Below are positions 1-64,000 of a DNA stretch of 64,000 nt, piece after piece (position 1 is the stretch's first letter; every line of letters begins with the position of its first letter). The notes under the pieces were generated by a model. The model had not been told where the DNA came from. It saw only the letters and a list, made by a program, of their open reading frames with translations, and did no database searches. The DNA is from Pseudoalteromonas rubra. GTDB taxonomy: Bacteria > Pseudomonadota > Gammaproteobacteria > Enterobacterales > Alteromonadaceae. Location of the stretch: positions 1,798,001 to 1,862,000 of the forward strand of contig NZ_CP013611.1 of NCBI RefSeq assembly GCF_001482385.1, in the 5' to 3' direction. Made by a program: the position numbers and the translations under genes.

Positions 1-1061
1 ATGGCTTTGCCGATTGTGTTGATCATGCGACCTATGCCAGCGTCGTCGGCATGTACAAACCAAACCCTTATGGTCTGCATGATATGCTGAGCAATGTTGC
101 AGAGTTTATGGGTGACTGTTATCTAGACAACTACAATAATGCCTACTCTGATGGCCGCACATTCCTGTCAGAGCAATGTGAAACGCGCGCAACGCGCGGC
201 AGCAGCTGGCACTGGAATATCTGGCCTGTGACACAACGCGGCGGGATGCCTGAAGACTTTGCAGGCGCCGCCGAGGGCTTTCGCATTGCACTGGATGGCC
301 AGGCCCCCAAGCCCGGCAAAACAACTCGTCAGTTCGAGCAACAGCTCGCCTTTGCGCAACAGCAGGAACAAAAACGTCGGGACCAGCAGTTTGCTTATCC
401 CCAGCCTGTCACTAACCTGAGGCTTTCCCAAACCGATGGTACAACGATGCTCAGCTGGGATAGCAGCAAAGAGGCTGATATTTTTGGCTACCGGATTTAC
501 CGCAATTACAGCGCTGGCTCTATGTTTGAATTGATTGCTGACAACGTCATCGACACGCAGTTTATCGACGCCAATGCCTCGCCCAATGTCTACGAATATA
601 CCGTGGTAGCCGTGCGCCGCAACCTACAAAGTAACTACAGTAACCTGGTCAAAACCCGTGGTACAGCGCTTGTAGTACCGGGCCGCATCGAAGCTGAATA
701 TGCACACACCGTCACTGGCGCGAATACCGCCAGAACCTCAGACACGGAAGGAAGATTAAACCTGACCGGTGGCGGTGGCATTGCCGAAGATGCAGAGATT
801 GATTACCAGATCACTGTCAGTCAGAGTGGTCACTATCGACTGAGTTATCGAATTGCCGGGCCACGCGATGGTAAAGGCTTTTCAGTCAAAATCAACGGGG
901 AAACGGTTTCAAAACACACGGTCAGTGGCACCGGTGGCTATCATGACTGGCAAACACAACAAGGAGAGCGTGTTTACCTGAGTGCAGGCGAGCATACCCT
1001 GAAACTTCAGTCCCACGACACCAACTGGAAACTCAACTGGCTAGCGCTGAAACGCGACTAA
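1..1061 (+). CDS. FGE-sulfatase (SUMF1) / FN3 / CBM-like secreted protein, 3' part
   Basis: The reading frame is open from the left edge of the window, so this is the C-terminal part of a longer gene. The visible start (GFADCVDHATYASVVGMYKP) runs into NPYGLHDMLSNVAEF, the signature of the formylglycine-generating-enzyme (SUMF1/FGE-sulfatase) fold. About residues 120-215 of the visible part form a fibronectin type III domain (TMLSWDSSKEADIFGYRIYR). The last about 120 residues start with PGRIEAEYA and end with WKLNWLALKRD, the layout of a CBM6/CBM35-like carbohydrate-binding module. FGE-fold proteins outside true sulfatase maturases are often secreted, non-catalytic or iron-dependent enzymes. 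I infer an extracellular or periplasmic carbohydrate-associated protein; the active-site half lies outside the window. Confidence 0.8.
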   Translation, partial: GFADCVDHATYASVVGMYKPNPYGLHDMLSNVAEFMGDCYLDNYNNAYSDGRTFLSEQCETRATRGSSWHWNIWPVTQRGGMPEDFAGAAEGFRIALDGQAPKPGKTTRQFEQQLAFAQQQEQKRRDQQFAYPQPVTNLRLSQTDGTTMLSWDSSKEADIFGYRIYRNYSAGSMFELIADNVIDTQFIDANASPNVYEYTVVAVRRNLQSNYSNLVKTRGTALVVPGRIEAEYAHTVTGANTARTSDTEGRLNLTGGGGIAEDAEIDYQITVSQSGHYRLSYRIAGPRDGKGFSVKINGETVSKHTVSGTGGYHDWQTQQGERVYLSAGEHTLKLQSHDTNWKLNWLALKRD

Positions 1062-1069
1062 TCATAAAA

Positions 1070-1094
1070 GCAGGGGAAACAAACTTTCCCCTGC
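1070..1094 (+). terminator. Stem-loop after the FGE-fold gene
   Basis: A perfect 10-bp inverted repeat, GCAGGGGAAA / TTTCCCCTGC, with a 5-nt loop starts 8 bases after the stop codon. No clear T-tract follows, so termination may be weak or the stem may act in 3' end protection. Confidence 0.55.
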
Positions 1095-1266
1095 GCTTGC
1101 AACCTATTCTGTTAAAGCCAGTATTCATCCACAAATTGCAACAACACAACGAAAACGCTCCCACAAGGTTGCCCATTCATTGAAATAAACGCTACTTTTT
1201 AACATAGGTCTGAAAAAGCGTTTCTTACTTTGATTAACCAGCAGACTTTATGGAATATGACTTAAT

Positions 1267-1761
1267 ATGCTAATCAAATATTGCCTCTTACTCACCGTCT
1301 TTCTCTGTTCATCGGGCTTAGGTGCGCGCTCGCTCTGTGACAGCCCCCAGTATCATGCTTTTGATTTTTGGATAGGTGAATGGCGGGTCATGTCAAAGGG
1401 GCAGTTTGCAGGCAACAGTAAAATCACCAAAATACTTAACGGCTGTGTCATTTTAGAGGAATATCAGGCAGTCTCCGGGTATAAAGGTAAGAGTTTGAAT
1501 ATTTTCGATAAACAGCAACAACACTGGCATCAAAGCTGGACCGACAATGCCGGTTTGCTGCTGCAACTCAATGGCAACCGCTACAACCACGGCATGGTGT
1601 TGCAAGGCCCGGGGCTGGACAGTGAAGGCAAGCCTGTTTTACACCGGATCACCTGGCAACCCAAAAAGAATAACACGGTACACCAGCACTGGCAGTCCTC
1701 AGGCAATGAGGGCAAGTCCTGGGAAACGCTATTTTATGGTATCTACCATAAAATTCAGTGA
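1267..1761 (+). CDS. Secreted DUF1579-like / lipocalin-like protein
   Basis: 164 residues. It has an N-terminal signal peptide (hydrophobic LLTVFLCSSGLGA, cleavage near residue 20). The mature part starts with AFDFWIGEWRVMS and goes on with KITKILNGCVILEEY, QHWHQSWTDNAGLLL and HRITWQPKKNNTVHQHWQSS. This pattern of a beta-barrel with regularly spaced Trp residues is typical of DUF1579-like proteins in proteobacteria. The family has no firm function. The gene stands alone between two hairpins, and no dependable Shine-Dalgarno sequence is seen before the ATG. Confidence 0.75.
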   Translation: MLIKYCLLLTVFLCSSGLGARSLCDSPQYHAFDFWIGEWRVMSKGQFAGNSKITKILNGCVILEEYQAVSGYKGKSLNIFDKQQQHWHQSWTDNAGLLLQLNGNRYNHGMVLQGPGLDSEGKPVLHRITWQPKKNNTVHQHWQSSGNEGKSWETLFYGIYHKIQ

Positions 1762-1811
1762 AGGGTAACCAGGCTCGCGCTCAGCAGGGCGTTGTGATAA
1801 CCATGCTGTAG

Positions 1812-1845
1812 GTAAAAGGGCACACACTTACCTGTGCCCGTTTAC
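1812..1845. terminator. Convergent stem-loop terminator
   Basis: A strong imperfect inverted repeat, GTAAAaGGGCACA / TGTGCCCgTTTAC, with an 8-nt loop lies between the convergent DUF1579-like gene and the minus-strand gene that ends at 1857. Its position suggests it ends transcription from both sides. Confidence 0.6.
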
Positions 1846-1856
1846 ATGAACCACGA

Positions 1857-3392
1857 TTACTGCGGTGGAATTGCGGGCCAGTATCCCAGTACAAAATTAT
1901 CCATTTCCCCTTTAATACTGACGCTGCCATAGCTACGAACCCGAACAATCATGCGAGATAACGGTCGCGAAGAGTCGACCGGGTAAACCTCATTCAGTTG
2001 AAAACTGCCCACCCCCAGCATACGCTCTGCACAATGGCTGTCATGTGCACCGGTCCTGTAATAGGCATCTGTACACACTCTGACGGGCGTGTCTTTTTGC
2101 GCTTCCATCAGCTGTACAGCCAACTGGGTATAGACTTTATCTGCATAGAATTCAGCGCCCCAGCCAAAGTAGTGTGTAAAGCCAGCCTGGCGCCACGGGC
2201 TCATCTCAAACCCCAGACTTTGCTCACCACTGATGACCTGTAGAGCCTGATTGATCAGAGAAACGTCTTGCGGCGAACGGGTTGTAAATCCACCCGTATC
2301 CGTTTCAAACCCCGACGTCGAGATCGTCACCAGACCATCCGGCAAGCTGGTACCCAAAAGCAGTGTCAAACTATTTAAGGACACCGCCCCGTCCGCGGTA
2401 ATACGCAGCTCAGTAGAAGTAATATCTGTGGTCAGGCCATCACTACCCAGGTCAACAACAATCGGTACCACAGCAGTACTATTTGGTGCGATGTAATAAC
2501 TGGGCGCAAAGGCAGCACTGTGATCGACGTCGCGAAACTGTTTTTGATAACTGGCACTGCCATAAAGCTGCGCATTTACCGGCTGCGAACCTGAATTAGT
2601 AATGCTAGCCTGATAGATCATATACTCCGGGTGGGTATGAGAGAAGTCAGGCGCAGCAAGGTGAAAGCGCGTACCGTAACTACCGGATGCTGTCTGGTTT
2701 AAACGCAAACTTGCCACCCCATTAGCATGCGTCAAAGTAGGAGCATCACTAAAAAAGGCGTCAACCTGTGCCTCGGTGAGCCCCGAGAAGTCTTGTCCTT
2801 GCGAGAAAAGATCCACTTCTGCATTGCTTTGATGGCTGCCCTCTTCGAGTGTTATTTCTAGATTATCCAGGTAGACGGTTTCATTGGGTAAAGCGTAGCT
2901 GTCAAGAAACCAGGTAACTTTGTGAATGGCTTTGCCCGCTGGCAAGGTCACCTGGCAGTCATGGGAATAAATACTGTCCTGATAGGTGGGTACTTCATCA
3001 TTACGTGAAACATAAGACTCATACACATTACCATCGGCATATTCTATCTCAAACACACACTGCGCAATGGTGTAAGGGCTGCGGCTTGCGCTATCGGATA
3101 GTGGCATCGCAATATCAAACGATGCACTCAACCGACTCACCTGCGGCAGCGTTCGCATGATCAGCGCCTCAGTACCAACCCGATAGTGGCCTTCGCTGGT
3201 CATCGCCAGACTCTTTGCGCCGCTGATGGGTAACAGTGAAGTTGCTTCAAACTGGCTCAATGCGCCGTCTGCCACAAACAGACCGACATAGCCATCATCA
3301 AAATTCTGACTGACAAGGGCTGTTGTGTCAGAGGCCTGAACCGCTGCGGCAGACACCATCATACCAAGCAGGGGGAATACATATTTAGTCAT
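1857..3392 (-). CDS. Secreted protein of unknown function
   Basis: I do not recognise this family. From the ATG chosen at 3392 it is 511 residues and begins with a clear signal peptide (MTKYVFPLLGMMVSAAAVQA). The ATG at 3401 and the GTG at 3422 are also in frame. AAGGA lies 10 nt before 3392 but is almost touching 3401. The body looks all-beta, with three similar-sized parts that each start like a carbohydrate-binding sandwich: QNFDDGYVGLFVADGAL, GQDFSGLTEAQVDAFF and SGFETDTGGFTTRSP. Two of the few cysteines sit in the C-terminal part (VCTDAYYRTGAHDSHCAERM). It is transcribed alone, away from the hydroxylase gene. A substrate-binding or structural exoprotein is a guess only. Confidence 0.7.
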   Translation of the reverse strand: MTKYVFPLLGMMVSAAAVQASDTTALVSQNFDDGYVGLFVADGALSQFEATSLLPISGAKSLAMTSEGHYRVGTEALIMRTLPQVSRLSASFDIAMPLSDSASRSPYTIAQCVFEIEYADGNVYESYVSRNDEVPTYQDSIYSHDCQVTLPAGKAIHKVTWFLDSYALPNETVYLDNLEITLEEGSHQSNAEVDLFSQGQDFSGLTEAQVDAFFSDAPTLTHANGVASLRLNQTASGSYGTRFHLAAPDFSHTHPEYMIYQASITNSGSQPVNAQLYGSASYQKQFRDVDHSAAFAPSYYIAPNSTAVVPIVVDLGSDGLTTDITSTELRITADGAVSLNSLTLLLGTSLPDGLVTISTSGFETDTGGFTTRSPQDVSLINQALQVISGEQSLGFEMSPWRQAGFTHYFGWGAEFYADKVYTQLAVQLMEAQKDTPVRVCTDAYYRTGAHDSHCAERMLGVGSFQLNEVYPVDSSRPLSRMIVRVRSYGSVSIKGEMDNFVLGYWPAIPPQ

Positions 3393-3777
3393 TGTTTTCA
3401 TTTCCTTTTTTATATCCCGCACACCTTATCGGCCCGCACTGAAAAACATTGAGCAAATACTCCATTTTTATTCCTGATTAAAAAATAGCATGGGATCTTT
3501 ATTCCACATCCATTTTCTATTCACATTTAAAAAACACAATGTTAACCAAAGAATCTATTAGGTATGCTTCTGTATCCCTTGTATTTAAAGGGGATAGGTG
3601 AAATGACAAGGAGCAGAAAATAAAGTTAGTGAAATTAAGGATAAATCAATGTTAATATGAATTTACAAAATTATTTTATTCCATATGTCGATGCTTGTGA
3701 CATACGCAGCTTAAAAAGACAGCAGACCTGTTGGCTGCTGCCCTCAACTAATGAAGACAACACACTAAGGGATTAAC
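3393..3777. other. AT-rich divergent intergenic region
   Basis: About 385 bases between two divergent genes. It is AT-rich, with many A and T runs, and must hold both promoters. A short imperfect stem, AGCAG...CTGCT, lies near 3720-3740. No gene or known operator was recognised. Confidence 0.4.
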
Positions 3778-5046
3778 ATGGATCTCAACTTTACCGAAGA
3801 AGTAATGTATACCCTGCCCTTTTATCTGGGCCCGCTATTTATTCTGGCAACCATCAATTTTTTGCGAAAACAAAAAAACTATCGCCTTAATGACACCCTG
3901 ACCAATGCCACCATTGCACTGGGCAATCTGGGCTTGTCGTTTATCTTTTTACTCGCCGTGGTTGCTCTGTACACCCTGGTCTACAACGAGTACAGACTGG
4001 TCGACCTGGATCAGAGCAACCCACTGATTTATTTACTCGCATTCCTGGTTTATGACTTTTTGTATTACTGGAACCACCGCTTTCATCATATGATCGGGCT
4101 ATTCTGGGCCGACCATCTGGTACACCATACGGCGGAGAATTTTAATTTTGGGGTATCCATCCGGATCAGCTATTTCACTGAGCTGACCATGTGGATGACC
4201 TTTATCCCCATGGCATTTATGGGTATTTCACTGGAAGTATTCCTGGCCGCCAGCTATACCCAAATTATCTGGGCATTTTGTATTCACACCAAGTACCTGA
4301 AAAAAACCCCTCGCGCAGACAAAATTTTTAATACCCCCTCTTTGCACCGCGTCCATCATGCGCGTAACCGTCAATATATAGACAAGAACTATGGGGGTAT
4401 CTTAATCATCTGGGATCGTTTGTTTGGCACCTATCAGCGAGAGTTAGAGAGTGACCCGGTGGTATACGGCGTGCGCGAATCTTACCCCAGCTTTAGTCCA
4501 CTAGTGATCAACTCCTATTACCTCAAAACCATCTGGCAAAAAATTAAATGCTCACGCTCGGTGTTTGAGGTGCTTTGCTCTATTTTTGCGCCACCGGCCT
4601 GGCTCCCTAAAAACGCCAATAAAGCCGATTTCTACTCGCTCACCGCCAAAGTAAAGTCCAAAGACTTTAAGCCAAAAGACCCTTACATCTGTAAACGCAC
4701 CAAGTGGACTGCTTTCGTACGCTTTAGCAGTATTGTGGTGCTGTTTACCTATCTGATGAGTTATTTTGGCGAGCTCCCCACATTGCCTTTAGTGAGCCTG
4801 TCCCTGCTGTTTTTCTGGCTCTGTCACTTTAACGGCTTAGTGTTCGATGGCGCCAAGCTAGGCCTGCCTATGGAGGCCGTCACGCAAGTGTTATATGGCC
4901 TCATTTTGTACTGGGCCATCGAGACCGATCAAGCGGCCTGGATCACCTTAGGGACTGCCACGCTGGCACTGATATCTCTGTGTAATTACGTCATCTATCG
5001 CACCCGTCCAACTGCGCCAGTGGAACTCAGCGCAGAGCTCCAGTAG
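3778..5046 (+). CDS. Sterol desaturase / fatty acid hydroxylase family membrane protein
   Basis: 422 residues, a multi-spanning membrane protein. The eight-histidine di-iron signature of the superfamily is present: HRFHH near residue 100, HLVHH near 115 and HRVHH near 190. TM segments precede the first cluster, and there is a further set of TM segments at the C-terminus (about 310-405). Length and layout resemble alkylglycerol-monooxygenase-like members rather than short beta-carotene hydroxylases. The reaction is O2-dependent hydroxylation or desaturation of a lipid; the substrate cannot be told. The next gene starts 44 bases downstream and encodes a membrane methyltransferase-like protein, so a shared lipid-modification operon is likely. 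Confidence 0.85.
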   Translation: MDLNFTEEVMYTLPFYLGPLFILATINFLRKQKNYRLNDTLTNATIALGNLGLSFIFLLAVVALYTLVYNEYRLVDLDQSNPLIYLLAFLVYDFLYYWNHRFHHMIGLFWADHLVHHTAENFNFGVSIRISYFTELTMWMTFIPMAFMGISLEVFLAASYTQIIWAFCIHTKYLKKTPRADKIFNTPSLHRVHHARNRQYIDKNYGGILIIWDRLFGTYQRELESDPVVYGVRESYPSFSPLVINSYYLKTIWQKIKCSRSVFEVLCSIFAPPAWLPKNANKADFYSLTAKVKSKDFKPKDPYICKRTKWTAFVRFSSIVVLFTYLMSYFGELPTLPLVSLSLLFFWLCHFNGLVFDGAKLGLPMEAVTQVLYGLILYWAIETDQAAWITLGTATLALISLCNYVIYRTRPTAPVELSAELQ

Positions 5047-5090
5047 ATGATATCGACTAAAGCTAAGTTAATATGATTGAAGGAAAAAAT

Positions 5091-5834
5091 ATGGAAACAA
5101 TAAATCATAACTCGGACAGTCAAAGTGCCGGTGGAGGCGTCAATCGCGAGCATGGCCGCACCATAGCGCAAAGGTGGACCTTTGTCGGCCTGCACTTTGG
5201 CTTAGTGCTTTTCTGCGCCTGGCTGGCAGTAGCTGACGGCTGGACCCTGATTGGCCAACTGTTTGGCCAACAATGGACGCTGGTTGATAACGACAGGGCA
5301 CTGCTTATGCTGGCCTGTGTGTTTGTCTACTGGCTACGCCATGCCATTACAGTGCTTTACCTGCTACAACGCAGAATTGACTGGGGAGAAGCTTTGGGTT
5401 TGCTGTGCTTTATGGCTTTTTTCGAAATAGGCCTGTTACTGGTCGGCGGTGGCGCATTCAGAAACGAGGTGATCCCTTTTGGGACTCTGGACATAGTAGC
5501 GCTGGTTCTGCTAATCGTTGGCTCGTATCTGAACAGTGGCTCTGAGATCCAACGAAAGTGGTGGAAACAAGACCCGGCAAACAAAGGCCGGTGCTACACA
5601 GAAGGTCTGTTTAAGCATTCAATGCACATCAACTACTTTGGGGATGTCGTGCTGTTCACGGGCTGGTGCTTACTGAGTTATAACTACTGGACGCTGTTGC
5701 TGCCCTTCTTTATGGCGTATTCGTTTATCAGTTTCCATATTCCGGCACTCGATGGCTACTTGTCTGAGCGTTATGGAGAGAAGTTCGACCAATACGCAGC
5801 CAAAACCAAAAAGCTGATCCCCTTCGTCTACTAA
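5091..5834 (+). CDS. Isoprenylcysteine methyltransferase / DUF1295-like membrane protein
   Basis: 247 residues from the ATG at 5091, chosen because AGGA lies 6 nt upstream; an ATG at 5073 lacks this. Several TM helices are followed by a C-terminal block with CYTEGLFKHSMHINYFGDVV and YGEKFDQYAAKTKKLIPFVY. This matches the membrane methyltransferase / steroid 5-alpha-reductase-like superfamily (ICMT, DUF1295, NnrU relatives), where the block forms the cofactor pocket. It probably acts on a membrane lipid together with the hydroxylase encoded just upstream. The family call is good; the chemistry is open (SAM methylation or NADPH reduction). Confidence 0.75.
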   Translation: METINHNSDSQSAGGGVNREHGRTIAQRWTFVGLHFGLVLFCAWLAVADGWTLIGQLFGQQWTLVDNDRALLMLACVFVYWLRHAITVLYLLQRRIDWGEALGLLCFMAFFEIGLLLVGGGAFRNEVIPFGTLDIVALVLLIVGSYLNSGSEIQRKWWKQDPANKGRCYTEGLFKHSMHINYFGDVVLFTGWCLLSYNYWTLLLPFFMAYSFISFHIPALDGYLSERYGEKFDQYAAKTKKLIPFVY

Positions 5835-5842
5835 CCTTGTCT

Positions 5843-5879
5843 GTCAGGCTCAGCGGCCCTCATCGCCTCTGAGTCTGAC
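5843..5879. terminator. Convergent stem-loop terminator
   Basis: Inverted repeat GTCAGGCTCAG / CTGAGTCTGAC (one mismatch) between the stop codons of two convergent genes. Confidence 0.55.
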
Positions 5880-5893
5880 GTGTCATACCCTAC

Positions 5894-7738
5894 CTATCTA
5901 CCCGCAGCCATCAAATTGAGTGCCAGCAACTGTGCTTCATTCTGCATTCGCCAATCTGACGTTGCATGCTCACTGATATACTGTGCATAGAAGTCGCTAT
6001 TCACGCCTGACTCAACTGGCATCTGACATAACAGCAACGCCACGTCGAGACCAATTCGGCGCTCTCCTGACAACTGAGCCAGCTCAAAGGCACGCAACGC
6101 CAGGGGCAAAAGTTCAGCCTGAGTTTGCACGGCTGCCGCGTACATGACTGACAAATAAGCATTTTCTGCATTATCCTGACGCACACTGGTGATCAGTGAT
6201 TCGGCCTCCTCAAAACGCGCTTCACGCAAATAATAACGAACCAGCGATTTACGGCTGGACTGAGCCACCCAATGATTCGGTGTCAGTGCCGTATATTCCA
6301 GCACGCGCCGATAGTGTGGTTCTTTGTCAGCTGGTTTGTCTGCAAAAATAGCATAGTGGAAAGGCACTTTAGCAAAGTGGTAAACCGGCAGCTCATAGTC
6401 CCGCATTTTCTCCTCTGCCAGTCTTAAATAATGATACTTGTCATCATCCTGCTGATTTTTACTCGCCATTATCGACAAGTAAGTCAGCGCATCTAACTCT
6501 CTGGCAATGTCCTGTGTCTGTCGGGCCAGCTGTGCGGAATGAAGCAAGCTCGCTTTAACCTGCCCATAATCTCGCTGCAAATGATACAACCAGGAACGGC
6601 TGTGCCAGACGTCTGACTGAGCTCTCAGATCCTGACTAACCTCCAGCGCCTGCAATGCCATATCTAGTCTTATCAGACTGAGGTCGACCAGGTTTTTGCG
6701 TAACAAAATCTCCCCCTGATATGCCAGAGCACGCCCCTCTTGCTGAGTGTTAGTCTGCGCTTTGGCCAGCACGGCCAGTTTTTCAGCCATCGCCATCGCC
6801 TTCTCTAATTCGTGTACATCCAGATACGCATTGACCAATGCCCCCAGTAGGATCAGATCTTCAGGTGTCCGCTGATGAGCCTGCGTCAGCATGGCCAGCT
6901 TAAGGTCAGGTGAGTGGGCATGCTGCAACAAAGATGCAACGACCGGCTGACTGAGATGCTGATAGAGCTTCTGCTGCACGGCTTGTGAGGTTGCACCATG
7001 CAGCACCCCCTGCCACTGACCTGCCGGGCCTTTGAGCCAGAAAGTCAGATACCAAAGCGCATCAACCTGACGCACACTGGCTGTGAGGATCACCGGATGC
7101 TGCACTGCCACCTCAGGATACACCAATTCCTGCGATGTTCTGAAATTCGCCGCAGAAAGCGTAGTCAGGGACGTAAAATTCAGCTGTGTGGTGTCTTGTA
7201 GTTGCCACTGTTCAGGTTCCGAGCCTTCAAATGGCAAATAAGTTATTGAAAAGCTTTCCGATTGCGCTTCATCGCGCTGCAGCACAAAAACAAACGCCAG
7301 CAACACCAATAAGGAAATAAGTGATACCCCCAGCCAGTTGCTGACTCTGTGGCGTGCTGAAACGTCAGTGTCAACGGGTGTCACGGTTATGGGCGCATGA
7401 ACAGTGTCCGAAGTGATGAGAGGGCGTGTTATCGGGGCGGCGTTCACGCCTGTTACCTGGCGCTGCCACTGGTAACCTCGCTTAGCAAAGGTTTTGATGG
7501 CATCATTACCAAATAAAGCACGTAAATGACTGATATTCTGAAACACAGCCTGTTCAGAGACGACTTTGTCTTGCCAGACCTGGTCCAAAATTTCCTCTTT
7601 ACTCAGTACTCTGTGGGTATTTGCCAGTAACAGAGCCAGTAATTTTGCTTCATTATGACGAATAGCAAGTGCGGTGCCTGCACGAAGCAAGATCAAATCA
7701 ATACTATCGAACTCAAAGTCATCGAACTGGTAGCGCAT
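5894..7738 (-). CDS. CadC-like winged-helix transmembrane regulator with TPR-like sensor
   Basis: 614 residues. Residues about 5-95 form an OmpR/PhoB-type winged helix (LSKEEILDQVWQDKVVSEQ, then FAKRGYQWQ at the wing). A proline/threonine linker leads to one TM segment near 134-153 (LGVSLISLLVLLAFVFVLQ). The rest is a large periplasmic part rich in helical, TPR-like pairs. This is the ToxR/CadC plan, in which a membrane-bound regulator senses the periplasm without a kinase. The target is unknown. It is transcribed alone, convergent to the lipid-modification pair. A second, smaller protein of this type lies at 31348. Confidence 0.85.
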   Translation of the reverse strand: MRYQFDDFEFDSIDLILLRAGTALAIRHNEAKLLALLLANTHRVLSKEEILDQVWQDKVVSEQAVFQNISHLRALFGNDAIKTFAKRGYQWQRQVTGVNAAPITRPLITSDTVHAPITVTPVDTDVSARHRVSNWLGVSLISLLVLLAFVFVLQRDEAQSESFSITYLPFEGSEPEQWQLQDTTQLNFTSLTTLSAANFRTSQELVYPEVAVQHPVILTASVRQVDALWYLTFWLKGPAGQWQGVLHGATSQAVQQKLYQHLSQPVVASLLQHAHSPDLKLAMLTQAHQRTPEDLILLGALVNAYLDVHELEKAMAMAEKLAVLAKAQTNTQQEGRALAYQGEILLRKNLVDLSLIRLDMALQALEVSQDLRAQSDVWHSRSWLYHLQRDYGQVKASLLHSAQLARQTQDIARELDALTYLSIMASKNQQDDDKYHYLRLAEEKMRDYELPVYHFAKVPFHYAIFADKPADKEPHYRRVLEYTALTPNHWVAQSSRKSLVRYYLREARFEEAESLITSVRQDNAENAYLSVMYAAAVQTQAELLPLALRAFELAQLSGERRIGLDVALLLCQMPVESGVNSDFYAQYISEHATSDWRMQNEAQLLALNLMAAGR

Positions 7739-7800
7739 AGTGTTATGTAATTGTTATTGTCCTATTCAGTAACAAGCATAACCCAATTATGATTAAAACA

Positions 7801-8178
7801 CTAAAGGTGCAACAACACAGCTTCTCGCTGTTTTTTGGTCATCTTCTGCACCACCAACAGAAACGAATTATCAATCATCCGCTCTATTTCTCCACGAGGT
7901 ACAGAGCCGTCCAGGATCACCGTGTTCCAAAGTCGCTTATTCATATGATAACCGGGGATCACAGCCTCAAAAATATCCCGCAATGCCTGCGCCTCATCCG
8001 GATCACACTTCAGATTCAGCCACCAATGACGCGTTTCACCTTCGTTATATCTGCCCGGTGACAAGGTGGCGAACATTTTGTCTTTCACTTTAAACACATC
8101 TACATCGGGTCCAAAGGGTTGCCCGACGCTAGAAAAGGGTTTATTGAGCAGGTAAGTATGGGCTTGTGTATGGTCCAT
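7801..8178 (-). CDS. MmcQ/YjbR family protein
   Basis: 125 residues. It matches the MmcQ/YjbR fold (CyaY-like DNA-binding family): KPFSSVGQPFGPDVDVFKV at the start, WWLNLKCDPDEAQALRD in the middle, and PGYHMNKRLWNTVILDG then a C-terminal helix. These small cytoplasmic proteins bind DNA in some members, but their role is undefined. AAGGA lies 7 nt before the ATG. It is on the same strand as its neighbours but separated by more than 60 bases on each side. Confidence 0.85.
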   Translation of the reverse strand: MDHTQAHTYLLNKPFSSVGQPFGPDVDVFKVKDKMFATLSPGRYNEGETRHWWLNLKCDPDEAQALRDIFEAVIPGYHMNKRLWNTVILDGSVPRGEIERMIDNSFLLVVQKMTKKQREAVLLHL

Positions 8179-8240
8179 GTTTTAGTCCTTTAAAAATATC
8201 TAAACACACCATACACGTTCAAACACCGCCTGCCAATCCG

Positions 8241-8888
8241 CTAAATGACTGACTCACGCTCTCCATATGTTGTGAAAATATGCTTGTAGAAATGCGCTTT
8301 GTGAGCCATCAATAACGCAGCACGTTTATGAGGAAAATCAAACTCGAATTGTTTGTCGTAGCCGAGCTCTGCCATGCGGGTCATCAGTCGCGCATTGTCA
8401 GCTCTGGGTTCCAGCACAATACGCTGAGTCTGTGGCTGACTCTGATAGATTAAATGGCTGAGGCTGGTCATCCAGCCGCGAAAGTTCTCAGGGCCACGGC
8501 AACTTTGCTCACCCACTAGCAAATGTATCCCGCGATCATACACTGACGCCTCATAATAGTGTGCCAGCTTGTCTTCTGCCGCCCAGTATACTTCCAGATA
8601 AGCAAAAGGCTGCTGATCCAGATAGCCTATCAAAGGCAAAGTGTGGGCATCGGCTAGTTTGTCACTCAAGTACTGCCATTGTTTTTCTTCACTCCAGGCT
8701 TGTTGCCAGAAGTGCGCAACCCTGGGGTCGTTCATCCAGCGGCACAAACGTGGCAAATCATCTAGGCAGATTAATTTAATTGAAAAACGCTTGTCCAAAA
8801 AAGTGTTGTGGTGATAGGCCAGTTCAGCCCCCATTTGGCACGCTCCGATATGCACATTTTGCTTTGTCCAAAACTCACTCAAAGTCAT
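8241..8888 (-). CDS. GNAT acetyltransferase of the siderophore (IucB/RhbD) type
   Basis: 215 residues. It shows the conserved blocks of siderophore-biosynthesis acyltransferases: WMNDPRVAHFWQQAWS, PLIGYLDQQPFAYLEVYWAA, YDRGIHLLVGEQSCRGPE, VLEPRADNARLM and FDFPHKRAALLM. IucB-type enzymes acetylate N6-hydroxylysine (or acylate related hydroxamate precursors) using acyl-CoA, in the cytoplasm. Here it stands alone: no lysine monooxygenase, NIS synthetase or NRPS is nearby. The N-terminus is shorter than in IucB, so this is the GNAT half only. It may be a remnant of, or an accessory to, a siderophore pathway elsewhere, or modify another substrate. Confidence 0.82.
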   Translation of the reverse strand: MTLSEFWTKQNVHIGACQMGAELAYHHNTFLDKRFSIKLICLDDLPRLCRWMNDPRVAHFWQQAWSEEKQWQYLSDKLADAHTLPLIGYLDQQPFAYLEVYWAAEDKLAHYYEASVYDRGIHLLVGEQSCRGPENFRGWMTSLSHLIYQSQPQTQRIVLEPRADNARLMTRMAELGYDKQFEFDFPHKRAALLMAHKAHFYKHIFTTYGERESVI

Positions 8889-9370
8889 ATACTCATCATT
8901 AAAGTTACACTACATTACAAAAATATGACGATTGTAATGAGAAGTAATTTACCCAAATAGGTACATAATAATGCATAGCTGGAGAAATTAAATAACCAGT
9001 TTACCTGGTGTGGGAACTTCGACAGTTTTAAGCTAGAAATGTACGCAACTAAGCCCAAAACAGATGCCAGAGGGTACTCTATAAAACATTAACATCAGAC
9101 CTTTTGCACCAATTTAGGTTAAATACAAATGCGGACTGATATCAAACTTCGTTTGCTTTTTATAAATAATTATAAAAAGCTCGTCAGTACTGACCACAAT
9201 TCCCAGGGGTTGTCCAGCTCAAGCCTGGTGGGCTCTATACTGAAGGTATTGATAAATAATAAGGTCAGTTTGGCAGGTAACACATATGAAACGAACGCAG
9301 CACAAACAACTTTTATCACGCGCATAATTTGCGACACATCCATTCCACATAACAACAACACTGCAGGTTT
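8889..9370. other. Intergenic region without recognised gene
   Basis: 482 bases. Overlapping short ORFs on both strands (63-84 residues) look like noise: neither has a Shine-Dalgarno sequence or recognisable protein, and they overlap antisense. The part next to 8888 should carry the promoter of the acetyltransferase. No repeat or hairpin of note was seen. Confidence 0.4.
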
Positions 9371-9826
9371 TTACTTTGCCTGAACCGGGCACTTTATAAC
9401 AAACCCATTTTCTACATCCGATTTAAATCCCACCTTTTCATACAACTTGTGCGCGCTGGTTCTTGTTGCGCCAGACAACAACATCACCTTGTAACAATGC
9501 TGTTCCCAGGCAAACGACAACGCCTTTTCGAGCACCCGCTCACTGAGCCCCTGGCGACGAAACGACTCTGCGGTAATGACATGTTCAATAATGCCAAATG
9601 GGCGACACCCATTGGTGAGTGTCGGAACAACGCCCAACTGACAGGTTGATGCAAGCTGCCCGTCTACCTCAGCAACCACAATGCTGACGCCCGGGTTATT
9701 TAGCATCCCGGCCCAGGTCGATTCAAGCACCAGCTCGCTCATATCGGGATCATGTCCACGTAACTCTTTATACAGCTTCACGACGGCGGATAAATCTTGC
9801 GGTGTTGCTACTCGAATGTTGGTCAT
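9371..9826 (-). CDS. GNAT family N-acetyltransferase
   Basis: 151 residues, a single GNAT domain. Motif A is FRRQGLSERVLEKAL (the acetyl-CoA pyrophosphate-binding R-R-x-G-x-x loop variant), preceded by the beta4 strand GIIEHVITAES and followed by YKVMLLSGATRTSAHKLYEKVGF. GAGGTG lies 5 nt before the ATG. The substrate cannot be predicted. It is not related closely to the siderophore-type acetyltransferase next to it. Confidence 0.85.
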   Translation of the reverse strand: MTNIRVATPQDLSAVVKLYKELRGHDPDMSELVLESTWAGMLNNPGVSIVVAEVDGQLASTCQLGVVPTLTNGCRPFGIIEHVITAESFRRQGLSERVLEKALSFAWEQHCYKVMLLSGATRTSAHKLYEKVGFKSDVENGFVIKCPVQAK

Positions 9827-10004
9827 CTTTGCACCTCGTCCTTAATTTCAGTAAGCATGTTTTTAGGCCTGCATTTGAAAACGCAAGACTCTGATTTCTT
9901 GTACTGAGTGACTGTTCCGTCATTACATCACTCACTATAGTGATGATTAATTTACCCTACGCGAGCTGAATATATACAGCAGTATTCAGCCATCGGATAA
10001 AAAG

Positions 10005-10026
10005 AAAGGGCTCTGTTGAGCCCTTT
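10005..10026 (-). terminator. Rho-independent terminator of the BNR-repeat gene
   Basis: Stem AAAGGGCTC / GAGCCCTTT with a 4-nt loop. Read on the minus strand it is followed by CTTTTT, and it lies 23 bases past the stop of the minus-strand gene, a standard intrinsic terminator. Confidence 0.8.
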
Positions 10027-10048
10027 TCAGTTCACTGAGGATAACAGA

Positions 10049-13000
10049 TTAAATCTGCGGCAATGACTGACCTGGGACCCAGGGTGCCCCTTTGGCTTGC
10101 AGTTGCTGCTCAAACGCAGGAATGGTCTCGTTCAGAATGGTCTGCAGTTCATTGCGGATCGCTCTGAGTTCTTCCGTTGCCAGATCCACGCTGGTACGAA
10201 TAGCCGGGGTCGGGCCATACGTCGAGAAGCTGGTGCCGATCAGAGCGTGGAACAGGCGGTCACCTACTGTAGCCGTGTTATTCGAGGCACCCACCTGGTT
10301 TTTAGCGGGATTACCGTTCAGGCGGCTATCCAGCGCCAGTAACTGGTTGCGGATGGTGGCAAACTGGCCGTCAAACTCACCCAACTCCACGGACGTGCGA
10401 TCCAGTGACTGTTCAAGCATATCCAGACGCTTCACGGCTCTACCCAATGCCTGACCTGTGGCACTGGCCACGCGCTGCACATTAGCCAGCTCTTTCCAGA
10501 ACGCCGCCACTTTTTCGCCATCAATAGCTTTCAGCGCATTACGCTGGTGTAACTGCACCACTTTAAAGGTTTGCGGCGCCTCTAATTGGGTGATCTGGCC
10601 ATCGACCTCTTTGCTCATGGTAACGCTGTACGTGCCCGGTGTCACCAGTGAGCCTTGTGGGTTAGGCGAGAAATAATTGCCCTGTACGCCTATGGCCTGA
10701 TGCGCTGGCCAGCGCAGATCCCAGTTAACCCGGTGCAGACCTTTTTTGGCCTTACCTTGTACCTTGCGGATCACATTACCCTGCTCATCGCGAATAGTGA
10801 ACCAGATAGCAGGCTGCTGTTGACGCACCTCAGCTTCGAGTTTATCCCATGCTGGGACACCCACCGACTTATCATCTTCTTGCAGCGCTTTTTCTGTTGC
10901 CTGGCGCTGTGCCTTGAGGCTCTTGATGTCGTCTTTCAGGTAGTAGGTAAAAGTGGCCCCAAAATCCGGATTCGGCGCACGGTATTTGTTACCACCCTGA
11001 GTGCCCACTTCACCCCCACCAAGCGGGCTGCGCTCGATATACCATAGCGCATCACGGGTTGGGAATAGCAAAGACCCCTGCTCCAGCTTGTCTTCTGACA
11101 GGTTACGCAGCGCCCGATAGTCATCCAGAACAAAGAAACCCCGGCCAAAGCTGGCCCCCACCAGATCATTTTCACGACGCTGGATAGCCAAGTCGCGGAA
11201 CGAAATCGTAGGCACATTACCCGTCAGCTCGACCCAACGCTTACCGCCATCCACTGTAAAGAACAAACCAAATTCAGTCCCAGCGAACAACAGATCCGGG
11301 TCGACATGGTCTTGTACTACACGCCAAACCAGATGTTTGTCGGGTAAATTGCTTGCAATAGACTTCCAGGACTTACCACGGTTGGTACTTTTCAGTAAGT
11401 AAGGCTTATAATCGCCGAACTTGTGGTTATCAAGCGAAATATATACAGTATCAGGATCGAATAAGTCCGCTTTGATGTCATTAATAAATGCTGTATCTGG
11501 CACCCTAGGTAATCGTTTGACATCCACTTTACGCCAGGACTTCCCTCCATTTTCAGAGATCTGAATATGGCCATCGTCGGTACCGGCATACAGCAAACCT
11601 TCCACCAGGGGAGATTCAGACAAGGATGTAATGGTGCTGTATTGTGACATCGCAAACATATCCCAGGCACCATCCCAGCCCTGCTTACCACCCATGATAG
11701 GCTGATGAATGCGCTCTCGATTCTTAGTCAGGTCACCCGAGATGGGTGTCCAGCTGTCACCCCGATCTTCCGACTGCCACACCCTGTGTGAGGCAAAGTA
11801 TAATCGTGACGGTTTGTGTGGGCTGACCAGAATGGGGGCATCCCAGTTAAAGCGTTCAGGCTTTTCACCCTTACCAGGCTGAGGCTTAATATAAACTATC
11901 TCGCCTGTGGTGCGGTCGTAGCGAGTCAGGTTGCCCTGCTGCCATTGCGCATACACAATATCCGGGTTACCCGGCTCAGTGGCAGGCTGATGACCATCAC
12001 CAAACAACACCACTTTCCAGTCGGTATTGAGAATACCGTGACTGTTTAGAGTACGAGAGGGGCCACCCTGAGTATTGTTATCCTGTGTCCCACCGTAAAT
12101 GTTATAAAACGGCTTATGGTCATCCAGTGCCAACTTGTAATACTGAGTGACAGGCAAATTTTCGTGGTAGCGCCAGTGCACACCACTGTCGAAGCTTTCA
12201 TATAAACCACCGTCAGAACCCACCATCATGTAGTTCTTATCACCAGCGATAAATTCCATGGCATGGTTATCGCCATGTTTATCTTTTTCTTCCATCCGTT
12301 TAAAAGATTTGCCACCGTCTTTGGACTCATGCAAACGTACACCAGCCAGGTAGATATGATCAAAATGGTGAGGGCTGGCGTAGAGTTCCTGATAGTAATG
12401 TGGTCCGGTACCACCAGCAACAGCATCGGCCCCTTTAACCCAGGAGGCACCCCGATCAGCCGAACGGTACACGGCACCTGTGCGACGGTTCAATTCAATG
12501 GCAGCGTACACAACATCCGGGTCTATCGGCGAGACTTCAAGGCCGATTTTGCCCATTTCCCCTTGCGGTAACCCTTGCGCCAACTTGTGCCAGGTTTTGC
12601 CGCCATCGGTAGATTTATGTAACCCGGAACCCGGCCCCCCACCATAATACGCAGCTACGGTACGATGGCGTTGCCAGGTAGCAGCATACAATACGTTGGG
12701 ATCACGTGGGTCAATAGCGACATCGGTCACACCGGTCCAGTCATTGTCACCCAGCACTTTGTTCCAGGTTTTTCCGCCATCGGTGGTTTTGTACAAACCA
12801 CGCTGACCACCTTTGCTCCACAGTGGACCCTGTGCAGCCACCCACACTGTGTTTGAGTCTGCTGGGTGTACAATGATCTCCGAAATATGCCCGGAGTTTT
12901 TCAGCCCCATATTGGTCCAGTTTGCGCCACCATCATGACTGACATAGATTCCATCACCAAAGCTGACGTGGCGACCACCAACGTTTTCACCCGTGCCTAC

Positions 13001-13348
13001 CCAAACGGTATTGCTGTTATTTGGGTCCAACACCACAGCACCGATTGAATAAACGGGCTGATCATCAAAAATGGGTTGCCAGGTCACACCCGCATTATTC
13101 GTTTTCCATACTCCGCCGGAACCAACCCCAACATACCAGACACTGGTATCTTTGGGGTCAATGGCGATATCAGCGATACGGCCTGACATAAAGCCAGGAC
13201 CAATATTTCTCAGCTCTAACCCTTTAAAAGTGGCAGCAGAGAGTACCCCTTCGTCCCCTTTGGCAGCCAGCCCAGGTAAGCTACAGAGCGCAGTGGCTGC
13301 ACCGAACAATGCAATACGCATAGTGCGGCCAAGTTTTAGTTGATGCAT
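10049..13348 (-). CDS. Secreted sortilin (VPS10)-like BNR-repeat protein
   Basis: 1099 residues. N-terminal signal peptide (MRIALFGAATALCSLPGLAA within the first 29 residues). Residues about 40-760 hold many BNR/Asp-box repeats (S/T-x-D-G-G-x-x-W), such as KTTDGGKTW, SHDGGANW, RSADRGASW, STNRGKSW and TVDGGKRW, expected to fold as two beta-propellers as in VPS10/sortilin domains. The C-terminal about 300 residues contain a beta-sandwich (VTPGTYSVTM) and a helical stretch. Such proteins are commonly annotated as glycosyl hydrolases, but no catalytic residues can be assigned and a binding or peptidase-associated role is as likely. Good Shine-Dalgarno (AGGGA) before the ATG; single gene. Confidence 0.88.
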   Translation of the reverse strand: MHQLKLGRTMRIALFGAATALCSLPGLAAKGDEGVLSAATFKGLELRNIGPGFMSGRIADIAIDPKDTSVWYVGVGSGGVWKTNNAGVTWQPIFDDQPVYSIGAVVLDPNNSNTVWVGTGENVGGRHVSFGDGIYVSHDGGANWTNMGLKNSGHISEIIVHPADSNTVWVAAQGPLWSKGGQRGLYKTTDGGKTWNKVLGDNDWTGVTDVAIDPRDPNVLYAATWQRHRTVAAYYGGGPGSGLHKSTDGGKTWHKLAQGLPQGEMGKIGLEVSPIDPDVVYAAIELNRRTGAVYRSADRGASWVKGADAVAGGTGPHYYQELYASPHHFDHIYLAGVRLHESKDGGKSFKRMEEKDKHGDNHAMEFIAGDKNYMMVGSDGGLYESFDSGVHWRYHENLPVTQYYKLALDDHKPFYNIYGGTQDNNTQGGPSRTLNSHGILNTDWKVVLFGDGHQPATEPGNPDIVYAQWQQGNLTRYDRTTGEIVYIKPQPGKGEKPERFNWDAPILVSPHKPSRLYFASHRVWQSEDRGDSWTPISGDLTKNRERIHQPIMGGKQGWDGAWDMFAMSQYSTITSLSESPLVEGLLYAGTDDGHIQISENGGKSWRKVDVKRLPRVPDTAFINDIKADLFDPDTVYISLDNHKFGDYKPYLLKSTNRGKSWKSIASNLPDKHLVWRVVQDHVDPDLLFAGTEFGLFFTVDGGKRWVELTGNVPTISFRDLAIQRRENDLVGASFGRGFFVLDDYRALRNLSEDKLEQGSLLFPTRDALWYIERSPLGGGEVGTQGGNKYRAPNPDFGATFTYYLKDDIKSLKAQRQATEKALQEDDKSVGVPAWDKLEAEVRQQQPAIWFTIRDEQGNVIRKVQGKAKKGLHRVNWDLRWPAHQAIGVQGNYFSPNPQGSLVTPGTYSVTMSKEVDGQITQLEAPQTFKVVQLHQRNALKAIDGEKVAAFWKELANVQRVASATGQALGRAVKRLDMLEQSLDRTSVELGEFDGQFATIRNQLLALDSRLNGNPAKNQVGASNNTATVGDRLFHALIGTSFSTYGPTPAIRTSVDLATEELRAIRNELQTILNETIPAFEQQLQAKGAPWVPGQSLPQI

Positions 13349-13755
13349 ACATTTTCCCTATTTTTATTTTTGGATTACCCAGAGTGTTACAACATCACAC
13401 CTTGAGAAACTCATTAACCGTATGTTACTTCCTTGATTGGTGCAATAAGTGTGCGTTGGCGCTCAAATAAAACGCGATAAAAGCCAGAGGTGAGCAACCT
13501 AAAGGTCAGTTCCATACAAAAAATGGCATTTAGAGGTATGATTTATCTAGAAAAGCAGTCTTAAAGGGAGCGTGCTGGTTATGTCGGACAAAGTCTGTCT
13601 AACCCGCTTCTTACTGCCCCTCTCAGGTTCGATATCGCCTAGCGTGAACAATTTTGTGAATTACTGTTAATTAGTGCGGGCAGTGGTTCAAGGCAGTGCC
13701 TGAATGATTAAACACCACATACCCGAAAAATGCAGGTATTAAGCAGAGTTGCGCT
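13349..13755. other. Intergenic region without recognised gene
   Basis: 407 bases between two minus-strand genes. It holds the promoter region of the BNR gene and the 3' side of the lysE-type gene. No gene, terminator or repeat was recognised. Confidence 0.35.
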
Positions 13756-14397
13756 TTACACTCCAGCTGGCTGCTTTTGCTTCATCAGGGCCACAGCCAG
13801 GCCAGAGGCGATAAATGTCGCGCCAGCTCCCACATTCAGGCCCAACACAAAACGAGGCTTCTGTTGTAACCACGCCGATAGATGAGATGAGAAAACCCCC
13901 ATCAGCGCAAACCCTACTGCTGTCAGCAAAGCAAACCAGATACCATAGCCAAGCATTTGAGCCGTGACTGAGCCCAACTCAGGATTCACAAACTGCGGCA
14001 CAAACGCCAGCACAAAAATACCCGGCTTGGGGTTCAGCGCGGCAGATAGAAAGCCCGTGGAAAAAATTCGTAGTAATGGCTGAGCCGGCGCATCGTGCAG
14101 CGAAAACAACTGACGGGTCCTGAGCACCTTTACGCCCAGCCAGATAAGGTAAGCCGCTCCAACCAGCTTGACCGCATAAAAGGCAATCTCCGAGGTTTGG
14201 ATCAGCAAAGTCAGACCAAAAGTTGCAGCCAGAACATGAAATAATATCCCGGCACCTGACGATAGCCCGGACACAATGGCTGCCAGCCGCCCCTGGCTCA
14301 AACCGCGTGCTATCGCCAGCAAATTATCAAGCCCGGGCGAGATCACCAGTAGCAGGCATGCCAGGCTGTAGGTCAGGAAAACATCAAGCGGAAACAT
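13756..14397 (-). CDS. LysE/RhtB family amino acid exporter
   Basis: 213 residues, six predicted TM helices. The family signature is at the N-terminus: SPGLDNLLAIARGLSQGRLA, the LysE/Rht SPGP-type motif. The mid-protein AAYLIWLGVKVLR and LNPKPGIFVLAFVPQFVN are typical too. Inner-membrane efflux of amino acids or derivatives. Transcribed divergently from the TonB-dependent receptor; no LysR-type regulator is adjacent, so the substrate is not indicated. Confidence 0.9.
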   Translation of the reverse strand: MFPLDVFLTYSLACLLLVISPGLDNLLAIARGLSQGRLAAIVSGLSSGAGILFHVLAATFGLTLLIQTSEIAFYAVKLVGAAYLIWLGVKVLRTRQLFSLHDAPAQPLLRIFSTGFLSAALNPKPGIFVLAFVPQFVNPELGSVTAQMLGYGIWFALLTAVGFALMGVFSSHLSAWLQQKPRFVLGLNVGAGATFIASGLAVALMKQKQPAGV

Positions 14398-14507
14398 ACA
14401 GGCTCCTTATTGTGGGTGCTTACTGAGCCTATATCTTATCGGGACATCGCGTCAACCGATTACATATCAACCAGAGAAAGAAAAAGAAACTATTTAGGTC
14501 CGCAGAC

Positions 14508-14532
14508 ACAAATGATAGTTGATATCATTTGT
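14508..14532 (+). promoter_or_regulatory. Fur-box-like palindrome upstream of the TonB receptor
   Basis: Perfect 10-bp inverted repeat ACAAATGATA / TATCATTTGT around GTTGA, 75 bases before the receptor start. Its core TGATAGTTGATATCA matches the Fur consensus TGATAATnATTATCA at 11 of 14 defined positions. Iron-dependent repression of the receptor is the natural reading; another dimeric regulator is possible. Confidence 0.6.
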
Positions 14533-14606
14533 ATTTTTAGAATAATCCAGTATCATTCCTTGAAAAAATTATTTAACTACCTCTAAACTCTCTGGAAACT
14601 CTACGC

Positions 14607-16931
14607 ATGAAATTGAATATACTGGCTAAATCTGTCGGTTTAGCACTTATTTCTACCGCTACCACCTTCACTGCTATTGCGGATGAAGAAAAAGAAATGG
14701 ATGTAATCGTAGTACAAGGTCAGAAGATTGATCGCACACTTCAAGATACACCAAGCAGCGTTGCTGTGGTTACTCGCAAAGACATCGAAAGCAACAATAT
14801 CCAGAACATTAATGATGCATTTTCAATGATGCCAAACGTAGCAGGTGACTTTAATGAGAGTTTCAGCATTCGTGGTATCAATGCATTTTCAGTATCAGGG
14901 GGTGGTAACAGTTATTTGACCAGTATGTATCTAGATGGCGCACCACTACCATACAGAATGGTGAAAAGTGGCGGTCTATCTGTGTGGGACCTTGCTCAGG
15001 TAGAGGTATTCCGGGGTCCTCAGTCAACGCTTCAAGGGCGTAACGCATTGGCTGGTGCCATTATGATCCGTTCACAGGATCCAACCTACGAGCCATCAGC
15101 TAAATTCAAGGCAACTGTCGGTCAGCACGGACAACAAGAGTACGCATTTGCAGGCGGTATGGGCCTTGTCGATGACATGCTGGCGTTTAGAATCAGTTAC
15201 GAAGATAAACAAACGGATGGAGACATCGACAATATCACCCGTGGCGATACATCCAACTTTGAGGAAAGCCAGACCTTACGCACTAAAGTATTGTTTGAAC
15301 CTAACGACGATGTCGATGTGCTACTCACATACACCAATAACGAAAATCGTTACGGCCCTCAGTGGAGCCTGTATGATTTTGGTAACTCCCCATTTGATCG
15401 CACAGTCGATTTCAACTCACACATCTGGGAAGAAACCAAAACTGACATCTACAACCTGGAAGTTACCTGGGATTTGAATGCAACAACATCGCTGCATTCG
15501 ATCACAACTTACAACGAATCTGATTATCGCTACAACTGGGATGGCGATATGCAGCCTACTCAGATAGTAAAGGATAACAAGGACCACAGAATTGATGAAA
15601 CTTTTAGCCAAGAGCTAAGACTAACCTATCAATCTGATGACATTCAGGCTGCATTCGGCTTGTACACATCTCAGGTTGATGTAGAAGACCAGGCTCAAGG
15701 TGAGCGCTTTTTGACTATCCAGCAAGCCGTCGGTGTGCCGGACTTAGCAACAGCCGTCACTGGCTTATTGATGCAACAAGGACTCCCGGTGGAGACCGCA
15801 ATGCAAACAGCTGGCATGATTGTTCCTCTTTACCCGAACATCGACCCTATCATTCTTGGACTGGGTTATGGGCTTAATCAAAAAGTCAAAACTGCGGCAT
15901 TTTATAGTGACGTAACCTGGTCGGTTACTGAACAAATCGATATTCTGGCGGGCCTACGTTACGATACTGAAGAACAAACAAACAGCGCGAATAACAATTA
16001 TACAATAAACAACTCAATGCCAGATCCAGCGCAAGTGCCTGCACAACTTGCGCCGATTATTACGGGGATCAACGCATATTTGCATAGCTTTGCAGAATCT
16101 GCATCGGGTGTGGAGCCAGAAACTACTGAAGACTTCAGTGCCTGGTTGCCTAAGTTAGGTGCGACTTATCATTTTAATCAAGATATGTCGACCAGCTTCA
16201 TTTATCAAAAAGGTTATCGTTCAGGCGGCGTTGGATTCAATATTGCCCGCTCTCGTATCTTCAGCTACGACCCAGAATACACCAACAACTACGAACTATC
16301 ATTCCGCTCAGTTTGGCTAGATGGCAAACTGGTCGTCAATGCCAATGCATTTATGCTGAAATGGCAAGACCAGCAAGTGAAGAAAGAACTTTCAGACGCA
16401 TTATATGACGAAGAAACCGTCAATGCCGCGGAGTCTGAAGTTAAAGGCATAGAAGTTGAGGCCTTTTACTATCCAAGTGATAATTGGTCAGTCACAGCAG
16501 GTGTTGGACTGGCAGAGACCAAATTCACGGATTTTGGTGCTCAAACTGGCCGCCCTTTTGCTGACGCGCCTGAGTGGACAGCTAATCTTGCAACCAATTA
16601 TGCCTTTGACAATGGCATCTATGTTAACCTAAACGCAAAATATACCGATGATAGTCTGGCTTATATGGACCCCGCTCGTTCATTAGGCCCTGTTAAATAT
16701 GCACTCAACAATGACCCAAGGCACGATCAACGTACCATTGTGAACACACAGCTGGGCTATAAATGGGATAACTACACAGTGCGCCTTGACGTCAGAAACC
16801 TCTTTGATAAAGATTACATCAGTAACTACTTCAAAGAAGCTGACAACGAGGGTAACCCATATACTAGTTATGGCCAGCAGTACCTTGGTAAATCTCGTCA
16901 GGTGTCATTAACGCTTCAGATGGATTTCTAA
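14607..16931 (+). CDS. TonB-dependent outer-membrane receptor
   Basis: 774 residues. Signal peptide to about residue 25 (SVGLALISTATTFTAIA), then a TonB-box-like MDVIVVQGQ. Plug domain at about 40-160 (DTPSSVAVVTRKDIESNNI, FSIRGIN, VEVFRGPQSTLQGRNALAG). The C-terminal part is a 22-strand barrel ending in VSLTLQMDF, with the terminal Phe needed for BAM insertion. It takes up a chelated metal or other large solute using TonB energy. The Fur-like palindrome suggests an iron chelate such as a siderophore, but the plug gives no ligand. It is not linked to a SusD-like or transport gene. An ExbD without ExbB lies far away at 51398. Confidence 0.93.
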   Translation: MKLNILAKSVGLALISTATTFTAIADEEKEMDVIVVQGQKIDRTLQDTPSSVAVVTRKDIESNNIQNINDAFSMMPNVAGDFNESFSIRGINAFSVSGGGNSYLTSMYLDGAPLPYRMVKSGGLSVWDLAQVEVFRGPQSTLQGRNALAGAIMIRSQDPTYEPSAKFKATVGQHGQQEYAFAGGMGLVDDMLAFRISYEDKQTDGDIDNITRGDTSNFEESQTLRTKVLFEPNDDVDVLLTYTNNENRYGPQWSLYDFGNSPFDRTVDFNSHIWEETKTDIYNLEVTWDLNATTSLHSITTYNESDYRYNWDGDMQPTQIVKDNKDHRIDETFSQELRLTYQSDDIQAAFGLYTSQVDVEDQAQGERFLTIQQAVGVPDLATAVTGLLMQQGLPVETAMQTAGMIVPLYPNIDPIILGLGYGLNQKVKTAAFYSDVTWSVTEQIDILAGLRYDTEEQTNSANNNYTINNSMPDPAQVPAQLAPIITGINAYLHSFAESASGVEPETTEDFSAWLPKLGATYHFNQDMSTSFIYQKGYRSGGVGFNIARSRIFSYDPEYTNNYELSFRSVWLDGKLVVNANAFMLKWQDQQVKKELSDALYDEETVNAAESEVKGIEVEAFYYPSDNWSVTAGVGLAETKFTDFGAQTGRPFADAPEWTANLATNYAFDNGIYVNLNAKYTDDSLAYMDPARSLGPVKYALNNDPRHDQRTIVNTQLGYKWDNYTVRLDVRNLFDKDYISNYFKEADNEGNPYTSYGQQYLGKSRQVSLTLQMDF

Positions 16932-16954
16932 GCGTTTACGAACACCCATATTTA

Positions 16955-16980
16955 AAAAGCCGCCATCGGGCGGCTTTTTA
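16955..16980. terminator. Bidirectional rho-independent terminator
   Basis: Stem AAAAAGCCGCC / GGCGGCTTTTT with a short loop lies between the convergent receptor and GFA genes. It has a T-tract on one strand and, by symmetry, on the other, so it serves both. Confidence 0.85.
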
Positions 16981-17334
16981 TTACAACAGATTTTTGCCAT
17001 CAAATTCACTAATCGAAAGCAAACGTGGGTCCAGTCCATCTACACAACCTAAGTTTACTCGATAAGCGCCCGGCTCGTATGTCGTGTCATGAAATGGGTA
17101 GATCCCACACACCTTGCAAAAGTAATGATTCACATCACAATCGCCCCAATGGTAAGTACTTAACTGTGCTTTACCTGATAACAGTGAAAACGCTTCTGAT
17201 GAGAAGCTTTGCTTCGACATAATGGCGTTTTTTCTGATACACACAGAGCAATTGCATTGTAGTGCCTCTGTGATCTGCTCACTTTCAAACTCAAATCGCA
17301 CCGCTTTACAGTGGCAGCTTCCTATATATTTCAT
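16981..17334 (-). CDS. GFA (CENP-V) family zinc protein
   Basis: 117 residues. The glutathione-dependent formaldehyde-activating fold is shown by the zinc ligands: GSCHCKAVRFE near residue 5, CNCSVC near residue 30 and CKVCGIYPFHDT near residue 80. The family is cytoplasmic and named after the S-hydroxymethylglutathione synthase of Paracoccus, but most short members have no proved activity. It is a single gene ending at the shared terminator. Confidence 0.88.
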   Translation of the reverse strand: MKYIGSCHCKAVRFEFESEQITEALQCNCSVCIRKNAIMSKQSFSSEAFSLLSGKAQLSTYHWGDCDVNHYFCKVCGIYPFHDTTYEPGAYRVNLGCVDGLDPRLLSISEFDGKNLL

Positions 17335-17471
17335 TGTTCTTCCTTATATAATCCATTTACACTGTATATAAACACAGCCAAAAGGAAAAGGGAAAATTGT
17401 TCTGTGTGTTACAATCAACATAAAAAACTTTGAATTCCCTTAGCTATCAAAAAGTTAAAACATGGATGTTT

Positions 17472-18089
17472 ATGAAAATCATTGTTGCCGATGACCACCA
17501 TATTGTCAGGCAGGGACTGCTTGCTCTTATTCAAAAAGCACAAATTGGCACCATCATCGCCGATACCGATTCAGGCGAACAAGCATGGTCTCTGATCCGC
17601 TTACATGAACCAGATATCGCAATTTTGGATATCACCATAGGCGACATAAGCGGGTTGAGTATCTGCCGCCGCATACAGGCACATGAACTGAAAACACGGG
17701 TGATCTTCCTTACCGAGCATAAAGATATCAAAGTCATCGACTATGCCCTGGAGGCAGGGGCATCGGGTTACTTGCTCAAAAACGATACCTTTGCCACTTT
17801 GGTTGATGCTATGCAGGCCGTATACCTGGGTAAGGGTTACATCAGCCCCGCCAACAAAAAACAGCTACATCATTACCGCACCAACAAGTCTGATTTTGAG
17901 ATCACATTCAGAGAAAAAGAAATAATCCGCCACATTGCTCAAGGGCAAACCAATAAAGAGATTGGCGAAGCCCTGTGTATTTCGGCCAAAACAGTGGATG
18001 CACATCGTACCCGGGTTATGAAAAAGCTTGGGTTCAATAAAGCAGCCCAGTTAGTGCGCTTCGCGCTCAAAGAAGGCATTTGCTTCTGA
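17472..18089 (+). CDS. NarL/FixJ-type response regulator, orphan
   Basis: 205 residues from the ATG at 17472, chosen because the receiver domain starts there (MKIIVADDHHIVRQGLLALI). The acidic pair DD, the phospho-acceptor Asp in IAILDITIGDISG, and Lys in YLLKND are all present. The C-terminal LuxR-type HTH is complete: EKEIIRHIAQGQTNKEIGEA then SAKTVDAHRTRVMKKLGF. No histidine kinase is adjacent; the nearest is the TPR kinase at 33347. It lies just upstream of the dockerin-cohesin locus on the same strand, but with a 370-base gap, so a link is only possible, not shown. Confidence 0.92.
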   Translation: MKIIVADDHHIVRQGLLALIQKAQIGTIIADTDSGEQAWSLIRLHEPDIAILDITIGDISGLSICRRIQAHELKTRVIFLTEHKDIKVIDYALEAGASGYLLKNDTFATLVDAMQAVYLGKGYISPANKKQLHHYRTNKSDFEITFREKEIIRHIAQGQTNKEIGEALCISAKTVDAHRTRVMKKLGFNKAAQLVRFALKEGICF

Positions 18090-18180
18090 TCTATTCTGCC
18101 AATTTAGGTACCTTAATAAGGTAAATACCCTATACCCTTTTTGTCATCGTGACTCTAAGATAAGCTCGCGCAAACAAAAT

Positions 18181-18400
18181 GTTGAAGGATCCTCAACGAT
18201 TTCAAAATAATTAAGGACAACAAAATGACTATATGATGACGGCTCACCTTCACCACGACGGTACCATCCCCCAGCAGGATGCGAACTTTGACAAGCAAAG
18301 ACGACTAAGCCTGGGGGTGCAAACACCCTCCCATAATTTAAGAGGACCTGGCACTTTTACCAACACAACTCTGGGTTAGATGCGCTAGAGATGTTGGTAA
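18181..18400 (+). promoter_or_regulatory. Structured 5' leader of the first dockerin gene, possible RNA switch
   Basis: The 370-base gap before the first dockerin gene has no credible ORF but several strong inverted repeats. They are GTTGA/TCAAC around AGGATCC at 18181-18197; CCCCCAG 18268-18274 with CTGGGGG 18311-18317, enclosing CTTTG/CAAAG 18286-18300; GGGTG 18315-18319 with CACCC 18324-18328; and TTACCAACA 18357-18365 with TGTTGGTAA 18392-18400. The GGGTG stem shares bases with the CTGGGGG stem, so the two exclude each other, as in a riboswitch or attenuator. No known riboswitch class fits well. Function is inferred only. Confidence 0.4.
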
Positions 18401-18459
18401 CTTGTTCAGGCATTTAATAATGTAAATCCAATAATACCCGTATATTCAAGGACTAGACA

Positions 18460-20550
18460 ATGAAACTAATCTCCGAAATTATCGGTGCAAATCAATTCGC
18501 CCAAACCACACTGGCCAGTTCAGGTAAGCGCCTGTCACGTATCGCGTTGGCAATCGCTCTGTGCAGCTTACCTACACTAAGTCACGCAATTTCGCCACTC
18601 AAAGTAGGTAGCGAATTTTTAGTCAATACACATACTTCAGAGCGCCAAAACTCCCCTTCAGCAGGCCGCCTCAATGACGGACATTTCTTGATCGCATGGG
18701 AAAGTCAAAAACAGGACGGCAGTGATAGTGGTATTTATGCACAACGTTACGATGCGTCGGGCAGCCCTCTAGGGTCTGAATTTCGCGTCAATAGTATGAC
18801 CAGCGGATTCCAAATGCGGCCTCAGGTTGCGACGCTTCATGATGGGAGCTTTGTAGTCGCTTGGGAAACAAACGGAGCCGATGGAACAGGGATCGCTGCG
18901 CAACACTTCAATGCTGATGGCACCCGTGCCGGCGGAGAAATAACACTGTATAAAAACGCTACTCGAATAGTTAGCAAAATGTCCATTTCCACTCTGGCGA
19001 GCGGAGGATATCTCATCGGGTGGGTTGAACATTCCTTGAATTATTCAAGTTCAGAGGCATTTGTTCGCGCCTTTAATAACCGTGGCGTAGTGCAAACACC
19101 TCAACTCATAAGGAAGTCGGGAGCATATCTACCCAGCATTGTAGAAACCAGTGACAATGGATTTTTTATGATTGCATCGTCCAAAAGCGACGTTCGTCTT
19201 ATAGGTCAACGATATGATGCCAACGGCAACATCAAAGACTCGGAATTTTATATCAGTACAACAAGTGATTTTAAAGACTTCGATTACTCGCTAAGCCGAC
19301 TAAGCAACGGCGAATTCGTCGCAGTTTGGACCAGCTTAGGTCGCGATGGTGAAAATAGTGGCGTATATGCAAGGCATTTTGATACTAATGGTATTGCAAA
19401 AGGGCCTGATTTCTTGGTCAATACAGTTACGCGAGGCCAACAAATGAGGCCTACTGTCGCAGCACTTGATAACGGTGGCTACCTGGTTAGCTGGCATGAA
19501 GACAGAACCCAGCATGGCATTTCCGTACAAGCATTTAACAACGATGGTAGCCGCAATGGAGAAGTCTTTTTAGCCAACACTAGCACTGATAAGATACCGT
19601 TTGAACCTACTATCAGCATCCTCAGTGAGAGAGATTTTATCATTGGTTGGACGAGCCAGGCGGCCTCAAAAGACACCAACATTTATGCACAACGATTCCA
19701 GCTTGAAGCCGCTCAGGCTAATACAATGACAATCACGCTGCCGCAAACCACAGTGTTAGAAGGTGACGTGGTCACGCTGCCCCTGCAAGTATCTGGTGCT
19801 GACATTTACGGCCTGGATGCCGTGGTGAGCCTGAGTGATACCACCAAAGCCCGCATTTCTGGCGGGGAATATGGCGAGTTTCTGCCTTCGGATGAACGTT
19901 TATCCGTGCCCATGGGTATCAGTGACAATCAATGGGATGGTGCACTGGCGCTGATGGCCCCGGCCACCGCCAAATCGGGCGAAGGTAACTTTGCCACTGT
20001 CACCCTGATTGCCGAGCAAGCCGGGTCGGTGAACCTCACCTTGCAAGCACAAATGACCGACCAGCAAGGCAACTACCTGCTCCAGGATAATACCGACTAT
20101 ACATTGACCATCCAAGAATCCGTGACTTTGACCGGCAATGTTGCCGACTTAGGCATTGCTGGTGACTTTATATACGTCACCCTCACTATCAACGGACAGC
20201 GTGTCACCATTAATCCCGATGGCAGCTTTTCCGTGCGCGTCGGCCTGGGCGAGGTCACTATGTCTCTGAGTGCACCGGGCCACCTTACGGCCGAGAAACA
20301 AGTCACGCTGGCTGCGGGTCAGGCTGATATCGACTTTGGTCAGATTAACCTCGTCGGCGGTGACAGTAATGGCGATAACCTCATCGACATTGCTGACCTG
20401 ACTCAGTTACTGGGTGCCTACCGCTCTGTCGATGGCCAACAAAACGGTTATGTGATGGCCGCTGACTTTAACCGTGACGGTGCCATTAACCTGCAGGATT
20501 TGACCCTGCTGGGTGCCAACTTTGGTAAACAAGGACCACAAAGCTGGTAA
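18460..20550 (+). CDS. Secreted propeller-cohesin-dockerin protein (first copy)
   Basis: 696 residues. A long N-region leads to a signal peptide at about 24-46 (IALAIALCSLPTLSHA). Residues about 50-415 hold seven imperfect repeats of about 50 residues (DGSFVVAWE, GIYAQRYDASG, DNGGYLVSWHE), which suits a seven-bladed beta-propeller. Residues about 422-550 look like a cohesin-fold beta-sandwich (TVLEGDVVTLPLQVSGADIY). About 552-625 is a carboxypeptidase-regulatory-like sandwich. The C-terminus from about 632 is a type I dockerin with two calcium loops, DSNGDNLIDIADL and DFNRDGAINLQDL. AAGGA lies 7 nt before the ATG. The next gene encodes a membrane cohesin, its likely partner. Known dockerins bind cohesins in a calcium-dependent way; assembly here is inferred. 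Confidence 0.88.
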   Translation: MKLISEIIGANQFAQTTLASSGKRLSRIALAIALCSLPTLSHAISPLKVGSEFLVNTHTSERQNSPSAGRLNDGHFLIAWESQKQDGSDSGIYAQRYDASGSPLGSEFRVNSMTSGFQMRPQVATLHDGSFVVAWETNGADGTGIAAQHFNADGTRAGGEITLYKNATRIVSKMSISTLASGGYLIGWVEHSLNYSSSEAFVRAFNNRGVVQTPQLIRKSGAYLPSIVETSDNGFFMIASSKSDVRLIGQRYDANGNIKDSEFYISTTSDFKDFDYSLSRLSNGEFVAVWTSLGRDGENSGVYARHFDTNGIAKGPDFLVNTVTRGQQMRPTVAALDNGGYLVSWHEDRTQHGISVQAFNNDGSRNGEVFLANTSTDKIPFEPTISILSERDFIIGWTSQAASKDTNIYAQRFQLEAAQANTMTITLPQTTVLEGDVVTLPLQVSGADIYGLDAVVSLSDTTKARISGGEYGEFLPSDERLSVPMGISDNQWDGALALMAPATAKSGEGNFATVTLIAEQAGSVNLTLQAQMTDQQGNYLLQDNTDYTLTIQESVTLTGNVADLGIAGDFIYVTLTINGQRVTINPDGSFSVRVGLGEVTMSLSAPGHLTAEKQVTLAAGQADIDFGQINLVGGDSNGDNLIDIADLTQLLGAYRSVDGQQNGYVMAADFNRDGAINLQDLTLLGANFGKQGPQSW

Positions 20551-20557
20551 CAAAAAC

Positions 20558-20588
20558 GACAGGGGAGGGTCTTACACTAACCCCTGTC
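20558..20588 (+). terminator. Intercistronic stem-loop, possible attenuator
   Basis: GACAGGGG / CCCCTGTC (8 bp) lies in the 60-base gap between the dockerin and cohesin genes. It lacks a T-tract, so partial termination or mRNA processing is more likely than full termination. The second cassette has a hairpin at the same place with an unrelated sequence. Confidence 0.5.
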
Positions 20589-20610
20589 TTGAATTTCAAG
20601 GAACCAAAAA

Positions 20611-21270
20611 ATGAAATATATGCTGTACATTGCCACATTACTGGCAAGCCTTAGCACGTTTGCAGAGCAAGGGCGAATTTACCTCGAAACTCCTAACCCG
20701 CAAATAAAGACCGGCAGTGAATTTTATGTCGATGTGATGGTGGCAGAGCTGCCTGATGTGTACGGCACGCAGCTTACCCTGAACTATGACAGTCAATCCA
20801 TCACCTTCATAGATCAGGACACCAAAACCAGAGGGGCTCAGCTAGAGCATGGTAATTTTCTTAACACCAGAAATCTGTATGTATTGCGAAATCAAGCGAA
20901 TACGCAACACGGAACAATACAATATATTGTGAGCCAGGTTGCACCGGTAAAAAGCGCATCCGGAGATGGCCGCCTCGCCAGACTATATTTTACGGCACCA
21001 GATAACGCAGCCATAAATACTATCTCAATTGAAGTTGCTGAGTTTGGCACTCGTAATGGAGAAAAATACACGTACAAAGCAAACACGCCTCTGAGCTTAC
21101 AGTTCGATAGTGGCTATCAAGTTCAGGCTAGCCCGGGTATTAGCATAAAGACCTGGATAATAAGCTTGGCCATTGTACTGTCATTGATTGCGCTAACAGT
21201 ATTCTTCCTGAGGTCACGGGCATTAAAATTAAAGATGAAAAACATCACTGCAAGCCAGGCACTCCAGTAA
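20611..21270 (+). CDS. Membrane-anchored cohesin protein (first copy)
   Basis: 219 residues. Signal peptide to about residue 18 (LYIATLLASLSTFA). Residues about 20-165 match a cohesin domain: IKTGSEFYVDVMVAELPDVY, TQLTLNYDSQSITFID, GTIQYIVSQV and GDGRLARLYFTAP follow the cohesin strand order. One TM segment follows at about 180-200 (ISLAIVLSLIALTVFFL) and then a basic tail, so the cohesin faces the periplasm, or the cell surface if the chain is exported further. AAGGA precedes the ATG. It should act as the membrane receptor for the dockerin protein encoded 60 bases upstream. Cohesins are best known from clostridial cellulosomes, but no cellulase is nearby. Confidence 0.85.
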   Translation: MKYMLYIATLLASLSTFAEQGRIYLETPNPQIKTGSEFYVDVMVAELPDVYGTQLTLNYDSQSITFIDQDTKTRGAQLEHGNFLNTRNLYVLRNQANTQHGTIQYIVSQVAPVKSASGDGRLARLYFTAPDNAAINTISIEVAEFGTRNGEKYTYKANTPLSLQFDSGYQVQASPGISIKTWIISLAIVLSLIALTVFFLRSRALKLKMKNITASQALQ

Positions 21271-21278
21271 AATCACAT

Positions 21279-21294
21279 GCCCCCGCACGGGGGC
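21279..21294 (+). terminator. GC-rich stem-loop after the first cohesin gene
   Basis: GCCCCC-GCAC-GGGGGC hairpin 9 bases past the stop codon. No T-tract follows. Its position marks the end of the first cassette. The remaining 257 bases to the next gene show no gene; they should hold a promoter for the second cassette. Confidence 0.55.
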
Positions 21295-21551
21295 TAGCTC
21301 AAATCGTAATATTCACGTTTCCAGGCCCGCATTTATTCAGTTTCTTGACGTATCCGCACGAAAAACTAACTTAATGTACGCGTTAAAATCGTATCACACA
21401 GTATGCAAGACTGAACTATCACCATTTGCACCTACCCAATTAAAAGGCACTACTCCCTTTTCATTAAATTTATGATCAATTATCCTAGCCGGGTGCATAC
21501 GAACTTGACCCAAAAAACGGGACAAACATAATAATGTAAGGAAATAGTACT

Positions 21552-23651
21552 ATGACACTTTTAAATACCCGCTCAAATACGACTCCCCCCACTAAATCAA
21601 TCAAAAAGTTTGCCCGCAATGCAGTCATGCTCAGCTTACTGGGCCTGCCGTTACTCAGTAACGCGCAAGCACCTGTACAAGTTGGAGACCCATTTGTTGT
21701 CAACAATTGGAAGGATCAAACACAATACTTCCATGAGACCGCCGTACTGAAAGACGGCAGTTATGTCGCGATTTGGACAGGCAAAGACCCAATGTTTGGA
21801 CAGGACCCGGTGTTCGCTCAACGCTTTAATGCAGATGGCACACTGGCTGGCGGAGAAACTTATTTGAGTTACTCACCCACGCATCGCCACAACTCTGCTG
21901 CTATCAGCCCACTCAATGACGGCGGCTATGCGACCGCCTGGTCGCGTTATAAAGACAATTCAACTGATTTAGTTGTCCGCACCTTTGATGCGGACGGCAC
22001 CCCCAGGATCGACGAATTAGTGATAAAATCTGTCCAGAGGGACTTACTTAGCAGTCCGACAGTCACCACACTTAGTAACGGCGAATTTGTTGTAGCCTGG
22101 TCCCACTCCAATCCGATCGCTGCCGATGGTGATATCTATGCACAACGCTTTCTCGCCAATGGTACACCAGCCAGTGACCCACTTATCGTCACAAGTACCG
22201 TTGAGCATAACCAACAACATGTCTCGCTGACCGCATTAAGCGATGGCAAATTTATGGCCTCCTGGCATGGTAAAGGAATTGGCGATGACCACGGTGTTTA
22301 TATTCGTACATTCGCAGCGGATGGCACACCACTCACTGATGAAACCTTGGTCAATGAAAACAGCTATGGTCAGCAGCAAAACGCTGCAATCGATACGCTG
22401 CCAGATGGTAGCGTTGTCGTGACCTGGGTAAGCTTAACAGCTGACAGCACAGACATTATGGTCAAACGTATGAATGCTAATGGTACTCCGGCTGGACAAC
22501 AAACTTTGGTAGATCAATCGACAGTTAACCTGTTCACCATCCCTTCTGTAGCTGCTCTGAGCGATGGCCGCTATGTGCTGTCCTGGCAGGGAGAAGACGA
22601 CATTGCCAGCCCCGCTTATCTATATACCCGAGCGTATAACGCCAATGACACCGCAACCGGTGACAAAGTGACAATATCGAGTTTGCACTATGCTGGTGTA
22701 CAAAATCAGGTAACCGCACTATCTGATCAAGACTATATTATCCACTGGTCAGATGAAAATGTATTTACTAGCATGGACGTATTCGGCCAGCACATGACAC
22801 TAAATGGTGGGCCTGCAACTGCACTGACACTGGAATTACCGCAAACCACAGTCCTTGAGGGGGATACAATTACCCTGCCACTCACTGTATCAGGCAGCGA
22901 TATCTATGGCATTGATGCGTCAGTCCGTGTCAGTGCGATGTTCGATATGGCCCGTATCACCGGCGGTGAATATGGCGAGTTTTTACCATCTGATGAACGC
23001 CTGTCAGTACCCATGGGGATCAGTGACAAACAGTGGGACGGTGCATTGGCTTTAATGGCCCCCGCCACAGCGAAATCAGGTGAAGGTCAGTTTGCCTCTG
23101 TCCAGTTACTTGCAGAGCAAGCTGGTATGATTAACCTGGTCGTCAATGCAAAAATGACTGACCAAGAGTCTAACTATTTACTGAACAATGAAGTCTCTTA
23201 TTCACTGGCCATCGAAGAGTCGGTGACGCTAACAGGCAACGTTGCAAGCCTTGGTGTCACCGGTGATTACAGCAATATCGTACTACGCATCAATGGTCAG
23301 CTCGTCACCACTAATCCAGATGGTAGCTTCTCAGTGCGTTCCCCGCTGGGCAACGTAACACTGTCACTTGAGGCACCCGGATACCTGAGTGCAGAAAAGC
23401 AACTCAACTTCTCCGCGGGTCAGGAAGATATCGACTTTGGACAGATTGAACTCGTCGGCGGAGACAGCAACGGTGATAACCTCATTGATATTGCTGACTT
23501 GACGCAGCTACTGGGTGCTTATCGTACTAAAAAGTCAGACAACAACGGCTACGTCTCTGATGCAGACTTCAACGGAGACAATGAAATCAACATCCAGGAC
23601 TTGACCTTAATGGGTGCCAACTTTGGCAAACAAGGGCCGCAAAGCTGGTAA
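21552..23651 (+). CDS. Secreted propeller-cohesin-dockerin protein (second copy)
   Basis: 699 residues, a paralogue of the protein starting at 18460, with the same plan. Signal peptide near 20-40 (AVMLSLLGLPLLSNAQA). Seven repeats lie at about 50-415 (DGSYVAIWTGKD, NGEFVVAWSHSN, DGRYVLSWQGED). The cohesin-like domain starts at about 422 (TVLEGDTITLPLTVSGSDIY), a beta-sandwich is at about 555-630, and a type I dockerin runs from about 635 with DSNGDNLIDIADL and DFNGDNEINIQDL. Blocks such as GGEYGEFLPSDERLSVPMG and the last residues NFGKQGPQSW are identical in both copies, while the repeats have diverged strongly. This points to an old duplication with selection on the assembly modules. AAGGA lies 9 nt before the ATG. 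Confidence 0.88.
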   Translation: MTLLNTRSNTTPPTKSIKKFARNAVMLSLLGLPLLSNAQAPVQVGDPFVVNNWKDQTQYFHETAVLKDGSYVAIWTGKDPMFGQDPVFAQRFNADGTLAGGETYLSYSPTHRHNSAAISPLNDGGYATAWSRYKDNSTDLVVRTFDADGTPRIDELVIKSVQRDLLSSPTVTTLSNGEFVVAWSHSNPIAADGDIYAQRFLANGTPASDPLIVTSTVEHNQQHVSLTALSDGKFMASWHGKGIGDDHGVYIRTFAADGTPLTDETLVNENSYGQQQNAAIDTLPDGSVVVTWVSLTADSTDIMVKRMNANGTPAGQQTLVDQSTVNLFTIPSVAALSDGRYVLSWQGEDDIASPAYLYTRAYNANDTATGDKVTISSLHYAGVQNQVTALSDQDYIIHWSDENVFTSMDVFGQHMTLNGGPATALTLELPQTTVLEGDTITLPLTVSGSDIYGIDASVRVSAMFDMARITGGEYGEFLPSDERLSVPMGISDKQWDGALALMAPATAKSGEGQFASVQLLAEQAGMINLVVNAKMTDQESNYLLNNEVSYSLAIEESVTLTGNVASLGVTGDYSNIVLRINGQLVTTNPDGSFSVRSPLGNVTLSLEAPGYLSAEKQLNFSAGQEDIDFGQIELVGGDSNGDNLIDIADLTQLLGAYRTKKSDNNGYVSDADFNGDNEINIQDLTLMGANFGKQGPQSW

Positions 23652-23660
23652 TACTCTTAA

Positions 23661-23687
23661 AAAGACCATAGCAATGCTATGGTCTTT
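23661..23687 (+). terminator. Intercistronic stem-loop, possible attenuator
   Basis: A perfect 12-bp stem, AAAGACCATAGC / GCTATGGTCTTT, with a 3-nt loop, followed by TTTGATG, lies 10 bases after the dockerin stop and 20 bases before the cohesin start. It may lower expression of the anchor relative to the large protein. Confidence 0.6.
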
Positions 23688-23707
23688 GATGCTTATTGGG
23701 ACAAAAA

Positions 23708-24352
23708 ATGATAAAGAGTTTGATGTTAAGCACCTCATTGCTGCTGAGTTTTGCCTCTTTGGCAACTGAAGGCAAGGTATTTCTTGAAACCTCCAATACA
23801 CAAATCAAGACAGCCAGCGAGTTCTATATTGATGTGATGGTCAAAGACCTGCCTGCAGTATATGGCGTTCAGCTGTCAGTCACCTATGATCCACAGACGC
23901 TAACGCTCATTGACCAAGATCCTAAAGCCACTGGAGCACAGCTTGAGCATGGCGATTTTCTGGATACCAAGCGATTGTATACTTTGCGCAACCAGGCAAC
24001 CCCTAAATCGAGAGAAGTACAGTATATCGTCAGCCAGGTGGCCCCCGCTGAAAGTGCGTCAGGAGATGGCCGACCGGCCAGGCTTTATTTTTCAGCGCCG
24101 GAGGGTGCAACTACCACAGATATTTCAATCAAGCGTGTCGAATTTGGCACCCGAAATGGTGAAAAGTACCTATATCACGCACATAAGCTACTCAACCTAA
24201 GTTTCAATGCACGGTACCAGGAACAAGAAAAGCCCAGCTCTGGCACGCCAGCCTGGCTACTGATGCTATTGGCTTTGCTGTCTGTCAGCATCATTGCGAT
24301 GCTTTTCTGGCGCAAGATGAATTCACGAGGAAGAACTGAGCAGAGCGCGTAA
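23708..24352 (+). CDS. Membrane-anchored cohesin protein (second copy)
   Basis: 214 residues from the ATG at 23708 (GGGA lies 6 nt upstream; a TTG at 23696 is less likely). Paralogue of the protein at 20611. Signal peptide to about 18, cohesin domain at about 20-165 (IKTASEFYIDVMVKDLPAVY, VTYDPQTLTLIDQD, YIVSQVAPAESASGDGR, FGTRNGEKYLY), TM segment near 182-202 (WLLMLLALLSVSIIAMLFW) and a basic tail, RKMNSRGRTEQSA. The tail of about 13 residues after the TM is longer than in GlyGly-CTERM or PEP-CTERM sorting signals, so a plain C-terminal inner-membrane anchor is the simplest reading. Likely partner of the dockerin protein upstream. Confidence 0.85.
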   Translation: MIKSLMLSTSLLLSFASLATEGKVFLETSNTQIKTASEFYIDVMVKDLPAVYGVQLSVTYDPQTLTLIDQDPKATGAQLEHGDFLDTKRLYTLRNQATPKSREVQYIVSQVAPAESASGDGRPARLYFSAPEGATTTDISIKRVEFGTRNGEKYLYHAHKLLNLSFNARYQEQEKPSSGTPAWLLMLLALLSVSIIAMLFWRKMNSRGRTEQSA

Positions 24353-24380
24353 ACAACACCGCTGAAAATACGTTATACAC

Positions 24381-24632
24381 TCATCTGTGCTTGTATTGCG
24401 TCGGACAATACCCTCTCGATACAGTGGCTGGTCGTAGCTTACTGTGCTTGGTTACTCGTGCACTGACACGCTGACGCCATAACCGAAAACTGGCAGGCTT
24501 TAGGTTATGGCGCATTAACCGGACAAGTGCTGATTCACTTAATCCAAATTGGTGTTCAATTGCTTCAAACGGCGTTCTGTCCTCCCAGGCCATCTCGATG
24601 ACTCGGGATAGGTCATGGCTACTTAATTGCAT
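24381..24632 (-). CDS. DUF2805 / TIGR03643 family protein
   Basis: 83 residues. It matches a small, well-conserved family of unknown role: IEMAWEDRTPFEAIEHQFGL, ESALVRLMRHNLKP, SFRLWRQRVSARVTKH. The helix pattern resembles a resolvase/HTH-type DNA-binding fold, but this is not proved. AGGA lies 7 nt before the ATG. It is convergent to the second cohesin gene, with 28 bases between stops. Confidence 0.88.
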   Translation of the reverse strand: MQLSSHDLSRVIEMAWEDRTPFEAIEHQFGLSESALVRLMRHNLKPASFRLWRQRVSARVTKHSKLRPATVSRGYCPTQYKHR

Positions 24633-24846
24633 TGTTTTTTCCTAGTGTATTATCTCCTGTTGTCTCGCTTGAGTAATACGTACTACAGAGCACCGCGGTT
24701 TAATTAAGCCCGCTTTTTTGCAACGGTCTGGATTAAGATTCTGGTTCTTTTGCACCGCGGCCAATCAATGTAAGCACTCACCATCAATCAATTTCATATT
24801 ACCAAAGTAACTTAGGCATGGGCTCTTTTCACCTTGCGTAAAGGCC
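24633..24846. other. Intergenic stretch between DUF2805 and the repeat array
   Basis: No gene recognised. The nonamer GCACCGCGG occurs twice here, about 60 bases apart and in direct orientation, with T-rich stretches before the second copy. The DUF2805 promoter must lie in the first part. Confidence 0.35.
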
Positions 24847-25213
24847 GCGAAGCTTTGCTTCGGTCTTGAACAAGCGAAGAATGGTCACACGTCCATGTGG
24901 GGGGCTTCCGGCTCGACATCCATGTCTCGCGTTCACAAAAAAAGAGATACTTAATCTCTGGTACGAGCGGGCACACGTCCGTGTAGAGGGCTTCCGGCTC
25001 GACGTCCATGTCTCGCGTTCGCAAAAGAAGATCTGGTACGAGTGGACACACGTCCGTGTGGAGGGCTTCCGGCTCGACGTCCATGTCTCGCGTTCGCAAA
25101 AAAAGAGATACTTAATCTCTGGTACGAGCGGGGACACTTCCATGTGAAGGGCTTCCGGCTCACCCGTCCATGGGTGAGCGTTCAGCAAGCTGCGAAGCTT
25201 TGCTTCGGTCTTG
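24847..25213. repeat. Tandem array of 86-bp palindromic units framed by a direct repeat
   Basis: The block GGGCTTCCGGCTC starts at 24902, 24988, 25063 and 25149, giving unit lengths of 86, 75 and 86. The short unit lost 11 bases within AGAGATACTTAATCTCT. Each unit carries inner palindromes: CACACGTCCGTGTG, GACGTC, and AGAGAT...ATCTCT. A 22-bp element beginning GCGAAGCTTTGCTTCGG occurs on both edges, at 24847-24868 and 25192-25213, in the same orientation. The array begins inside the last codons of the symporter gene, so the end of that protein is repeat-derived. It looks like an extragenic palindromic repeat family, not a CRISPR. Confidence 0.8.
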
Positions 25214-26620
25214 CTGAACCCAAACATCTTCGTGGAGGGTGCCTTGATAGCTGACTTTGGTCGGGTCGAAGTGGATTTTTTCGGTCGATTTTTTCTGGCT
25301 TTGGTAGTCTTTCGTCAAATTCATGATGGTTGGCGTGAGCTGCACAATGGCGTAGATGTTCACCAGTGTCATCAAACCCAATGCCATGTCTGCAAGGCTC
25401 CAGACTTGCTGTAAAGTGGCACTGGCGCCCCACAACACCATCGCCAAATATACGGCAGTGTAACCCAGCCGCCCGGCTTTATTATCGAGTTTGAATAAGT
25501 GTAAATTGCTCTCCGCGTAGGCGTAATTGGCCACGACAGAGGTAAAAGCGAATAAGGTAATGGCGGCAGCAATCAGGTAATCACCTATTTCACCAAAGTG
25601 TGCTTGCATCGCATTTTGAGTCAGGCTGATACCTGCCATTTCTCCACTAACAGATACACCAGACAATAACACCACCACAGCGGTACAGCTACATAACACC
25701 AGGGTATCAATAAAGACCCCCAACATTTGCACATAGCCTTGCGCAACCGGGTGATTGGGCACAGGCGTTGCCCCAGCTGCGGCATGAGGCACACTACCAG
25801 CTCCCGCTTCGTTGGAATACAGCCCTCGCTGAATACCATTTTTAATCGCAGCGCCCAAAGCGCCAGCCCCCGCTTCGGTCAGACCAAATGCCGACTGAAA
25901 AATATCCAGCAACATGGCAGGCACCTGAGCAATATTGATGAGCAAAATGAGTAAAGCCGTTGCAACAAACGCCAGGCCCATAAAGGGCACAATCAACTCA
26001 GCGAAACGGGCAATGCTGCGCAGGCCGCCATAGACAATCGAGCCAGCCAGTACTGCAATCACCAACCCAGTGTATAAAGGATTAATAGAAAATGTTTTAT
26101 TGAGCGCTTCAGCAATGGTATTGGCTTGCATGGCGCTAAAACTAAAGCCATAACCCAGGAATAAACACAGGGCGAATACCACTGCCAGCTTAGGTTTTCC
26201 AAGCCCGGCCCGAATATAATAGGCAGGACCACCACGAAACTCTCGATGCTCATCGCGGACTTTATAAAGCTGGCCCAGCACACTCTCCGCAAATCCGGTC
26301 GCCATGCCAAGCAGGGCTATAACCCACATCCAGAATACCGCGCCGCTGCCACCCAGAGAAATGGCCATCGCAACCCCGGCCAGATTACCAGTGCCGACCC
26401 GGGCAGACAGGCCGGTACACAAGGCAGCAAAGGAACTGATCCCAGAGCTGTCACCACTCATGCTGCCCTTCATCACACTGAACATATGGCCAAAGTGGCG
26501 AAACTGGACCCACTTCAATTTCCAAGTAAACCAACATCCGGCGATCAGTAACAGATAAATGAGTATCTGGCCCTGCCCCCACAGAAGATTATTAATTGGG
26601 TCAACGATAAATGCCATCAT
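25160..26620 (-). CDS. AGCS family sodium:alanine/glycine symporter
   Basis: 486 residues from the ATG at 26620 (CAGG lies 5 nt upstream; a GTG at 26626 is in frame). The AGCS family is clear from GTGNLAGVAMAISLGGSGAVF, FRGGPAYYIRAGLG, LYSNEAGAGSVPHAAA and ten or eleven TM helices. It imports alanine, glycine or a similar small amino acid with Na+. The last about 20 residues (VQQDRSKASQLAERSPMDG) run into the repeat array and are probably not native. The gene follows ctlX by about 40 bases on the same strand, so an operon linking hydrolysis and transport is likely. Confidence 0.93.
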   Translation of the reverse strand: MMAFIVDPINNLLWGQGQILIYLLLIAGCWFTWKLKWVQFRHFGHMFSVMKGSMSGDSSGISSFAALCTGLSARVGTGNLAGVAMAISLGGSGAVFWMWVIALLGMATGFAESVLGQLYKVRDEHREFRGGPAYYIRAGLGKPKLAVVFALCLFLGYGFSFSAMQANTIAEALNKTFSINPLYTGLVIAVLAGSIVYGGLRSIARFAELIVPFMGLAFVATALLILLINIAQVPAMLLDIFQSAFGLTEAGAGALGAAIKNGIQRGLYSNEAGAGSVPHAAAGATPVPNHPVAQGYVQMLGVFIDTLVLCSCTAVVVLLSGVSVSGEMAGISLTQNAMQAHFGEIGDYLIAAAITLFAFTSVVANYAYAESNLHLFKLDNKAGRLGYTAVYLAMVLWGASATLQQVWSLADMALGLMTLVNIYAIVQLTPTIMNLTKDYQSQKKSTEKIHFDPTKVSYQGTLHEDVWVQQDRSKASQLAERSPMDG

Positions 26621-26662
26621 ACTCACCTGCCTGTTGTTATTGTTTTGTAGTGCTTATTTGTT

Positions 26663-27577
26663 CTAACGCCGGGATAAATGCACACCGGCCAGCATGCAAC
26701 GTACCGAGCCTCCGGCCAGTTCAATGGCAGACACGTCCAGCGGTAATAAGGTAACGCATGATTCGAGCACCGCAATTTGCTCGGCTGTCAGCGCATCATA
26801 CGCGGTTTGTGACAGCGCCAGTATGCGCCCGTTGTCTCCGCTTAACTCCAGCGCATTGCCACAAAACGCATTGATCTGCGCCTCACTCAACTCTATCAGC
26901 TTTTTGCCGACAAGCTGCAACCTGTGTTTAATTTCTGCACGCCGTTCAGGCTCAACTATCATCTCAAAGCCGCCCAGTGCGTAGTCGCTTCCCACGCACA
27001 ACAGCACGTTAGTATGATAGACAGGCACTCCCTCTTCACTGAGCGCATCAAACACCATAGGCTCAAAGTTGAAATGACTACAAAAGCGTTCCAGCACATG
27101 CGAATCGGTGCGTTTTGAGCGCGCCGTATAAGCAACCCGTTCAATGTGATCCAGCACCATGGCACCGGTGCCTTCCAGAAACAAACCGTCATATTCCAGG
27201 CCAGAATAATCAATCACATCCTGCACCCGGTATTCGCGCTTCAATAGCTCAATAATGTCTGTGCGTCGCTCACGACGACGGTTTTTGGCATACATGGGAT
27301 AAATGGCGATTTGCCCTCCCGCATGGGTTGAAAACCAGTTATTGGGAAACACTGAATCAGGCGTATCAGTACCCAAATCTTCAAACAAGTGCACCCGCAC
27401 ACCCGCTTGTTCGAGCTGTTCAGCCACCCGAGATACCTGCTCGTAAGCCAGCTGGCTGATACCACCGTCAAACTGCTGAGCCTGAGATTGAAAACTGTTA
27501 TCGGCCCGGGTTTCTTCATTGGGCGAAAAGCAATGTGGCCGGATCATCACAACGGCACTGGGGGCTTGTGGGAACAT
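26663..27577 (-). CDS. ctlX: Citrulline-hydrolase-like (CtlX) amidinotransferase-fold enzyme
   Basis: 304 residues. The guanidino-modifying (amidinotransferase/arginine deiminase-like) fold is shown by the N-terminal MIRPHCFSPNEETRADNSF, the substrate block DTPDSVFPNNWFSTHAGG, EGTGAMVLDH and the C-terminal ELAGGSVRCMLAGVHL with the active-site Cys. This set matches the CtlX branch, reported in Francisella for citrulline ureidase, rather than dimethylarginine dimethylaminohydrolase proper. It is cytoplasmic and upstream of the AGCS symporter in the same transcription unit. Family call strong, exact substrate (citrulline or related) by inference. Confidence 0.85.
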   Translation of the reverse strand: MFPQAPSAVVMIRPHCFSPNEETRADNSFQSQAQQFDGGISQLAYEQVSRVAEQLEQAGVRVHLFEDLGTDTPDSVFPNNWFSTHAGGQIAIYPMYAKNRRRERRTDIIELLKREYRVQDVIDYSGLEYDGLFLEGTGAMVLDHIERVAYTARSKRTDSHVLERFCSHFNFEPMVFDALSEEGVPVYHTNVLLCVGSDYALGGFEMIVEPERRAEIKHRLQLVGKKLIELSEAQINAFCGNALELSGDNGRILALSQTAYDALTAEQIAVLESCVTLLPLDVSAIELAGGSVRCMLAGVHLSRR

Positions 27578-27815
27578 AACTAAATACCTCTGATACTAAA
27601 AATGTACGCCGCTTTTATCCACGAAAAAGCAGGCCAATGGCTTAAACACACCTGCAAAACAAACCAGGTGCATCAGCTAGACGTATGAACAACGGAATAC
27701 TTTTTCACCAATTAACGTCCATAAAGAAAACAGCCGCAAAAACTATAGCAGTGATTTACTCCCTTACCCAAAGCACATACACTAGGCGCTGGCTTTACGA
27801 ATTCAGGAAGTAGTT

Positions 27816-29507
27816 ATGATCACGGTAGGTATCGACTTAGGCACAACCAATAGTGCTGTCAGCTATTGGGATGGTGAAAAAAGTGTATTAATTCCCAACT
27901 CTCTGGGTGACTACCTGACCCCATCGGTGGTCGGGGTGGACAATAGCGGCGAGATATTGGTGGGTAAAGCGGCCAAAGAGCGGCTGATCTCACACCCACT
28001 AAAAACCACGGCATTATTCAAACGCTATATGGGCACACAGCGCACAGTGACGCTTGGAAAGCAGCATTATACCGCCGCTGAGTTATCATCACTGGTGCTT
28101 AAATCACTGAAAGCCGATGCCGAAGCCCAATTATCGCAACCAGTTACACAAGCAGTGATCAGTGTGCCAGCGTACTTCAATGACTATCAGCGTAAAGCCA
28201 CTAAGCTGGCCGCAGAGCTGGCCGGGCTGGAAGTACTGAGACTGATCAATGAACCCACAGCCGCGGCACTGGCATACGGTTTACAATCACAAGAAGATGA
28301 CACCCATTATCTGATCCTGGATTTAGGTGGCGGTACCTTCGATGTCACCATTCTCGAATACTTCGATCGCGTCATGGAAGTCAAGGCGTCGGCCGGTGAC
28401 AATCATCTGGGCGGCGAAGACTTTACCGGTTTACTGATCTCGGACTTTTTGCGACAGCATCAGTTAGAGCCACAACAACTGAATGAACACCAACAACAAA
28501 ACCTGACCCGACATATCGACGAGTGTAAGTGCGGTTTAAGTGGCGAAAAGCAAACCCAGTTTGACATAGAACTGTCTAACCAGACCTTGCGCTATGAATT
28601 AACCGAAGAAAAAATGCGCGAGATCTGCCAGCCTCTACTCAATCGCTTGCTGACCCCTATTGAACGCGCGTTTAACGATGCCGGACTGTCACCCTCAGAC
28701 ATAGATCATATTGTCATGGTAGGCGGTGCATCGCGTATGAATATCTATAAACAATGTCTGATCAAAGCACTAAAATGCTTCCCCACAACTCAACTCGACC
28801 CGGATCTGGTCGTCGCCCTCGGTGCAGGTATACAAGCCGGCCTGGTTGATAAAGATGAAGCACTGGATGATGTGGTACTGACCGACGTATCCGCCTTTAG
28901 CCTGGGCACGGGTACCCACAATGAGCACGATCATGATGGCAAAGTGGGTAACTACTTTACTCCCATTATTGAACGCAATACGGTATTACCATGCAGCAAA
29001 GAAAATACTTTTTTCCCTGTCCATAAATCCCAGGAACACCTGTTGATCACAGTCTATCAGGGGGAAAGCCGGTATGTTAAAAACAACATCAAACTCGGCG
29101 AAATTGATGTGCCGCTGCCCAAGGCAGATAACATCGAGGACAAACTAGTCAGGGTACGCTTTACGTACGATGTAAGCGGCCTGCTGGAAGTAGATATTAC
29201 CGTAGAGCAGACTCAGCAAACCATTAGCCAGACCTTTGAACAATCTTCCTCTGTGTTGTCAGACAAAGAAAAAGCCCAGCTGAAAGAAAAAATGCAAAAG
29301 CTCAAAGTCCATCCGCGAGATCAGCAGCGCAACCGCCTGCTAATGGCTAAACTGGAACGTATCTATGAACAAAGCCGCGCTCAGTACCGTGAACAAATTG
29401 CTGAGCTGATCGCATTCTGGGAAGCCGCGTTAAGCGCTCAGGATAACCAACGCATTGATCAGGCTTATGAGGAAATTACTCAGTTTTTAAAAGAGTTAGG
29501 TGAATAA
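27816..29507 (+). CDS. hscC: Hsp70-family chaperone HscC
   Basis: 563 residues, near the length of E. coli HscC and shorter than DnaK because the C-terminal lid is reduced. The Hsp70 ATPase motifs are complete: VGIDLGTTNSAVSYWDG, VISVPAYFNDYQRKATKLAA, NEPTAAALAYGL, LILDLGGGTFDVTILEYFD and HIVMVGGASRM. HscC is a specialised cytoplasmic Hsp70 that does not replace DnaK. AGGAA lies 6 nt before the ATG. The next gene, with a start that follows the hscC stop by one base, encodes a J-domain protein, as in E. coli where djl genes sit by hscC, so the two form a chaperone pair. Confidence 0.92.
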   Translation: MITVGIDLGTTNSAVSYWDGEKSVLIPNSLGDYLTPSVVGVDNSGEILVGKAAKERLISHPLKTTALFKRYMGTQRTVTLGKQHYTAAELSSLVLKSLKADAEAQLSQPVTQAVISVPAYFNDYQRKATKLAAELAGLEVLRLINEPTAAALAYGLQSQEDDTHYLILDLGGGTFDVTILEYFDRVMEVKASAGDNHLGGEDFTGLLISDFLRQHQLEPQQLNEHQQQNLTRHIDECKCGLSGEKQTQFDIELSNQTLRYELTEEKMREICQPLLNRLLTPIERAFNDAGLSPSDIDHIVMVGGASRMNIYKQCLIKALKCFPTTQLDPDLVVALGAGIQAGLVDKDEALDDVVLTDVSAFSLGTGTHNEHDHDGKVGNYFTPIIERNTVLPCSKENTFFPVHKSQEHLLITVYQGESRYVKNNIKLGEIDVPLPKADNIEDKLVRVRFTYDVSGLLEVDITVEQTQQTISQTFEQSSSVLSDKEKAQLKEKMQKLKVHPRDQQRNRLLMAKLERIYEQSRAQYREQIAELIAFWEAALSAQDNQRIDQAYEEITQFLKELGE

Positions 29508-29508
29508 A

Positions 29509-30252
29509 GTGACAGAAAACCCCTGGGAAATACTGGGTGTCGACCCTAGTGCAGACAAAAAAGCCATAAAACGCGCCTATACAAGTAAGCTCAAGCTGTG
29601 TAAACCCGATGAAGATCCGGAAGGGTTTCAGCGGCTGCGTGCCGCCTATGACGCAGCACTGGTACATCTGGAAGCACAGCCTCAGCAGCGAGTGAAATTA
29701 AGCGCAACAGATGAACAACCATCAGCACATGCAGAACCCGAAACCGTCACGCCGGAGATTTTACCAGACACAACCCCGGCGGCTCAGTTTGAACCACCCC
29801 AGGCACAATCCAGCTCGCCGCCTCAGCTCGATTCAGAGATGCAGGAGTTTGACACTGAGTTAACAGAGTTGCTGGACAATTCGTATCGCCGCAATCAACA
29901 AGGGGCCTGGCAGTTGCTCATTGAGCACCCAGCCTGTGTCAATGTACAAAGCCGCCGGGCCGCGTCGCACCGAATATTCCACAGCGTGCTGAACTATCAA
30001 AAATCAGAACGCGCAGAAGTCACCCCGCTGGACATAGAAGTATTGGTATTTCTGAGCCTGCATTTTGACTGGGCGGAAGATCAGGAACTGGAGCAACAGG
30101 TGGGTCATCCCGACTTTTACAATATGACCCATAAAGAGATGCCAGAACCAGAGATCCGCATTGAACCGGTGGGTGATACCAGCAACACTGCCAACCTGTT
30201 TATTGGCCTGACCATACTCTGTGCCCTTGGCCTGATCATGATTTCTATCTAA
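29509..30252 (+). CDS. J-domain co-chaperone of HscC (DjlB/DjlC-like)
   Basis: 247 residues from a GTG at 29509, chosen because AGGTGA lies 5 nt upstream, overlapping the end of hscC; this suggests translational coupling. The N-terminal 60 residues form a J domain (NPWEILGVDPSADKKAIKRA, then KLKLCKPDEDPEGFQRLRAA). The HPD tripeptide that normally triggers Hsp70 ATPase is KPD here. A Pro/Gln-rich linker (about 65-110) leads to a helical domain, and the protein ends in one TM helix (LFIGLTILCALGLIMISI), giving a tail-anchored form. It probably recruits HscC to the inner membrane. Its stop overlaps the convergent transporter gene by 4 bases. Confidence 0.85.
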   Translation: MTENPWEILGVDPSADKKAIKRAYTSKLKLCKPDEDPEGFQRLRAAYDAALVHLEAQPQQRVKLSATDEQPSAHAEPETVTPEILPDTTPAAQFEPPQAQSSSPPQLDSEMQEFDTELTELLDNSYRRNQQGAWQLLIEHPACVNVQSRRAASHRIFHSVLNYQKSERAEVTPLDIEVLVFLSLHFDWAEDQELEQQVGHPDFYNMTHKEMPEPEIRIEPVGDTSNTANLFIGLTILCALGLIMISI

Positions 30253-31205
30253 GCGTCTGGTACCTCTGCGCTCTGTTTAACTGACTGAGGTAACAGGCCG
30301 TGACTATGTCTGCGCCACCAGGTGGCCAACACAGAGCCACTGACATTGTGCCAGATCGAAAACAAAGTACCCGCCAGTGCACTGGCGGGGGCAAAAAACT
30401 TCATCGCCAGCGCAACTGCCAGTCCGGAGTTTTGTAGCCCCACTTCCAGTGCAATCGTACGACAGCTCGTTTCAGGTAAACCCAGCTGCTTCGCTACCAA
30501 GTATCCGAGCGACAAACCCGTCGTATTATGCAACACCACCGCCAGCGCGACTATCGGCCCTATGGTTGGTAAGGTTGCCGCATTTAATGCCACCACAATC
30601 GCGATGATCAACACAATTGCAGCCACGGAGAATAGCGGTAACAGCGGTGCAAGCCGCTGAATAGATGCGCTAAAAAAATAATTGAGAAGCACACCTGTCA
30701 GCACAGGGAACAACACAATTTTGAGTAAATTCAGCATCATACCTGCCAGTGGAATATCAACCACCTGACCTGCCAGTAACTCAACCAACAGCGGAGTCAA
30801 CACCACACCCACAAGGGTGCTCATGGCCGTCATCGAAATAGACAGGGCCACATCACCTTTGGCCAGAAAACACATCACATTGCTGGCTGTCCCGCCTGCG
30901 ACACAGCCAACCAGTACCATGCCTAAAGTCAGATCGGCATCAAACTGAAACAACATCGCGATCAGTAACGCCACCAGTGGCATTACGCTAAACTGCAACA
31001 CCAGACCTATCAGCACCGCTTTAGGCTGACTCAGTACATGACGAAAGTCTGCCGGTGTCAGGGTTAATCCCATCGTTAGCATAATAAACGCAAGTAATGG
31101 AATGATGGTGGCTTTTAAAGCGACAAAAGGTTCAGGTGTATAAAATGCAAAGACACTGAGCAAAATCGCCCAGAGTGGAAACAGTTGGATGATAAAACGC
31201 AGCAT
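30249..31205 (-). CDS. BASS family sodium-dependent transporter
   Basis: 318 residues from the ATG at 31205. Nine or ten TM helices with the bile acid:sodium symporter signatures: TMGLTLTPADF early, VGCVAGGTASNVMCFLAKGD in the middle and IALEVGLQNSGLAVALA near the C-terminus. Bacterial BASS proteins move organic anions such as pantoate, bile acids or keto acids; the substrate here is open. The gene overlaps the J-protein stop by 4 bases in the convergent direction. Confidence 0.92.
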   Translation of the reverse strand: MLRFIIQLFPLWAILLSVFAFYTPEPFVALKATIIPLLAFIMLTMGLTLTPADFRHVLSQPKAVLIGLVLQFSVMPLVALLIAMLFQFDADLTLGMVLVGCVAGGTASNVMCFLAKGDVALSISMTAMSTLVGVVLTPLLVELLAGQVVDIPLAGMMLNLLKIVLFPVLTGVLLNYFFSASIQRLAPLLPLFSVAAIVLIIAIVVALNAATLPTIGPIVALAVVLHNTTGLSLGYLVAKQLGLPETSCRTIALEVGLQNSGLAVALAMKFFAPASALAGTLFSIWHNVSGSVLATWWRRHSHGLLPQSVKQSAEVPDA

Positions 31206-31347
31206 ATAAGGCACTCAGTATGGCAATCAAGATGACTCAGTTATACCGTAGTTAATCTGGAAAACAAATCCTGCCTCTGTGGCTCGTTTTTTATCACCTA
31301 TATGATAAGGTTAGGTCCTGTATCGTGGATTTATGCGAAGGACTGAC

Positions 31348-32340
31348 ATGGCCGAGTACCGCTTTTTATCTTATCGTTTTGATTGCCAGACTCATACACT
31401 AAAACAAGGCAAACAACTTCTGGAACTGCGCCCCAAAGCTGCCAAAGTGCTGAGTTATTTGCTGCAACATGCCAATACCGTGGTCTCCAAACAGGAGATA
31501 ATCGAAGCCGTGTGGGGCCATCCTCATGTGCAGGAACATCGCCTGTTTCAACTGATCAGTGAACTTAGAAAGCTGGCCCCCGAACAAGACCTGATCCGCA
31601 CCTACCCTAATCAGGGCTACAGCTGGCAGGTAAAAACCAAAGTGGTTTTGCCGCCGTCGCGTCAGCGGATCGCCCTGGCAGCATCATTGCTCCTGTCTGT
31701 TGGCGTCGCCAGCGGCGCTTATCTGAACAATCAGCCTGCATCTTCCAGCACACCGGCGCTGCTGCCAGCTTTGTCGGCATACCACAAAGCCATTGTGGCC
31801 TTTGAGCACCAAAATTACCCGCAGGCGCAGCAGTGGCTGACTTTCAGTTTACAAGAAAACCCTGAGTCCATTGAGGCGCAATTGCTGCTGGCCGAAACCT
31901 TATTACAAATGAATGAAACAGCGCAGGCGCAGCACTATGCCAGTCAGGTGGTTCAGCACACCCCAGTGAATAGCTATTATTTTTCACAAGCGTCAGATCT
32001 GCTCAGTCGGCTCTCAATCAGTCAGGCGCGCTTCTCCGAGGCGCTAAACTTTGCCATTCAGGGACAGCAGGCCATAGATCAGCAAGCAATTTGCAGCGCG
32101 GTGGTCATGCGACAGCGCATCGCAGATTTGATCGTCGCGCAACCGGAATCATTACAGTCTGCAACACTGCACAGTGCCACAGCACAACTCGCTCACGGAT
32201 CTGCACCCACCAACACAGCGCAACACATCGACTCACAGCAGTCCGAGCTGTGCAAGCAGCTCACCCAACCCGGGCCAACTTCGATGCGACTTTGTACACC
32301 GTCCAATGGCGCTCATACAAGTCGAGAGAGACTTGCTTAA
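31348..32340 (+). CDS. Winged-helix transmembrane regulator with short TPR part
   Basis: 330 residues from the ATG at 31348 (GAAGGA lies 5 nt upstream). N-terminal OmpR/CadC-type winged helix (KAAKVLSYLLQHANTVVSKQ, then TYPNQGYSWQ), a TM helix near 107-125 (RIALAASLLLSVGVASGAYL), then a helical repeat region to about 250. The last about 60 residues are low-complexity, Gln/Thr/Ser-rich, unlike the rest, and a different frame is open at the same place, so a frameshift at the 3' end is possible. It resembles a smaller paralogue of the regulator at 5894. The next two genes on the same strand could be its targets. Confidence 0.8.
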   Translation: MAEYRFLSYRFDCQTHTLKQGKQLLELRPKAAKVLSYLLQHANTVVSKQEIIEAVWGHPHVQEHRLFQLISELRKLAPEQDLIRTYPNQGYSWQVKTKVVLPPSRQRIALAASLLLSVGVASGAYLNNQPASSSTPALLPALSAYHKAIVAFEHQNYPQAQQWLTFSLQENPESIEAQLLLAETLLQMNETAQAQHYASQVVQHTPVNSYYFSQASDLLSRLSISQARFSEALNFAIQGQQAIDQQAICSAVVMRQRIADLIVAQPESLQSATLHSATAQLAHGSAPTNTAQHIDSQQSELCKQLTQPGPTSMRLCTPSNGAHTSRERLA

Positions 32341-32458
32341 CCAATTGATTTAATTACTTTGATAGAAATTTATAGGTCATTTTAAGGCGAATTTAAAAGC
32401 CATTATCAGCCAGCTTAGTTATAACCGGGGCATCTTTTTTGTCAGCTGGATATTTACT

Positions 32459-33214
32459 ATGACCTTGTCTACTTCAGTTTCAACTTTGCTGCTTGGCACA
32501 GCATTACTGAGTGCCTCTCCTTTGGCCGCAGAGCCAAACACCCCAACGACTGCCAAAGCAAGCTCCCCACAACAACAAGCCAAAAATAAATTGCGCGCGC
32601 TGGTTGGGACAAACATCGATTTTGACCTGCACCCCTACTCAGATGACTTCTTTCGCCTCACACTCGGTAATGAGCACCTGTTGTTGTCAAAAGATGGTAA
32701 TTACCTGTTCAGTGGTCGTGTTATTGATGTGCGCAATCGGGTTGATCACATCGCTAAGATACAGCAAATTGCCAATCAACAAAAAATGGCTGATATACCT
32801 TATGAGCAATTATTAACCTATCCGGCACAGGATGAAAAATACCGCATCACAGTGTTCACCGACATCGATTGCCCTTACTGCCGTAAATTTCATAAGGAAC
32901 TGCCCGCGCTTAATCAACAGGGCGTCACAGTCCATTATGTGATGATACCCAGAGGCCGAGCAGGCAGCCCCGCCTATCAAAAAACGGCGGCAACGCTCTG
33001 CGCTGAGCGACCTAATCAGGCTATGGATGCCGCAATGCGCAGCACCCCCGCGCCAGCAGAAAACACAGAGTGTGGACACTCACTGGATATTCAGGTTTCA
33101 CTGGCACAACAATTTGGGTTTCAGTCGACACCTACTATCCTGCTGCCCAATGGGGAAGCGGTCCCGGGTTACTTACCAGCCAGAGATCTGGTGGCGCGGC
33201 TGGCGCAGCGCTAA
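32459..33214 (+). CDS. DsbC/DsbG-like periplasmic disulfide isomerase
   Basis: 251 residues. Signal peptide to about residue 23 (LLLGTALLSASPLAA). An N-terminal DsbC-type dimerisation part (YLFSGRVIDVRNRVDHIAK) precedes a thioredoxin-fold domain with active site DIDCPYCRKFHKE near 138 and the cis-Pro loop QSTPTILLPNG. It probably rearranges or reduces disulfides in the periplasm. The CPYC active site differs from the CGYC of E. coli DsbC. It is shorter than the 116-residue-spaced classical DsbC by little; length is normal. It sits between a membrane regulator and a histidine kinase with gaps of about 120-130 bases. Confidence 0.87.
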   Translation: MTLSTSVSTLLLGTALLSASPLAAEPNTPTTAKASSPQQQAKNKLRALVGTNIDFDLHPYSDDFFRLTLGNEHLLLSKDGNYLFSGRVIDVRNRVDHIAKIQQIANQQKMADIPYEQLLTYPAQDEKYRITVFTDIDCPYCRKFHKELPALNQQGVTVHYVMIPRGRAGSPAYQKTAATLCAERPNQAMDAAMRSTPAPAENTECGHSLDIQVSLAQQFGFQSTPTILLPNGEAVPGYLPARDLVARLAQR

Positions 33215-33346
33215 CCTCGGATCTGCCACTCTGAAAGGCAGTGTAATTGGCATTCCGACACAAACGGGTTATTATTCAATCATTCATAATGGCCCTTGCC
33301 AGATCCAATTGGCGCGAGAAATACGGGTAGTACGATCGGAAGTTCG

Positions 33347-35578
33347 ATGTTAATGATGCGCTTACAGAGCCTGTTCAGGCCAGGATTCCAAGGCTTTATT
33401 CGCTACACCCTGCTGGCGTTGCTATTGTGCTCCTCAGTGGCTCAGGCGTTTTCCATCACAGAAGCAAAGCGCCAGCTAGACAACGCGCAAGACCTCAGAA
33501 GCAGCTCGCCTCAGTCTGCGATCAGGTTACTGGCCCAACTCGCAGATGAGCCGGATCTGAAGTCGTATCCGCAAGAGTATTACGAAACGTTAATGGCGCT
33601 GGCTCACACCCTGATCAGTCAGGGCGACTACGATAAAGCGCAACAGCGCAGTGAGCAACTACAGCACTTCGCCATCGCGCAAAGCAATCCCTATCACCAT
33701 GCCTATTCCTTTTTATTATTGGGGTTTATCGCGGACAACCAAAGTCGCTTTGATCAGGCGCAGGCCTATTACAACGATGCACTCGACACCGCGATTGATG
33801 CCAATGATAACGAAATGATTGCACAATCCTATGAACGCATTTCTGCGGTACTGCGGCGCCAGGACAAGTACATCGAAGCCCTGAAGGTGGCTCAGAAATC
33901 CATCAATGTACTCAGCATTCTGGGAGAAACAGAAGTCTACGCCAGAGCGCTGGTTAACCTGGGGATTATTCAGACCGCACTGGGGGATCATGAGAGTGCG
34001 CTGGAAACCTTCACCCGCTCTTTTGAGCTCAGCAGGGAGCTGAGTTTTGACAAAGGTATCGCCGACTCCATTTATGAATCTGGCGTGGTGTATCAGCGCA
34101 TGGAAAACTACCCGGCCGCGCTGAAACACTTTAAGATGGCACATGAACTCGATGAAAAATCGGGTAACCTGATGGACATAGGCAACAGTGCTATGCGCAG
34201 CGGGTTTATGGCACTCGAGACCGGCGACCTGACAGAAGCAGAATACTTCGCAACCAAGTCACAAAAGTTCTATACACAGATTGACTCGAAAAGTGGCCTG
34301 ACTCGCAGTTACAACCTGCAAGCCCGGATAGCACTCAAATCGGAGCAAACAGCACTGGCAACAGAGTATGTGGAACAATCGCTAGAAATTGCCAATAACT
34401 ATAACCTGACAGGCTATTTAGTTGCTTCTCAGCTGACTCAGGCACACATTGCGGCGGCCTCACAAGATCACGAGACAACACTTGAACGGGCGCATCAAGC
34501 CCTCGCCACTGCAACGCTGATTAATGACAAAGACGGCCAAATCAAATCCTATCAACTGCTGGCAGACACTTACCAGGCTATTAAGGATCCGCAAAATGCC
34601 CTCGACGCGCACCTGAAATTTACCCAGCTCAGAGATGACCTGGGCAACAGTCAACACAACCTGACACTGGCCGCTTTGCAAAGCCGGGTTGAATTTATTC
34701 GCAAACAACAAGAAATCGAAACCCTCAATCTCGACCGGGCACTAAAGGACACCCAGCTCAGAGAGCGTGAGTGGCAACTCAAGGCATGGTGGTTCGGCAC
34801 AGCCGGGGTTTTTATGCTGGTGCTCGCAATTGGTTATCGGCAAGTCAAAAAACGCAAACTGGCTGCCGAGCGCGCGGCTCTGCTGCAAGAAGTGGTCGAC
34901 AAGAAAAATGCGATGCTGGCAGATGTCTCTCATGAGATCCGCACCCCGCTCACGGCACTGCAACTGCAGGTTGAAGCGTTACAATTTAATATCGCCCAGG
35001 ACGTTGATGCCTCCTACAATACGATCAATCGTAAATTGTCTGATATTAACCGCCTGATCTCTGATATTCACCAGCTGGCCATGGCCGATTCACAGAGCCT
35101 GTATCTCAACCTGGTGCAATGTAATCTCACCGAAGTCATGACACTCTGGGAGCAGGAGTTTGCTCAGTTCTCGCACGGAAAAGGCTTTGACTGGGAAGCA
35201 AACATTCAGCTAACCGGTGCAGTGGCCGTGAGTTGGGACATGGATCGCATTAAGCAGGTACTCACAAACTTGATCGCCAACAGCACCTTGTATACTGATA
35301 AACCGGGTAAACAGCGGCTCAAGGTCTGGCAACAACATAAAAAAATACACATTACCCTGGAAGACACTGCACCGGGCGTGATTGATGAACATCTGAGCGA
35401 GATATTCGAGCGATTGTTCAGGGTAGAAAAGTCCAGGAGCCGACGTACCGGCGGCTCAGGTCTGGGCCTGGCCATCTGTAAAAGCCTGATAGAAGCACAT
35501 CACGGTAAAATAGTGGCCCAGCATAGTGAGCTGGGCGGATTGAAAATCGTGATAGTGCTTCCGACAGAGGTTAACTAA
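33347..35578 (+). CDS. TPR-sensor histidine kinase, orphan
   Basis: 743 residues from the ATG at 33347 (GGAAG lies 4 nt upstream). Signal or first TM segment (FIRYTLLALLLCSSVAQAF), then about 400 residues of TPR repeats in the periplasm (AYYNDALDTAID, ALVNLGIIQTALGDHESALE, YPAALKHFKMAHELDEKSG), a TM helix near 480 (WFGTAGVFMLVLAIGY), a HisKA H-box with DVSHEIRTPLTALQ near 529 and an HATPase domain (LTNLIANSTLYTD, LEDTAPGVIDEHLSE, GGSGLGLAICKSL). All catalytic motifs look intact. No response regulator is adjacent; the partner must be elsewhere, one candidate being the orphan regulator at 17472. Its stop overlaps the convergent ABM gene by 4 bases. Confidence 0.9.
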   Translation: MLMMRLQSLFRPGFQGFIRYTLLALLLCSSVAQAFSITEAKRQLDNAQDLRSSSPQSAIRLLAQLADEPDLKSYPQEYYETLMALAHTLISQGDYDKAQQRSEQLQHFAIAQSNPYHHAYSFLLLGFIADNQSRFDQAQAYYNDALDTAIDANDNEMIAQSYERISAVLRRQDKYIEALKVAQKSINVLSILGETEVYARALVNLGIIQTALGDHESALETFTRSFELSRELSFDKGIADSIYESGVVYQRMENYPAALKHFKMAHELDEKSGNLMDIGNSAMRSGFMALETGDLTEAEYFATKSQKFYTQIDSKSGLTRSYNLQARIALKSEQTALATEYVEQSLEIANNYNLTGYLVASQLTQAHIAAASQDHETTLERAHQALATATLINDKDGQIKSYQLLADTYQAIKDPQNALDAHLKFTQLRDDLGNSQHNLTLAALQSRVEFIRKQQEIETLNLDRALKDTQLREREWQLKAWWFGTAGVFMLVLAIGYRQVKKRKLAAERAALLQEVVDKKNAMLADVSHEIRTPLTALQLQVEALQFNIAQDVDASYNTINRKLSDINRLISDIHQLAMADSQSLYLNLVQCNLTEVMTLWEQEFAQFSHGKGFDWEANIQLTGAVAVSWDMDRIKQVLTNLIANSTLYTDKPGKQRLKVWQQHKKIHITLEDTAPGVIDEHLSEIFERLFRVEKSRSRRTGGSGLGLAICKSLIEAHHGKIVAQHSELGGLKIVIVLPTEVN

Positions 35579-35895
35579 GGCGCTTGCTCCCGGTTCTGAC
35601 TGCCATAATCGCGCATCACCCCGGCGACACGAATACGGTAGTGCTGAAACATCTGCTGTCTACCCTGTTGCTGTGCCGCTCTGTGCTCTTCTTGCATTCG
35701 CCACTGCAGCACAGCAGCTTCATCCCGCCAGAATGACAGTGAGAGCAGTAACTCAGGGTCATTCAGACTTTGATACCGCTCAATTGATATAAATCCGTCG
35801 ATGTTTTGCAGTCTGGGCTTCAGATCTGCCGCGATGTCCAAATAGGCCTGTCGCTTGGTCTGGTGAGGCGTTACCTCAAAGATAACGGCAATCAC
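35575..35895 (-). CDS. ABM-domain (antibiotic biosynthesis monooxygenase-like) protein
   Basis: 106 residues from a GTG at 35895. The GTG overlaps the TGA of the upstream gene as GTGA, with GGGAGTGAAGG before it, so the two are translationally coupled. The single dimeric alpha-beta barrel domain is shown by IVIAVIFEVTPHQTKRQAYL, DGFISIERYQSLNDPELLL and SFWRDEAAVLQWRMQEEHR. These small proteins act as cofactor-free oxygenases or heme-binding or stress proteins; activity is not predictable. It pairs with the NIPSNAP gene, which has the same fold. Confidence 0.85.
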   Translation of the reverse strand: MIAVIFEVTPHQTKRQAYLDIAADLKPRLQNIDGFISIERYQSLNDPELLLSLSFWRDEAAVLQWRMQEEHRAAQQQGRQQMFQHYRIRVAGVMRDYGSQNREQAP

Positions 35896-36224
35896 AATGC
35901 CTTCACTCCCTGCAGATAAGTTTGCTCTATACAAGATAAGAAGCTGCGCTTTTCTTGCAAAATAAAGCCCGCTTCTAAGGCAAAGTGAAAATTGGCCCGC
36001 CCTTGTTGATCCGCTTTCAGGCGCACGCGGTACGCCTCATATTCAGCCAGGCTGGTAAAGCTGATCAGGCCATAAGCGACAAAATTAGTGCCCTCATGGG
36101 GCGCAAAATAGCCAATCAGTTCACCACCACACCTCGGGATGACCTCACCCCAATTTCGGGCGTATTGCTCAAACAAGTCCAGCTTACCCGGGTCAATCCG
36201 ATACTCAATAAAACACGTGATCAT
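35892..36224 (-). CDS. NIPSNAP family protein
   Basis: 110 residues from the ATG at 36224 (GAGGAG lies 10 nt upstream). One NIPSNAP/dimeric alpha-beta barrel domain: MITCFIEYRIDPGKLDLFEQ, WGEVIPRCGGELIGYFAPHE and TNFVAYGLISFTSLAEYEAY. Role unknown; in bacteria often next to small oxygenases. It is the first gene of a two-gene unit with the ABM protein, divergent to the ArsR-type regulator 80 bases away. Confidence 0.88.
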   Translation of the reverse strand: MITCFIEYRIDPGKLDLFEQYARNWGEVIPRCGGELIGYFAPHEGTNFVAYGLISFTSLAEYEAYRVRLKADQQGRANFHFALEAGFILQEKRSFLSCIEQTYLQGVKAL

Positions 36225-36304
36225 AATGCATTGTCTCCTCTTGCGTTTTTCGGCACTATATCGATCACTCACTATCCATGCTTCGGCCTATATCGAACTA
36301 TCTA

Positions 36305-37006
36305 ATGCACGATCCCGACATCACAGTAATTGCCAGCTTGATTGGTGAACCTACCAGGGCACGTATGCTCCTGGCCTTAATGTCGGGTAAAGCCCTGACA
36401 GCAACAGAGTTGGCACTTGAAGCAGACATCACTGCTCAGACGGCAAGCAGCCATCTGTCAAAGTTGCTGGACAGTTCACTCATTACGGTCAGAAAACAAG
36501 GCAGACACAAATACTTTCAACTTAAAAGTCAAGCTGTTGCGGAATTAATTGAGCAGCTACTCACACTCAGTAGCAGCACGACACTGAAAACCAACACCGG
36601 GCCAGACGACCCTTACCTTCGACAAGCACGGGTGTGTTATGACCATATTGCGGGAGAACTGGGCGTTCAGCTCTATGATGCGCTGGTCGCGGCGAACTAC
36701 CTAGAAGATAAACAAGCACAGACTTTGCTGACTCCCCGAGGCACTGCATTTTTTGAGCAGCTGGGCGTCTGTTTTAGCACCTTTAGAGAGAAAAAGCGCC
36801 CGCTCTGTAAATCATGTCTGGATTGGAGTGAAAGACGCAATCACCTGGCTGGTAGCCTGGGAAACTGGATCCTGAATGATGCACTTGAACGAGGCTGGTT
36901 GCAAAGAGTACCCGACTCACGGGCACTCATTTTCAGAGGTGAAGCGCACAGGAGGCACTTTGCTAAAACCTATGGTTTAAAGCTCACAGACAATACTGAG
37001 AAATAA
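36305..37006 (+). CDS. ArsR-family HTH regulator
   Basis: 233 residues from the ATG at 36305; an ATG at 36278 is also in frame and neither has a clear Shine-Dalgarno sequence. The N-terminal 90 residues are an ArsR-type winged helix (IASLIGEPTRARMLLALMSG, DITAQTASSHLSKLLDSSLI, RKQGRHKYFQL). The C-terminal 140 residues are a second, cysteine-containing domain (KKRPLCKSCLDWSERRNHLA, GSLGNWILNDAL) typical of longer ArsR relatives. No alpha-3N or alpha-5 metal site is obvious, so a small-molecule or redox signal is likely. It is divergent to the NIPSNAP-ABM pair, the probable target. Confidence 0.88.
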   Translation: MHDPDITVIASLIGEPTRARMLLALMSGKALTATELALEADITAQTASSHLSKLLDSSLITVRKQGRHKYFQLKSQAVAELIEQLLTLSSSTTLKTNTGPDDPYLRQARVCYDHIAGELGVQLYDALVAANYLEDKQAQTLLTPRGTAFFEQLGVCFSTFREKKRPLCKSCLDWSERRNHLAGSLGNWILNDALERGWLQRVPDSRALIFRGEAHRRHFAKTYGLKLTDNTEK

Positions 37007-37358
37007 TTTTATAGACCTGATTAATGTTGTCGCCGGCTTTAAATTCTTTGGTCAGCGGCTCAGGCTCAGAACCTATCCAGATTTTTAGTTCAGCATCCAA
37101 ATCAAAATGACCAGCCGACTCTTTACTGAACTTAGTGATTTTTCCGTAGGGAATGCTGAGCATTTCCACTTTAGAGCCGGTAACACCTTGCTTATCTACC
37201 AGGATAAGCCGTTTGTTAGTAAACACAAACATATCCCGAATGACTTTATAAGCCTGCTCAACGCTTTCCCCGTCAATCAGGGTATCGTTTAACAGCTTGT
37301 CCAGCTCATCGCTGTCTACTTCACTGGCGTTACCCAATAATCCACTTAATAGTCCCAT
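36984..37358 (-). CDS. Bacterial PH-domain protein (PF08000-like)
   Basis: 124 residues. It matches the short cytoplasmic bacterial pleckstrin-homology family: LLNDTLIDGESVEQAYKVIR, MFVFTNKRLILVDKQGVTG, SIPYGKITKFSKESAGHFD and LKIWIGSEPEPLTKEF. These proteins form rings and are poorly understood. AGGAG lies 7 nt before the ATG. Its 3' end overlaps the convergent ArsR gene by 23 bases. Confidence 0.9.
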   Translation of the reverse strand: MGLLSGLLGNASEVDSDELDKLLNDTLIDGESVEQAYKVIRDMFVFTNKRLILVDKQGVTGSKVEMLSIPYGKITKFSKESAGHFDLDAELKIWIGSEPEPLTKEFKAGDNINQVYKIISQYCL

Positions 37359-37418
37359 CTGATTGCTCCTTTTATTTAATCAGCCACAAGCTTAGTAACA
37401 TAACACCTGTTTGTCGAA

Positions 37419-37461
37419 AGCCTTATCTTATTGCTCGCCTACGCTGCCATAAGATAAGGCT
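37419..37461 (-). terminator. Stem-loop spanning the arfA stop codon
   Basis: Perfect 13-bp inverted repeat AGCCTTATCTTAT / ATAAGATAAGGCT with a 17-nt loop. The arfA stop codon (37439-37441) lies in the loop and the coding-side arm is inside the last codons. In E. coli an equivalent stem inside arfA is cut by RNase III or ends transcription, giving non-stop mRNA. Confidence 0.75.
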
Positions 37462-37621
37462 CTCGGCCTTGATGCTTGTCTTTTCGACGATAGCTGCCTT
37501 TGCCTTTTTTATTTTTTTCAACTTTGCATTTGAACAATGGGCTGGTTACCAATGCTTTCAAGGCATTGTCTTTAATGTCGCCACGCTGATGGTCGTGGGA
37601 CTGGCTGCGTTTACTTACCAT
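37439..37621 (-). CDS. arfA: Alternative ribosome-rescue factor ArfA
   Basis: 60 residues. The core [18 protein letters not shown], then [17 protein letters not shown], is the ArfA signature. ArfA enters the A site of ribosomes stalled on non-stop mRNA and recruits RF2, as a backup to tmRNA. AGGAG lies 10 nt before the ATG. The protein ends soon after the basic region (REPYLMAA), at about the length of the active, truncated form of E. coli ArfA. A strong stem-loop covers the stop codon, which suits the known control in which tmRNA suppresses ArfA synthesis by tagging the non-stop product. A 62-residue ORF on the other strand is a shadow. Confidence 0.88.
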
Positions 37622-37821
37622 ACTTTGTGTGCTCCTGATTATAAGATGAAATATTAGCCAGTTGTGGCCGCGCTGATTATTGATGTATTTATACCGCTAT
37701 GCAAGTATATTTTAATAGCAACTCGTAAAAAATTTTTGCTTCCTTTGCGCTGCAAATCAAGATTGTAACTCTCTATGAGCTATACTTTTTTCTTCAACGT
37801 TGAGTGACTCTGTTAAACCCT

Positions 37822-38808
37822 ATGCGTAGCATAAAAACCTCAAACGGTCTCACCCTGAGCTATCAGGACTGTGGTAACCGACATGCGCCAGCCATTATCC
37901 TGATCATGGGGCTGGGTGCACAAATGACCGTATGGCCCGATGAGCTGTATTTTGGTCTGGTCGACAGAGGATTCAGAGTGATCCGCTTTGATAATCGCGA
38001 TACCGGGCTATCGAGTCACCTGGACGAACAAGGTTCCCCCAATCTGTTCAAAACCTGGTTACGTCGTAAGGTACCCTTTGGCAAACAGGCGCCGTACTCG
38101 CTGGAGGATATGGCCGATGATGTACTGGCGCTGATGAAGGCCTTAAAAATTAAGAAGGCGCATCTGGTCGGCGCATCTATGGGCGGCATGATTGCGCAGA
38201 TCCTGGCGGCCAAACAACGCAAAAAGGTACTCAGCCTGACTTCGATTATGTCTAGCGCTAACAACCAGTTAATCTCAGGGAAAAGCCTGGGGGTATTATT
38301 GAAACTGGCTCGCCTGACACCGCGTAATAACAGCCGTCAGGCCGCGATTTCCTATAATGTCAGACTTAACCAACTGATTGGAAGTCCGGCCTACCCGCGA
38401 GACGAACAAACTCTGCGTGAACAGGCGACCTTACACATCAGCCGAGCCCATAACCCGGCCGGCTTTAAACGCCAGCTTGCTGCCATTACCGCCAGCGGTG
38501 ACAGGCGCCACTTGCTCACCCGGATTAAAGCGCCCACTTTGGTGATCCACGGCACCCATGATCCCATTTTCCCACTGACAGCCGGTCAGCAAACCGCCGC
38601 CGAGATCCGCAAGGCAAGACTCAAAATAGTAGAAGGCCTGGGCCATGACTTTCCGCCTATGCTGATGGGTAAAATGGCAAAGTGGATTGCCAAGCATGTG
38701 AAAAAAGCCGAACTCAAACGACTAAAAAAGAAGCGAAAGAAAAAAGCAGCGACTGAGCAAGTCGGACAACCATCAACACAAACGAATAAGCCCGACCCGT
38801 CAAATTAA
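37822..38808 (+). CDS. Alpha/beta hydrolase
   Basis: 328 residues from the ATG at 37822; a GTG at 37804 is the other choice, and neither has a good Shine-Dalgarno sequence. Alpha/beta-hydrolase fold with an oxyanion block ILIMGLGAQMTVWP, nucleophile elbow LVGASMGGMIAQI (Ser), acid HGTHDPIFP and His in EGLGHDFPP. The C-terminus is a Lys-rich tail (KRLKKKRKKKAATEQ) of about 35 residues, unusual for this family and perhaps nucleic-acid- or membrane-contacting. An esterase or lipase-like role is likely; the substrate is unknown. The next gene starts 82 bases on. Confidence 0.87.
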   Translation: MRSIKTSNGLTLSYQDCGNRHAPAIILIMGLGAQMTVWPDELYFGLVDRGFRVIRFDNRDTGLSSHLDEQGSPNLFKTWLRRKVPFGKQAPYSLEDMADDVLALMKALKIKKAHLVGASMGGMIAQILAAKQRKKVLSLTSIMSSANNQLISGKSLGVLLKLARLTPRNNSRQAAISYNVRLNQLIGSPAYPRDEQTLREQATLHISRAHNPAGFKRQLAAITASGDRRHLLTRIKAPTLVIHGTHDPIFPLTAGQQTAAEIRKARLKIVEGLGHDFPPMLMGKMAKWIAKHVKKAELKRLKKKRKKKAATEQVGQPSTQTNKPDPSN

Positions 38809-38890
38809 GCCCGGCGTGAAATATTCGCTTTTCTTATATGCCACTTTCCCGGTATGCTTACAACACATCAGACCAGTCCAGATCATCAAC

Positions 38891-39928
38891 ATGAAAACAC
38901 GCATTACCGACTTACTCGGCATAGAAAAACCCATTGTTTTACCCGGCATGAGCTGGATTTCGGTTCCTGAACTTGTGGCGGCTGTGTGCAACGCTGGTGG
39001 ACTGGGGATTTTGGCCACCGGACCACTGACACAAGAACAAACACGCCAGGCCATCGCCAAAATTCGCACCCTGACCGATAAACCCTTTGGCGTTGGAGTC
39101 ACCTTGCTGATGCCCGGCGCAAAAGAAAATGCCAAGGTCGCTTTGGCTGAGCAGGTGCCGGTGATTAACTTTTCGCTGGGTAAAGGCGACTGGATAGTGG
39201 AAGGCGTTAAACGTTACGGCGGTAAAACCATTGCCACCGTGGTCACCGAAAAGCATGCGCTGGCCGCTCAAAAAAGTGGCGCTGATGCCCTGCTGGTCAC
39301 CGGGCATGAAGCCGCCGCACACGGCGGTGAGGTAACGTCACTGTGCTTAGTGCCTAACATTGTTGAGCTGGTCGACATTCCCGTTATCGCTGCAGGTGGT
39401 TTTTCCGATGGCAAAGGCTTACTAGCAGCACTGGCTTTGGGGGCCGAGGCCGTTGCCATGGGCTCTCGCCTCGCTACCAGCACCCAAAGCCCGGTCCATC
39501 AGACTGTCAAACAAGCGGTGGTCGACAAAAAAGTGGCGGACACCATTTACTCAAAAAACTTCGATGGCCTGTATGCGCGGGTAATGAAAACCCCGATGGC
39601 AGAAAAAGTCACCCGCCGCCCAATGAACCCCATAGTGGCAATCTTTAAATCCTTTAAAGCCTCAAAAATGGTCGATATGCCGCTGTGGAAATTACTACTG
39701 GGCTTACTGGCCCAGTTTGACAAAATCCGCATGCTGACTCTGTTTGGTGCCGCCACAGAAAAATTAGAGGCCGCAACGCTAGCAGGCGACCTGGAAAACG
39801 GCGTACAGTTTATTGGCCAGTCTCAGGGGATGATCAGAGATATCGAACCTGTTGAAGTACTGATGGAACGCATTATGGTTGAAGCAGAAGCCGAACATAC
39901 CCGGATCAACAAACTCATGGTGCAATGA
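38891..39928 (+). CDS. Nitronate monooxygenase (2-nitropropane dioxygenase family)
   Basis: 345 residues from the ATG at 38891, where the TIM barrel starts (MKTRITDLLGIEKPIVLPGM). FMN-binding features: AAVCNAGGLGILATG, ALLVTGHEAAAHGGE (catalytic His area), PVIAAGGFSDGKGLLAALAL and GAEAVAMGSRL. It oxidises alkyl nitronates, such as propionate 3-nitronate, using FMN and O2, in the cytoplasm. Some members are instead trans-enoyl reductases or unknown. Possibly co-transcribed with the hydrolase upstream. Confidence 0.88.
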   Translation: MKTRITDLLGIEKPIVLPGMSWISVPELVAAVCNAGGLGILATGPLTQEQTRQAIAKIRTLTDKPFGVGVTLLMPGAKENAKVALAEQVPVINFSLGKGDWIVEGVKRYGGKTIATVVTEKHALAAQKSGADALLVTGHEAAAHGGEVTSLCLVPNIVELVDIPVIAAGGFSDGKGLLAALALGAEAVAMGSRLATSTQSPVHQTVKQAVVDKKVADTIYSKNFDGLYARVMKTPMAEKVTRRPMNPIVAIFKSFKASKMVDMPLWKLLLGLLAQFDKIRMLTLFGAATEKLEAATLAGDLENGVQFIGQSQGMIRDIEPVEVLMERIMVEAEAEHTRINKLMVQ

Positions 39929-40054
39929 CCCTAAGCTCATATTCGCTCACGCTAAACAGCAATGCATGTTAACCAAGTGATGGGGTGCTCTTAAAGGGGG
40001 GTCTGTGTAATAATTAACTGTAATTAAAACACTTAACCTTATCCAGACACCCAG

Positions 40055-40867
40055 ATGCAACAGGTAATCGACATCCAGTGGTGGCAGCTGGGCTTATTCA
40101 GCCTGACCTTGCTGCTTCCCTTTACCATCAACGCGCTGTACCAGCTCAAGATTGGCCAGGAAGCGGTTGTCGGGCTGATCCGCATGGTCGTGCAGTTATT
40201 ACTGGTCGGCCTGTATCTGGAGTACCTGTTTACCCTCAACAACTTGTGGGTAAACCTGGCCTGGTTGCTGGTCATGCTGCTGATCGGCAGTAGCGCAATT
40301 ATCAGCAAAGCCCGACTCCCCAGACGGCCGTTATTTCTGGCCGTCTTTACAGGTTTATGTGCAGGACTGTTACCTTTACTGGGCTTCATTACGATAGTGG
40401 TTGTCCAGCCAACCCCGTATTACCATGCTCAGTACCTGATCCCGCTGGCAGGCATGCTGCTGGGCAACAGCCTCAATGCCAATATCGTTTGCCTGCAACA
40501 CTTCTTCGACGCCTTTAAAACCCGCTGGTCGGAGTATGAAGCCGCGCTCTCACTGGGCGCCCCGGTTCGCGCAGCCACCCAGCCCTTTGTACAAAACGCC
40601 CTGCAAAAAGCACTGGCACCCATCCTGGCCACCATGGCTACTACCGGACTGGTTTCATTACCCGGCATGATGACCGGTCAGATCCTTGGCGGCGCCAGCC
40701 CCATGGTCGCCATCAAATATCAGGTGATGATCATAATAGCCGTCTGGGTCATGATGAGTGTATCTATCACGATGTGTTTATTTATCGCCGTACGCAATGT
40801 GATCAGTCCACACGGCAGACTACATTCTGAATGCCTGGGACTGAAAGCAAACAAACATAGAACATAA
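40055..40867 (+). CDS. FetB/YbbM-type ABC transporter permease (UPF0014)
   Basis: 270 residues, about seven TM helices. Family blocks: IGQEAVVGLIRMVVQLLLVG, ARLPRRPLF, GMLLGNSLNANIVCLQ and SLPGMMTGQILGGASPMVA, as in E. coli FetB, which with the ATPase FetA exports iron and protects against peroxide. No ATPase gene lies next to it, so it must use one encoded elsewhere, or is a partial system. It is a single gene after a 126-base gap. Confidence 0.87.
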   Translation: MQQVIDIQWWQLGLFSLTLLLPFTINALYQLKIGQEAVVGLIRMVVQLLLVGLYLEYLFTLNNLWVNLAWLLVMLLIGSSAIISKARLPRRPLFLAVFTGLCAGLLPLLGFITIVVVQPTPYYHAQYLIPLAGMLLGNSLNANIVCLQHFFDAFKTRWSEYEAALSLGAPVRAATQPFVQNALQKALAPILATMATTGLVSLPGMMTGQILGGASPMVAIKYQVMIIIAVWVMMSVSITMCLFIAVRNVISPHGRLHSECLGLKANKHRT

Positions 40868-41372
40868 TTAGACCCATAAACGATAAACCCGCCTTCAGTG
40901 GGCCTGTCACTTCGGTTTCTGCGAAGCGCCTTGAGCTTAGGATTGGTTTCTGGAACAATTTCGCACTTCTATATCCACGTAATTTATTTTGAGCCTTGCA
41001 GATTTATGTGTCTGTTTAACGCTGCGTACTTAGCACTAACAAAAACAGGCTCAATGTATCCAGAATTCATTCACTCAAAGGAAAAATTATGAATCTTTAA
41101 AAAAATTTCTGTCTCTCTCGTTTTCCTGATCAGTTTTCCTGCCTTTGCTATCCAAACCCACAGGGGAGCTCAGGCTAGATAAAAGGTCTGAAGACTTGGC
41201 TTGTGCGGCTTCTGTTGTGATGCTAACTACTATATGTCACCTCTCTCGATACGCCGTTTCACTATAAGAATAAATAAAAAGGTCTCGGTGTTTATTAAAA
41301 GCCTGTTTTAGCATATCTTTCAGCATTTTAGGATTGGCTAACAAATCAGTTATGTGAGTGTGGCCGCAACCC
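40868..41372. other. Gene-poor interval with a decayed secreted-protein start
   Basis: 505 bases. It contains the broken signal-peptide ORF at 41089-41182 and otherwise no supported gene. ORFs of 60-108 residues on either strand show no recognisable protein and lack Shine-Dalgarno sequences. Confidence 0.4.
41089..41182 (+). pseudogene. Frameshifted remnant of a secreted protein
   Basis: A good Shine-Dalgarno (AAAGGA) is followed by an ATG at 41089 that hits a stop after three codons in a T/A run (CTTTAAAAAAATT). In the next frame the sequence reads KKISVSLVFLISFPAFAIQ, a typical signal peptide, and stops after about 11 further residues. A one-base change in the run of A would join the parts. 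This looks like the remnant of a lost exported protein, though a tiny active peptide cannot be excluded. Confidence 0.45.
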
Positions 41373-41672
41373 ATGAAACCAAAATTATTTGTTCTGAAAA
41401 TGCCGTTCGAAGATGGCCCCGGGAAAATGTGGATTTGTTCACATTGCGCATTAATAGAAGGGGCGTTGTCGGTCAATCCGCACTGGCAAGAAGCTGTCGA
41501 TGTTCGTCGCATCGATTTCCCAAAACCCCGCAGTGAAGTTGTTGCGCTTTTAGGTGAAGACAAGCAGTGGCTGCCTGTTCTCGTTATAAATCAGTACAAT
41601 ACGATTACTGATCCGGTGGAGATAATTAATTACTTGGCAGCAGAATTTGGCGGTGCCAGCGTACACCCCTAA
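41373..41672 (+). CDS. DUF3088 family protein
   Basis: 99 residues from the ATG at 41373. It fits the DUF3088 family: MKPKLFVLKMPFEDGPGKMW, ICSHCALIEGALSVNP with a CxxC pair, VRRIDFPKPRSEVVALLGED and WLPVLVINQ. The arrangement (N-terminal CxxC, LPVLV before a cis-Pro-like turn) suggests a thioredoxin/glutaredoxin-like fold, but function is unknown. A single gene with no obvious Shine-Dalgarno sequence. Confidence 0.8.
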   Translation: MKPKLFVLKMPFEDGPGKMWICSHCALIEGALSVNPHWQEAVDVRRIDFPKPRSEVVALLGEDKQWLPVLVINQYNTITDPVEIINYLAAEFGGASVHP

Positions 41673-41792
41673 TTCAGAGATAATTACCTAAAGGCTGGTC
41701 CGGTTAATTGTGGTTATTCGTCATACTGTATATAAGACTTATTAAACAATATCGACTTGCCCAATCTTTGCTTGTTTAGAAAGGAGTTACTG

Positions 41793-42281
41793 TTGGAAAA
41801 AGTGCTGGTTAGTTCCTGCTTGCTTGGTAACAAAGTTCGCTACAATGCCAGCTGTTTGTCGATCTCCGACACCGATTTACAGTGGCTTCAATCAAATATG
41901 AAACTGGTTACGCTTTGCCCTGAAGTATCGGCAGGGTTACCCACACCCAGGGCGCCGGCTGAAATCATTGCAGGACAAGGTCTGGATGTACTCAACGGCT
42001 CTGCCAGGGTAATTGAGAAGGATGGGACTGATGTCACAGTCCCCTTTATTAGAGGCGCACAAAACGCGCTGACACTATGCCAGCAACAGCAAATAAAATA
42101 TGCGGTACTGGCACAGGGGAGCCCTTCTTGCGGCAGTGCAAAGATTTACGATGGAACATTTAGTGGTGTCAAAGTCGATGGTTCAGGCGTAACTGCGGCG
42201 TTACTGACCAGCAACGGCGTGAGGGTTTTCAGCCAGCATACGATAGCCCGGCTGCGTGATTTACTGCAAACACATGGCTAG
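41793..42281 (+). CDS. DUF523 family protein
   Basis: 162 residues from a TTG at 41793, chosen because AAGGAG lies 6 nt upstream and the family starts there (EKVLVSSCLLGNKVRYNAS). Further family blocks: LVTLCPEVSAGLPTPRAPAE and YAVLAQGSPSCGSAKIYDG, with conserved Cys in each block that may bind metal. Cytoplasmic, function unknown; related domains are fused to DUF1722 in other bacteria. The 296 bases after it show no gene. Confidence 0.87.
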   Translation: MEKVLVSSCLLGNKVRYNASCLSISDTDLQWLQSNMKLVTLCPEVSAGLPTPRAPAEIIAGQGLDVLNGSARVIEKDGTDVTVPFIRGAQNALTLCQQQQIKYAVLAQGSPSCGSAKIYDGTFSGVKVDGSGVTAALLTSNGVRVFSQHTIARLRDLLQTHG

Positions 42282-42577
42282 GCCACAGATATCGGCTTTG
42301 TGTTAAATATAAGCACATCATACATTCACCCATCAGATTCTTACCCGTGCTCATACTATGCAACGCCATGCATCACAGATGCAGGAACAAAGGCAGAGCC
42401 TAAATTAGGGCATGCTCTAACGATCAAACTAAAAATAAAACAAAGTATTACATATAGTTAAGGAGAACTCGCCACTAGAATAAACCTATTTAACTAGAAA
42501 ATAGCTTTTTTATAAGACACCTGAATGGCCTACGCTCTATGTTAATTGACCTATAACAGTACAAACTCAGGTGTTTT

Positions 42578-43219
42578 ATGTCGCACAATTCCAGACGTCA
42601 CTTTATAAAAAATCTTGCAGCAGGCACACTGGCAGGTGCTTTTACAAGCTCAGCACAGGCAAAAATGATATTGACTCCCAGAGAAATGGAGGGCCCGTAC
42701 TATCCCATAACTGTGCAAAAAGACAAAGATGCCGACCTGACCAGAGTTGCCGGAAAAACGGGTGTGGCTCAGGGCACGCATATTGAAATAGCGGGGCAAG
42801 TGTTTGATCAGAATATGACTCCTGTCGAAGGTGTCACGCTAGATTTGTGGCAAGCCAATGCCTTTGGTAAATATCATCATCCCCACGATACCAGCGAAGC
42901 CCCTGTCGATGAGCACTTTCAGGCGTGGGCCATAATCCAAAGTGGTAAACAAGGGCGATTTCGCTTCAAAACCGTCTTTCCCGGCGCCTACCCGCTCAAT
43001 GCCCATAGTCAGCGCACGCCACACATTCACCTGAAAGCGACAAAACTGGGTTACGACTCCTTACTGACTCAGCTGTACTTTCCGGATCATCCTTTAAATC
43101 AACAAGATGGTCTATTTAAACGAAAAAGCGTGCAGGAACAAGCGCTGATGACAGTCAGGCAAACTGAACAAGAGAATCACTACTTATACAACCTGATACT
43201 GCACAAAATTCCGCTTTAA
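42578..43219 (+). CDS. Tat-exported intradiol ring-cleavage dioxygenase
   Basis: 213 residues. A twin-arginine signal peptide (SRRHFIKNLAAGTLAGAF, cleavage near 29) is followed by an intradiol dioxygenase domain: EMEGPYYPI, VEGVTLDLWQANAFGKYHHP (Tyr ligand near 99), FPGAYPLNAH (Tyr near 138) and RTPHIHLKATKLGY (two His near 149 and 151). These are the four Fe(III) ligands of the protocatechuate/catechol dioxygenase fold. Tat export fits a folded iron enzyme acting in the periplasm. No aromatic pathway genes are nearby, so the substrate, perhaps a secreted catechol, is open. Confidence 0.9.
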   Translation: MSHNSRRHFIKNLAAGTLAGAFTSSAQAKMILTPREMEGPYYPITVQKDKDADLTRVAGKTGVAQGTHIEIAGQVFDQNMTPVEGVTLDLWQANAFGKYHHPHDTSEAPVDEHFQAWAIIQSGKQGRFRFKTVFPGAYPLNAHSQRTPHIHLKATKLGYDSLLTQLYFPDHPLNQQDGLFKRKSVQEQALMTVRQTEQENHYLYNLILHKIPL

Positions 43220-43594
43220 ACACCTTATGAATAATTGACCAATCCCATGTTAATGGATAAGTCCGTATCGCCTGTCGGCTTATCCTCCAGTCTTACTTCT
43301 CCTCCAAAAGCCAGCTAATGACCTGATCTAGTTAAACTTCAAATCACAATTTTTGAATAAATGCTCTAGTAAAAATTGACAAAAAACAGAAAAAAGGATG
43401 ACTAAAAATAAAAAACATACACATTTCTTCCTTATTTCATTCCTACACTAATGTTGGAATGGCAATTTTTTATTCCACACAATAATGCTCTTTCTGACTG
43501 AATGTGAGGAAGGCGATACACACTCTCAATTACGTTATATGTACAGCCATACCGGAGCGCTACTCAAGCTGGCTGGCTGTTAAGGAACCTATCC
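43220..43594. other. AT-rich region upstream of the peroxidase
   Basis: 375 bases without a supported gene. The part from about 43380 is very AT-rich and holds the likely promoter of the di-heme peroxidase gene. A run of short palindromes is not strong enough to name an operator. Confidence 0.35.
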
Positions 43595-45403
43595 ATGAAA
43601 TCAAGACAATTTTGGCGATGGTTAATGCCCTTGTACTTATACTCAGCACTGGCACAAGCGGACACCAACACACTGCCCACGCCACAGCAGTTAACCGCAA
43701 AAGTGCATAGCAGCAATCAGGTTGCACTAAGCTGGCAAGCCCCCGAAGACACCAGCAATATTAAAGGCTATCGTATTTATCGTGATGACAAACGTATTGC
43801 GCGCACCACACTGACCTTTTATCAGGATAACAGTGCAATGGCAGGGACTGAATACAGCTACTTTGTTCAGGCTTTTGCCAAAGGAAAAGACAAAAACAAG
43901 CTCATCAGCGATCCTTCAAACACCGAAACAGTGACCACCCTGTCGACCGACAGCAATGATGGCATGCGTAATGGCTCAGTGATCAATATTGGCATTGCTC
44001 GTCTGGTCGATTTGTGTGGCACCAATGATCTCAACGCCGTCCCCGATGACCAGCTGGACACCTGTATGGACAAAGTCATTGCGCACTATGAGCTGCAGCA
44101 GGGACTGGAAGATATACAGGCGTATGTTGCACGCTATCGTCGCCAGGAAGATCCGCAATTAATTGCCCTAGGCAAAAGGCTGTTTTTCAGTAAAGCACTG
44201 AGTCAGGACTACGATACCTCCTGCGCTTCATGCCATCATCCGGTGCAAGGCTGTGGCAGTGATGGTTTGTCCTTATCCATTGGCGTCAATGCCGAAAACC
44301 CGGATGTGATGGGACTGGGACGTACCGATGGTAGTATGATCCCTTCTGTTGGGCGCAGTTCGCCTCAAATCTGTAACACCGCCTTATGGGTCAACAGCAT
44401 GTTCTGGGACCAACGCGTTAAATTGCGCCAGAGCAACCGGGAAAGCGAAGTTGGCCTGGTATCAACCGCGCCGATTATGACACCTGAAGATGAGGTTACC
44501 CGACTGATGAACAGTCAGGTTGCAAATACCGACCCATTGCGTCTGCTGATGGCACAGGCACATTTCCCGATCACAGCCGCCGCTGAAATGGGCGATCCAA
44601 GCAGTTTTGAATCGCCACAAGTCTACCGTGAATTTATCGCCTCTCGCTTATCTGATGAATGGATAAGCCATTTTTCAGCAGCCTATGGTGACGAACAAAT
44701 TGACTTCTTACGCATCGCCAGAGCCCTTGCCGCCTATCAGGCATCGTTCCTGTTTATCGATAACCCTTTCTTCAACTACATAGATGGCGATCTGGCCCGC
44801 CTGAACAATACAGAGAAACGCGGCGCCTTACTGTTTTACACCTCCGCAGGCTGCGCAAACTGCCACGATGGCGTGATGTTTACACCTGAAAAAACCCGTG
44901 GTCCACTGTACCCACAAATTGGCCCTGACGCTGTGGCAGATGGCAATGCTAAAAATCAGTTCCGTATGCCCAGCCTGCTGAACGTCGGGATCACAGCTCC
45001 ATATGGTGACAAAGGTGTCTTCCAGACACTGGAACGCGTTATTGAGCACTACAATGATGTAACTGGCTCTCTGGAAAGCTTCTATCACAATGTAGAAACC
45101 TGTCAGCTACCTCAATTTCAACACCTGACGACGGAACAATGCCGCCAGATTGTTGGTGGCGGCGAAGACTTTGTACTGACACTGAATGCTCAGAATCGGG
45201 CCATCTCCGACCGTAGCGACGAAGCAATCATCAAACATTTCACCAGTGATGAAATTCATTATCTGGCGACTTTCCTGCGCTCACTGACCGATCCCAATGC
45301 GGTGGCTGGTAGCAATGCCATAGAGGTACTCATTCCACCCCGGGATGGTGGGCCTGATGGACATCAATTTGATGCCATAGATAAAAACGGTAACTCACTT
45401 TAA
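43595..45403 (+). CDS. Di-heme cytochrome c peroxidase (MauG/CcpA family) with FN3 domain
   Basis: 602 residues. Signal peptide to about 22 (LMPLYLYSALAQA), then an FN3 domain at about 30-115 (SSNQVALSWQAPED, NIKGYRIYRD). The peroxidase part starts near 190 and has two heme c sites, CASCHHPVQGCG near 210 and CANCHDGVMF near 420, with a C-terminal block GVFQTLERVIEHYND. Periplasmic; it reduces H2O2 with electrons from cytochromes or, as in MauG, oxidises a partner protein. The N-terminal FN3 is unusual for CcpA and suggests attachment to a surface or partner. AAGGA lies 9 nt before the ATG. Confidence 0.9.
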   Translation: MKSRQFWRWLMPLYLYSALAQADTNTLPTPQQLTAKVHSSNQVALSWQAPEDTSNIKGYRIYRDDKRIARTTLTFYQDNSAMAGTEYSYFVQAFAKGKDKNKLISDPSNTETVTTLSTDSNDGMRNGSVINIGIARLVDLCGTNDLNAVPDDQLDTCMDKVIAHYELQQGLEDIQAYVARYRRQEDPQLIALGKRLFFSKALSQDYDTSCASCHHPVQGCGSDGLSLSIGVNAENPDVMGLGRTDGSMIPSVGRSSPQICNTALWVNSMFWDQRVKLRQSNRESEVGLVSTAPIMTPEDEVTRLMNSQVANTDPLRLLMAQAHFPITAAAEMGDPSSFESPQVYREFIASRLSDEWISHFSAAYGDEQIDFLRIARALAAYQASFLFIDNPFFNYIDGDLARLNNTEKRGALLFYTSAGCANCHDGVMFTPEKTRGPLYPQIGPDAVADGNAKNQFRMPSLLNVGITAPYGDKGVFQTLERVIEHYNDVTGSLESFYHNVETCQLPQFQHLTTEQCRQIVGGGEDFVLTLNAQNRAISDRSDEAIIKHFTSDEIHYLATFLRSLTDPNAVAGSNAIEVLIPPRDGGPDGHQFDAIDKNGNSL

Positions 45404-45412
45404 CCCCCAACC

Positions 45413-45439
45413 AAAAGGGCTGCATATTGCAGCCCTTTT
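45413..45439. terminator. Bidirectional rho-independent terminator
   Basis: Perfect 11-bp stem AAAAGGGCTGC / GCAGCCCTTTT with a 5-nt loop between two convergent genes; T-tracts are built into both arms. Confidence 0.88.
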
Positions 45440-45470
45440 ATAAAACCACATTGATTCGCTCTACTAATCA

Positions 45471-46127
45471 CTACATATAACTCTCTGCATCATAGAAAAG
45501 CTGCTTCAGCGTACCGCAATTAATAAACTTGTAAGTTAACTCACCTTCGCTGGGCACCCGCTTGGAAGCCCGGAACTTTTGCAGACAGGCACCCGTTAAA
45601 TCAACGAAGATCAGATGATTGAAACTAGGCTTTTGCTGGATCTTGTGCACATATATCCGCTCCGTTTTATTGATTTCTATGGCGTCATATTCGTGCCATT
45701 GAGACGCAGGTTCCAGTTTACTGAGCTTGCGGGCAAACAGTTTATCACTCAGTACCAGTTGTCGCTCGGGATACACCAAACGACCTCCACGCGCATAATG
45801 ACCCTCGTATACATCAGCCATAATCGTTACTTCTTCGCCGCGCTCAAGTCGCTGTAAGTTAAACGGCTCAGGCTTAATGGTGATGAGTTTTGAGTCACGA
45901 ACCAGGCTAAGAAAAGCCACATCCGGATTTTCCAAACGATATACCACATGTATGTCGTTGGGTAAGCTGTAGGATGGAAAGTTCGTGGCGTAAATACGGG
46001 AGCCTCTGTTCATCAATACCATCCCATGCTCCCCCTTATAAGCGGGATTAAGCGGTGGTGCTTGTTTTTCATCGGCTAAAGCAATGGCAGTAAATAAGAA
46101 GGTCGCTATTAACAGAATCACGTGCAT
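45471..46127 (-). CDS. Secreted protein of unknown function
   Basis: 218 residues from the ATG at 46127 (AGGA lies 8 nt upstream). Signal peptide MHVILLIATFLFTAIALADE. The mature part is beta-rich, with KGEHGMVLMNRGSRIYATNF early, HVVYRLENPDVAFLSLVRD in the middle and FVDLTGACLQKFRASKRVPS at the end. I do not recognise a named family with certainty. It is a single gene, convergent to the peroxidase. Confidence 0.75.
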   Translation of the reverse strand: MHVILLIATFLFTAIALADEKQAPPLNPAYKGEHGMVLMNRGSRIYATNFPSYSLPNDIHVVYRLENPDVAFLSLVRDSKLITIKPEPFNLQRLERGEEVTIMADVYEGHYARGGRLVYPERQLVLSDKLFARKLSKLEPASQWHEYDAIEINKTERIYVHKIQQKPSFNHLIFVDLTGACLQKFRASKRVPSEGELTYKFINCGTLKQLFYDAESYM

Positions 46128-46299
46128 TGTCAGTGTCCTTGTGGTGTTTTCACTCAGTATAGCAAGCAATCACAAACACACTCGGGACTTAACCGCCATA
46201 ACCCCCATGCAGTTTGGACTGTTTTGCATATTGCACAAAACAGCCTGTGCAAAAAACCAATTCCAATAGCCTGGAGCAAGTAAAGTGGCACATAAAAAA

Positions 46300-46324
46300 G
46301 CCGCTCAGACTAAGTCTGAACGGC
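46300..46324 (-). terminator. Rho-independent terminator of the cystatin-like gene
   Basis: On the minus strand GCCGTTCAGACT / AGTCTGAGCGGC is followed by TTTTTTATG, about 30 bases past the stop of the gene at 46355. A standard intrinsic terminator. Confidence 0.85.
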
Positions 46325-46354
46325 ACATGCTCAACGTTGCCAAAAGTGTATCTG

Positions 46355-46924
46355 TTATGGCTTAACCGGGATAAGGTTAAAGTTTTCTAGTCGACCTTCC
46401 AGATTGCGGTGCGCTTCAATCTCAGCGAAGAACGCCTGACCATTGCGTGTCGCTGGTTTAACGACTGAGTAAAATACAAAGTTCAGACCTGCAACAACCT
46501 GTTGCTGTGCAGCCAGGATGTCATAGTGTACACCCACTAGCGACTCTATCTGCTCTGCAGCCGCTTGCTCTGCTTCAGTGAAATCATCACGCAGTGCAAC
46601 ACCGTCGAATGAACCAATAGGTGGCACCAGTACAGGGCGGCTTAATACGCGCTCTGCAGTTTCTGTGTACTTGCCATCCAGCGCGTGGATCACGATAACT
46701 TCAAGTTTGTTTACTTTTGCCACATCCGGTGCAACGACCGGCTCAACCAAACAATAAAAAGCATAGTTAGTGCCGTTCACCAATTGCGACTGACCAGCCA
46801 ATGGGGTGATTTTAACACCGTCACGCTGGTTGATGTGCTCAAACGCATTGATAAAGTCTTTGCTGAAATCTTTCGCCAGTACAACTGCACCATAGGCACC
46901 CAGGTTATGAACTGTTTGAGACAT
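46355..46924 (-). CDS. Double cystatin-like protein
   Basis: 189 residues, no signal peptide. It consists of two similar halves. Half one has QLVNGTNYAFYCLVEPVV (about 46-63) and half two has QQVVAGLNFVFYSVVKPA (about 140-157). QVVAG is the central protease-contact loop of cystatins, and both halves keep the following aromatic beta-strand (NYAFYC, NFVFYS). A cystatin-fold tandem, possibly an inhibitor of papain-type cysteine proteases, is therefore inferred; the first half has QLVNG, a variant of the loop. Cytoplasmic location is odd for an inhibitor of secreted proteases. AAGGA precedes the ATG. The gene is alone and has its own terminator. Confidence 0.7.
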   Translation of the reverse strand: MSQTVHNLGAYGAVVLAKDFSKDFINAFEHINQRDGVKITPLAGQSQLVNGTNYAFYCLVEPVVAPDVAKVNKLEVIVIHALDGKYTETAERVLSRPVLVPPIGSFDGVALRDDFTEAEQAAAEQIESLVGVHYDILAAQQQVVAGLNFVFYSVVKPATRNGQAFFAEIEAHRNLEGRLENFNLIPVKP

Positions 46925-47189
46925 AATAGTTTCCTTATTATTTCCAGTAATCCCGCACCATGCGGGGCTTATTTAACTGGCCCTCAGTGTAGATGCGAAT
47001 GAACCGCTTTGTGGTATCAGTTTAGTATCAGTTTGGTATCAGTTACCCAACCTTGAAACCTAGGCCATTAGGGTGAAAAAAAGCTGACAGCCTGTAGCAT
47101 AATCTGAACACCTGAAGTGTTAATGGTATGTGGCAAAAGGCACCAATGGCTGCTAGCCTTTGATCCCAAATTCAGTGAGGAGCACGTCA

Positions 47190-47420
47190 ATGGACGGCAG
47201 AGTGAAACTCAATTGTCATCGGCTTAAGGAACTTAGAAAAAGCCTGGGCCTGAGCCAGGAAAAACTGGCCTGCGCATGCCAGGATCAGGCTTTGTGTGTG
47301 TCTATTGCTACACTGAAACGCGCCGAATGTGGCAGCCGCGTCTATTATCGCACCGCTGGTGACCTAGCGCGCTTTTATCAAATCCCGGTTGCAGAGTTGC
47401 TAAGTGAGCAATCCAGTTAG
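47190..47420 (+). CDS. Small XRE-type HTH protein
   Basis: 76 residues from the ATG at 47190 (GAGGAG lies 7 nt upstream). It is a single HTH domain: LNCHRLKELRKSLGLSQEKL, ACACQDQALCVSIATLKRAE, then DLARFYQIPVAELL. It resembles the N-terminal DNA-binding part of larger Xre/TPR regulators but ends right after the HTH, so it is either a minimal regulator or a truncated gene. The neighbours on both sides do not indicate a target. Confidence 0.75.
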   Translation: MDGRVKLNCHRLKELRKSLGLSQEKLACACQDQALCVSIATLKRAECGSRVYYRTAGDLARFYQIPVAELLSEQSS

Positions 47421-47542
47421 CCCTCTGCAAGCTCACAGTCGCCTGCAATAAAGACCCTGGCAAACAACAAAGGGTGACAAAAATTGCTATGTTGGGGTAA
47501 ATCTTGTACTCTTCCGGCCCGCATTCTTCAGAGTACACAATC

Positions 47543-48943
47543 ATGAGCTTCAGCAGTCTCGGCTTATCTCCAGAAATCAATCAAGCCGTAGCCGATCAGG
47601 GCTACTCAACGCCAACTCCCATTCAGGAGCAAGCGATCCCCGCTATCCTGCAAGGGCGAGACATCATGGCGGCAGCCCAAACCGGCACAGGTAAAACCGC
47701 AGGCTTTACCCTGCCAATGCTGGAACTACTCAGTAACAAGCCAAAGGTCCAGGCCAATCAGGTCAGAGCGTTAATCCTGACACCCACACGCGAGCTGGCC
47801 GATCAGGTATGGCAAAGTGTCGAGCTATACAGCAAACATCTGACCTTATCTTGTCAGGTTGTCTATGGTGGGGTCAAAATCAACCCACAAATGATGAAGT
47901 TACGCAAAGGTGCCGACGTGCTGGTTGCAACACCTGGTCGACTGCTCGATCTGTACCAGCAAAATGCAGTGAAGTTTGACCAACTGGAGATGTTTGTACT
48001 CGACGAAGCTGACAGAATGCTGGATATGGGATTTATTCATGATATCAAACGTCTGATCAAACTACTGCCGCAGCGCCGTCAGAACCTGCTGTTTTCAGCC
48101 ACCTTTTCTGATGAGATCCGCAATCTGGCAAAAGGCCTGATCCAGGATCCGGTTGAGATTTCCGTGGCACCGGCAAACAGCACCGCCAAAAGCGTGACCC
48201 AATGGGTTTACCCGGTTGATAAAAGCCGCCGCACCGCACTGCTCAAACACTTGCTAACCACCCATGACTGGCAACAGGTACTGGTCTTTACGCGCACTAA
48301 ACATGGTGCCAATCGCCTGGTACGGGATCTGGAGAAAAGCAAAATTAACGCGGCTGCCATTCATGGTAACAAGAGTCAGAGTGCTCGTATGAAAGCACTT
48401 GCGGGCTTTAAGAGTGGCGAGTTGCGAGTGCTGGTGGCCACCGACATCGTCGCGCGAGGCCTGGATATTCAGGAGCTGCCACACGTTGTCAACTTTGACT
48501 TGCCAAATGTGTATGAAGATTACGTGCATCGTATTGGTCGTACAGGCCGTGCTGGCGCGACAGGCGAAGCCGTTTCCTTTGTCAGCGAAGACGTCGCCAG
48601 TGACCTGTTTGGCATTGAGAGACTGATCCAACAACTGATCCCTCGCGTTGTTGAGCCGGGCTTCGAACCACAAAATCCGGTACCTGAATCTAAGTTGGAC
48701 ACGCGCCCCATTAAACCCAAAAAACCTAAAAAACCCAAGAAGCCAAAAACCGACACGGCTCAGCAAGGTGGGCAAAACGGCCAGGCCAACAAACCAAAAA
48801 GCAACCACAAAGCGCACTCTGGAAATGACAAACAAGGCGCGCCAAAACGCCGCAGAAGACGACCGGCTAACAGCCAGAATAAACCAACGAGCCACAAACC
48901 GGCTGCACAGAAAAAGTCCAGCCCGGATAGCGGAGCTAAGTAA
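47543..48943 (+). CDS. rhlE: DEAD-box RNA helicase RhlE
   Basis: 466 residues from the ATG at 47543. All helicase motifs are present: [20 protein letters not shown] (Q motif), [12 protein letters not shown] (I), PTRELADQV (Ia), [13 protein letters not shown] (II), [11 protein letters not shown] (III), [18 protein letters not shown] (V) and [13 protein letters not shown] (VI). A Lys/Pro-rich, unstructured tail from about 375 ([12 protein letters not shown]) binds RNA, as usual for RhlE. It remodels RNA in ribosome assembly and turnover, often cold-induced. dbpA follows after 116 bases on the same strand. Confidence 0.92.
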
Positions 48944-49059
48944 GGCGTTTAGCACGCTAACTGTGAGCAAAACACGATGCCACCGCGCAAGACACACCGT
49001 CAGGTAGTCTGCCTCCGTGGCATGTTATACTTACCCTTTCAACCAAAAAGAAACCAGCT

Positions 49060-50451
49060 ATGAGCACCTCTACGCCATTTTCCAGCATCAATTTGTCAGC
49101 TGCTTTGCAAGAAAACCTGACCTCTCTGGGTTATCACACCATGACCGACATCCAGGCTCAGACACTGCCACAGATCCTGGCCGGTAAAGACGTCATAGGT
49201 CAGGGAAAAACCGGCTCGGGAAAAACGGCAGCATTTGCCCTTGGCCTGCTCCATAACCTCAGGGTTAAGCGCTTTCGGGTGCAGGCACTGGTTGTTTGTC
49301 CCACCCGGGAGCTGGCAGATCAGGTCGCCGTGGAGATCCGTAAACTGGCACGAGCCATTCATAATATTAAAGTACTGACCTTGTGCGGCGGCGCTCCGAT
49401 GGGACCACAAATAGGCTCTCTGGAGCACGGCGCACACATTGTGGTAGGCACACCCGGACGCATTGAAGAGCATTTGCGCAAAGGCCGCCTGTGCTTAGAT
49501 GAGGTCAATACCTTTGTGCTGGATGAAGCCGATCGCATGCTGGAAATGGGCTTTGAAGAAGCCCTGGATTGTATCGTGTCGCACTGCCCACAACAGCGCC
49601 AGAATTTGCTATTTAGTGCCACTTACCCGGCGAAAATCGAACAGCTGGTTGGCCACATTATGCGGGACCCGGTTAAGGTCGAAGTCGTCGCACAACATGA
49701 TCACAGTACCATAGAGCAGCATTTCTATGAGGTGGCCGATAACAACGAGCGTGACGCTACGCTGCATAAATTGTTAAGACAATTTCAACCCAACGCTGCA
49801 GTGGTATTTTGTAATACCAAAGCACAATGTCAGGACATCAGCGAGATGCTTCAAAGCTATGGTTTTGACTGCGCTGCCCTGCATGGCGACCTGGATCAGA
49901 AAGACCGGGACAAAACCCTGGTACGCTTTGCTAACCGTAGCTTAACTGTGCTCGTTGCGACCGATGTTGCAGCACGAGGCATAGATGTGGACCATGTAGA
50001 CATGGTGATTAACTACCACATTGCCCACGACCCTGAGGTACATGTGCATCGTATTGGCCGTACCGGTCGCGCCGGGAAAACCGGAGTAGCCTGCTCGCTG
50101 ATGAGCTACAAAGAATCCCACAAAGTGAATATGCTGGAAGACTACCTCGACTTGCGTATTGAACCCACGGCACTGCCGGGGGAACAGGTACTCTCAGCTC
50201 AGATTAATCGCGCGCCTATGGTCACGATACAAATTGATGGCGGCAAAAAAGCCAAGTTACGCCCGGGCGACATTCTTGGGGCACTGACTGCCAACCAGAC
50301 CTTACAAGGCGATCAAATCGGTAAAATCAAAGTCACCGCCATGTCCTCCTATGTTGCGGTGGAACGCAAGTACGCCAATCAGGCAGTCAAAATGATCAGT
50401 GAAGGGAAAATGAAAGGCCGCAATTTCCGGGCCCGGAAGCTTACTCGCTAA
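49060..50451 (+). CDS. dbpA: DEAD-box RNA helicase DbpA
   Basis: 463 residues. Motifs: GQGKTGSGKTAAFALG (I), [28 protein letters not shown] (II), LLFSATYPAKIEQ (III), VLVATDVAARGIDVDHV (V) and [13 protein letters not shown] (VI). The last about 75 residues form the DbpA RNA-recognition domain (VTIQIDGGKKAKLRPGDILG, KIKVTAMSSYVAVERKYANQ), which binds hairpin 92 of 23S rRNA. It works in 50S assembly. It lies 116 bases after rhlE, without a terminator between, so the two may be co-transcribed. Confidence 0.95.
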   Translation: MSTSTPFSSINLSAALQENLTSLGYHTMTDIQAQTLPQILAGKDVIGQGKTGSGKTAAFALGLLHNLRVKRFRVQALVVCPTRELADQVAVEIRKLARAIHNIKVLTLCGGAPMGPQIGSLEHGAHIVVGTPGRIEEHLRKGRLCLDEVNTFVLDEADRMLEMGFEEALDCIVSHCPQQRQNLLFSATYPAKIEQLVGHIMRDPVKVEVVAQHDHSTIEQHFYEVADNNERDATLHKLLRQFQPNAAVVFCNTKAQCQDISEMLQSYGFDCAALHGDLDQKDRDKTLVRFANRSLTVLVATDVAARGIDVDHVDMVINYHIAHDPEVHVHRIGRTGRAGKTGVACSLMSYKESHKVNMLEDYLDLRIEPTALPGEQVLSAQINRAPMVTIQIDGGKKAKLRPGDILGALTANQTLQGDQIGKIKVTAMSSYVAVERKYANQAVKMISEGKMKGRNFRARKLTR

Positions 50452-50468
50452 CGATAATATTGCTGCTA

Positions 50469-50504
50469 AGTGGTGGCGGCTCATCCATTGAAGCCGCCAC
50501 CACT
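50469..50504 (+). terminator. Terminator of dbpA
   Basis: A perfect 13-bp stem, AGTGGTGGCGGCT / AGCCGCCACCACT, with a 10-nt loop, followed by GTTTC. It starts 17 bases after the dbpA stop. Confidence 0.8.
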
Positions 50505-50574
50505 GTTTCAAATTTGGCCTAACCACAAAAACACGATTGCGAATTATTTTCATTTACTATTTCCATTACAGTTT

Positions 50575-50589
50575 TGTTATGATATAACA
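50575..50589 (+). promoter_or_regulatory. Zur box upstream of rpmE2-rpmJ2
   Basis: TGTTATGATATAACA; the central GTTATGATATAAC differs from the enterobacterial Zur consensus GTTATAnTATAAC by one base. It lies 26 bases before the L31 paralogue start, so it would overlap the promoter and repress it when zinc is plentiful, as known for the same genes in other gammaproteobacteria. Confidence 0.85.
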
Positions 50590-50615
50590 CACGCACTGAA
50601 TGATTGGAGAAGAAA

Positions 50616-50873
50616 ATGAAGCCAGATATCCACCCTGATTACCACTTAGTTGCCTTTCACGATACCTCGGTAGACAAGTATTTCATTGTTGGCTCTACCA
50701 TTAAAACCGACCGCACGGTAGAAGTAGACGGAGTGACTTATCCCTATGTGCCTATCGATGTGTCGAGCGAGTCTCACCCTTTCTACACAGGTAAACAGAA
50801 ACTGGTTGCCAGCGATGGCCGTGTTGCACAGTTTAACCGCCGCTTTAAGAATCTGGCTGGTAAAAAAGGATAA
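50616..50873 (+). CDS. rpmE2: Type B (zinc-free) ribosomal protein L31
   Basis: 85 residues from the ATG at 50616 (GGAGA lies 6 nt upstream). The sequence begins [20 protein letters not shown], has [20 protein letters not shown] and ends [11 protein letters not shown]. It has no cysteine, so it is the form without the zinc ribbon, used in place of zinc-binding L31 under zinc starvation. It is co-transcribed with the L36 paralogue 5 bases downstream. Confidence 0.96.
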
Positions 50874-50878
50874 TCACC

Positions 50879-51016
50879 ATGAAAGTACTCAGCTCACTAA
50901 AAAGTGCCAAGTCTCGTCCAGGCTGTCAGGTAGTTAAGCGTCGTGGCCGTGTGTACGTGATCTGTAAGGATAACCCGCGCTTTAAAGCAGTTCAGGGCAA
51001 GAAGAAAAAACGCTAA
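50879..51016 (+). CDS. rpmJ2: Type B (zinc-free) ribosomal protein L36
   Basis: 45 residues ([20 protein letters not shown] then [20 protein letters not shown]). Only two cysteines remain (residues 16 and 29), so the four-ligand zinc site of ordinary L36 is gone. It sits 5 bases after rpmE2 and shares the Zur-controlled promoter. Together the pair frees zinc from ribosomes in scarcity. Confidence 0.95.
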
Positions 51017-51031
51017 CTAACAAGTTTGATA

Positions 51032-51057
51032 CAGCCGGCTCGTCAAGCAGCCGGCTG
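51032..51057 (+). terminator. Stem-loop after rpmJ2
   Basis: CAGCCGGCT / AGCCGGCTG (9 bp) with an 8-nt loop, 15 bases past the stop codon of rpmJ2; no T-tract. Confidence 0.55.
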
Positions 51058-51397
51058 CCTGCAACGCCCGCCAGTATCACTCACCACAGACATGAAACAA
51101 GCAATAGCAGCACGACAAAGCAACCACTCTAGCTGCGTAAATGGCAGTACCAGAACGCTTGCAACCTGACTTATGCAGCTGGCTGGTTTCCAGTTTCCCC
51201 AATAACATTGTGGACATAGCTTAGAGATAGGACTGCGCCATAGGTTCCTATGTACAACGAAATGGCAGTCCGTACTCAGCGCTGCGACCACTGCTCTTGA
51301 GCAAAGTAAAAGTTTGTAAACATTAACGGTACATTAAATCAAAACTAACAACCAGGGTCTACGCTGAAAGAGAAACAACAAAAAAGGACCTGTAATT
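51058..51397. other. Intergenic region without recognised gene
   Basis: 340 bases between the L36 hairpin and exbD. A minus-strand ORF (51043-51291) has no Shine-Dalgarno sequence and no recognisable domain; I do not support it. The exbD promoter must lie near its 3' side. Confidence 0.35.
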
Positions 51398-51802
51398 ATG
51401 GTAAAAACTGCACATAAACGTACTCCTTCTGACGTCACCGTAGACATGAACCCTATGCTGGATATCGTATTTATTCTGCTGATTTTCTTTATTGTCACCG
51501 CCAGTTTTGTCAGAGAAAGTGCTCTGCCGCTCAACCGAACGGAGCAAGCGGTCACCTCTGTGGTACCAAACCTGACACCGGTATTTTCAATCGATGCTAA
51601 GAATCAGATTTACCTGAACAATAGGCAAATCGACCTCGACAGTGTCAGTATTAACATTGCCCGTCTCGGCGCAGAAGGGGATATCACCAGCATTAGTTTG
51701 CGAGCACACCCTGACAGCCAGCATGCCACGCTGGTTAGTGTACTCGATGCCATCAAAGCCCAGACCAGTGCGCCCGTCTCTTTGGGTGAAACACTGAACT
51801 AG
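51398..51802 (+). CDS. ExbD/TolR-family protein, orphan
   Basis: 134 residues. A short cytoplasmic N-terminus, then one TM helix with the essential Asp: NPMLDIVFILLIFFIVTASF (near 20-40), and a periplasmic domain ending SLRAHPDSQHATLVSVLDAI. It works with an ExbB-type proton channel to energise TonB or similar systems. No exbB or tonB gene is nearby. AAAGGA precedes the ATG, and it is followed by a stem-loop at 51812, so it is transcribed alone. Confidence 0.9.
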   Translation: MVKTAHKRTPSDVTVDMNPMLDIVFILLIFFIVTASFVRESALPLNRTEQAVTSVVPNLTPVFSIDAKNQIYLNNRQIDLDSVSINIARLGAEGDITSISLRAHPDSQHATLVSVLDAIKAQTSAPVSLGETLN

Positions 51803-51811
51803 ACTCAATGC

Positions 51812-51835
51812 TGACCCGGCAAACCTGCCGGGTCA
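51812..51835 (+). terminator. Stem-loop after the exbD-type gene
   Basis: Perfect 10-bp stem TGACCCGGCA / TGCCGGGTCA with a 4-nt loop, 9 bases past the stop codon. Confidence 0.65.
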
Positions 51836-51978
51836 CCTCACTGCTTTGCGACCTGCATAAACTTAACGCGCTTCATAGCGCCTTCAGTACTACCATGGCC
51901 TTACTGTTAGCCTAGGGGCTCAGGTTATTATTGCAAATTACGCATCATTAAGTGCCGGATATGCTCATGTGACCAGGG

Positions 51979-52365
51979 TTACTGCACCTTCTTCCAGATT
52001 TCCCGCTCCACAAACTTGCCATTTTCGTACAGCTCATGGTGCCACAAATCACCTTCCACTTTATAACTGAAGGCCATCGTCCTGCCCAACAAAGAGGTGA
52101 CGTTGCCGTACTCATAGGTCTCAATAAACCTGTCTCCCTTCAGCACATAGGTCCCGCCGCCAGCGTATTTGAACTTGCCCTGGCTCTGGGTGATATAGCT
52201 ATGATGCGTGGGCGTGATTAACTTAACAGAGGTTAATTCCGGGGCTTTGGCAGACACAATGCCCTCTTCCGTGGCATATTGCCCTTCAACAAACTCCCAG
52301 CTACCCAGTAATGGATTAGCCAATGCCGAGCCGCTCAGCAGCGCCGTTAAGATCAGAGATTTCAT
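51979..52365 (-). CDS. Secreted lipocalin-like protein of unknown function
   Basis: 128 residues. Signal peptide MKSLILTALLSGSALA, then NPLLGSWEFVEGQYA, a G-x-W start typical of small lipocalin-like barrels, followed by GGGTYVLKGDRFIETYEYGN and SYKVEGDLWHHELYENGKFV. Periplasmic or outer-membrane-associated; ligand unknown. AAGGA precedes the ATG. It is alone and convergent to exbD. Confidence 0.78.
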   Translation of the reverse strand: MKSLILTALLSGSALANPLLGSWEFVEGQYATEEGIVSAKAPELTSVKLITPTHHSYITQSQGKFKYAGGGTYVLKGDRFIETYEYGNVTSLLGRTMAFSYKVEGDLWHHELYENGKFVEREIWKKVQ

Positions 52366-52587
52366 AGTAGTTCCTTGAATAACATAATGTACTTATGAGT
52401 TTTACATACCTAAGCCGGAAAAACAGTTGAGGATCTCTCAAGTAGGTACACGTCGCGCATGGCCTGCTTACGGTATCAATCGTCCCGATGCACCAGGCTT
52501 GAAATGTACGTTTTTACTCAAACCATGAAATAGACCAGGTGGCGTTCAGGTCTTGTTTTCAGACCCTGACTCACACACGAGGCTGAT

Positions 52588-53430
52588 ATGAGCACAACAA
52601 ACACATCTCTTTGCGCACTAATTCTCTTCACCCTGACGGCATGCGGTGGAGGCGGCGGCGGTGACACAACCCAAACCAGTGCCAGCAATAATACGAGCAC
52701 TGAGACAAATACAGATACATCAAGCGATACAAACACCAATACGTCAGACAATAATGCAGGGAGTTCAGGCGACAACACGAGCACAGATACAAGTACAAAC
52801 ACCACTGACACTGTGCAAGCTGAAGATACGGTAACGTACCAGCTTACCTTTACCAGAACCTGGGAAGCCGACAACTTTCCGACCAATTACCCGGGGAATT
52901 CACACTTCTCCCCCCTCGTCGGCCTGACGCACAATGCAGACGGCTTCATCTTTAAGCCCAATACAGCGGCGTCAGCTGGCATCGTTAGCATGGCTGAAAC
53001 CGGTTCCAAATTTCAGCTTAAAGAGGAAATTAGCGCTATTCAGAATGCCGGGAATTCCAACTACCTGATTGACGAGTCGGGTGTGTCAGGCAGTGCAAAA
53101 AGCGTGACCTTTACGTTTGAAGCAAGTCAGGCGTTTTCGTTACTCAGTGTCGTGTCTATGGTTGCCCCCAGTCCCGACTGGTTTATTGGCCTGGAAAGTT
53201 TGCCCTTGTTCACAGACAATCAATGGCTTGAAAGCCAGACGATCCAGCTGAAGGTCTATGATGCCGGCAGTGACAGTGGCACACGTTTTGGATCAGCCAA
53301 TCAGGCTACCAGCCCGGCTGAGCTCATAATGCTGCTGACCAGTGACCCCACGGACAGCGACTTTTCTGCTGGTGTGCACAGCAACTCAGGCACCTATATT
53401 GGCATGATCGAACTAAAGCTAATGCAATAA
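52588..53430 (+). CDS. Spondin-domain lipoprotein
   Basis: 280 residues. A lipobox LFTLTAC near residue 19 marks a lipoprotein. The next about 55 residues are a low-complexity Ser/Thr/Asn/Asp linker. The rest is a Spondin_N domain: YQLTFTRTWEADNFPTNYPG, HFSPLVGLTHNADGFIF and SPDWFIGLESLPLF. Spondin_N domains bind surfaces or glycans in animals; bacterial members are widespread in marine species but not characterised. It is probably held on the outer membrane, with the linker as a spacer. GAGG lies before the ATG. Confidence 0.88.
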   Translation: MSTTNTSLCALILFTLTACGGGGGGDTTQTSASNNTSTETNTDTSSDTNTNTSDNNAGSSGDNTSTDTSTNTTDTVQAEDTVTYQLTFTRTWEADNFPTNYPGNSHFSPLVGLTHNADGFIFKPNTAASAGIVSMAETGSKFQLKEEISAIQNAGNSNYLIDESGVSGSAKSVTFTFEASQAFSLLSVVSMVAPSPDWFIGLESLPLFTDNQWLESQTIQLKVYDAGSDSGTRFGSANQATSPAELIMLLTSDPTDSDFSAGVHSNSGTYIGMIELKLMQ

Positions 53431-53659
53431 TGTCGCCAATGCCTTTTTCTCAGGCGGGCAGACTGTGATCTTTAACATCTGCCCGTCCCACCTTCCTAAA
53501 AAGATAAAATAAGCTTATTTTTTATATAGTTAAATAAATCACCTAGCTCTTATTGAAGAACATTCCTTGTTTATCCTTATCGATCAGGACACCTTTGTGC
53601 CAATGCGTTGTTATAACCGGGCTAAAACAACAAACGGCAACGCACTAAGGGGCAATATT

Positions 53660-54874
53660 ATGAAACTCTCCTCTTTTATACTCTGTACCACCTGTCTGGC
53701 ACTTACTGGATGTGGCAGTGATAACACCGTAACTCACGCCTCAAAACCTAAATCAGCAGCAATGCCCGTGTCGCTCAGTGAAACAAAAGAAACCATTCGC
53801 TTTGATATCAATACCGACTATCAAAGTTTGCTTGATCAAGTCGTCGCGGCCGGGCTAACGGGGGTATCTGTCTATGTTGCCACACCCGGCTGGTCCGCAA
53901 CCTATACCAGCGGTCAGGCCAACCAGGACACTCAGGCCCCGCTGAATCCGCAGCATCTGTTCCGCATTGCCAGTAATACCAAGAGCTTTGTTGCTACACT
54001 CACTCACCTGATGGCAGCACAGGGGCAAATTGACCTGGATAGCAGTATCAACACCTATCTGCCAGACAGTATTGCAACCCGCCTGCCCAATACCAGCACC
54101 ATCACGGTGCGCCACTTGCTGCGACACACCAGTGGCCTGAAGGATTACCTGAGTGTGCCGCAGTTCTGGCACAAAACAAAAGCAGAACCCGATCATGACT
54201 GGCAAGTGACTGAAATGCTAAGTTATGTTTATGATGAACCCGCACAATTTGAAGTCGATAGCCACTTTGACTACTCCAACACAAACTACCTGCTACTCGG
54301 GATCATACTGGATGACTTGCTGGGCTATGATCTGGCGATTGCAATCCGCCAACAGATACTCGAACCACTGGGTATGACCGAAACCTATTACTATCAGCGG
54401 GAACCTCTGGGCGCTGAGCTTGTTCACGGCTATGAACTGGAGGAAGGTACACTAAAAAGTTATCGGCACATTAAACTGGGGTATCGTGCGGCAGATGGCG
54501 GTATGGTCAGTACACCCAAAGATCTCAGCCGGTTTTTCAGCGCCTTTGGCAAAACCCAGGCTCCGTTTACGGCTGCGATTAAAGCGCAAATGCTCAATAA
54601 CCTGAATACAATGGATACAACCCGGGAGTATGGGGCCGGCATTGTGCGCAAAACAGAGCACAGTAATTTTGCGTCGTTGTCGGGCAAAGTGGCCTACATG
54701 CATGGCGGCTACAATAACGGTTATATATCCAGAAGCTATTATTACCCACAAGAAGACGTGAGCATCAGTGTGTTCTACAACCGCGTATTTGACCGCCACA
54801 CAGAGCAGGACAAACATAAGATGGTTGAGAATTTTCGTGAAGCATTGCGCGCCAAAGTCTTCGCAGAACTATAA
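53660..54874 (+). CDS. Class C beta-lactamase-like serine hydrolase, lipoprotein
   Basis: 404 residues from the ATG at 53660 (AGGGG lies 7 nt upstream). Lipobox LALTGC near residue 18. The beta-lactamase/transpeptidase fold is shown by FRIASNTKSFVATLTHLM (Ser-x-x-Lys), FDYSNTNYLLLG (Tyr-Ser-Asn) and the C-terminal YMHGGYNNGYISRSYYY where the third motif (HGG in place of KTG) lies. It may be an esterase, D-aminopeptidase or DD-peptidase of the cell envelope; true beta-lactamase activity is doubtful. Transcribed alone. Confidence 0.88.
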   Translation: MKLSSFILCTTCLALTGCGSDNTVTHASKPKSAAMPVSLSETKETIRFDINTDYQSLLDQVVAAGLTGVSVYVATPGWSATYTSGQANQDTQAPLNPQHLFRIASNTKSFVATLTHLMAAQGQIDLDSSINTYLPDSIATRLPNTSTITVRHLLRHTSGLKDYLSVPQFWHKTKAEPDHDWQVTEMLSYVYDEPAQFEVDSHFDYSNTNYLLLGIILDDLLGYDLAIAIRQQILEPLGMTETYYYQREPLGAELVHGYELEEGTLKSYRHIKLGYRAADGGMVSTPKDLSRFFSAFGKTQAPFTAAIKAQMLNNLNTMDTTREYGAGIVRKTEHSNFASLSGKVAYMHGGYNNGYISRSYYYPQEDVSISVFYNRVFDRHTEQDKHKMVENFREALRAKVFAEL

Positions 54875-54881
54875 ACACGCT

Positions 54882-54907
54882 AGCAGCCGGTGCTCAAACC
54901 GGCTGCT
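54882..54907. terminator. Convergent stem-loop terminator
   Basis: AGCAGCCGG / CCGGCTGCT (9 bp, 8-nt loop) between the convergent serine hydrolase and Ntn-hydrolase genes. Confidence 0.65.
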
Positions 54908-54930
54908 CCCTCACGCCTGACAGAGCCTGA

Positions 54931-56016
54931 TTAGCAAATGACCTCAAGGGACACGTCGCTGTGGCGCTCCAGATTCAGGTAAGGATCAATCGCTGCAGTC
55001 ATGAACGCGTTAATCTTGCCATCATAATGATGATTTTCAACCGCCCCATTTTTTGACACTGTGATCAGATCCAGTTTTTGTACCGGCGCTTCGAAGTCGG
55101 CATTCGCCAGGTCAAACCACACAACATTCAGCGTTCGGGCATTACTGAAATAGTAAGCAGGTTCACTGTGACTGGCGTAAGTGGACCACAGCGTATTTGA
55201 GATATTTGGGCTGTCACTAACCGTAAAGTTGTAACCCAGCGGTACAGACGCATTGGCAGCCACAGTTCTGGCCTGAGCCAGTGCGTCATCAATATGCGTG
55301 GGCGCGTCCATATGGTGCAGATAGAACGTTGCACGTTCAAATCGATCCGTCGAAAAAGCGCCCCCCGGGATGGTGTGGCTTGGGTTGCTGTTTTCTGCAG
55401 ACCATTGCCAGGACCAGTAATCATTGATTTTTAACTGCTTATCAAAGCTCGGCTCATTGGTCATTATCTGATAAGCGCTGCTTTCATAACAAACAAACTC
55501 CCCGTCTACCACTTCAATGATGGCTGAATTGCCAGTGACATCTGACACAGACAGATGTAATTGCGCTGGTTTACCATCGCTGTTGGGGACCGCAGCGCCC
55601 ACCAGTAAGATATCCTGTTTGCTAAATGCCTTCACAACTTCTTTTACAAAAACAAAGTTATCCAGCACATACTGTACCCACCGCAACACACTCAGCTGCT
55701 TTTTATGTGTACTGAAGGATTCCTGAGCATAGCTGGCACCAGAGTCATACAGCACATTCGCCACTAACCCCATAGAGTTCAGGCCATCCGACGCGGCCCA
55801 GCCACTACGATCATCGCCGACCATGGCCACGATGCTGCTATACGCCGAGCACCATTTGAGCGCTTCATCCATACCGCCATCCGATCCCGACAGGCCGGTT
55901 TTACTCAGCCCCTTATCAAACGCAAAGAAGCTGGTTGGGAGTGGATACATCCAATCCATATTACGGGCCGTCGCCAGATAGTCACGCTGGCAATTATTAA
56001 ATACTCGGGTACACAT
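54931..56016 (-). CDS. Choloylglycine hydrolase / penicillin V acylase family Ntn-hydrolase
   Basis: 361 residues from the ATG at 56016, chosen because it puts Cys at residue 2 (MCTRVFNNCQRDYLATARNM), the nucleophile exposed after Met removal, with AGGTG 4 nt upstream. Conserved features follow: ARNMDW with Arg and Asp, then GLNSMGLVANVLYDSG and SAIIEVVDGEFVCYESSAY, and WSTYASHSEP near the C-terminus. It hydrolyses linear amides such as bile salts, penicillin V or acyl-homoserine lactones. Without a signal peptide it is cytoplasmic. In marine bacteria, acyl-homoserine lactone breakdown is one possibility, not shown here. Confidence 0.88.
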   Translation of the reverse strand: MCTRVFNNCQRDYLATARNMDWMYPLPTSFFAFDKGLSKTGLSGSDGGMDEALKWCSAYSSIVAMVGDDRSGWAASDGLNSMGLVANVLYDSGASYAQESFSTHKKQLSVLRWVQYVLDNFVFVKEVVKAFSKQDILLVGAAVPNSDGKPAQLHLSVSDVTGNSAIIEVVDGEFVCYESSAYQIMTNEPSFDKQLKINDYWSWQWSAENSNPSHTIPGGAFSTDRFERATFYLHHMDAPTHIDDALAQARTVAANASVPLGYNFTVSDSPNISNTLWSTYASHSEPAYYFSNARTLNVVWFDLANADFEAPVQKLDLITVSKNGAVENHHYDGKINAFMTAAIDPYLNLERHSDVSLEVIC

Positions 56017-56233
56017 CTCACACCTCATTATGTGCCATGACTATCGTTTGATAGCAGGCTATGTAGTTCTTTTCTCAGATACTAATCTGAGTTCACCCAT
56101 AAAGACATTACGCAGGATTACAGCCCGGATCAGGGAATTTACCCGTCAGGTTGAAAATCTCTCATTTGCACTGTTCCTATAAACACGATTTTATAGACCT
56201 CTTTTTGATCGGTATTTCAGGGAAATGATCGCT

Positions 56234-58687
56234 ATGATAGTTCGATTCAAGACTTTGCTGTGTGGTGTGATTACAAGCGTGTTGATGATATCTGCTAACA
56301 TCGTCAGTGCGAAGGACCAGGCACCCATTTTGATGCCTGTCCCCGCTTCATTGGTACAGTCAGCGCAAGCTCTGATAATAGATCGCCCGCTGGCATTGTC
56401 GCTCACCGGCCTGTCTTCGCAGCGCAGTGCCTTTGTAAAAACTTATTATCAACAACAGTTCTCTGATTTTGGCTACCAGGTTGCGCCTGTCACCTTAGGA
56501 TCAGCACTCCCCATTAATGTCACTGTGCAAGCACCGCAAGCCAGTACGAGTCATTACCCCCAGATCAACCAGAATGAACACTATCAATTGCGTATCAACA
56601 ACACAGGTATTGATATCAGTGCCGCCTCTGATTTTGGCGCGCTGCACGCACTGGCAACCCTCAGCCAGTTACTCTATTTTGCCCGTGACAGCCGCGAGCT
56701 GGCCCTGTTACAAATAGACGATAGCCCCCGTTTCCCCTGGCGTGGACTGCTGCTCGACAGCGTCCGCCATTTTCTTTCTATCCCGGCGATTGAACGGCAA
56801 CTACGCGGCATGGCTGCCGCCAAACTGAATGTATTTCACTGGCACCTGACAGATGATCAGGGCTGGCGATATGCCTCAGCAGCTTATCCAAAGTTGCATC
56901 AACTCGCGTCCGATGGCCAGTACTATACGCAGGCCGAAATCAAGCACATCGTTGAGTACGCCAGCAACCTTGGGATCCGTGTGGTGCCAGAGTTTGATGT
57001 CCCCGGTCACGCCTCGGCCATTGCGGTTGCCTACCCTGAACTGATGACACAGGTGAAGCCCTATCAGATGGAAGATGGCTGGGGTATATTTGAGCCTTTG
57101 TTAGACCCCAGCAAACCTGAAGTGTACGTCTTCATTGATGCAATCGTTGCAGAGCTGGCTGAACTCTTCCCGGACCCCTACTTGCATATTGGCGGCGATG
57201 AAGTACACCCAAAACATTGGCAAGACAGCAAGCGGGTCCAGGCATACATGCGCACACATAAACTCAACACCCCCGCCGACCTGCAAGCGCATTTCAACAC
57301 CAAAGTACAAGCTATCTTGCGTCGGCATAACAAAAAAATGATGGGCTGGGACGAAATATTTCATCCCGCACTGGACCAGGATGTAATGATCCAGTCTTGG
57401 CGAGGCAAAGCGAGCCTGAGCCAGATTGCCGCACAGGGGTATCCGGCGTTGTTATCCGCCGGATTTTACATCGATCAGCCTCAGCCAACTGCTTACCACT
57501 ATCGCAATGAGCCGTTTGATACCGATCTGCACACAGCACATCCGCTCAACGACAACGAAAAAATTCAAGCCTGGGATTTCACAATGCCCAGGCTCAAAGG
57601 CAGTGCCGTGCGTGGCAAACTGGTGCTAGTGTCTTCTCAGCAAACACTGAATCATGTATACCTGCAGCTCAATGATCGCCCCTTTAAACAAGCCCGACTG
57701 GATAGCCACCTAATTCCGCCCGGAGCGGGTTTATCACGACTCAACGCCACCATCGACAGCTGGATGGGCCCAACTCGTGCGGAACTCACACTGAACCCTG
57801 AATCAGGTTTAGCGGGCCGGATCCTGATTGGCAATGCTGTCTATCCGGTAACGGGGAAGTTAGATACACAGTTTACTCGGGCAGACTTTACCACTATGCA
57901 CTTCCAGAGCGTGATGAGCGCGCAAGCACAAGGTAATATTCTAGGTGGAGAAGCGACTCTCTGGAGTGAACTGGTTACCGAACACAATCTGGATGTGCGC
58001 AGCTGGCCACGTCTGTTTGCCATCGCAGAGCGCCTGTGGTCTGCACGTCAGTACACCGACCCCGAAAACATGTACCACAGATTGTTGCCCATCTCTGACT
58101 TTGCCGATGCCATCGGCCTGCATCATCAAAAACAGTTCAGACAGGGACTCAAAAGGCTACTGGCAAAACACGATAGTTCGCAAAACCTGGCTTTGCTGAT
58201 GCGCTTTGCGGAGCAGCTTGAACCAGCCAGCTACTACACACGTCATCATATTAAGTATCAACAAGGCTTGTATCATCAAAATGCACCGTTGGACTCTTTC
58301 GTAGACTACTTACCCATAGAAAGTCATACACTCATCACACTAAATCAAAAGCTTGCTCAATTTAAAGGTGGAGAGAAAACGGCACTAGAAGACATCTTGC
58401 GGACACTTCGAACCTGGAATGCAGATTATGCAGACTTAACGGCGCTGCTCACTAAAACGCCAAGTTTGAGGGCACTTCTACCACAGTTGAAGCTTGCTAA
58501 AACCAGCAATGAAATTGCACTATCAATTGCCAGACGCTGTAAGATCCAAACCCCAATTTCTCCGTCAGAAACGCGCCTGTTGATTGCCACACTCAGAGAG
58601 CCGCAAAGTCAGATGCAGGAGATAGTGGTTGCATCGACGCTTTTTACCGAGTCTTTGCTCGCGACATGCGGAGACCCAGTTCGATAG
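56234..58687 (+). CDS. GH20 beta-N-acetylhexosaminidase
   Basis: 817 residues from the ATG at 56234 (AGGGA lies 10 nt upstream; an ATG at 56225 is closer). Signal peptide to about 25 (LLCGVITSVLMISANIVSA). Domain order: GH20b at about 30-160, catalytic TIM barrel from about 170 (FPWRGLLLDSVRHFLSI, MAAAKLNVFHWHLTDDQGWR), with the catalytic pair in LHIGGDEVHPKHW near 322. The barrel is interrupted by about 110 residues (WDFTMPRLKGSAVRG to YPVTGKLDTQ, about 455-545) before ILGGEATLWSELV. It releases terminal GlcNAc/GalNAc from chitin fragments or glycans in the periplasm. No other chitin genes are nearby. Confidence 0.93.
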   Translation: MIVRFKTLLCGVITSVLMISANIVSAKDQAPILMPVPASLVQSAQALIIDRPLALSLTGLSSQRSAFVKTYYQQQFSDFGYQVAPVTLGSALPINVTVQAPQASTSHYPQINQNEHYQLRINNTGIDISAASDFGALHALATLSQLLYFARDSRELALLQIDDSPRFPWRGLLLDSVRHFLSIPAIERQLRGMAAAKLNVFHWHLTDDQGWRYASAAYPKLHQLASDGQYYTQAEIKHIVEYASNLGIRVVPEFDVPGHASAIAVAYPELMTQVKPYQMEDGWGIFEPLLDPSKPEVYVFIDAIVAELAELFPDPYLHIGGDEVHPKHWQDSKRVQAYMRTHKLNTPADLQAHFNTKVQAILRRHNKKMMGWDEIFHPALDQDVMIQSWRGKASLSQIAAQGYPALLSAGFYIDQPQPTAYHYRNEPFDTDLHTAHPLNDNEKIQAWDFTMPRLKGSAVRGKLVLVSSQQTLNHVYLQLNDRPFKQARLDSHLIPPGAGLSRLNATIDSWMGPTRAELTLNPESGLAGRILIGNAVYPVTGKLDTQFTRADFTTMHFQSVMSAQAQGNILGGEATLWSELVTEHNLDVRSWPRLFAIAERLWSARQYTDPENMYHRLLPISDFADAIGLHHQKQFRQGLKRLLAKHDSSQNLALLMRFAEQLEPASYYTRHHIKYQQGLYHQNAPLDSFVDYLPIESHTLITLNQKLAQFKGGEKTALEDILRTLRTWNADYADLTALLTKTPSLRALLPQLKLAKTSNEIALSIARRCKIQTPISPSETRLLIATLREPQSQMQEIVVASTLFTESLLATCGDPVR

Positions 58688-58700
58688 GCAAAAAGTGGAT

Positions 58701-58897
58701 ATAATGCCAATTCCACTTACTATCTGTTCAATTTGAAGGAGTAAATATGACGCTAGCGGTTACAAACTTCTTATTTAGAACATTGTCTCGCCTACAGGGA
58801 TGTAGGTGCATCAGCGATAGCAGGACGCGAGTGCGGTGTTATCGAGCCTGGATTATCACCTCAAAATAGAGCACTTAATTGAGCAAATTGGTATAAA
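58701..58897. mobile_element. MITE-like miniature element
   Basis: About 195 bases bounded by imperfect terminal inverted repeats: TATAATGCCAATT (58701-58713) and AATTGGTATA (58886-58895), the TATACCAATT type common in marine gammaproteobacteria. It has no transposase. An ORF of about 40 residues starts at 58747 but has no recognisable product. The inner part contains short palindromes. It lies 14 bases past the GH20 stop and fills most of the 314-base gap to the next gene. Confidence 0.6.
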
Positions 58898-59001
58898 TTT
58901 GGACTGAAAGTCATCGTTATCGCAATTCACATCATCGGATGGTTTTGACTTAGCTATGCAGGTCAGTCGGCAGACTGGCCTGCAATGGTGGATTGCTATT
59001 T

Positions 59002-59643
59002 TTAACGGTTAATATACGTCCCGCGATATAACCACATTGAGTCCATATTCTCATTGTGATTAACTAACCCCACTCCTGTCACGACCGAAGTGTTACCGGA
59101 TGCAGGTGGGAAGTAAGATACTTCTATACCACCACTACCCGGGTCATAGCAGGTCTTCGATTGGTCATTCGACTTAACACCTGTTCCATAATAAATTCTG
59201 GTGCCTAAATTGCCTTGACTATCAAATTTGCGATAACTCACCCTCAGAGCAGCAATATCGTCCGAGCCATTAATCCGCCACTCCATTCCGGTAATTGCGA
59301 TTTTGTCTTGTGTATTTACATACTGGCACTCAAGCTCATGACTAGGTTTACTGCCATAATTTGTACTCTCTAGCGGACCAAACTCACCATTACCGAGTAT
59401 CTGGCGGTACCACAAAGTGATTGTTGTTACCGTCGTCTTGCCAGCACGGGCACCAATACCAACCAATACATGATCTGCCAGCAGCTCTGGCATTTGGGGT
59501 TGCTCTGGTACCATGGTGGCACGCTCACCGTATTTGTACACGTCTACGTCCGTGATGTAGTAACCTGAGTTATAGTCATTTGCATACACAGTGGATGCAC
59601 TTAGCATGACCAAAGATGCTGCAATTGTTTGTACGCTTTTCAT
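59002..59643 (-). CDS. Secreted protein of unknown function
   Basis: 213 residues. Signal peptide MKSVQTIAASLVMLSASTVYA. The mature part has GYYITDVDVYKYGERATMV, LLADHVLVGIGARAGKTTVT and ITGMEWRINGSDDIAALRVS. The words 'LVGIGAR...TTITLWYR' suit a jelly-roll-like beta domain. Two cysteines may form a disulfide (LECQYVN, SKTCYDPGSGG). I do not recognise the family. AAGGA precedes the ATG. Confidence 0.72.
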   Translation of the reverse strand: MKSVQTIAASLVMLSASTVYANDYNSGYYITDVDVYKYGERATMVPEQPQMPELLADHVLVGIGARAGKTTVTTITLWYRQILGNGEFGPLESTNYGSKPSHELECQYVNTQDKIAITGMEWRINGSDDIAALRVSYRKFDSQGNLGTRIYYGTGVKSNDQSKTCYDPGSGGIEVSYFPPASGNTSVVTGVGLVNHNENMDSMWLYRGTYINR

Positions 59644-59776
59644 TAAATTTCTTCCTTATAAAATTAAAGCTTATTAAAACCACAAGCATACTCACATCAA
59701 AAACCCAAAAAAGAAACAAAAATTAAACATTTATTAATTTTTTATGACTTGGCGCAAAATTCTATAAGTAAATAGC

Positions 59777-60691
59777 CTAAGCAATTACTTCTTGTATGAT
59801 TTTTCTTATCCATACATTTTTTTCATTCGCACTGCGCTTGCTCAACCACAACATAGCAATATCGAAGTCTGGTACAGGCAGCGGCGGCTCAAAGTACCTC
59901 AGCCCGGCATCCTCACACGCCAGCTGAGCCATTTTTAGCGGTACAATGGCTACTAACCGCCGCTGGCTGAGCAAGCGTTGTATGGTCAGGAAGTTGCGAC
60001 TGGCGACCGTTACCCGGCGTGTCAGACCAGCCCTGGCAAGCAACTGATCGACCTGAGTTGTTAAGCGGCCATCCGGGCTCACCAGAGCATGCTCCGTCTG
60101 TGCAAACGTAGCCATACACATGGGAAGCTCTGTGGTAAATACCGCCGGATCCACCAGACAAACGTGACGCTCTGTGTACAGGACCTGACTGCTAAATGCC
60201 TGATCAGGTTCAGTGATACTGCCAATGACCAGATCCAGTTTCTCCTGTTCGGTCAGCGTCATATAGTTACTGCGATTCACGTTTACAAAACTTACTTGTG
60301 CATGAGGCGCGGCGGTGCGAATACGGTCATATATCAAAGGTGCAAAATTCAGCTCAGCATAATCCGTGAGACCAATACGGCATACGCCTTCATACAGCTC
60401 TGGTACAAAGTGTTTTGTGCGCAACAAGCCATCTGACACCGTATCCAGCAGCTGCTCAATTAATGGCGCTATCTGATGAGCGTACTCTGTCGGCTCCATG
60501 GTATGCCCTTTACGCTCAAACAACTCGTCATCCAGAAGACGTCTGAGCCTTGCCAGAGCATGGCTCATCGCTGACTGGCTGACACAGCCCTGCTCAGCCG
60601 CGATGCTGACGCTGCGACAGCGGTATAAATAAGCAAAGGCCACTAGTAGATTCAAGTCTACCTGCCGCCATGACACATCACTAAAGCTCAC
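59777..60691 (-). CDS. LysR-type transcriptional regulator
   Basis: 304 residues from a GTG at 60691; no ATG is available in frame near the start. N-terminal winged helix: RQVDLNLLVAFAYLYRCRSV, AEQGCVSQSAMSHALARLRR, then a LysR substrate domain with RIGLTDYAELNFAPLIYDRI. It is divergent to chrA with 106 bases between, the usual layout for a LysR regulator that controls its neighbour. The effector is unknown; chromate or sulfate metabolism is a guess. Confidence 0.9.
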   Translation of the reverse strand: MSFSDVSWRQVDLNLLVAFAYLYRCRSVSIAAEQGCVSQSAMSHALARLRRLLDDELFERKGHTMEPTEYAHQIAPLIEQLLDTVSDGLLRTKHFVPELYEGVCRIGLTDYAELNFAPLIYDRIRTAAPHAQVSFVNVNRSNYMTLTEQEKLDLVIGSITEPDQAFSSQVLYTERHVCLVDPAVFTTELPMCMATFAQTEHALVSPDGRLTTQVDQLLARAGLTRRVTVASRNFLTIQRLLSQRRLVAIVPLKMAQLACEDAGLRYFEPPLPVPDFDIAMLWLSKRSANEKNVWIRKIIQEVIA

Positions 60692-60797
60692 GGCCCAATC
60701 CCATATAATTCATAGATAAAATAAAAACTATTAATTTGAATCATTCTACGTCATTTTTTACTCTAGCGGCAATTGTGATAACAGAGCGCGCATTGTT

Positions 60798-61946
60798 ATG
60801 TTTGCTATTTTTAAAACCTTCTTTTTACTTGGCTGGATAAGCTTTGGTGGTCCGGCAGCACACATAGGCTACTTCCGCCAAACCTTTGTGGAAAAACGCA
60901 AGTGGCTGGATGACGCCGATTATGCTCAGCTGGTCGCCCTAAGTCAGTTTTTGCCCGGCCCCGGTTCAAGCCAAGTCGGATTTGCTCTGGGCTACAAACG
61001 CGGTGGGTTGAGTGGTGGCTGCGCAGCCTTCATCGGCTTTACGCTACCGTCAGTCCTTATCATGGTATTGCTGGCGCTCATGGCCAGCCAGGTGACCGAC
61101 ACCAGTGTGTTTCAAAATCTGGTGCACGGGCTTAAGCTGCTTGCCATTGTGGTTGTCGCAGATGCCGCCTGGGGGATGTATAAGAACTTTTGTAAAAGCC
61201 CCCTCACTGTCGGCGTGTGTGTTATCACGGCCATCGCCTTGCTATTACTACCTGGTCTCTTTACGCAAATGGCGGTGCTGTTGCTGGCAGCCCTGATCGG
61301 CGCCTTTTACCTGCGCGGTAGTGCCCAAAAGGTGCACGCCAGTGCCACTTTCAAAGCAAGCTGGCTGCCTTTGATGGTGTTTGCAAGCTTATTTATTGCC
61401 CTGCCTTTTGTCGCCCACCTGAGTCCCTCAGCGGCCCTGTTTAATGATTTTTACCAGGCTGGCAGCCTGGTGTTTGGCGGCGGTCATGTAGTGCTGCCGC
61501 TGCTGCAAAATATTGTCGGCGACACCCTCAGTCAGGATGCCTTTTTGACTGGATATGCCGCTGCTCAGGCAGTGCCCGGCCCGATGTTTACGTTTGCCAC
61601 TTATCTTGGCTACGCATTAATGCCAGCAAATCCCGTCACAGGTGCATTGGTGGCGACTTTAGCCGTATTTCTGCCTGGCTTTTTGTTACTACTGGGCGTG
61701 CTCAAGAACTGGCAACTACTCGCCAACCGACCCGCAGTGGCAGGTGCGCTGAGTGGTGTCAATGCTGCTGTGGTTGGCTTACTGGTGGCTGCACTGTATC
61801 AACCCGTCTTTACCAGTGCTGTAACTTCAGCACAGGATATTGCCCTGATTCTGGTCGGCTTTTATCTGTTAAAACACCTCAAGCTACACATCGTCTGGCT
61901 GGTCGTTACCTTTATGGTGGCCGGGGTCGCTCAGGGGTTCCTCTGA
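60798..61946 (+). CDS. chrA: ChrA family chromate efflux transporter
   Basis: 382 residues, about ten TM helices in two homologous halves. Each half carries the CHR family pattern: FLLGWISFGGPAAHIGYFRQ with QFLPGPGSSQVGFALGYKRG in the first, and AGSLVFGGGHVVLPLLQNIV with AAAQAVPGPMFTFATYLGYA in the second. Such long ChrA proteins export chromate or serve in sulfate-related anion transport. Divergent LysR gene upstream. A hairpin at 61960 follows. Confidence 0.92.
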   Translation: MFAIFKTFFLLGWISFGGPAAHIGYFRQTFVEKRKWLDDADYAQLVALSQFLPGPGSSQVGFALGYKRGGLSGGCAAFIGFTLPSVLIMVLLALMASQVTDTSVFQNLVHGLKLLAIVVVADAAWGMYKNFCKSPLTVGVCVITAIALLLLPGLFTQMAVLLLAALIGAFYLRGSAQKVHASATFKASWLPLMVFASLFIALPFVAHLSPSAALFNDFYQAGSLVFGGGHVVLPLLQNIVGDTLSQDAFLTGYAAAQAVPGPMFTFATYLGYALMPANPVTGALVATLAVFLPGFLLLLGVLKNWQLLANRPAVAGALSGVNAAVVGLLVAALYQPVFTSAVTSAQDIALILVGFYLLKHLKLHIVWLVVTFMVAGVAQGFL

Positions 61947-61959
61947 TATCATTCAACGT

Positions 61960-61977
61960 GGTGGTCTGTGGACCACC
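61960..61977 (+). terminator. Stem-loop after chrA
   Basis: GGTGGTC-TGTG-GACCACC, 14 bases past the stop codon; no T-tract. Confidence 0.6.
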
Positions 61978-62110
61978 CGTATTCCCTTATCACCCAATCT
62001 TAGCAACATCCCCCTCTTCAGGTTGAACTATCTCGTGTCTGCAACTAGCTTTTAGACGCATGATTGCAAACGCTCTGTGACTCTCTCAATTATTTTACCG
62101 AGGTAGGTGT

Positions 62111-62944
62111 ATGGAAAGCTTCTTAGAAAAAATCGATATCAATCAATATTTACCTGTCGCCGTTGACTGGGCAACCAACCTGGTACTGGCATTATTAATA
62201 CTGATCATTGGCATCTGGCTGGCGGGCAAGGCTTACAGAGCGGTTGTCTCTGTGGCGAATCGCTATGACAAACTCGATGATACTTTGTTTAAATTTTTTG
62301 GCAGTGTTGCCAAGTACACTGTGTTGGCCTTTGTTGGCATCGCAGTGCTCAATCGGTTTGGTGTACAAACCGCATCGATCATTGCTTTGCTCGGTGCCGC
62401 AGGACTTGCGGTAGGCCTGGCACTGCAAGGGACCCTATCCAACCTCGCGGCGGGCGTCATGCTGTTAATTTTCCGCCCCTACAAAGTCAATGACTTTATC
62501 GATACAGCAGGACAATTTGGCAAAGTGACAGAAATTGATATGTTTACGACCATCTTGCAAACCTTCGACAACCAACAAATCGTTATTCCCAACAGCCATA
62601 TCTGGGGCAGTAAAATCGTTAACCACTCACATCATGCAATTCGGGGTGTCGATATGCGTTTTGGCGTTGCTTACAATGAAAACACGGATAAGGCCAGGGC
62701 TGTGATCCAATCCGTGTTGCAGGCACATCCCCATATTTTGTCAGATCCGGCCCCGTTTGTAGAGGTGGAGTCGCTCAGTAACAGCTCAGTGGACTTTTTA
62801 GTCAGACCATTTTGCGACGGCGCACATTATTTTGATGTGCTTTACTCCGTGCCTGAGCAAGTGAAAAAAGCCCTCGATGAGGCCAATATAGAGATCCCCT
62901 TCCCTCATCGTAAAGTGATTCTGGTCAACGAAAGCGACGCCTGA
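62111..62944 (+). CDS. MscS family mechanosensitive channel
   Basis: 277 residues. Short N-terminus, three TM helices, with TM3 formed by IIALLGAAGLAVGLALQGTL (glycine/alanine packing as in E. coli MscS) and the following SNLAAGVMLLIFRPYKVNDF. The cytoplasmic vestibule part is TFDNQQIVIPNSHIWGSKIV and LPFPHRK-type end (EIPFPHRKVILVN). The length is that of the small MscS. It opens under membrane tension to relieve hypo-osmotic shock. GAGGTAGGTGT lies before the ATG; transcribed alone. Confidence 0.95.
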   Translation: MESFLEKIDINQYLPVAVDWATNLVLALLILIIGIWLAGKAYRAVVSVANRYDKLDDTLFKFFGSVAKYTVLAFVGIAVLNRFGVQTASIIALLGAAGLAVGLALQGTLSNLAAGVMLLIFRPYKVNDFIDTAGQFGKVTEIDMFTTILQTFDNQQIVIPNSHIWGSKIVNHSHHAIRGVDMRFGVAYNENTDKARAVIQSVLQAHPHILSDPAPFVEVESLSNSSVDFLVRPFCDGAHYFDVLYSVPEQVKKALDEANIEIPFPHRKVILVNESDA

Positions 62945-62954
62945 CTTTGCTAAG

Positions 62955-62986
62955 TATGGATCAGCCTGTTGACGGGCTGCTCCATA
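62955..62986 (+). terminator. Stem-loop after the mscS gene
   Basis: TATGGATCAGCC / GGCTGCTCCATA (one mismatch) with a short loop, 10 bases past the stop codon; no clear T-tract. Confidence 0.55.
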
Positions 62987-63074
62987 TACAACCGTATCTC
63001 ACTCACAAACTTGGGGGCGCTGTGATTCCTTGTCTATAGTGTTATAGATAATCCACTACATACCAGGATGTGAT

Positions 63075-64000
63075 ATGGCGCTCTTCGGCTTTTCAAGAAC
63101 AAAAACTACAGAACCACAAATCACCCTACCGCAAACATTGCCTTGGCTAAAGCTCGACCGGCACGGTAATATTCTCGCCACCAGCGAGGCTTTTAATACC
63201 GCACTGGCGTTTTCGAGCAGCGCCCCACCCAAGACATTGTCAGCACTGTGCAATCGTCACAGCGACTACCAGACGTTACATAACGCGCTGCAAAAACGTC
63301 AACATAACAACGCGCAAATCTGCACCATGCACAATATCGAGGGCACAGTGTTTCACGTCTCAGTACAATTGTGTCCGCTGGATGAGTCACACAGCTTTGC
63401 CGTGATCCAGGATGTGACAGCGCAGTATCAACCTTTGGTGGACACCTCCTCAGCCATACAGGCCTTGTCAAATGCGCAAGCCTGGGCAGAGCTGGACCTG
63501 CAAGGCACGGTATTGAATGCCAACGAGCATTTCCTATCCCTGGTGGATGCCACAAGACAACAATTGGTTAATCAGCATTATCAGCAATTTGTGGTCAATG
63601 AACAGCTCAATGACGCTTGCTGGGAAGCGCTTTGTGAAGGCCAGACGCTTGAGTGTGACCTAAAATGGCAAACTTCGGAGCAAACATTTGCCTGGCTGCA
63701 TGCCAAACTGGTTCCGGTGCCGGATCCACACCAGCGCACTGCCAAAGTATTGTTGTTAGCCAGCGATATCTCTAAGCAAAAACATACGACAATCAATCTC
63801 AACAGTCAGGTTGACGGGATCCGCAATGCCCAGGCAGTTATTGAGTTTACCCTCGATGGCACCATAGTAACGGCCAATCAAAATTTTCTCGATGTGATGG
63901 GTTATCAGCTTGAAGAGATCCAAGGTCAGCACCACCGCCTGTTTGTCACTACAAAAGAAGCTGCCAGTGATGAGTATGCAGCATTCTGGCGGGCTTTAGG
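63075..64000 (+). CDS. PAS-domain signalling protein, 5' part (probable chemoreceptor)
   Basis: The frame is open from the ATG at 63075 (AGGA lies 6 nt upstream) through the right edge, about 309 residues, so the gene is cut off. No signal peptide or TM is seen in this part. Three PAS-like modules follow each other: near 20-120 (WLKLDRHGNILATSEAFNTA, FAVIQDVTAQYQP), near 140-235 (AELDLQGTVLNANEHFLSLV) and from about 255 (EFTLDGTIVTANQNFLDVMG, EEIQGQHHRLFV). The last block is close to the PAS of BdlA/Aer2-type methyl-accepting chemotaxis proteins, so a cytoplasmic chemoreceptor is likely; a GGDEF or kinase end cannot be excluded. Confidence 0.8.
   Translation, partial: MALFGFSRTKTTEPQITLPQTLPWLKLDRHGNILATSEAFNTALAFSSSAPPKTLSALCNRHSDYQTLHNALQKRQHNNAQICTMHNIEGTVFHVSVQLCPLDESHSFAVIQDVTAQYQPLVDTSSAIQALSNAQAWAELDLQGTVLNANEHFLSLVDATRQQLVNQHYQQFVVNEQLNDACWEALCEGQTLECDLKWQTSEQTFAWLHAKLVPVPDPHQRTAKVLLLASDISKQKHTTINLNSQVDGIRNAQAVIEFTLDGTIVTANQNFLDVMGYQLEEIQGQHHRLFVTTKEAASDEYAAFWRAL

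Follow-up and report, generated by a model that had tools for sequence, protein, structure and literature searches.

Cohesin-dockerin gene pairs with variable propeller heads in Pseudoalteromonas: a proposed type II-like membrane tether

What purpose might linked cohesin and dockerin genes serve in a marine bacterium? The question is raised by a 64,000-nucleotide stretch of DNA (the window), whose source, taken in an earlier note on the letters alone for a marine gammaproteobacterium, is indeed a Pseudoalteromonas, a marine bacterium. Four ORFs in the window (18460-20550, 20611-21270, 21552-23651 and 23696-24352) form two pairs, each consisting of a large protein (Lg) followed by a small cohesin protein (Co). 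The features of the locus are as follows.

17430..18089, plus strand: LuxR/NarL-type response regulator (Pfam Response_reg 86.8 bits, GerE 64.3 bits)
18460..20550, plus strand: Lg1, 696 aa, with signal peptide, propeller, internal cohesin-like domain (CohL), X-like module and dockerin
18598..19701, plus strand: variable head of Lg1, a propeller (residues 47-414)
19720..20115, plus strand: Lg1 CohL, residues 421-552 (Pfam, predicted beta sandwich, hhalign)
20116..20343, plus strand: Lg1 X-like module, CarboxypepD_reg-like (sub-cut-off Pfam matches, tail-profile alignment)
20359..20529, plus strand: type II-like dockerin of Lg1 with two Ca-binding loops (Dockerin_1 26.2 bits; best matches are scaffoldin X-dockerins)
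20611..21270, plus strand: Co1, 219 aa, with signal peptide, cohesin, TM anchor (about 21154-21210) and basic tail
21552..23651, plus strand: Lg2, 699 aa, architecture as Lg1; dockerin at about 23460-23630
22815..23216, plus strand: Lg2 CohL (alignment to Lg1 CohL; PF00963 13.5 bits only)
23696..24352, plus strand: Co2, with signal peptide, cohesin, TM anchor (about 24248-24304) and basic tail (Cohesin 21.8 bits, below cut-off; likeness to Co1; hydropathy)

Co2 measures 218 aa from the listed TTG and 214 aa from an ATG at 23708, the latter being the more likely start. Promoter and terminator scans yielded about as much as shuffled sequence. Plasmid and phage collections held no match, none of the four proteins matched a known anti-phage system in PADLOC, and PHROGs returned a single match at E 0.078.

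Profile searches bear out the basic assignment of a dockerin with two calcium loops to the large protein and of a cohesin to the small one. Against Pfam cut-offs of 22.9 bits for Dockerin_1 (PF00404, a family that covers type II dockerins as well) and 24.1 bits for Cohesin (PF00963), the first pair scores above both (Co1 at 30.9 bits), and the second lies just below them in the first scan. There the Lg2 dockerin reached 20.4 bits, as against 24.7 bits in the genome search, and Co2 fell short of the cohesin cut-off, yet its alignment with Co1 spans 184 residues at 56% identity (E 3e-75). Both calcium-binding loops are intact in Lg1 (DSNGDNLIDIAD and DFNRDGAINLQD) and in Lg2. The predicted model of Co1, of modest confidence (pLDDT 63), adopts a jelly-roll like that of solved cohesins; the dockerin portion of the Lg1 model is poor.

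The propeller and dockerin foreseen for the large protein are both present, and two further modules lie between them. We call the first, CohL, cohesin-like only, because its Pfam Cohesin scores (20.3 bits in Lg1) fall below the curated cut-off in both proteins. In Lg1 it is a beta sandwich in the predicted structure, it aligns with the Co family in hhalign at a probability of 65 over 116 columns, and its profile found no match in the PDB. The X-like module of Lg1 has two Pfam matches, both sub-cut-off (CarbopepD_reg_2, 23.0 bits; Glucodextran_B, 25.9 bits against a cut-off of 27), and the Lg tail profile aligns into the pre-dockerin region both in CipA and in 4wi0_B, a scaffoldin. Glucodextran_B is itself an accessory-type domain.

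The dockerin had been called type I, an assignment that does not hold. A profile of 22 Lg tails matched X-dockerins first in the PDB (4wi0_B at 4.3e-11, 2b59_B at 3.1e-10, 3kcp_A at 8.6e-10), with alignments spanning the module ahead of the dockerin; the first enzyme-borne dockerin, 2yik, presumably of type I, follows at 5e-5. A profile of 21 Co proteins had one clear match, the anchoring type II cohesin 5g5d_A at 6.3e-6, the next lying at 0.017. The title of 5g5d names a CohScaC2-XDocCipA type II complex, and its partner chain is in turn matched by the Lg tail profile (2.2e-9). The nearest PDB relatives of the Lg tails (4e-11 to 2e-9) and of Co thus appear to be the two halves of the clostridial type II anchoring pair. 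The label type II-like follows sequence and Foldseek order, because a VIA ranking of Co1 does not separate the types: C. perfringens cohesins come on top, with type I and type II cohesins close by.

The resemblance extends to module order. The Lg1 model can be aligned over 306 columns (TMt 0.39) with 3kcp_A, a scaffoldin fragment that has a cohesin at 8-154 and an X-dockerin at 196-306. With a cohesin-like module and a dockerin in one polypeptide, arranged in the same order as in this CipA fragment, it is conceivable that the CohL of one Lg holds the dockerin of the next, so that chains form which terminate at membrane-bound Co. We consider such self-assembly very unlikely, as most residues conserved in Co are, by eye, missing from CohL, whose Pfam match is sub-cut-off and whose profile lacks a PDB match.

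By the criterion of a multi-cohesin scaffoldin plus dockerin-bearing glycoside hydrolases, the cassettes are not a cellulosome. In the host genome PF00963 (E<=1) has four matches, all at this locus and one per protein, and PF00404 finds Lg1, Lg2, a 1118-aa protein without a glycoside hydrolase family match and a stray at E 0.876. Neither the Lg proteins nor the scanned neighbours (a sortilin/BNR propeller protein, LysE, a TonB receptor, GFA, the response regulator, a Na/alanine symporter, DDAH and Hsp70) gave a match to a catalytic glycoside hydrolase family. The earlier statement that no such enzyme is attached or adjacent is thus supported, with two caveats: the sub-threshold Glucodextran_B match in Lg1, and a sialidase-like fold of the propeller head, which might therefore have enzyme activity.

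Within the genus the pairing is conserved. Among 108 Pseudoalteromonas genomes the Co family occurs in 22 and the Lg tail in 20, all of them within the 22. Co is thus present in 20/20 Lg-bearing genomes and in 2/88 others (Fisher 7.9e-20, the genomes not being independent). These counts take in 28 of 29 rows of the Lg-tail search, a weak row (9.9e-4) representing a dockerin protein of the 1118-aa type being dropped, and 27 of 28 rows of the Co search, a 47-aa fragment in genome G032 being left out. Lg lies upstream of Co, all 28 Lg tails belong to arrays terminating in Co, and the Lg-Co intergenic gap is below 100 bp in 22/22 measured cases. A homologue of the response regulator is found in 19/25 loci with a Co gene, usually ahead of Lg-Co. 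The association is not due to chance, since every Lg genome holds Co and the genes stand side by side; the linkage expected of a survey of Pseudoalteromonas neighbourhoods is there.

Co also occurs without Lg, in genomes G025 and G037 and in second loci of G029 and G104; at four loci (L070, L073, L077, L086) such a gene lies beside the regulator, and G010 retains only a remnant of Lg that lacks the head. Co can therefore persist without its supposed partner. A pattern scan of genome contigs with the Co alignment gave 25 matching stretches, of which 14 encode relatives, all in Pseudoalteromonas. A narrow 16-row query of 394 genomes of the order, with few members of the genus sampled, found Co in its own genome only, and the Lg tail profile had weak matches in 7 other genomes among 369 of the class, mostly to the dockerin alone.

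The two cassettes are a real duplication, as proposed, which is old or mosaic: the propellers of Lg1 and Lg2 are 23% identical and the dockerins 78%. The same disparity is seen throughout the genus. Over the 325 pairs formed by 26 of 29 Lg ORFs (>600 aa; the L067 remnant and two pieces in L085 excluded), mean identity is 26% for the head, 50% for CohL, 55% for the X-like module and 69% for the dockerin. Tail DNA is 85% or more identical in 22 pairs, and 18 of these are mosaic, with heads below 65%. Breakpoints between head and tail cluster near the start of CohL (median about residue 432, range 354-459), and the nearest head relative is also the nearest tail relative in 9/26 Lg.

In loci L071 and L082, Lg stands in tandem copies whose tail DNA is almost the same, raising the possibility that gene conversion between copies keeps the tails alike as the heads merely drift. 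We regard this as unlikely: loci L080 and L081 have one Lg each and flanks 93.9-94.8% identical in DNA, yet their heads are 37% identical in protein and were left unaligned by blastn at E 1e-10, and Lg1 of the window shares 97% of its regulator and 97% of its dockerin with locus L079, against 25% of its head. The pattern looks like constant tails with heads exchanged between related strains. At L080/L081 the exchanged tract may exceed the head, because the tail (88.0% identical) is less similar than the flanks.

As anticipated for a propeller-type cargo, the Lg head takes a propeller fold in model comparison, that of Lg1 resembling sialidases. It has this fold in common with PLL/CV39L propeller lectins, CylK and integrin alpha heads, at only about 8-13% identity, a comparison of fold alone that is no proof of function. 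That the head is a tethered enzyme (sialidase-, lyase- or CylK-like) instead of a binding module seems distinctly unlikely, with no enzyme family above cut-off in Lg1 or Lg2 and propeller folds common to many non-enzymes.

Where the small protein would hold its cargo is suggested by its topology. The Co1 N-terminus is hydrophobic, signal-peptide-like by eye and ends in STFA; by hydropathy, all 27 of the Co proteins analysed, Co1 and Co2 among them, combine an N-terminal hydrophobic stretch with a C-terminal TM-like stretch and K/R tail, in agreement with the proposed signal peptide and anchor. The anchor is most likely an inner-membrane tether facing the periplasm, because it resembles a plain stop-transfer helix. 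Of the membrane-tethered display claimed earlier, the membrane anchor is thus retained, whereas the predicted topology gives no support to display at the cell surface.

Surface display, in which the anchor would undergo processing or reach the outer membrane and the propellers would point outward, for example as strain-variable adhesins or decoys, is somewhat unlikely. Replaced heads in close strains are what one expects of exposed proteins, the host encodes a rhombosortase (165.7 bits), and cohesin-type proteins beside dockerin genes in two other Gammaproteobacteria have VPLPA-CTERM-like ends (L156 20.6 bits, L157 16.7 bits, both below the cut-off of 25.35). The host genome, however, has no match to the exosortase model, Co1 and Co2 match no PEP-CTERM or GlyGly-CTERM model of NCBIfam, and the 27 aligned Co proteins share, by eye, no motif ahead of the TM stretch. 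Literature linking dockerins with PEP-CTERM was not found.

These features are probably best explained by a plug-and-socket tether with interchangeable heads. Each pair, operon-like in layout, opens with a secreted-type propeller protein bearing a CohL/X/dockerin tail and continues directly with a single-cohesin Co that has a C-terminal membrane anchor. Judged by domain family, Lg would lock its X-dockerin, type II-like and loaded with calcium, into the cohesin of Co, most likely an inner-membrane socket on the periplasmic side, and so hold the propeller at the membrane. We infer the binding, its calcium dependence and the location of the pair; a role of calcium as a switch is not supported, since seawater holds about 10 mM calcium and the loops would usually be occupied. 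Homologous recombination near the CohL start would swap signal peptide and propeller as one block, replaceable with the plug untouched because docking would depend only on the tail; strains would therefore carry differing heads on the same tail. The head may bind a ligand that varies, for which the lectin-like folds suggest a glycan as a first candidate, and the adjacent response regulator is probably connected with transcription.

Two analyses that could have lent weight to binding gave neutral results. In 19 of 23 paired Co proteins, near-identical ones being removed, the sheet presumed to bind dockerin is no more conserved than the other (0.715 vs 0.709, p 0.72). Distances correlate at 0.93 between Co and dockerin, and we do not count this as evidence of binding by co-evolution: the Co-regulator control reaches 0.87, so the correlation mostly reflects shared descent. 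This conservation result and the Co genes without Lg would fit a cohesin and dockerin that no longer bind, their linkage being a legacy of an ancestral operon, with a role left for the domains as structural spacers. Such a loss is highly improbable, given that no part of Lg is better conserved than the dockerin, whose calcium loops are kept in the alignment, and that tails stay constant while heads change.

A third pair in the same genome was considered, in which a 190-aa lipoprotein-like gene, cohesin-like by eye, overlaps that of the 1118-aa dockerin protein (L009 5768-9124). It has no Pfam family, nor has any of the 7 relatives found a Pfam domain, and in hhalign against 150 ORFs drawn from 211 it ranked 148/151 with the Co profile and 144/151 with the CohL profile (its relatives in L091 and L093 ranking 140 and 126, and 6 and 50). 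We do not claim it as a cohesin. Among candidate cohesins picked by eye beside dockerin genes in other Gammaproteobacteria, ranks of 151 with the Co and CohL profiles were 1 and 29 for L132, 60 and 3 for L135, 48 and 10 for L137, and 126 and 91 for L134; the ranks leave L134 and L137 unsupported. An indirect link exists for L135, which shares 39% identity (E 5e-27) with the protein of L156 and its sub-threshold PF00963 match (21.3 bits). NCBIfam NF041540 (GC-type dockerin domain-anchored proteins) is a curated class of dockerin-anchored proteins, as proposed here; it matches a gammaproteobacterial protein of 433 aa whose gene neighbours one for a cohesin (L157, 29.5 bits, cut-off 29) but not the Lg and Co proteins of the window.

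The closest known system is the clostridial type II anchoring pair, CipA X-dockerin with anchoring cohesins (2b59, 3kcp, 5g5d), whose cargo likewise ends in cohesin-X-dockerin, whose partner cohesin sits, like Co, on an anchoring protein, and which the profiles of both halves match first. Here, in contrast, the host is Gram-negative, the cargo is a variable propeller with no glycoside hydrolase family above cut-off in the scanned proteins, a single internal cohesin-like domain replaces the scaffoldin's row of enzyme-binding cohesins, and anchoring is by a TM helix instead of the SLH domains or sortase of clostridia. Non-cellulosomal cohesins and dockerins (Archaeoglobus, ANME archaea, C. perfringens glycosidases) likewise serve as connectors outside cellulose breakdown; the account consulted describes no counterpart to neighbouring cargo and anchor genes that keep one order while the heads are exchanged. 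Among the matches listed for cohesin/dockerin literature (Pseudoalteromonas, noncellulosomal, gammaproteobacteria, type II X-dockerin), no title concerns such a system.

Cohesins and dockerins outside cellulosomes are known, mostly with unclear use. The Lg-Co system combines adjacent genes, a genus-conserved unit, a simple membrane helix as anchor and head replacement at a defined junction, and so offers a concrete, testable case for keeping a non-covalent plug, in which anchoring is separated from the fast-changing part. Linked cohesin and dockerin genes in a few other Gammaproteobacteria suggest that the arrangement recurs. The parts may also supply small, seawater-adapted cohesins and dockerins for protein engineering, if they bind. 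It is a tentative but serious possibility that the constant cohesin-X-dockerin plug makes this a Gram-negative modular receptor, with whole propeller heads swapped through recombination at a junction domain to give strain-specific ligand-binding sets on the same sockets.

In the 5.9-Mb genome of Pseudoalteromonas rubra (G000), where the window was placed at C1:1798001-1862000, a response regulator gene is followed by two operon-like pairs, Lg1-Co1 and Lg2-Co2, with intergenic gaps of 60 bp and 44 bp, the latter counted to the listed TTG. The large proteins (Lg) carry a signal peptide, a propeller head and a tail made up of an internal cohesin-like domain (CohL), an X-like module (X) and a dockerin; the small proteins (Co) combine a signal peptide and a single cohesin with a C-terminal transmembrane helix and a basic tail. 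Pfam profiles recover Dockerin_1 at the C-terminus of both Lg proteins and Cohesin in both Co proteins, in agreement with the two tandem dockerin-cohesin cassettes recognized in the earlier note. The scores of the Lg1/Co1 pair lie above the curated cut-offs and those of the Lg2/Co2 pair slightly under them, with the Lg2 dockerin rising above its cut-off when the whole genome is searched. The closest relative of Co1 is PRUB_a2506 of P. rubra (91% identical). At E<=1 the genome yields four cohesin matches, one each in Lg1, Co1, Lg2 and Co2 and all within the window locus, and four dockerin matches, namely Lg1, Lg2, an 1118-aa protein on contig C2 and a stray at 0.876. The Lg-Co cassettes are real entities. 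Shortly before the 3' end of a symporter gene the window also contains, at 24957-25106, a 75-bp unit in two copies (94% matching), and short stretches resembling this unit align in L079, the counterpart of the window locus in another genome.

Across 108 Pseudoalteromonas genomes the Pfam Cohesin model matches in 24 (19 of them over the cut-off) and Dockerin_1 in 43 (24 over the cut-off), both at E<=0.1. Family profiles detect Co in 22 of these genomes and the Lg tail in 20, every one of the 20 falling among the 22. Conserved linkage, which the earlier note had named as support for the pairing, is borne out by a BLAST-annotated survey of the window and 24 further Co-holding loci: an Lg gene lies directly upstream of 23 of the 27 Co genes, counting a remnant in L067 as one, and all 28 Lg tails belong to arrays whose last gene is Co. 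Five arrays place two Lg genes ahead of a single Co (the first Lg being split in L085), the window and L079 show an Lg-Co-Lg-Co alternation, and a homologue of the regulator is present in 19 of the 25 loci. The named records of a separate scan were Pseudoalteromonas in 14 of 14 cases, including rubra, luteoviolacea, amylolytica and byunsanensis. In four loci (L070, L073, L077 and L086) Co directly follows the response regulator without an Lg, and these Co proteins lack the glycines G118 and G120 that are invariant in their paired counterparts; two genomes (G029 and G104) have an Lg-Co pair at a site other than that of the Lg-less Co. In L067 (6827-7393) Lg has shrunk to a 188-aa X-dockerin remnant, adjoined by a gene in the opposite orientation, and Co is retained. 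The split Lg of L085 (3031-5075) consists of two overlapping ORFs, which may reflect sequencing error, decay or phase variation.

The most surprising feature of the system is the exchange of heads. Among 26 full-length Lg proteins (325 pairs) mean identity climbs from 26% in the head through 50% in CohL and 55% in X to 69% in the dockerin, and dockerin identity exceeds head identity in 324 of the 325 pairs. Six paralogue pairs share a locus, with heads 19-51% identical and dockerins 44-100%; in L071 the paralogues have identical dockerins (100%), X plus dockerin DNA matching at 99%, and heads at 25%. Comparison of the window with L079, which occupies the same position in a second genome, gives 97% identity for both regulator and dockerin and 25% for the head, with blastn homology ending at window position 18227 and restarting at 19749, just within CohL. 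Between L080 and L081 the flanking DNA is 93.9-94.8% identical and the tail-Co stretch 88.0%, and the head does not align. Heads fall below 65% in 18 of the 22 Lg pairs whose DNA is at least 85% identical beyond the best breakpoint, and the breakpoints range over residues 354-459 (median ~432, quartiles 427 and 450). Some loci have kept their heads, as seen in Lg2 and its L079 counterpart (92% identical) and in L074/L075 (91-94%). The closest head and the closest tail belong to the same relative in 9 of the 26 proteins. With the thresholds set, an unambiguous reassortment conflict shows up in just one triplet, so the head donors lie mostly outside the sample. The 1106-aa P. rubra protein P0016 resembles a fusion of two Lg copies, which would fit either a recombination event between tandem copies or an assembly error.

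Among 369 gammaproteobacterial genomes, Cohesin was found in 29 (E<=0.01), Dockerin_1 in 42 (E<=0.001) and both in 9 (Fisher 0.0025 for the co-occurrence). In 7 of these 9, our genome included, the two domains lie within ~5 kb of each other or in one protein, as in G673; G573, with a listed contamination of 7%, may contribute a contaminant contig. G781 and G813 share with the window the order of a dockerin gene followed directly by a cohesin-type gene, which in these two genomes encodes a ~200-aa protein with a VPLPA-like end (21.3 bits, under the cut-off, and 24.6, over it, respectively). Linked pairs are therefore a recurrent but sparse theme, from which the Pseudoalteromonas form is set apart by its plain transmembrane anchor and exchanged heads. 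Elsewhere in this class, L134 (2743-11490) encodes a small VPLPA-CTERM protein and then three dockerin-type proteins in a row (one cytochrome peroxidase-like, one unknown and one multicopper oxidase-like; the second and third score below the dockerin cut-off). Dockerin proteins with regions of propeller-type families, NHL repeats in L135 (7283-9433) and a PQQ sugar-dehydrogenase-like region in L156 (1395-2972), are encoded beside cohesin-type genes.

Dockerins also occur in other settings within Pseudoalteromonas, one of them in our genome:

C2, L009 5206-9124 including the upstream gene: third protein with a dockerin in this genome, 1118 aa long and also carrying CarboxypepD_reg

Its gene overlaps an upstream gene for a 190-aa lipoprotein-like protein, and L091 and L093 have the same neighbours. 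The lipoprotein might be an anchor; a search of it for a cohesin returned no match. In L094 (2786-9178) a dockerin match falls within an M43 protease with PKD domains, adjoining an M9 collagenase gene, and giant frames (4599-7548 aa) that hold numerous weak dockerin-like repeats are found at G030:C1 ~4516360-4527228 and in G031:C4 and G104:C5.

The occurrence of cohesins and dockerins outside cellulosomes is established (PMC9012536). Among the papers listed by our literature search, which spanned titles and abstract openings with most subscription journals outside its reach, none concerns the Lg-Co system. Domains, gene order, anchor-like ends, co-occurrence and mosaic structure are directly observed. 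We favor a plug-and-socket tether with exchangeable heads on a constant tail. Conservation of the cohesin binding sheet added no support for Lg-Co binding, and the correlation of Lg and Co distances gave none past that expected from shared descent. The Lg dockerin probably binds the Co cohesin in a calcium-dependent manner, the pair is likely to be periplasmic, the propeller head may bind a ligand, and the neighbouring regulator is a candidate for control of the Lg-Co genes. In the proposed mechanism the calcium-filled, type II-like X-dockerin of Lg would act as a plug that docks into the membrane-fixed cohesin socket of Co, with heads being exchanged over the constant tail.
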